17,289 nucleotides of DNA from a bacterium (GTDB lineage Bacteria; SM23-81; DAOVCL01). Every line of letters begins with the position of its first letter. The stretch's first letter is position 1. The notes under the pieces were generated by a model. It searched no databases and was not told the DNA's origin. It saw nothing but the letters and a program-made list of their open reading frames with translations. The stretch lies in the NCBI GenBank assembly GCA_029932675.1, contig JAOZPP010000068.1:1624-18912 (forward strand), given 5' to 3'. Position numbers and translations under genes: made by a program. This document shows, in pieces, positions 1 through 17,289 of the stretch.

Positions 1-516
1 CTGGCCAAGTTTGATGGTGCAGGGAACCTGCTCTGGACAAGAACCCTGGGGGGAACCAACGATGATTATGGGTGGTCTGTGGTAGAGGTCTCTGATGGGG
101 GGCTTGTGGTCACAGGATGGACTGAGTGTTACGGCGCAGGTGGCAAGGATCTCCTTCTGGCCAAGTTTGATAGTTCAGGGAATTTGCTCTGGACAAAAAC
201 CTTAGGGGGTACCGACGATGAAGGTGGGAAGTCTGTGATAGAGGTTTCTGATGGAGGACTTGTCGTTGCTGGAATGACTTATAGTCGCGGTGCGGGTTCT
301 TGGAATCTCCTCCTGGCCAAATTCGATAGTTCAGGCAATTTGCTCTGGGCGAAAACCCTGGGGGGAACCGAGGATGAGGGTGGGGAGTCTGTGGTAGAGG
401 TTTCTAATGTGGGGCTCGTGGTCATGGGTGAGATTGATAATTACGGCGCCGGAGGTTATGATCTCCTCCTGGCCAAGTTTGATGCTAATGGCAATACCTG
501 TATGGGGGAGTTTGTT
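1..516 (+). repeat. Tandem 156-bp in-frame coding repeat
   Basis: The codons for LAKFD recur at 1, 157, 313 and 469, an exact 156-base spacing. There are three full units and a terminal partial unit in the window, and the array probably continues upstream. Each unit has the pattern LAKFD-GNLLW-KTLGGT-DE/D-G-SV-EVSDGGLVV-G-GAG. The equal unit length with only substitutions between copies is typical of propeller or solenoid repeats that expand by duplication. Confidence 0.9.
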
Positions 517-3147
517 ACTCCCACTGTCCAGAGTGTCACTCCTACCATAACCTCCTCCTTCCCCACAGTAACTTCTCCATCGCCAACCATTACCAGTCCA
601 AGCCCGGCAATTACCTCGCCTACTCCAACTATAACCGTGGTGTGTGAAGGGTCGGTTACTGGCGCCATCGCCGGCACGGTGAGGGACTCATATACCCAGG
701 ACCAGATAGGGGGTGTGCTTGTGGAGGCAATGCAGGGAGACAGCACAATCGGTAGCGGTAATACAGTATCAGATGGGCGCTATAGCATTCCCAATTTGCC
801 TGCGGGCACTTACAATGTCCTAATTTCAAAGGATGGTTATGAGACCAAAACGGAAAATGATGTTACCGTAACTGCTGATCAGACAACAACCGTTGATTTC
901 CAGCTAAATAAAAGCCCCTGTGATACTTTACTCTTTGATAATTTTAGCGATGGGAATGATGATGGGTGGCAGAAATACGGTGGTTGCACCTGGGTGGTGG
1001 AAAGTGGAGAATACACCTCCAGCGTGAGTGGAAGCGAGGTCTGGTGTCTCAGTGTAGCTGGTAATTCTGACTGGACGGATTATATCTTGGAGGCCGATGT
1101 CTATGGAGATGCGGGGGGGGACAAGGTAGTGGCGTTTCGGGTTGTTGATGAGAACAACTTCTACGCGGTGAATGTGAGAAGCGACTGGATGGGGGCAGAT
1201 GAGGTTACCCTCTCCAGGATAGTGGACGGAGTCTCTACCGAGCTCACCACTGCTGATTATCCCAGCCAGCTTAATACCTGGTATCATGTCCAAGTCAAGG
1301 TCATCGGTGATAATATAAAGGTCAGGGTAGATGACAATCAGGTTATAGACTACACCGATACGGACACTCCCTTGAATCACGGCCAGGTTGCTGTCACGGC
1401 CTACTCCGGTGCCTACGGAAGCGCCACCGTGCGGTTCGACAATGTGCTGGTGGCAAGGATACCACCACCGGCAAGTTCTTATGCCCCCATCTTCGTCTTC
1501 CGCTCTTGGGAAAGTTGGTTCCCCTGCAATCCATTTTTCAATGGGGTGTTGCCCGAAAACTTCAAGCTCGTAAACCAGGAGAGTCTCTATACTTTACTGA
1601 GTGTCAACGATAAGCTCTCCCCCCCTGTTGCTCAGGTCTATTGTCATGGGCCATATTGCCATAATCAGGAGTGGGTTTATGACTATTGGGTCTATTACCT
1701 CTTTAATGACTACGAACGCCGCGGCCTGCAAATTCACGACAGCGATTGGGAACGGGTGGTTGTCTTTGTGGACAAGAGCACTCAGGAGGTCAACAAAATA
1801 GCCTGTAGTGCCCACGGGTTTGCCAATATCTATGACAAATCTGTGGGCGGAGAGGCTATTAGGGACCATCAGGGGGTATTAGTCGAACTTGGTTCCCATG
1901 CTATGGCCCCGGATATTAACGAAAATGGCGAGCTTGATGACAGCGATGTGACTATCAAAGGCCGTTACCTTCACCTCAAACAGCCAATTGGTGAATTCCT
2001 TGTTCCAGAAGGGGTAAGCGGAGATTACCACTACCGCGTAGCACCCCTGTGCTCCGATTGTAAATCTATTACGGATATGGAGGGCGCCTCTGAGGATTGC
2101 ATTTGGACTGGTCAGTGCCACTGTGAGGGATCTGACACTGTTCATACTTTCAGGGGAAGCAGATTCTGGTGTCTTGTACCAGGAAAGCGAAAGGCTTTTT
2201 TATGTGAGACGAATAAGGAGGCAGGATTGCCCCCAACCCACCCCTGGAACCGGCGACCTGGTGGGAAAAAGTTTAGCTATTATCACCCCTGGGATGTGCT
2301 CAAACAAAAAGATCGTAGTTCAGCTTGGTTCATAGCCAAGGTGACAGGAGCTCCAATAAAGCGGCCAACCCAATGCTTGGTCTATCACTTTGGTGATGGC
2401 CAGGGTGAGTTTTACTTCACAGATTCTCTGGGTAACTTAGCCGTCCCAGCAGACTCTGGATACAACGAGTTAGCTGTCTTTGCGGAAGATGCTGCCCCGT
2501 TCTTTCAGAGTTTCGATTTTGACACCTTACAAGATACCACCTTGGCTGGTGAAGATGGGATCATCAACCTGATTTCTGCTGATTCTGCCTTCTACATTGC
2601 CGTGACAGCCACGGAGGGGCTAAATCCTTCCATAGGCACCTCAGTGGAGTTATATTTAGAGCCAGACAGTCTCCTTTTTTCTTCGGTGACTGACACTGGG
2701 GGCCACTGCCTTTTTACCTGCCAATGTGGTAATCAGTATGCGGTTAAGGCAACAAAAGACACCATAGTGAGATGGGAATATGGAATCAGCGGGGAGCCCG
2801 ATAGTGTGGTTGAGGTCTCCTTTGAATTCCCTTCAGGGGTGTGGGAGCCAACCCACTCTCGGATTGTGCCCAGGGGATTCTCCCTCTCCCAGAATTACCC
2901 TAATCCCTTCAATCCAGTCACCCAGATCAAATATGCTCTGCCCAGGGATTGCTATGTTAAACTGGAGGTTTACAACATCTTAGGCCAGAAGGTAGCGTGT
3001 TTGGTTGATGAGGAGCAGAAGGCGGGATACAAGGTTGCTAGGTGGGATGCGAACGCCTTTTCCAGCGGGATATATTTTTACAGGTTAGAGGTGAAAGGTG
3101 ATGGGTTTGAGGTAACAAGGACAAGGAAGATGGTGCTGTTGAGGTAA
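1..3147 (+). CDS. Large exported multidomain protein with 52-residue repeats and type IX sorting tail (5' truncated by window)
   Basis: The frame is open from base 1, so the true start is upstream; about 1048 residues are visible. The first ~165 residues are tandem repeats beginning LAKFD..GNLLW.KTLGGT at nt 1, 157, 313 and 469, an exact 156-bp (52-aa) period resembling beta-propeller repeats. A Thr/Ser/Pro-rich linker follows (nt ~517-640). Next comes a carboxypeptidase-regulatory-like beta-sandwich (nt ~661-906, GTVRD...GRYSIPNLPAGTYNV), then a concanavalin/LamG-like domain (nt ~931-1455). A cysteine-rich section contains HDSDWERVVVF (nt ~1729-1760), reminiscent of the Vps62/DUF946 group, but this assignment is weak. 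The C-terminus (nt ~2870-3144) is a type IX/Por sorting domain with SQNYPNPFNP and SGIYFYRL. It is inferred to be secreted and attached to the cell surface. The substrate or ligand is not recognisable. Confidence 0.93.
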   Translation: MAKFDGAGNLLWTRTLGGTNDDYGWSVVEVSDGGLVVTGWTECYGAGGKDLLLAKFDSSGNLLWTKTLGGTDDEGGKSVIEVSDGGLVVAGMTYSRGAGSWNLLLAKFDSSGNLLWAKTLGGTEDEGGESVVEVSNVGLVVMGEIDNYGAGGYDLLLAKFDANGNTCMGEFVTPTVQSVTPTITSSFPTVTSPSPTITSPSPAITSPTPTITVVCEGSVTGAIAGTVRDSYTQDQIGGVLVEAMQGDSTIGSGNTVSDGRYSIPNLPAGTYNVLISKDGYETKTENDVTVTADQTTTVDFQLNKSPCDTLLFDNFSDGNDDGWQKYGGCTWVVESGEYTSSVSGSEVWCLSVAGNSDWTDYILEADVYGDAGGDKVVAFRVVDENNFYAVNVRSDWMGADEVTLSRIVDGVSTELTTADYPSQLNTWYHVQVKVIGDNIKVRVDDNQVIDYTDTDTPLNHGQVAVTAYSGAYGSATVRFDNVLVARIPPPASSYAPIFVFRSWESWFPCNPFFNGVLPENFKLVNQESLYTLLSVNDKLSPPVAQVYCHGPYCHNQEWVYDYWVYYLFNDYERRGLQIHDSDWERVVVFVDKSTQEVNKIACSAHGFANIYDKSVGGEAIRDHQGVLVELGSHAMAPDINENGELDDSDVTIKGRYLHLKQPIGEFLVPEGVSGDYHYRVAPLCSDCKSITDMEGASEDCIWTGQCHCEGSDTVHTFRGSRFWCLVPGKRKAFLCETNKEAGLPPTHPWNRRPGGKKFSYYHPWDVLKQKDRSSAWFIAKVTGAPIKRPTQCLVYHFGDGQGEFYFTDSLGNLAVPADSGYNELAVFAEDAAPFFQSFDFDTLQDTTLAGEDGIINLISADSAFYIAVTATEGLNPSIGTSVELYLEPDSLLFSSVTDTGGHCLFTCQCGNQYAVKATKDTIVRWEYGISGEPDSVVEVSFEFPSGVWEPTHSRIVPRGFSLSQNYPNPFNPVTQIKYALPRDCYVKLEVYNILGQKVACLVDEEQKAGYKVARWDANAFSSGIYFYRLEVKGDGFEVTRTRKMVLLR

Positions 3148-3173
3148 GGAGGCTGGTGGTCGTTGCTCACGGA

Positions 3174-3199
3174 GCCGTCAGAACCCCGATTCTGACGGC
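3174..3199. terminator. 10-bp perfect hairpin after the first gene
   Basis: GCCGTCAGAA (3174-3183) pairs perfectly with TTCTGACGGC (3190-3199) around a 6-base loop, 27 bases after the stop codon. There is no T-tract after it, so it is either a non-canonical terminator or another member of the palindromic repeats in this spacer. Confidence 0.45.
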
Positions 3200-3286
3200 A
3201 GAGAAAGGGGTAGGTAGAAGGAGGCAGAGAACTGCAGATTTACGCAGATATGTGCTGGTTGGGTTCTGCCCTACCAGGCAAGAGTT

Positions 3287-3413
3287 CTACCGCACTTTAG
3301 TGCGGGTTGGGCCCCTTCAGGGCCCTCTGTGGGGCTAAAGCCCCAAAGAGGTTACCCCCCGCTTTTGCGGGGGTAGAAAAGCTGTAGGGACTCCGCCTTA
3401 GCGGAGTCCCTAC
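3287..3413. repeat. Array of five consecutive palindromic hairpins
   Basis: Five separate inverted repeats follow one another with almost no gap. They are 3290-3305 (7-bp stem), 3309-3325 (6 bp, GGGCCC both arms), 3325-3350 (TGGGGCT/AGCCCCA plus outer CTCT/AGAG), 3353-3375 (one bulged C, TTTT loop) and 3384-3413 (13-bp perfect stem, loop CTTA). Stem sequences differ but the tips are similar: CTTTAG, CTTCAG, CTAAAG, CTTTTG and CCTTAG. This looks like a repetitive extragenic palindrome cluster rather than a terminator, because no T-tract follows. Confidence 0.8.
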
Positions 3414-3464
3414 GAAACAAATACACAAATCATCGGCCTTGAAAAATTTATGCCAATTCATTTT

Positions 3465-3488
3465 CAGTTCATGAATAATTCGGGTCAA
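3465..3488. repeat. Dispersed 24-base repeat, copy 1
   Basis: This 24-base segment, CAGTTCATGAATAATTCGGG followed by TCAA, recurs at 6369-6392 with only three differences, all C/T transitions. It lies at the downstream edge of the hairpin array spacer. It may be the end of a decayed mobile element or a regulatory site; the sequence alone does not decide. Confidence 0.6.
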
Positions 3489-3588
3489 ATAGATTGGGAA
3501 AATTGTAAGCTTTGGACCTAAATCACGGTATGTTACTCACTTTTCCTTAGAGAAGAACTGACTGTAAAAGGTAAGAAGGGGGAATAAA

Positions 3589-4419
3589 GTGCAGTTTTCA
3601 AAGTTATTTTTAGTGTTGTCGTTTCTTTTGATAGTAAGCGTCGAGTTCGAATCATCGCGGGGGGAAGGAGTAGGGGAAACGGATATGAAATTTCTAACGC
3701 CAGAGGAAAAACAACTTGCTAGTCTCATCAATCAGAGGCGGTTCGAGGAAGGCCTTCAGCCCTTTGTGGTTGATTCAGCATTAACCGAGGTAGCAAGGAA
3801 ACATACCGAAGAGATGGTGAGGTTAAATTACTTAAATGCAATTTCTCCAGTTGAAGGGACTGCTTTAGATAGAACACAGAAAGCCTGGATTTCAGACTAC
3901 CACAGCATAGCATTTGTTAGTGAAGAAACTACCGTGGATAAATTGTATAGATCTTTCTTTGATAATGGGAGATGTAGAGGGGAGATACTAAGCGAGAAGA
4001 ACACCCATCTTGGCGTTGGTATAGTGAGAGGTGAGGATCGGATGATAGCTACGGTGCATCTCATCGCAAGGGTGATAGAATTTAATCCAGTAGTAGCCAC
4101 ACTATATTCAGTAGAAGGGGCTAATAGGAGTGAGCTTGCTGAGGAGACATATAGTGGGAGGTCTCAGCAAAAGTACTTGAAATTTGAGATATATGATGGC
4201 ACTGATTTGAATGATCAGAGAAAAAGGAAGTTTTCCCAAGAAATAACCGTTAAACCCGATGGAACCTTTTCGATTTCATTTAGAAATACCAAATACTGGT
4301 GTGAGGGTGACTACTATCTTGCTGTTTGGGCTAAGGATAGAAAAGACGAAGAGTATAAAGTGGCAAATCTCTTGAGGATATCACCTATTAACCCCGAATC
4401 CTCCCCAAAGGAAAAATAG
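3589..4419 (+). CDS. Exported CAP/SCP-domain protein
   Basis: 276 residues. The GTG start is preceded by a purine-rich AAGAAGGGGG about 8 bases upstream. An N-terminal signal peptide is visible (residues ~1-20, MQFSKLFLVLSFLLIVSV). Residues ~38-165 match the CAP (SCP/PR-1) fold: LINQRR.EEGLQPF near 46-60, ARKHTEEMV with His72 and Glu75, and NTHLGVGI with His140, the positions usually lining the CAP cavity. The last ~90 residues form an unrecognised beta-rich segment. Bacterial CAP proteins are extracytoplasmic and their biochemical role is mostly unknown. Unlike both neighbours it has no type IX sorting tail, so it probably stays in the periplasm or leaves by another route. Confidence 0.85.
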   Translation: MQFSKLFLVLSFLLIVSVEFESSRGEGVGETDMKFLTPEEKQLASLINQRRFEEGLQPFVVDSALTEVARKHTEEMVRLNYLNAISPVEGTALDRTQKAWISDYHSIAFVSEETTVDKLYRSFFDNGRCRGEILSEKNTHLGVGIVRGEDRMIATVHLIARVIEFNPVVATLYSVEGANRSELAEETYSGRSQQKYLKFEIYDGTDLNDQRKRKFSQEITVKPDGTFSISFRNTKYWCEGDYYLAVWAKDRKDEEYKVANLLRISPINPESSPKEK

Positions 4420-4585
4420 AGTGAGAGGGGGATGGGTAGCATATCGTCGTGTCTCAAGGCGCGGGATAGATATTTTACCAGGAAACTGAAAAGGCATTAA
4501 CATTAAAGTGTTCCTCTGCAGAACCATAGAATCGGTAGTCGCAGATTTTAGTAAGCGAAAAGATACCCTATAAGTCAACAACTTA

Positions 4586-4603
4586 CGCAACCTAAGGGTT
4601 GCG
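4586..4603. repeat. Isolated 7-bp hairpin upstream of the transglutaminase gene
   Basis: CGCAACC (4586-4592) pairs with GGTTGCG (4597-4603) around a TAAG loop, ending about 40 bases before the next start codon. The tip CCTAAGG is like those in the 3290-3413 array, so this may be a solitary member of the same palindrome group. A role in the 5' leader of the next gene is also possible. Confidence 0.45.
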
Positions 4604-4643
4604 GCTACCTAATTCTTCACCTTTTTGCAGTAGAGGAATTAAA

Positions 4644-6011
4644 ATGTTAAGAAAATTCTTTTGCCTGATTGTTTGCGGGTGTCTTATTCTTACTCTGAGC
4701 AGCGGTGTATTTTGCTTCACTGATGTTATCAATGGCACAATGAGTTCTTCTGTCGATGGTGATCAAAGGTATGTACTTAACATTCAAGACTTAGGGGGAG
4801 GAATAGCCTGGATAAAGCTATGGAACTGCAACTACCCAGATTACGCTCTCAACCCACTGACCCAGGATATACAAAACTTTAACAGGGCTTATAGTCGAGC
4901 ACCTAACGATATCCAGGATAATCAAGTGGATGCAGATGGCAACAACTATTGTGTGATAAAATGGGACAACCCTCCAGTGGGCTCGATTACTACTACTTGC
5001 ACCTTTACAGCGAATTTGAATAATGTCTTAAATGGTTTAGAGGACCAAGACACACCATTTCCTCCGACAGGTACTCTTCCCACTCGTTATTTAGAGGCCA
5101 CAGAGTATACTCAGTCAGATAGCCAGGCTATAATTGACCAAGCTCAAGCTGTAACAGATAATGATAGTTTAGAATATCAGGCAGTTATTCACATCATGGA
5201 TTGGATAATTGATAATATCACGTATGGTTCTGGACCTAGTGATGCTCTTTCTGTTCTCCACACCAGGAAAGGGACCTGTCAGGGTTATGCCCATTTAGCT
5301 GTCGCCATGATGAAGGCGGTTGGAATACCAGCTAGATTTGTTGGTGGGGGATCGATTCATCACGCCTACACTATCCCAGGACCTTCGGGACCAATAGGAA
5401 TAAACTGGGGACAAGGGACACACGCCTGGATCGAAGTTTACTATCCTCATGCTGATTGGATACCCTATGATCCTCAATTGTTTTACCACTACCAACACAC
5501 TCATGCATATAAAGGGGGAATAGGACGAGATAGAAAAGACGTTTCAGATGCTAAATGGCAGTATGCTTATTACCCCCCAGAGCCAAATCCGAAGCCAACT
5601 CTTACCGTGCAAGTAAATTCTACAGTAATTAACGACAATATCAATTTTAGTTATCTGGACACCCTTCATACCCCTAACCATCTTGCTGTTGCTGATAGTA
5701 CCGTGGAGATAGGTGTTAATCTTTCAGAAATGATGGGTAAAATGCCCAGGGCCTTCTTCCTGTCCCAAAACTACCCCAACCCCTTCAACCCCATTACCGA
5801 GATCAAGTATGCCCTGCCCAAGGATTGTTGGGTGAGGTTGGAGGTTTACAATATCCTTGGCCAGAGGGTGGCGAGTTTGGTTGATGGAGAGCAGAAGGCG
5901 GGATACAAGACTGTTAGATGGGATGCGAGGGATACTGCCAGTGGTATCTACTTCTACCGGCTGCAGGCAAGTGATTTTGTGCAGGCGAGGAAGATGGTTC
6001 TGATCAGATGA
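4644..6011 (+). CDS. Exported transglutaminase-like protein with type IX sorting tail
   Basis: 455 residues from the ATG at 4644, chosen because AGAGGAAT lies just upstream and a clean signal peptide follows (MLRKFFCLIVCGCLILTLSSG). The upstream in-frame TTG at 4599 would put 15 polar residues before it. The middle is a transglutaminase-like (cysteine protease fold) domain with an apparently intact triad: Cys212 in RKGTCQGYAHLAV, His260 in GTHAWIEVYY and Asp276 in WIPYDPQ. The C-terminus (~371-455) is a Por/type IX sorting domain with SQNYPNPFNP and ASGIYFYRL, closely similar to that of the first gene. Likely a secreted peptidase or cross-linking enzyme on the surface. The substrate cannot be told from the sequence. 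Confidence 0.92.
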   Translation: MLRKFFCLIVCGCLILTLSSGVFCFTDVINGTMSSSVDGDQRYVLNIQDLGGGIAWIKLWNCNYPDYALNPLTQDIQNFNRAYSRAPNDIQDNQVDADGNNYCVIKWDNPPVGSITTTCTFTANLNNVLNGLEDQDTPFPPTGTLPTRYLEATEYTQSDSQAIIDQAQAVTDNDSLEYQAVIHIMDWIIDNITYGSGPSDALSVLHTRKGTCQGYAHLAVAMMKAVGIPARFVGGGSIHHAYTIPGPSGPIGINWGQGTHAWIEVYYPHADWIPYDPQLFYHYQHTHAYKGGIGRDRKDVSDAKWQYAYYPPEPNPKPTLTVQVNSTVINDNINFSYLDTLHTPNHLAVADSTVEIGVNLSEMMGKMPRAFFLSQNYPNPFNPITEIKYALPKDCWVRLEVYNILGQRVASLVDGEQKAGYKTVRWDARDTASGIYFYRLQASDFVQARKMVLIR

Positions 6012-6136
6012 AGAAGCCGTAGATCGTTACTCGTAGACCGTAGATCGGGAAGATGAAAAGGACTGAATAGAGGTAGAAACGAGAGATAGGAACCGCTCCA
6101 CACATCCCTGAGGAGCTATTCAGAAACACTCATAGG

Positions 6137-6167
6137 ACCTCCCGCAGATTTGGAGTCTGGGGGAGGT
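6137..6167. terminator. Hairpin, possible terminator or repeat
   Basis: ACCTCCC (6137-6143) pairs with GGGAGGT (6161-6167). Inside, after one mismatch, CAGA pairs with TCTG around a 7-base loop. It is followed by TTTAAATTT, a weak T-run. It may terminate transcription from the transglutaminase gene, although it lies about 125 bases past that stop. Confidence 0.35.
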
Positions 6168-6293
6168 TTAAATTTCTCGCCCCCTCCGAGGATAGCCTTA
6201 TGCATAATAGAGGTCAGGCCTGCCTTTTGCTACTTTGTTTTTATTGGGAGATTCGTTATGAACAAATCGGGCTACAATGCGGTTTGGGCGGAT

Positions 6294-6344
6294 AGAGTTG
6301 TTGATAAAGGTGGGGAGGTGGCAGAATCGGGGTTCTTGCCGCCT
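6294..6344. repeat. 33-bp spacer repeat with hairpin, copy 1
   Basis: Bases 6294-6326 are identical to 7453-7485. The end of the repeat forms the left arm of a hairpin (6316-6326 with 6333-6344) with one T·G wobble and one bulged T. The right arms of the two copies have different sequence at several positions yet both keep pairing, which suggests selection on structure. Confidence 0.75.
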
Positions 6345-6368
6345 CACTTCAAATTACAAACTCGTCAT

Positions 6369-6392
6369 CAGTTTATGAATAATCCGGGTTAA
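6369..6392. repeat. Dispersed 24-base repeat, copy 2
   Basis: Matches 3465-3488 at 21 of 24 positions, all differences being C/T transitions. It lies 36 bases upstream of the antitoxin promoter. Confidence 0.6.
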
Positions 6393-6427
6393 GTTGTCAA
6401 GAACCATAAGGCCTCGGTGGTTTATTA

Positions 6428-6456
6428 TTGACAGGCCAGTGTATAGCAAGTATAAT
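6428..6456 (+). promoter_or_regulatory. Consensus sigma-70 promoter of the toxin-antitoxin operon
   Basis: TTGACA (6428-6433), a 17-base spacer and TATAAT (6451-6456) match the sigma-70 consensus at every position. Transcription is expected to begin near 6463, about 29 bases before the antitoxin start. Such a perfect promoter is normal for an operon held down by autorepression. Confidence 0.9.
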
Positions 6457-6480
6457 TAGAAGGATTCTCACTTATTGCTA
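6444..6480. promoter_or_regulatory. Nested inverted repeats, candidate autoregulatory operator
   Basis: TAGCAA (6444-6449) is mirrored by TTGCTA (6475-6480), centred at 6462. Inside it AGAA (6458-6461) is mirrored by TTCT (6465-6468), centred at 6463. The pair brackets the -10 box and expected start site, as expected for an operator bound by the antitoxin or toxin-antitoxin complex. Binding is inferred from position and symmetry only. Confidence 0.5.
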
Positions 6481-6491
6481 GGAGGTTTGAA

Positions 6492-6716
6492 ATGGAAGCT
6501 AAAAAATTTATAGCGAAAGTATTACCGGATGGACATCTCTCCTTACCGGAAGATACATCCAAAGAAGTGGGGAGAATCTTTGAAGTTATCCTTTTACCTG
6601 TGGAAGAAGCAGAGATCTACACCTATGCAGAGGCCTTGGCAGAGGAGAAGCGGTTCTCAGAGCTCACAGAAGACGATATTGAAAGGATCATTCACGAATC
6701 CAGAGGCATCAGGTGA
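6492..6716 (+). CDS. Antitoxin of PIN-family toxin-antitoxin pair
   Basis: 74 residues, ATG preceded by AGGAGGT (6480-6486). The N-terminal half (FIAKVLPDGHLSLPEDTSKEV) looks like a short AbrB/MazE-type beta DNA-binding hairpin. The C-terminal half is acidic and helical (ALAEEKRFSELTEDDIERII), as expected for a segment that wraps around and blocks a toxin. It sits directly behind a consensus promoter with inverted repeats, and its stop overlaps the toxin start (GTGA), so the two are translationally coupled. The identification rests mainly on the toxin partner and gene order. Confidence 0.8.
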   Translation: MEAKKFIAKVLPDGHLSLPEDTSKEVGRIFEVILLPVEEAEIYTYAEALAEEKRFSELTEDDIERIIHESRGIR

Positions 6717-7135
6717 AACGAGTCGTCCTGGATACTAACATTATGATCTCTGCCCTTTTCTGGAGGGGTTACCCCAGAAAAGTTTATGAACTGGTGAGAA
6801 CCGGCCAAGTGATAATGATCTCTTGTGAGGAGATGATGGCGGAATTCATAAGAGTCTTAAGTTATTCCAGATTTGGATTGAGCCCACCAGAGATACTTCC
6901 TCTGATTAACAATGTGAGGAAACACTCACACTTTGTGGAACTAAAGAGCAAAATCATGATCATCGAAGCAGACCCGACCGATAATATCTTCCTTGGATGT
7001 GCTATAGATGGCGAAGCCGATTATATCATTTCCGGTGATCATCATCTTCTTGATCTTGGCAATTATGAAGGGATCCAGATCGTCAAGCCGAAAGACTTCA
7101 TAAAGATAGAAACGAAAGATAGAGGGTTGAGATAG
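6713..7135 (+). CDS. PIN-domain toxin (putative endoribonuclease)
   Basis: 140 residues, GTG start at 6713 overlapping the antitoxin stop by 4 bases. It matches the PIN toxin family exemplified by TIGR00305: VLDTNIMISALFWRG with Asp7, Glu44 in EEMMAEF, Asp90 in DPTDNIFL, and Asp103/Asp109 in EADYIISGDHHLL. These are the usual metal-binding acidic residues, so the nuclease site appears intact. PIN toxins cleave RNA, often tRNA or rRNA, when freed from the antitoxin; the target here is unknown. The following spacer carries a hairpin with a T-run (7475-7513) before the next promoter. Confidence 0.9.
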   Translation: MKRVVLDTNIMISALFWRGYPRKVYELVRTGQVIMISCEEMMAEFIRVLSYSRFGLSPPEILPLINNVRKHSHFVELKSKIMIIEADPTDNIFLGCAIDGEADYIISGDHHLLDLGNYEGIQIVKPKDFIKIETKDRGLR

Positions 7136-7452
7136 AGACCGTCCCACGCATGCAGAGGATTGCGGTGTACCATAGGGCCGGTGAGGCCTTTATGGAGAAA
7201 TTAAGCGACCGCAAGGGAGCTAAGTTCAGACAAGGAGGAAAGCCGAAAAGGAGAGAAACGGGGCACTCGTGGGTCGTAGATCGTTGTCCTTAGATCATAG
7301 ATTGGAATCAGCAGCCAGCTATGCCGTTCCGAGCAGAGGTCAACGGTCGGCTATCAGCTTGAATGCATAGGAATTACCATTTCTTGGACAGGATTGACAA
7401 GATGAACTGGATAAAATGGGAAAATCCTTGCTGATCCCAGGTGAGCCTTACA

Positions 7453-7502
7453 AGAGTTGTTGATAAAGGTGGGGAGGTGGCAGAAGAGGACTTCTGCCAC
7501 CT
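7453..7502. repeat. 33-bp spacer repeat with hairpin, copy 2
   Basis: Bases 7453-7485 are identical to 6294-6326. AGGTGGCAGAAG (7475-7486) pairs perfectly with CTTCTGCCACCT (7491-7502) around AGGA. This copy has a fully Watson-Crick stem where the other has a wobble and a bulge. Confidence 0.8.
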
Positions 7503-7513
7503 TGGCCATTTTT
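7475..7513 (+). terminator. Probable intrinsic terminator
   Basis: The 12-bp perfect stem (7475-7502) is followed after six bases by TTTTT (7509-7513). The T-run is farther from the stem than usual, so termination may be incomplete. It would separate the toxin operon from the mannose guanylyltransferase promoter. Confidence 0.5.
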
Positions 7514-7622
7514 ATTGGCGTTTTTTCTATTCGTATCACTTTTATTCTATCTGTGCAATCCATGCCTATCCCCGGTTTGGACATATTTAGGATTCCTCGC
7601 CCAATGGTGTCTCCGATTTTCC

Positions 7623-7651
7623 TTGACAGGGGAGGCACTCTTTCTTATAGT
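7623..7651 (+). promoter_or_regulatory. Sigma-70 promoter giving a probable leaderless transcript
   Basis: TTGACA (7623-7628), a 17-base spacer and TATAGT (7646-7651) differ from consensus at one position. The ATG of the downstream gene begins at 7659, only 7 bases after the -10 box, so the expected transcription start coincides with the start codon. Confidence 0.75.
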
Positions 7652-7658
7652 TATCTCA

Positions 7659-8732
7659 ATGGTAGAGAACCTTTATGCTATCATCTTGGCTGGGGGGAGG
7701 GGGGAGAGGTTCTGGCCCTGGAGCACAAAGGATAAGCCCAAACAGCTACTTCCGCTTTTCCAGGACAGGACTATGTTGGAGGAGACCATAGAGAGGATAA
7801 CCCCTCTGGTTCCTTTGGAGAAGGTGAGGATCGTCACCACCAGGGAGTTGGCTCCTCAGATCTTAATGGGAATCGAGCGATTAAAGGACGAGAACTTAGT
7901 TATAGAACCCTTGGGACGCAATACCGCTGCGGCAATCGGCTTAGCCGCTTTTTCCTTAGATGATCCCCAAGCGGTTATGCTTATCCTCTCCGCCGACCAT
8001 TTGATCAAGCCACAGGCAAACTTCCTCCAAGCTGCCTCAGTAGCAGTGGAGAGGGCTCAAATGGGGGATTGGCTTCTTACTTTTGGTATAAACCCAAGCA
8101 GGCCAGAAACTGGTTACGGATATATTCAAATAGGGGAACTTTTGGAGGAGGTGAAAGGGGTTCGGGTGTACAGAGCTGTTAGGTTTAAAGAAAAACCTGA
8201 TGCACTCACCGCCCAGGAGTTTTATTACCAGAAGGATCTCTACCTCTGGAATAGCGGGATGTTTGTCTGGAAGGTCTCCGTGATTCTCTCTGCCCTTCAG
8301 AGGTTTCTGCCCAAGGTTTACGAGGGTCTTTCCCGGGCAGCTTCTTCTTCAGAAGAAAGGGTTTTAGATGAGGTTTATGCAAGTCTTCAGCCCATCTCTA
8401 TCGATCATGGAGTAATGGAGAAAGCAGATAATGTGGTAGTGGTGAAGGGGGAATTCTTCTGGGAAGATATTGGCTCTTGGACATCTTTAGACAAGGTTTA
8501 TGAAAAGGATGGGGATAACAACATAAAATTAGGTAATGTCTGTGCCCTTGATACTTTCGATTGTCTTCTCATCGGCGACCAGGATGGAGTTGTGGCTACT
8601 CTGGGGGTCTCTGATCTGATCATTATCAAGACGGAAAAGAGGGTTCTTGTCGCCCATAAGACCAAGGCACAGGAGGTCAAAAGATTGATAGAGGAGATGA
8701 AGGAAGAGGAGAAATTTAAAGGGTTCATTTAG
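7659..8732 (+). CDS. manC: Mannose-1-phosphate guanylyltransferase
   Basis: 357 residues. Converts mannose 1-phosphate and GTP to GDP-mannose, the donor for mannose and derived sugars in surface glycans. The nucleotidyltransferase signature LAGGRGERFWPWS lies at residues 9-21, followed by KPKQLLPL. Further family motifs are LGRNTAAAIGLAA, LSADHLI, NPSRPETGYGYIQ, RFKEKPDALTAQEF, LWNSGMFVWK and GEFFWEDIGSW. It has the short single-domain form, without a C-terminal isomerase domain. The ATG at 7659 puts the signature at the usual distance from the N-terminus. No Shine-Dalgarno lies at a usable distance (GGAGG is 24 bases away), consistent with the leaderless promoter. The bifunctional alternative is excluded by length. 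Confidence 0.93.
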   Translation: MVENLYAIILAGGRGERFWPWSTKDKPKQLLPLFQDRTMLEETIERITPLVPLEKVRIVTTRELAPQILMGIERLKDENLVIEPLGRNTAAAIGLAAFSLDDPQAVMLILSADHLIKPQANFLQAASVAVERAQMGDWLLTFGINPSRPETGYGYIQIGELLEEVKGVRVYRAVRFKEKPDALTAQEFYYQKDLYLWNSGMFVWKVSVILSALQRFLPKVYEGLSRAASSSEERVLDEVYASLQPISIDHGVMEKADNVVVVKGEFFWEDIGSWTSLDKVYEKDGDNNIKLGNVCALDTFDCLLIGDQDGVVATLGVSDLIIIKTEKRVLVAHKTKAQEVKRLIEEMKEEEKFKGFI

Positions 8733-8861
8733 TCAAGGGTTAGGGGAGATCCATAACAGTCAATATAGGATAAATGTCCTGAAAACTCAATAGATTACCA
8801 GAAGACATTCGAAGTGTAGCCACAAAGTAGGCTGCCGGCCATTGCAGATTTCGATTAAGTT

Positions 8862-8890
8862 GTAACAAAGGTTCGGTCTTAGACTATAAG
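8862..8890 (+). promoter_or_regulatory. Possible promoter of the six-gene operon
   Basis: GTAACA (8862-8867), a 17-base spacer and TATAAG (8885-8890) form a moderate sigma-70 match, with a start expected near 8897 and a leader of about 19 bases. The 183-base gap after the previous gene holds no clear terminator, so read-through is also possible. Confidence 0.35.
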
Positions 8891-8915
8891 GCTGTTTTTC
8901 ACCTGGCGATGATAG

Positions 8916-9383
8916 ATGTTTAAGTTATTGTCAAGCATTTTTCTCATCTTCCTTTTAGGGGGGTGTCTTCCCCCTTCAGAAGGAGGAAAGGCGCGGGATC
9001 CGCGCACGGCAGGGGAGAGGAACTTCGATCCCCTTAGCTTAGAGGGACCCTCATATCTGGTGGTTAAGCCTAAGCCAAAACAGAAAGGGCCAGAGGGGTT
9101 AAAGGGAGAGGTGACTATTACCAAGTGGAATAGGAAGGTCTCCTGTTATCGAGTGCAGGTCTTCGCCACCACTTACTTGGATCAGGCGGAGGAATTTGCC
9201 CAGAGGGTGAAGGAGAAGATGAAAGAAGAAGTTTATATTCAATATGATTCCCCTTTGTATAAGGTGAGGGTAGGGGATTGTTCTACTGAGGAGGAGGCGA
9301 AGGCGCTTTTGCAGAGGGTCTCCCAGGCCGGTTTCTCCCATCCTTGGATAGTAAAGGTTCCCCTTAGTCAAGGTGAGGAGTAG
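8916..9383 (+). CDS. SPOR-domain lipoprotein
   Basis: 155 residues. The signal peptide ends in a lipobox LLGGC with the acylated Cys at residue 17. A Pro/Lys-rich linker leads to a SPOR domain at ~78-150 (YRVQVFATTYLDQAEEFAQRV...YKVRVGDCSTEEEAKALLQRV). SPOR domains bind glycan strands of septal peptidoglycan stripped of peptides, so an envelope or division-site role is likely. Upstream Shine-Dalgarno is weak. The stop overlaps the next gene by 11 bases, making this the first gene of a tightly overlapping operon. Confidence 0.88.
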   Translation: MFKLLSSIFLIFLLGGCLPPSEGGKARDPRTAGERNFDPLSLEGPSYLVVKPKPKQKGPEGLKGEVTITKWNRKVSCYRVQVFATTYLDQAEEFAQRVKEKMKEEVYIQYDSPLYKVRVGDCSTEEEAKALLQRVSQAGFSHPWIVKVPLSQGEE

Positions 9384-10482
9384 GAGGGTAAGGATAGATC
9401 CCCTTTCCCCTCCATCTAAGGTCTTAGATGAGGCCAGGGAGATAGTTAAAAAGGGGGGGATAATCTCCCTTCCTACGGAGACCTTTTATGGTTTAGGGGC
9501 TGATGGCCTTAACCCCTTGGCGATAAGGAAGGTCTACGAGGCAAAGATGAGGGAACCCTCTCGCCCTGTCTCCCTCTTAATTAAAGATAGAGCCCACCTT
9601 TTCTCCTTAGTGGAGGAGGTCCCTCCGGAGGGTGAGAAGTTGATCGAATCCTTCTGGCCTGGGCCTCTTACCCTGATCCTGAAAGCTAAGCCATCTCTCC
9701 CTAAAATGGTGGTGAGCCCTTCAGGGGGAGTGGGTTTGAGGATTTCATCTTCTCCTCTTGTTTCATTCCTGCTGAGGGGGTTGGACGTTCCCCTCACCGC
9801 TACCAGTGCCAACATCTCCGGTGCTCCCCCCCTACAAGATCCCGCAGAGGTTTATTCGACCTTCAAAGGAAAGGTGAACCTGTTCCTCGATGCTGGCCCT
9901 TTAAAGGATGGTCTACCTTCAACAGTTGTAGATCTTATCGGGCCCGAGCCCCGCTTATTGAGGAAGGGGAGGATAAGATTGGAGGATATAGAGGAAATTT
10001 TGGGTCAAAGGTTACAGGGACCTCCATTCACGGTCCTTTTTGTCTGTACTGGAAATATGTGTCGCAGCCCAATGGCGGCTGGTATTCTTCGGAGTCTCTT
10101 TCCCCCGGGCCAGATAAGGGTTATATCGGCGGGAACAGAGGCGGTAAAGGGGTTACCTCCTTCGGAAAATGCGCAAATGGTTATGGAGGAGGTGGGTATA
10201 GATATCTCCGCTCATCGGAGCCAGCCCCTGAGATGGGGTTTATTACAGGAGGCTGATCTAATCTTAGTTATGGAAAAGGGACATCTTGATTCCATTCGAG
10301 AGATGGGTTTTAAGGGGAAGAACCTCTATTTGCTTAGGGATTTCGCCCATGGTCAGGGGGGGGATGTACCAGATCCGATTGGAGGTGATATTGATCTCTA
10401 TCGGGAGGTTCTCCGAATGATAAAATGGGAGTTAGAGAGGAGTGCCCCTCAGCTAAAGGAGTTAGTTTTATGGTCAAAGTGA
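9373..10482 (+). CDS. Fusion of threonylcarbamoyl-AMP synthase (Sua5/YrdC) and low-molecular-weight protein phosphatase
   Basis: 369 residues in one frame. Residues ~15-210 are a YrdC/TsaC domain: LPTETFYGLGAD (33-44), KMREPSRPVSLLI (58-70), FWPGPLTLIL (94-103), GVGLRI, TSANISG (144-150). This makes threonylcarbamoyl-AMP for the t6A37 modification of tRNA. Residues ~219-365 are a low-molecular-weight phosphatase: VCTGNMCRSPMA with the C(X)5R loop Cys225/Arg231 and the general-acid DPIGG at 334-338. Both catalytic sites look intact. The phosphatase could act on protein phosphotyrosine or phosphoarginine. A GTG start at 9373 overlaps the upstream gene; a strong AGGAGG (9382-9387) lies inside, six bases before an ATA codon at 9394, so a rare ATA start is conceivable. 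The stop overlaps the next gene. Confidence 0.9.
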   Translation: MRSRRVRIDPLSPPSKVLDEAREIVKKGGIISLPTETFYGLGADGLNPLAIRKVYEAKMREPSRPVSLLIKDRAHLFSLVEEVPPEGEKLIESFWPGPLTLILKAKPSLPKMVVSPSGGVGLRISSSPLVSFLLRGLDVPLTATSANISGAPPLQDPAEVYSTFKGKVNLFLDAGPLKDGLPSTVVDLIGPEPRLLRKGRIRLEDIEEILGQRLQGPPFTVLFVCTGNMCRSPMAAGILRSLFPPGQIRVISAGTEAVKGLPPSENAQMVMEEVGIDISAHRSQPLRWGLLQEADLILVMEKGHLDSIREMGFKGKNLYLLRDFAHGQGGDVPDPIGGDIDLYREVLRMIKWELERSAPQLKELVLWSK

Positions 10483-11225
10483 GCGCGTTAGTAATTACCC
10501 ACAATGAAGAGGAAAATCTCCATAGGTGTTTAAAGAGCTTGAGTTGGGCGGATGAGATCATTCTGGTGGATGCGGAAAGCGAGGATCGAACGGTTCAAAT
10601 TGCAAAGGAATATACCGATAAGGTTTATATTCATCCTTGGGAAGGTTTTGTAGAACAGAGGAACTGGGCCCTAAAGCAGGCTACACATCAATGGGTTCTC
10701 TTCCTGGATGCTGATGAGGTTGTGTCTCCTCAGCTCAGGGGGGAGTTGGAGGCTTTGAAGGACAAGGTGATGAGGGGTTACAGCGGCTTTGAGATCCCCA
10801 GAAGGTCCTTTTACCTCGGGGATTGGGTGGGTCACTGTGGGTGGTATCCTAACTATCAGTTAAGGTTTTTTGATCGGAAGAGAGGGAAATGGGTGGGGAG
10901 GATGGTTCATGAGCGGGTAGAGGTGGAAGGGAGGGTGGGGAGGTTAAAGGGAGAGATCTTCCACTATCCATATCCAAATCTTTCCACCCATCTCCAAAAA
11001 ATTAATAGTTATACAAGCCTGAAGGCTGAGGAACTTTATCAAAGGGGGAGGAGTTTCCACCTTCTGGACCTCTTTCTTCGTCCCCTGGGGAAGTTCATCA
11101 AGATGTATTTCATCAGGTTGGGGTTCTTAGAGGGAATAAGGGGGTTTATAATCTCTTGCTTTGGTGCTTATTATATCTTCTTGGGATATGCCAAGCTCTT
11201 TGAAAAGGGGAAAGTGCCCCGGTGA
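10470..11225 (+). CDS. Family 2 glycosyltransferase, WaaE/KdtX-like
   Basis: 251 residues. The ATG at 10470 is chosen over upstream in-frame codons because AAAGGAG lies 8 bases before it and the protein then begins with the typical MVKVSALVITHNEE. The GT-A fold has ADEIILVDAESEDRT (27-41) and the DxD motif LDADE (Asp80, Asp82). HPWEGFVEQRNWAL and NYQLRFFDRKRGKWVGRMVHE are characteristic of the lipopolysaccharide core glucosyltransferase WaaE group. The C-terminus has a hydrophobic stretch (GFIISCFGAYYIFLGY) that may anchor it to the inner membrane. It overlaps its upstream neighbour by 13 bases. Likely transfers a hexose during lipopolysaccharide core or other surface glycan synthesis. Confidence 0.9.
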   Translation: MVKVSALVITHNEEENLHRCLKSLSWADEIILVDAESEDRTVQIAKEYTDKVYIHPWEGFVEQRNWALKQATHQWVLFLDADEVVSPQLRGELEALKDKVMRGYSGFEIPRRSFYLGDWVGHCGWYPNYQLRFFDRKRGKWVGRMVHERVEVEGRVGRLKGEIFHYPYPNLSTHLQKINSYTSLKAEELYQRGRSFHLLDLFLRPLGKFIKMYFIRLGFLEGIRGFIISCFGAYYIFLGYAKLFEKGKVPR

Positions 11226-12315
11226 TCCCCTGCGGGTGCTTCAGGTAGATACGGCTACGAGTTGGAGGGGGGGGGAGAACCAGGTCCTCCTCCTCTCCTT
11301 AGGGTTGAGATCGAGGGGACACCAGGTGGGTATAGTGGCCCAACCGGGTAGCCCCCTGGCTAAAAGGGCCACCATGCGAGGTCTTTACGTCTACCCCCTG
11401 AGAATGAGGGGAGAAGGTGACCTGCAGGCTATGGTTCAACTGGGAAGGTTGATGAGGAGATTTCGTCCCCATATCCTCCATTTCCACACCTCCCATGCTC
11501 ATGCCCTGGGTTGGCTGGCTACTAAGCTCTCTCCAGGCCCCCGGGTAGTGGTCTCCCGACGGGTAGACTTTCACCTGAGAAGGAGCCCCTTTAAGCGATT
11601 TAAATATGGTCCATGGGTGACAAGATATTTAGCCGTTTCTCAGCGAATCAGAGATGTGCTCATCGAGGATGGGATTTCCCCGGAGAGAGTAGAGGTGGTG
11701 TATAGCGGCCTGGACCTCAACCGCTTAAGAAGAGGCAACCGGGAAAAGTGGAGGGGGGAGTTGGGCTTGGGGACAGATGGGTTTCTGGTCGGGAATGTGG
11801 CTTCCTTGGCCCCTCATAAAGCTCAGACCTATCTTCTCCTGGCAGCAAAGGAAGTACTCCATTTACTACCTCAGGTAAGGTTTGTCATCGTCGGTGAAGG
11901 GGAGTTGGAGGGTAAGCTAAAACGGGAAATAAACCATCTCGGATTGCAGGGGAGGGTGAACCTATTGGGCTTTCAGGAAGATATGGCCTCTATATACTCT
12001 GCCCTTGATCTTTTTGTCCTCTCCTCCTACTTAGAGGGGCTCTGTACCTCCTTATTGGAAGCTATGTTCTATGGGGTCCCCATTGTTGCTACCCACACTG
12101 GTGGCATCCCAGAGATAGTTGAAGATGGGTTCAATGGCTGGCTTGTCCCTCCGCGGGATCCCCAGGCAATGGCCAAGGCAATTGTAAGTTTGTTGAAGGA
12201 TAGGGAGTTAGCCCAGAAGTTCTCGGCGCAAGGGAAGATTGTGGTGCGCAAATTTGGGATAGAGGAGACGGTGAGAAGGACAGAAGAGGTATACCGCAAA
12301 GCCCTTGATAGATGA
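11188..12315 (+). CDS. Family 4 (GT-B) glycosyltransferase
   Basis: About 375 residues from the ATG at 11188. The N-terminal domain begins LRVLQVDTATSWRGGENQV, and RPHILHFHTSHAHALGWLA follows. The C-terminal donor domain has NVASLAPHKAQ, VIVGEGELEGKL, VNLLGFQEDMASIYSALDLFVLSS and the E-X7-E motif in EGLCTSLLEAMFYGVP, then THTGGIPEIVEDGFNGWLV. This is a retaining GT-B enzyme using a nucleotide sugar. The start is uncertain: GTG at 11236 or a non-standard CTG at 11230, which would give the typical MRVLQVDT beginning, are alternatives, and none has a good ribosome-binding site. Overlaps its upstream neighbour and shares ATGA with the downstream one. Confidence 0.9.
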   Translation: MPSSLKRGKCPGDPLRVLQVDTATSWRGGENQVLLLSLGLRSRGHQVGIVAQPGSPLAKRATMRGLYVYPLRMRGEGDLQAMVQLGRLMRRFRPHILHFHTSHAHALGWLATKLSPGPRVVVSRRVDFHLRRSPFKRFKYGPWVTRYLAVSQRIRDVLIEDGISPERVEVVYSGLDLNRLRRGNREKWRGELGLGTDGFLVGNVASLAPHKAQTYLLLAAKEVLHLLPQVRFVIVGEGELEGKLKREINHLGLQGRVNLLGFQEDMASIYSALDLFVLSSYLEGLCTSLLEAMFYGVPIVATHTGGIPEIVEDGFNGWLVPPRDPQAMAKAIVSLLKDRELAQKFSAQGKIVVRKFGIEETVRRTEEVYRKALDR

Positions 12316-13109
12316 AAAGGGGAATATTTTATCCTTTTCTGATCATTGCTCTGGGGATTGGTGGGGTCTCCGTGGCCAGGAAGGTGGAGAATTATGCCTT
12401 TGGAGCTGGGGAGGAGCTTGAGTTTAGGCTATCCTACGGGTTGGTAAACGCGGGGGGGGCCCGGATGAAGGTTGCAGGCCCCTATCTTTACCAGGGTCAC
12501 ATCTGTTATCGACTCATCTCGCAGGCTTGGTCCAACCGGTTTTTTTCCCTTTTTTTCCGAGTAAATGATCGGGTGATTTCCATCTTGGATAAAGGGGGTG
12601 TCTTCCCCTGGAAGTTTGAAAAGCATCTCCGGGAAGGGAGCTTTAGGGCAGATAGGTTTACTGAGTTCGACCAGACTAAGCATTTAGCTTTTGATGGGAA
12701 GGACACCATAGAGGTAGTACCTTTTGTCCAAGATGTCCTCTCCGCCCTTTATTGGGTGCGTACCCAACCTATGGAGGTGGGTAAGTCCCTTCTTGTCGAT
12801 AGCCATGCGGATGGGAAAAACTACCGCGTAGAGGTAAAAGTTTTAAAAAGGGAGAGGGTTAAAGTCGACGCTGGGGCCTTCAATTGCTTGGTTATAGAAC
12901 CAAACCTGAAGGAAGGAACGGGTATCTTTAAACACCAGGGGAAGTTGTTGATTTGGCTCACCGATGACCGGAGGAAGATGCCTGTTTTGATGAAGTCCAA
13001 GGTGATAATTGGATCCATTAGCGCTGAGTTGATAAGGTTTAAACCGGGGAGATTTTTTGTCCCTTTGCTTGGGGAGGATGTCGAAATTCAAGGAGATAGA
13101 GCTAAGTAG
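12312..13109 (+). CDS. DUF3108 exported protein
   Basis: 265 residues, ATG overlapping the previous stop by 4 bases. An N-terminal hydrophobic signal (~5-22) is followed by GEELEFRLSYGLVNAGGARMKV and, later, YRLISQAWSNRFFSLFFRVNDRVISILD, FPWKFEKHLREGSFRAD, GAFNCLVIEPNL and KLLIWLTDDRRKMPVLMKSKVIIGSISAEL. These match the DUF3108 beta-rich family, whose members are extracytoplasmic and of unknown function. Its location directly after two glycosyltransferases suggests an envelope assembly role, which is inference from context. Its 3' end overlaps the next coding region by 32 bases. Confidence 0.85.
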   Translation: MKRGIFYPFLIIALGIGGVSVARKVENYAFGAGEELEFRLSYGLVNAGGARMKVAGPYLYQGHICYRLISQAWSNRFFSLFFRVNDRVISILDKGGVFPWKFEKHLREGSFRADRFTEFDQTKHLAFDGKDTIEVVPFVQDVLSALYWVRTQPMEVGKSLLVDSHADGKNYRVEVKVLKRERVKVDAGAFNCLVIEPNLKEGTGIFKHQGKLLIWLTDDRRKMPVLMKSKVIIGSISAELIRFKPGRFFVPLLGEDVEIQGDRAK

Positions 13110-14025
13110 GGTAAAGCTTTATCCTTTCTCCATGGGGGAGAGGAAGGTGAAGGTGGAGGATTTTTCTCATAGGTATACTCCTGGAGAGGATTTCAACCGC
13201 TTTTTGGATAGCTTGCCCCACATATTGAAAGCCAAAGAACTGTTAGAATTTGTGGATTTGCTTCTCAGGGCTCATCAGAAAGGCAGAACGGTAATCTTTA
13301 TGATAGGGGCTCATCTCATCAAGTGTGGTCTCTCTCCCCTGCTCATCGATCTAATGGAGGAAGGGGTAATTACTGGGATGGCTACTAATGGGGCGGGGGT
13401 CATCCATGATTTAGAGATTGCCCTCTGGGGTGCAACCTCTGAAGATGTGGAGATTGGCCTTAAGGACGGCTCCTTTGGGATGTGTCTCCAGACCGGTGAA
13501 TATATTAACAAGGCTTTGGAAGAGGGGAGAGAAGAAAACTTGGGATTTGGAGAGGCGATCGGGAAGAAGTTAGGGGAACTTAATCCCCCTTATCGGAAGC
13601 AGAGCATCTTCTGGGTAGCTCATAGACTGAATATACCCTTTACAGTGCATGTGGCTGTGGGGACAGATGTTATTCATCAGCACCCCTCTACAAAGGGGGA
13701 GATAATTGGGGAGGCCAGTCTGAGAGATTTTCGGATTTTCTCCCAGATGTTGACTTCCCTGCAGGGGGGTGTTGTAGTAAACTTTGGCTCAGCCGTTATC
13801 CTCCCCGAGGTCTTTCTTAAGGGGTTGAATCTGGTCCGCAACCTCGGTAAGCGGGTTGATGATTTTACCACGGCCAATTTTGATATGTATCCCCTCTACC
13901 GCCCCCAGAAAAATGTGGTGGAGAGGCCGCACAACCTGGGGGGGAGGGGTTTCTCCTTCGTGGGCCATCACGAGATTATGCTCCCCCTTTTGGTCGGAGC
14001 AATAAAAGCCAAATTGAAGAGGTGA
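13078..14025 (+). CDS. Deoxyhypusine-synthase-like protein of unknown function
   Basis: 315 residues from ATG 13078; GGGGAGG touches this ATG, so the start is not certain and ATG 13132 is an alternative. The Rossmann-like pattern of the deoxyhypusine synthase superfamily is visible: VIFMIGAHLIKCGLSPLLIDLMEEG (~72-96), TNGAGVIHDLEIAL (~103-116), TVHVAVGTDVIHQHP, RDFRIF, then VVNFGSAVILPEVFLKGLNLVRNLG, which parallels the glycine-rich ILGGG...NLMRNG region of the enzyme. The C-terminal segment (YRPQKNVVERP, GHHEIMLPLL) lacks the WGKI-type lysine that forms the enzyme-substrate intermediate in authentic deoxyhypusine synthase. Bacteria do not make hypusine in eIF5A, so the substrate is unknown. 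It ends the six-gene overlapping run. Confidence 0.8.
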   Translation: MSKFKEIELSRVKLYPFSMGERKVKVEDFSHRYTPGEDFNRFLDSLPHILKAKELLEFVDLLLRAHQKGRTVIFMIGAHLIKCGLSPLLIDLMEEGVITGMATNGAGVIHDLEIALWGATSEDVEIGLKDGSFGMCLQTGEYINKALEEGREENLGFGEAIGKKLGELNPPYRKQSIFWVAHRLNIPFTVHVAVGTDVIHQHPSTKGEIIGEASLRDFRIFSQMLTSLQGGVVVNFGSAVILPEVFLKGLNLVRNLGKRVDDFTTANFDMYPLYRPQKNVVERPHNLGGRGFSFVGHHEIMLPLLVGAIKAKLKR

Positions 14026-14047
14026 TCGTTATTTCGGATTATGGATT

Positions 14048-14078
14048 GGGAAGCTAAGAATCGTTACGTTTCCCTTTT
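14048..14078 (+). terminator. Weak candidate terminator of the six-gene operon
   Basis: GGGAA (14048-14052) can pair with TTCCC (14070-14074) around a 17-base loop, followed by TTTT (14075-14078). The short stem and long loop make this tentative. Confidence 0.3.
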
Positions 14079-14175
14079 AGATCCATAAACTTCCTCGATT
14101 TATTCGTGTAGATTCGTATATTCGTGTTTTAGGTTCTAAAAATCCTCTATAGGTAATTTTCAAAAAGGAGACCCA

Positions 14176-15210
14176 ATGAAAGAGATTGTTGAGTGTGTTC
14201 CTAACTTTAGCGAAGGGGTTAATAATGAAATTATTAAATCGATCACCTCTCAGATAGAGAGAACAGAAGGGGTGAAGCTTCTTAATGTTGATCCCAATCC
14301 CGACTACAACCGCACGGTGGTAACCTTCGTTGGTGACCCTGAGGGGGTTGAGGAGGCCGCCTATAGGGCTACAGAAAAGGCCGCCGAGCTCATCGATATG
14401 ACTCAACACCATGGAGGACATCCTCGAATGGGGGCTACAGATGTAGTTCCCTTCGTGCCAGTAAGTGGAGTTAAGATGGAGGACTGCGTTCAGATAGCCC
14501 ATCGCTATGCCCAAAGGGTGGGGGAGAAGTTGGGAATTCCAGTCTATCTTTATGAGGAGGCGGCGACTCGTCCGGAGAGGAGGAACTTGGCCACGGTGCG
14601 AAGGGGGGAATATGAAGGGTTACCAGAGAAGCTAAAGGACCCCCAGTGGAGGCCTGATTACGGGCCCTCTCAGTTTAACCCCAAATCGGGAGCAACCATT
14701 GCGGGAGCCAGGTTCTTTCTTATTGCCTATAATGTGAACCTGAGCACAAATGACAAGGACATTGCCCATGAGATAGCTTTGAGGATAAGGGAAAGTGGAA
14801 GGCCCCTGAGGGATAAAGAGGGGAAGATAGTTAAGGACGAGGAGGGAAAGACCAAGAGAATTCCGGGCTCGCTTAAAGCGGTAAAGGCCATCGGCGTTCT
14901 CCTGGAGGAGCAGGATATTGCGCAGGTCTCCATCAACTTGGTCAACTATAATATTACCCCTCCCCATAAGGCGTTTGAGGAGGTGAAGAAGGAGGCGAAG
15001 AGTCTGGGGGTAGAGGTGACCGGGAGCGAGATCGTTGGTTTAACCCCTAAAGAAGCCCTTTTGCAGGCTGGAAGGTATTGGCTTACCGAAAAGGGGCAAA
15101 GTCCGGATCTATCTGAGAAGGAGCTTATTGAGGTGAGCATCGATTACTTGGGTTTGAGCCAATTAGCTCCCTTTATTCCGGAGGAGAAAATTATCGAATA
15201 TATGATTTGA
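14176..15210 (+). CDS. Glutamate formimidoyltransferase
   Basis: 344 residues, ATG preceded by AAAAAGGAG with good spacing. Transfers the formimidoyl group from N-formimidoyl-glutamate to tetrahydrofolate (EC 2.1.2.5), feeding histidine-degradation carbon into the folate pool, or works in reverse in some anaerobes. Begins ECVPNFSEG, with HHGGHPRMGATDVVPFVPV at 78-96. His82 matches the catalytic general base of the mammalian bifunctional enzyme. ARFFLIAYNVNLST and QVSINLVNYNITPPH are further family motifs. It is the stand-alone transferase; the cyclodeaminase half is a separate gene 207 bases downstream. Confidence 0.95.
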   Translation: MKEIVECVPNFSEGVNNEIIKSITSQIERTEGVKLLNVDPNPDYNRTVVTFVGDPEGVEEAAYRATEKAAELIDMTQHHGGHPRMGATDVVPFVPVSGVKMEDCVQIAHRYAQRVGEKLGIPVYLYEEAATRPERRNLATVRRGEYEGLPEKLKDPQWRPDYGPSQFNPKSGATIAGARFFLIAYNVNLSTNDKDIAHEIALRIRESGRPLRDKEGKIVKDEEGKTKRIPGSLKAVKAIGVLLEEQDIAQVSINLVNYNITPPHKAFEEVKKEAKSLGVEVTGSEIVGLTPKEALLQAGRYWLTEKGQSPDLSEKELIEVSIDYLGLSQLAPFIPEEKIIEYMI

Positions 15211-15237
15211 CCGCGGCTTACTTTGAGTAGGAGGCTT

Positions 15238-15305
15238 CTATCGCCCTTTAGTGGGGGTAAGCCCCTAACTTTCAGGTGGACTGAAGCCCAGAAAAAGCTG
15301 GGTAG
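15238..15305. repeat. Degenerate hairpin cluster related to the 3287-3413 array
   Basis: Bases 15238-15258 match 3287-3307, the first hairpin of the array, at 18 of 21 positions. It is followed by short inverted repeats GGGG/CCCC, TTCAG/CTGAA and CCCAG/CTGGG, and then GGTAGAAG, resembling the GGTAGAAA inside the array. It reads as a decayed second copy, located in the spacer between the two folate genes. Confidence 0.55.
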
Positions 15306-15417
15306 AAGTGTAAAAGCCGAAAAGCCGTATTTATACCACAGTCCCTTTGCGTTTAGCTGCGGTCAATTTACTATTCAAGCTTTGCCGTTTGATCTCTAAA
15401 CTTATATTGGAGGGAGT

Positions 15418-16032
15418 ATGGGGTTTGATCAAAGTTTTCTCGATGGAGTGGCTTCCTCTTCCCCCACCCCGGGAGGGGGAAGCGCCTCTGCTTTGGTAGG
15501 CAGCCTGGCTGCTGGTTTGACCTCGATGGTCTGTAACCTGACCATTGGGAAGAAAAAGTACCAGGAGGTAAGCGAGGAGCTAACCAAGGTGTTAGGAGAA
15601 TCAGAGGAACTGCGTCAAAGGCTTGCCAGATTGGTAGATGATGATTCTCAGGCTTTTGACGAAGTTATGAAGGCGTATAGGCTTCCCAAGGAAAGCCCAG
15701 AAGAGAAGGAGGTTAGGTCGCATCGGATTGAACAGGCAACAAAGGGAGCTACCCAGGTCCCACTTGAAGTTATGGAGAAGGCCCTAAGGGTTTTAGAACT
15801 CTCCCAGGTGGTGGCCGAGAAGGGAACCCCCAATTCCATTAGCGATGCTGGGGTTGCCGCCGTTCTGGCCTGGTCTGCAGTGGAGGGAGCGAATCTAAAC
15901 GTGGAGATAAATCTTTCTTCTCTTAAGGATGAAACATTCGTCAAGGGGATTCGAACCAAATGCGAGGGGATTAAAAGTAGGGCTCAAATGCTGCTGAATG
16001 AGGTCTTGTTATTGGTGAAATCAAAAATTTAG
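15418..16032 (+). CDS. fchA: Formimidoyltetrahydrofolate cyclodeaminase / methenyl-THF cyclohydrolase family protein
   Basis: 204 residues, ATG preceded by GGAGGG. The family signature TPGGGSASALVGSLAAGL lies at ~17-34. KKKYQEV, LVDDDSQAFDEVM (92-104), KGATQVPLEVME and GTPNSISDAGVAA are further conserved segments of the FTCD C-terminal family. It converts 5-formimidoyl-THF to 5,10-methenyl-THF with loss of ammonia, the step following the upstream transferase, although stand-alone members may act as cyclohydrolases. The gene symbol is by family only. All-helical, cytoplasmic. Confidence 0.93.
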   Translation: MGFDQSFLDGVASSSPTPGGGSASALVGSLAAGLTSMVCNLTIGKKKYQEVSEELTKVLGESEELRQRLARLVDDDSQAFDEVMKAYRLPKESPEEKEVRSHRIEQATKGATQVPLEVMEKALRVLELSQVVAEKGTPNSISDAGVAAVLAWSAVEGANLNVEINLSSLKDETFVKGIRTKCEGIKSRAQMLLNEVLLLVKSKI

Positions 16033-16097
16033 CTTAGATTATCCCCAAATTTTGAAATGTGTTTTTTGTATTAGTTAGGGACCTTTAATCTAAACCC

Positions 16098-16186
16098 CTG
16101 TTCTGCTCCCCAAGGGTTTGTGAGCAACTCCTCTCTGCTTGTCTTGCAGGACGGGTAGAAGACCTGGGGAGGGTAGGGCAGTTTTT
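16098..16186 (+). ncRNA. Candidate structured RNA or leader element upstream of the PHP gene
   Basis: 16098-16112 pairs with 16165-16181 in a 15-bp helix containing a single 2-base bulge (GG at 16171-16172). TTTTT follows at once (16182-16186). The helix uses three G·U wobbles that would be A/C mismatches on the other strand, so any RNA is read from the + strand. The 52-base interior can form AGCA/TGCT and GTCTT/AAGAC helices. No known riboswitch core was recognised. It could be a small RNA with its terminator or an attenuator for the gene at 16270. Confidence 0.45.
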
Positions 16187-16269
16187 GGTAAGTGGGTCGA
16201 TAACCCTATGTACGCTAAGTTCTGTTAATATTTCATCTTTTGATACTCGAGGGGTGGGTGAAAAGTTAA

Positions 16270-17127
16270 ATGAAGAAACGGTTTATAGATTTACATGTCC
16301 ATACTACCGCCTCGGATGGGACCTTAACTCCCCAAGAAGTGGTGGAAAAGGCCTTAGAGCTTGGTTTCTCAGCCATTGCCATTGCTGACCATGATACGGC
16401 AAAGGGATTAGAGCCGGCTATAGAGGCTGTAGGGGGAAGGGGGCTGGAAATTATTCCCGCTGTAGAGCTTTCCGCCTCAGAAGGTGAATCTGATATTCAC
16501 ATACTTGGCTATCTTATCGATTATCGTGACCCCAAATTCACTTCAGTGGCTGAAAGATTGCGGAGAGCGAGGTATGAGAGAGGGGTAAGGATGGTGGAAA
16601 AGCTGAATGAACTGGGGATTGGGATTAAGATGGAGACGGTGAAGGAAATCGCTGGAGAGGCGGCAATCGGCCGTCCCCATGTGGCCGATGCCCTTTTGCA
16701 AGGGGAATATGTGAAGTCCTATGATGAAGCTTTTGCCCGATATTTGGGTTATCATGCCCCAGCCTATGTTCCTAAATACAGGCTCAGTCCAAAGGAAGCC
16801 ATAGACCTCATCCATTCGGTTAACGGTGTAGCGGTGTTTGCTCATCCTGGCTTGGTGCATAGGGACGAACTCATCCCCAAATTCCTGGAAATGGGGTTGG
16901 ATGGGCTGGAGGCATTTCATCCCCAACAAGGTTACTACGTCTCCAATCATTACATCGATTTGGCCAAAAAGTATGGCCTTTTATATACCGGAGGTTCTGA
17001 TTGCCATGGGACAAGGAAAGGTAAAATACTTATGGGCAGTGTGAAGATGCCCTATTCCTGTTTAGAGGCCCTGCGCAGAAGAAGGAAGGAATTGGAAAAG
17101 GGGCGGGAGGGTAATTTGGCAGTTTAA
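16270..17127 (+). CDS. PHP-domain phosphoesterase (RNase AM / 3',5'-nucleoside bisphosphate phosphatase-like)
   Basis: 285 residues. The PHP metal-binding motifs are all present: DLHVHTTASDGT (His9, His11, Asp16), ADHDT (Asp40, His41), PAVELSA (Glu66), DIHILGY (His77), GVAVFAHPGL and GSDCHG near the C-terminus. The inserted helical segment with IGRPHVADAL is typical of the TrpH/YciV group, which removes the 3'-phosphate from nucleoside 3',5'-bisphosphates such as pAp and trims 5' ends of some RNAs. The ATG has a purine stretch GGGGTGGGTG about 11 bases upstream. The preceding 237-base gap holds the structured element at 16098-16186. Confidence 0.93.
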   Translation: MKKRFIDLHVHTTASDGTLTPQEVVEKALELGFSAIAIADHDTAKGLEPAIEAVGGRGLEIIPAVELSASEGESDIHILGYLIDYRDPKFTSVAERLRRARYERGVRMVEKLNELGIGIKMETVKEIAGEAAIGRPHVADALLQGEYVKSYDEAFARYLGYHAPAYVPKYRLSPKEAIDLIHSVNGVAVFAHPGLVHRDELIPKFLEMGLDGLEAFHPQQGYYVSNHYIDLAKKYGLLYTGGSDCHGTRKGKILMGSVKMPYSCLEALRRRRKELEKGREGNLAV

Positions 17128-17153
17128 ACCTTTCCTTATAGAGAGGAGCAAAA

Positions 17154-17289
17154 ATGAGAAGGATTTTGATGATATCATTCTTTGCCGGGCCATTACTTTT
17201 CACCTTTAGTTCTCTGAGGGCTGTCCCTAATTCATTTCAGCTCATCGATCAGGCGTTTCGGGAGGGGAGGTTGAACTATGAGACCTCAT
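17154..17289 (+). CDS. Exported protein, N-terminal fragment (cut by window end)
   Basis: The ATG follows AGAGGAGC with good spacing, 26 bases after the previous stop. The 45 visible residues start MRRILMISFFAGPLLFTFSS, a plausible signal peptide, then NSFQLIDQAFREGRLNYETS. That LIDQA..G pattern recalls the N-terminus of some large secreted putative metalloproteases, but too little is visible to assign a family. Confidence 0.7.
   Translation, partial: MRRILMISFFAGPLLFTFSSLRAVPNSFQLIDQAFREGRLNYETS

Follow-up and report, generated by a model that had tools for sequence, protein, structure and literature searches.

The closest described systems are the REP hairpins and the Y1 HUH transposases associated with them (RAYT/TnpAREP). 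The substrate of one such enzyme, a group-3 TnpAREP from Marinomonas with the loop TTTA, was examined by SELEX, and T12, T13 and A15 of the loop were essential, position 14 was free, and a swap of the whole stem mattered just moderately (Corneloup et al. 2021, PMC8266576). Many GTAG REPs have a TY loop, and REP dimers may have additional stem-loops in their spacer (Di Nocera et al. 2013, PMC3733652). A "double-foot" REP form produced by central deletion has been described (PMC6006769). Vertical inheritance of RAYTs has been reported (PMC8049555), as has a patchy RAYT/REP distribution consistent with transfer (PMC6006769).

The DNA analyzed here (the window) is a 17,289-nucleotide stretch from an uncultured bacterium. 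Five hairpins were located exactly within positions 3285-3413, in the spacer downstream of a gene ending at 3147. The array is very probably made of two neighboring, non-autonomous REP-type mobile elements (REPIN/BIME, mobile as ssDNA) of the Y1 HUH RAYT/TnpAREP kind, and a puzzling hairpin cluster would thereby be accounted for as mobile REP DNA.

Two dispersed repeats in the array

A preliminary description, made from the window alone, had treated 3287-3413 as one packed set of five inverted repeats. All five were found in the sequence, including the perfect 13-bp stem, but the set includes a TTCTA tag and so starts at 3285, and it consists of two abutting dispersed repeats rather than a single array: element A (3285-3378) and element B (3384-3413).

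Element A reads TTCTA-hp1-hp2-hp3-hp4-TAGAA on the plus strand. The 5' tag TTCTA (3285-3289, plus strand) returns inverted as TAGAA (3374-3378) and is conserved in copies across genomes. The plus-strand hairpins are hp1 (CCGCACTTTAGTGCGG, 3290-3305), with the tip CTTTAG, and hp2 (GGGCCCCTTCAGGGCCC, 3309-3325), whose tip CTTCAG is out of register by one base. On the minus strand are hp3 (TGGGGCTAAAGCCCCA, 3330-3345), whose tip CTAAAG is CTTTAG on that strand, and hp4 (CCCCCGCTTTTGCGGGGG, 3356-3373), the tip of which is degenerate in the window copy as compared to the family consensus CCCAGCTAAAGCTGGG. The tips of hp1 and hp2 are TTYA and those of hp3 and hp4 are the reverse complement; element A therefore consists of two halves in inverted orientation, each with two hairpins. 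Within the family, hp2 is of the type GGGCC-CTTYAG-GGCCC, hp3 is GGGGCTAAAGCCCC, and hp4 is of the consensus type. The common CTNNAG-type tip proposed earlier is exact in three of the five window hairpins; the tips CTTTTG and CCTTAG deviate from the consensus.

The boundaries of element A were set from copies with unrelated flanks. Dispersed copies that agree in their ends and in the order of their hairpins occur in the window's own genome (G000) and in a sister species (G001). BLAST of the array gave 42 partial matches in its own genome and 24 in the sister species, no match in 39 further relatives, and none in a phage collection. The most conserved module, hp1, served as a probe (core CTACCGCACTTTAGTGC, at most one mismatch), with the reversed pattern as a control. 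Copies of the core numbered 19 in the own genome, 43 in the sister species, 24 in CSMAG_437, 15 in one Bacteroidales MAG and one to five in six others; two other genomes of the phylum had no copies. The reversed pattern gave 0 in every genome scanned.

The unit of element A has several arrangements: a single REP half, a 52-bp pair, tandem copies, and copies split by other hairpins. A form with one hairpin per half and identical ends, TTCTACCGCACTTTAGTGCAGGGT-aaa-ACCCTCAGCTAAAGCTGGGTAGAA, is present in CSMAG_437, CSMAG_2279, CSMAG_1299 and the WOR-3 MAG RS_16_8. As in REPIN/BIME, two inverted REPs thus stand in one unit (TTCTACCGCACTTTAGTGCAGGGT..ACCCTCAGCTAAAGCTGGGTAGAA in several MAGs, with the same ends in the window), at high copy number and in extragenic positions. 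The GTAG/GTGG (or CGTC) tag is absent from the 5' foot of element A, which has TTCTA in nearly all copies; on the 3' side, GTAG appears solely through the overlap GGTAGAA. Other hairpins are inserted inside A copies at L050, L057, L061 and L129. The L129 copy (3600-3660, minus strand) has another hairpin, CCCGTCCCGACCATGACGGGTCGGG, in the tip of its hp4, and the flanks outside it are those usual for hp4; this may be a loop insertion without target duplication.

Element B is the hairpin GTAGGGACTCCGCCTTAGCGGAGTCCCTAC (3384-3413, plus strand), with the perfect 13-bp stem, GTAG at its 5' foot and CTAC at its 3' foot. The GTAG (3384-3387) is directly at the foot, in the position of the tag of GTAG REPs (GTAG/GTGG, 0-2 nt 5' of the hairpin). 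Elsewhere in the own genome, B is a full-length dimer, GTAGGGAC..CTTAG..GTCC-spacer-GGACAGACATAAATGTCTGTCCCTAC, also written GTAGGGACTCCGCCTTAGCGGAGTCC-spacer-GGACAGACATAAATGTCTGTCCCTAC, and the window copy therefore looks like the double-foot form left by central deletion. Adjoining it is the right arm of a MITE-like dispersed repeat (3414-3485, plus strand), which ends in the terminal inverted repeat TGAATAATTCGGGT; the opposite end of the repeat is AACCCGGATTATTCA. This arm recurs beside B at six other places, and the terminal inverted repeat AACCCGRATTATTCA has 19 exact sites in the own genome and 10 in the sister species. Element B thus rides within or beside the MITE-like repeat.

Other repeats are present in the window. 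Ends of the MITE-like repeat are also found at 6376-6390. A further dispersed hairpin, GCCGTCAGAACCCCGATTCTGACGGC (3174-3199, strand not assigned), represents another REP-like family in the spacer of the array, with similar copies in L009, L023 and L073. The sequence AACTGCAGATTTACGCAGAT at 3230-3249 resembles CGCAGATTCACGCAGAT-type phrases beside other REP copies (L009, L024) and is likely another dispersed intergenic repeat. The C-terminal domain of the gene upstream of the array is itself highly repeated: the genes at 1-3147 and 4599-6011 share a sorting-type domain of about 93 aa at the C terminus (YNILGQKV..GIYFYRL), and the end of the first gene, used as a query, gave 157 matches in its own genome.

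Conserved tips and associated transposase genes

Tips were counted in 299 kb of own-genome stretches that were not picked for matches. Hairpins with a stem of at least 7 and a CTTTAG or CTTCAG tip on either strand numbered 12, as compared to 0 in five dinucleotide shuffles, and the excess of such hairpins anticipated for the genome is therefore present in this sample. No other tip class exceeded two hairpins in the sample, so the enrichment is of the tip and not of hairpins generally. Covariation was assessed in hp4, anchored on the 3' arm and tag alone. The 3' and 5' dinucleotides matched in 21/22 copies for CT/AG, 7/9 for TC/GA, 9/14 for CC/GG and 2/2 for TT/AA, and the CT of the 5' tip was retained in 43 of 50 copies. 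Conserved tips with free stems, as first described, are thus borne out; pairing of the stem is selected or maintained and its sequence is not. The conserved CTTYAG tip appears to agree with the TTNA loop rule of group-3 TnpAREP substrates. With T12, T13 and A15 of the loop needed and position 14 free, conserved tips with free stems would be explained, and the tip rule would be one already accounted for by known TnpAREP biochemistry. The preliminary description had set the array apart from ordinary REP copies, which is wrong for one class: group-3 REPs are perfect palindromes with a loop that is read by the enzyme (PMC8266576).

In these genomes, a hairpin of its own kind often borders a Y1 transposase gene (PF01797). 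In the sister species (G001:C42), B-type hairpins (GTAGGGACAGGGCTTTAGCCCTGTCC) flank both sides of a RAYT gene, L071, the arrangement of a REPtron; its product matches NF047646 with an E value of 2e-34. The B-cognate RAYT is not among the three Y1 genes of the window's own genome. For element A, a genome-level Pfam scan did not detect a cognate transposase gene. A profile built from RAYTs identified ORFs between A copies at two loci in other MAGs, L099 (CSMAG_437) and L105 (STD1_36). In L105, copies of GGGCTAAAGCCCAGAGAACCCTCAGCTAAAGCTGGGTAGAA lie close to the RAYT gene on both sides. The two RAYTs share 70% identity, and NF047646 matches them weakly. The L105 protein (P0002) scores below the cut-offs of both NF047646 (E 8e-9) and PF01797 (E 0.006) and retains the HUH motif (NHYH) and the catalytic Y (GYIIGN), aligned with those of RAYTs. 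In the L099 protein, the second His of HUH reads Y (NHYY), and this gene copy may be decayed. A hairpin with a TAGAA tag (CATCGGCTAAAGCCGTGTAGAAG..CTTCTACC) lies inside the L099 frame (1580-1630), which stays open. An AlphaFold model of the A-cognate RAYT, from a two-row alignment, had a pLDDT of 37.

The association between tips and enzymes was followed on a tree of 62 RAYTs, with flanking by CTTTAG/CTTCAG hairpins as the trait. The trait changed 4 times, as compared to 10.8 in shuffles (0/500). Of the 12 RAYTs with such tips, nine group in a single 13-row clade (SH-aLRT 98) despite unrelated stems, and in all nine cases the REP carries GTAG at its foot and has its T-rich tip on the same strand as GTAG. 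The loop reading seen in vitro with group-3 TnpAREP is thereby supported on evolutionary grounds in many RAYT lineages. The A-cognate RAYT falls outside this GTAG-RAYT clade. At the RAYT loci L066-L084 (G000, G001, G002 and G003), each genome has several distinct RAYT genes, many of which are flanked by a hairpin particular to them, for example GGTGGCAGAATTGGGATTCTGCCACC and AACCTCCCGCAGGTTTCAAACCTGCGGGAGGTT; this variety of REP systems within one small phylum is striking.

These observations suggest how the array could have arisen. Each hairpin would be, or derive from, a recognition site of a Y1 HUH single-strand transposase (RAYT/TnpAREP), which would bind the folded strand, read a short 5' tag and the TTYA loop (CTTYAG tip), and cleave and rejoin ssDNA beside the hairpin. 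With loop and tag fixed by the enzyme and a stem that just has to pair, tips would be conserved and stems would vary. Element A would be two inverted REPs (REPIN/BIME), each half with two hairpins, and element B a GTAG REP, cut down in the window to its double-foot hairpin. We infer that the window copies themselves were moved by RAYTs of these kinds. The idea that the hairpins are a target for IS200/IS605-like elements survives with regard to the kind of enzyme, since Y1 genes are flanked by these hairpins, but not as a passive target; REP hairpins are better seen as moved by the transposase.

Alternative explanations and spread

The two off-consensus tips among the five, the tag TTCTA of element A in place of GTAG/GTGG, the lack of a detected A-cognate RAYT in G000 and G001 and of a B-cognate one in G000, the possible decay of the L099 gene and the lack of a clean empty site all count against a mobile REP origin. 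The alternative that fares best, though unlikely, is a function co-opted by the host, in which REPs, irrespective of a mobile origin, are kept to stabilize 3' ends, to stop transcription or to serve as gyrase/IHF sites. Such roles are known for REPs in other bacteria (PMC6006769), and the placement of the copies is suitable: 66 of 72 distinct A copies (loci in ten MAGs) lie outside ORFs of at least 100 aa, which cover 86% of the own-genome sample. The fifth hairpin is also terminator-like by score, on the minus strand. However, terminator-like matches occur at chance level (1 as compared to 0.9 expected), the flanking genes have none on their plus strand, and the copies are degenerate, with a patchy distribution between the sister species. 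A terminator was accordingly rejected, in agreement with the preliminary description.

A structured non-coding RNA or 3' UTR element, in which TTCTA/TAGAA would close a cloverleaf-like bundle and a protein would read the tips, is very improbable. The fold is strong: a 161-base stretch folds at -84.9 kcal/mol, as compared to -54.7 +/- 3.9 in shuffles (z -7.75; 0/200), and the TTCTA/TAGAA ends of element A pair in the predicted fold, closing a multiloop in the MFE structure. Such an RNA would also be consistent with covarying stems, fixed tips and largely intergenic copies. However, the opposite strand folds equally well, because the hairpins are palindromes, and DNA hairpins predict the covariation just as well. 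An Rfam scan of the window gave 0 matches, with no gathering score reached; the variable forms of A (half, 52-bp pair, tandem, interrupted) are unlike a fixed RNA architecture, and copies flank transposase genes. The data can be explained without a structured RNA. Least credible of all is a passive cruciform hot-spot, in which replication strand-switching perfects palindromes with no dedicated enzyme; it suits the near-perfect stems and the central-deletion form at 3384-3413 but predicts neither the fixed loop, the fixed tag and their constant strand relation nor transposase genes bounded by these hairpins.

The evidence for mobility is comparative and includes the hairpins inserted inside A copies. 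At an orthologous intergenic site with flanks about 90% identical, an A copy stands within a mosaic of about 200 bp in the sister species and is missing in the own genome; no clean empty site with exact excision boundaries emerged from this comparison of a mosaic spacer. For the CAP-domain gene (3589-4419) that follows the array, the sister species yielded no match. Over their full 24+24 bases, the ends of A are common to the own genus (including the sister MAG, labeled Zixibacteriota), WOR-3 MAGs and further MAGs, and Omnitrophica has a single A copy with the extended left half. Near-identical ends across phyla suggest either inter-phylum transfer or binning errors. In Bacteroidales, an exact 19-mer match covers the hp1 part alone; six arm bases are free once tip and palindrome are fixed, so convergence is plausible and the match was not used as evidence of transfer.

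Neither G000 nor G001 contains the A-cognate RAYT, and in the rest of the genomes searched full matches were confined to the two source MAGs; the absence holds within assemblies of 90-97% completeness. The A copies of the genus therefore appear to be orphans, and those in the window are now probably immobile remnants. We tentatively suggest, at somewhat less than even chances, that A is a REP/RAYT lineage of its own, with a divergent RAYT below the NCBIfam/Pfam cut-offs, TTCTA replacing GTAG and the same TTYA loop, which crossed phyla (this phylum, WOR-3 and Omnitrophica) and persists without its enzyme. Such a lineage, if true, would contradict the view of RAYT/REPIN systems as vertically inherited. 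Confirmation of A would add a REP class with a different foot tag and RAYT lineage and signs of inter-phylum spread, and would bear on REPINs as strictly vertical residents.

Comparison with known systems

IS200/IS605 elements share with these repeats the Y1 HUH enzyme, subterminal hairpins and a probable ssDNA chemistry, but the hairpins here are dispersed and gene-less, with no moving IS unit. TIRtrons/TIRYT (PMC3733652) likewise have a Y1 transposase between non-GTAG inverted repeats, some with internal palindromes; element A is unlike them in its REP-type loop conservation and high copy number. It resembles REPIN/BIME (PMC3116915; HH dimers, PMC3733652) in having two inverted REPs with conserved ends, and departs from them in having two hairpins of the same tip rule per half, in a four-hairpin unit of about 94 bp; a 52-bp two-hairpin form of A occurs in other MAGs. 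Element B and the L071 RAYT fit GTAG REPs and the group-3 TnpAREP/RAYT fully (Marinomonas REPMb, loop TTTA; PMC8266576), with a short perfect palindrome, a TTYA loop, GTAG at the 5' foot and a REP-flanked RAYT. Element A differs from these in its TTCTA foot and its divergent RAYT outside the GTAG-RAYT clade. Element B is thus an ordinary GTAG REP, and element A is a REPIN-like variant with a different tag and a divergent RAYT.
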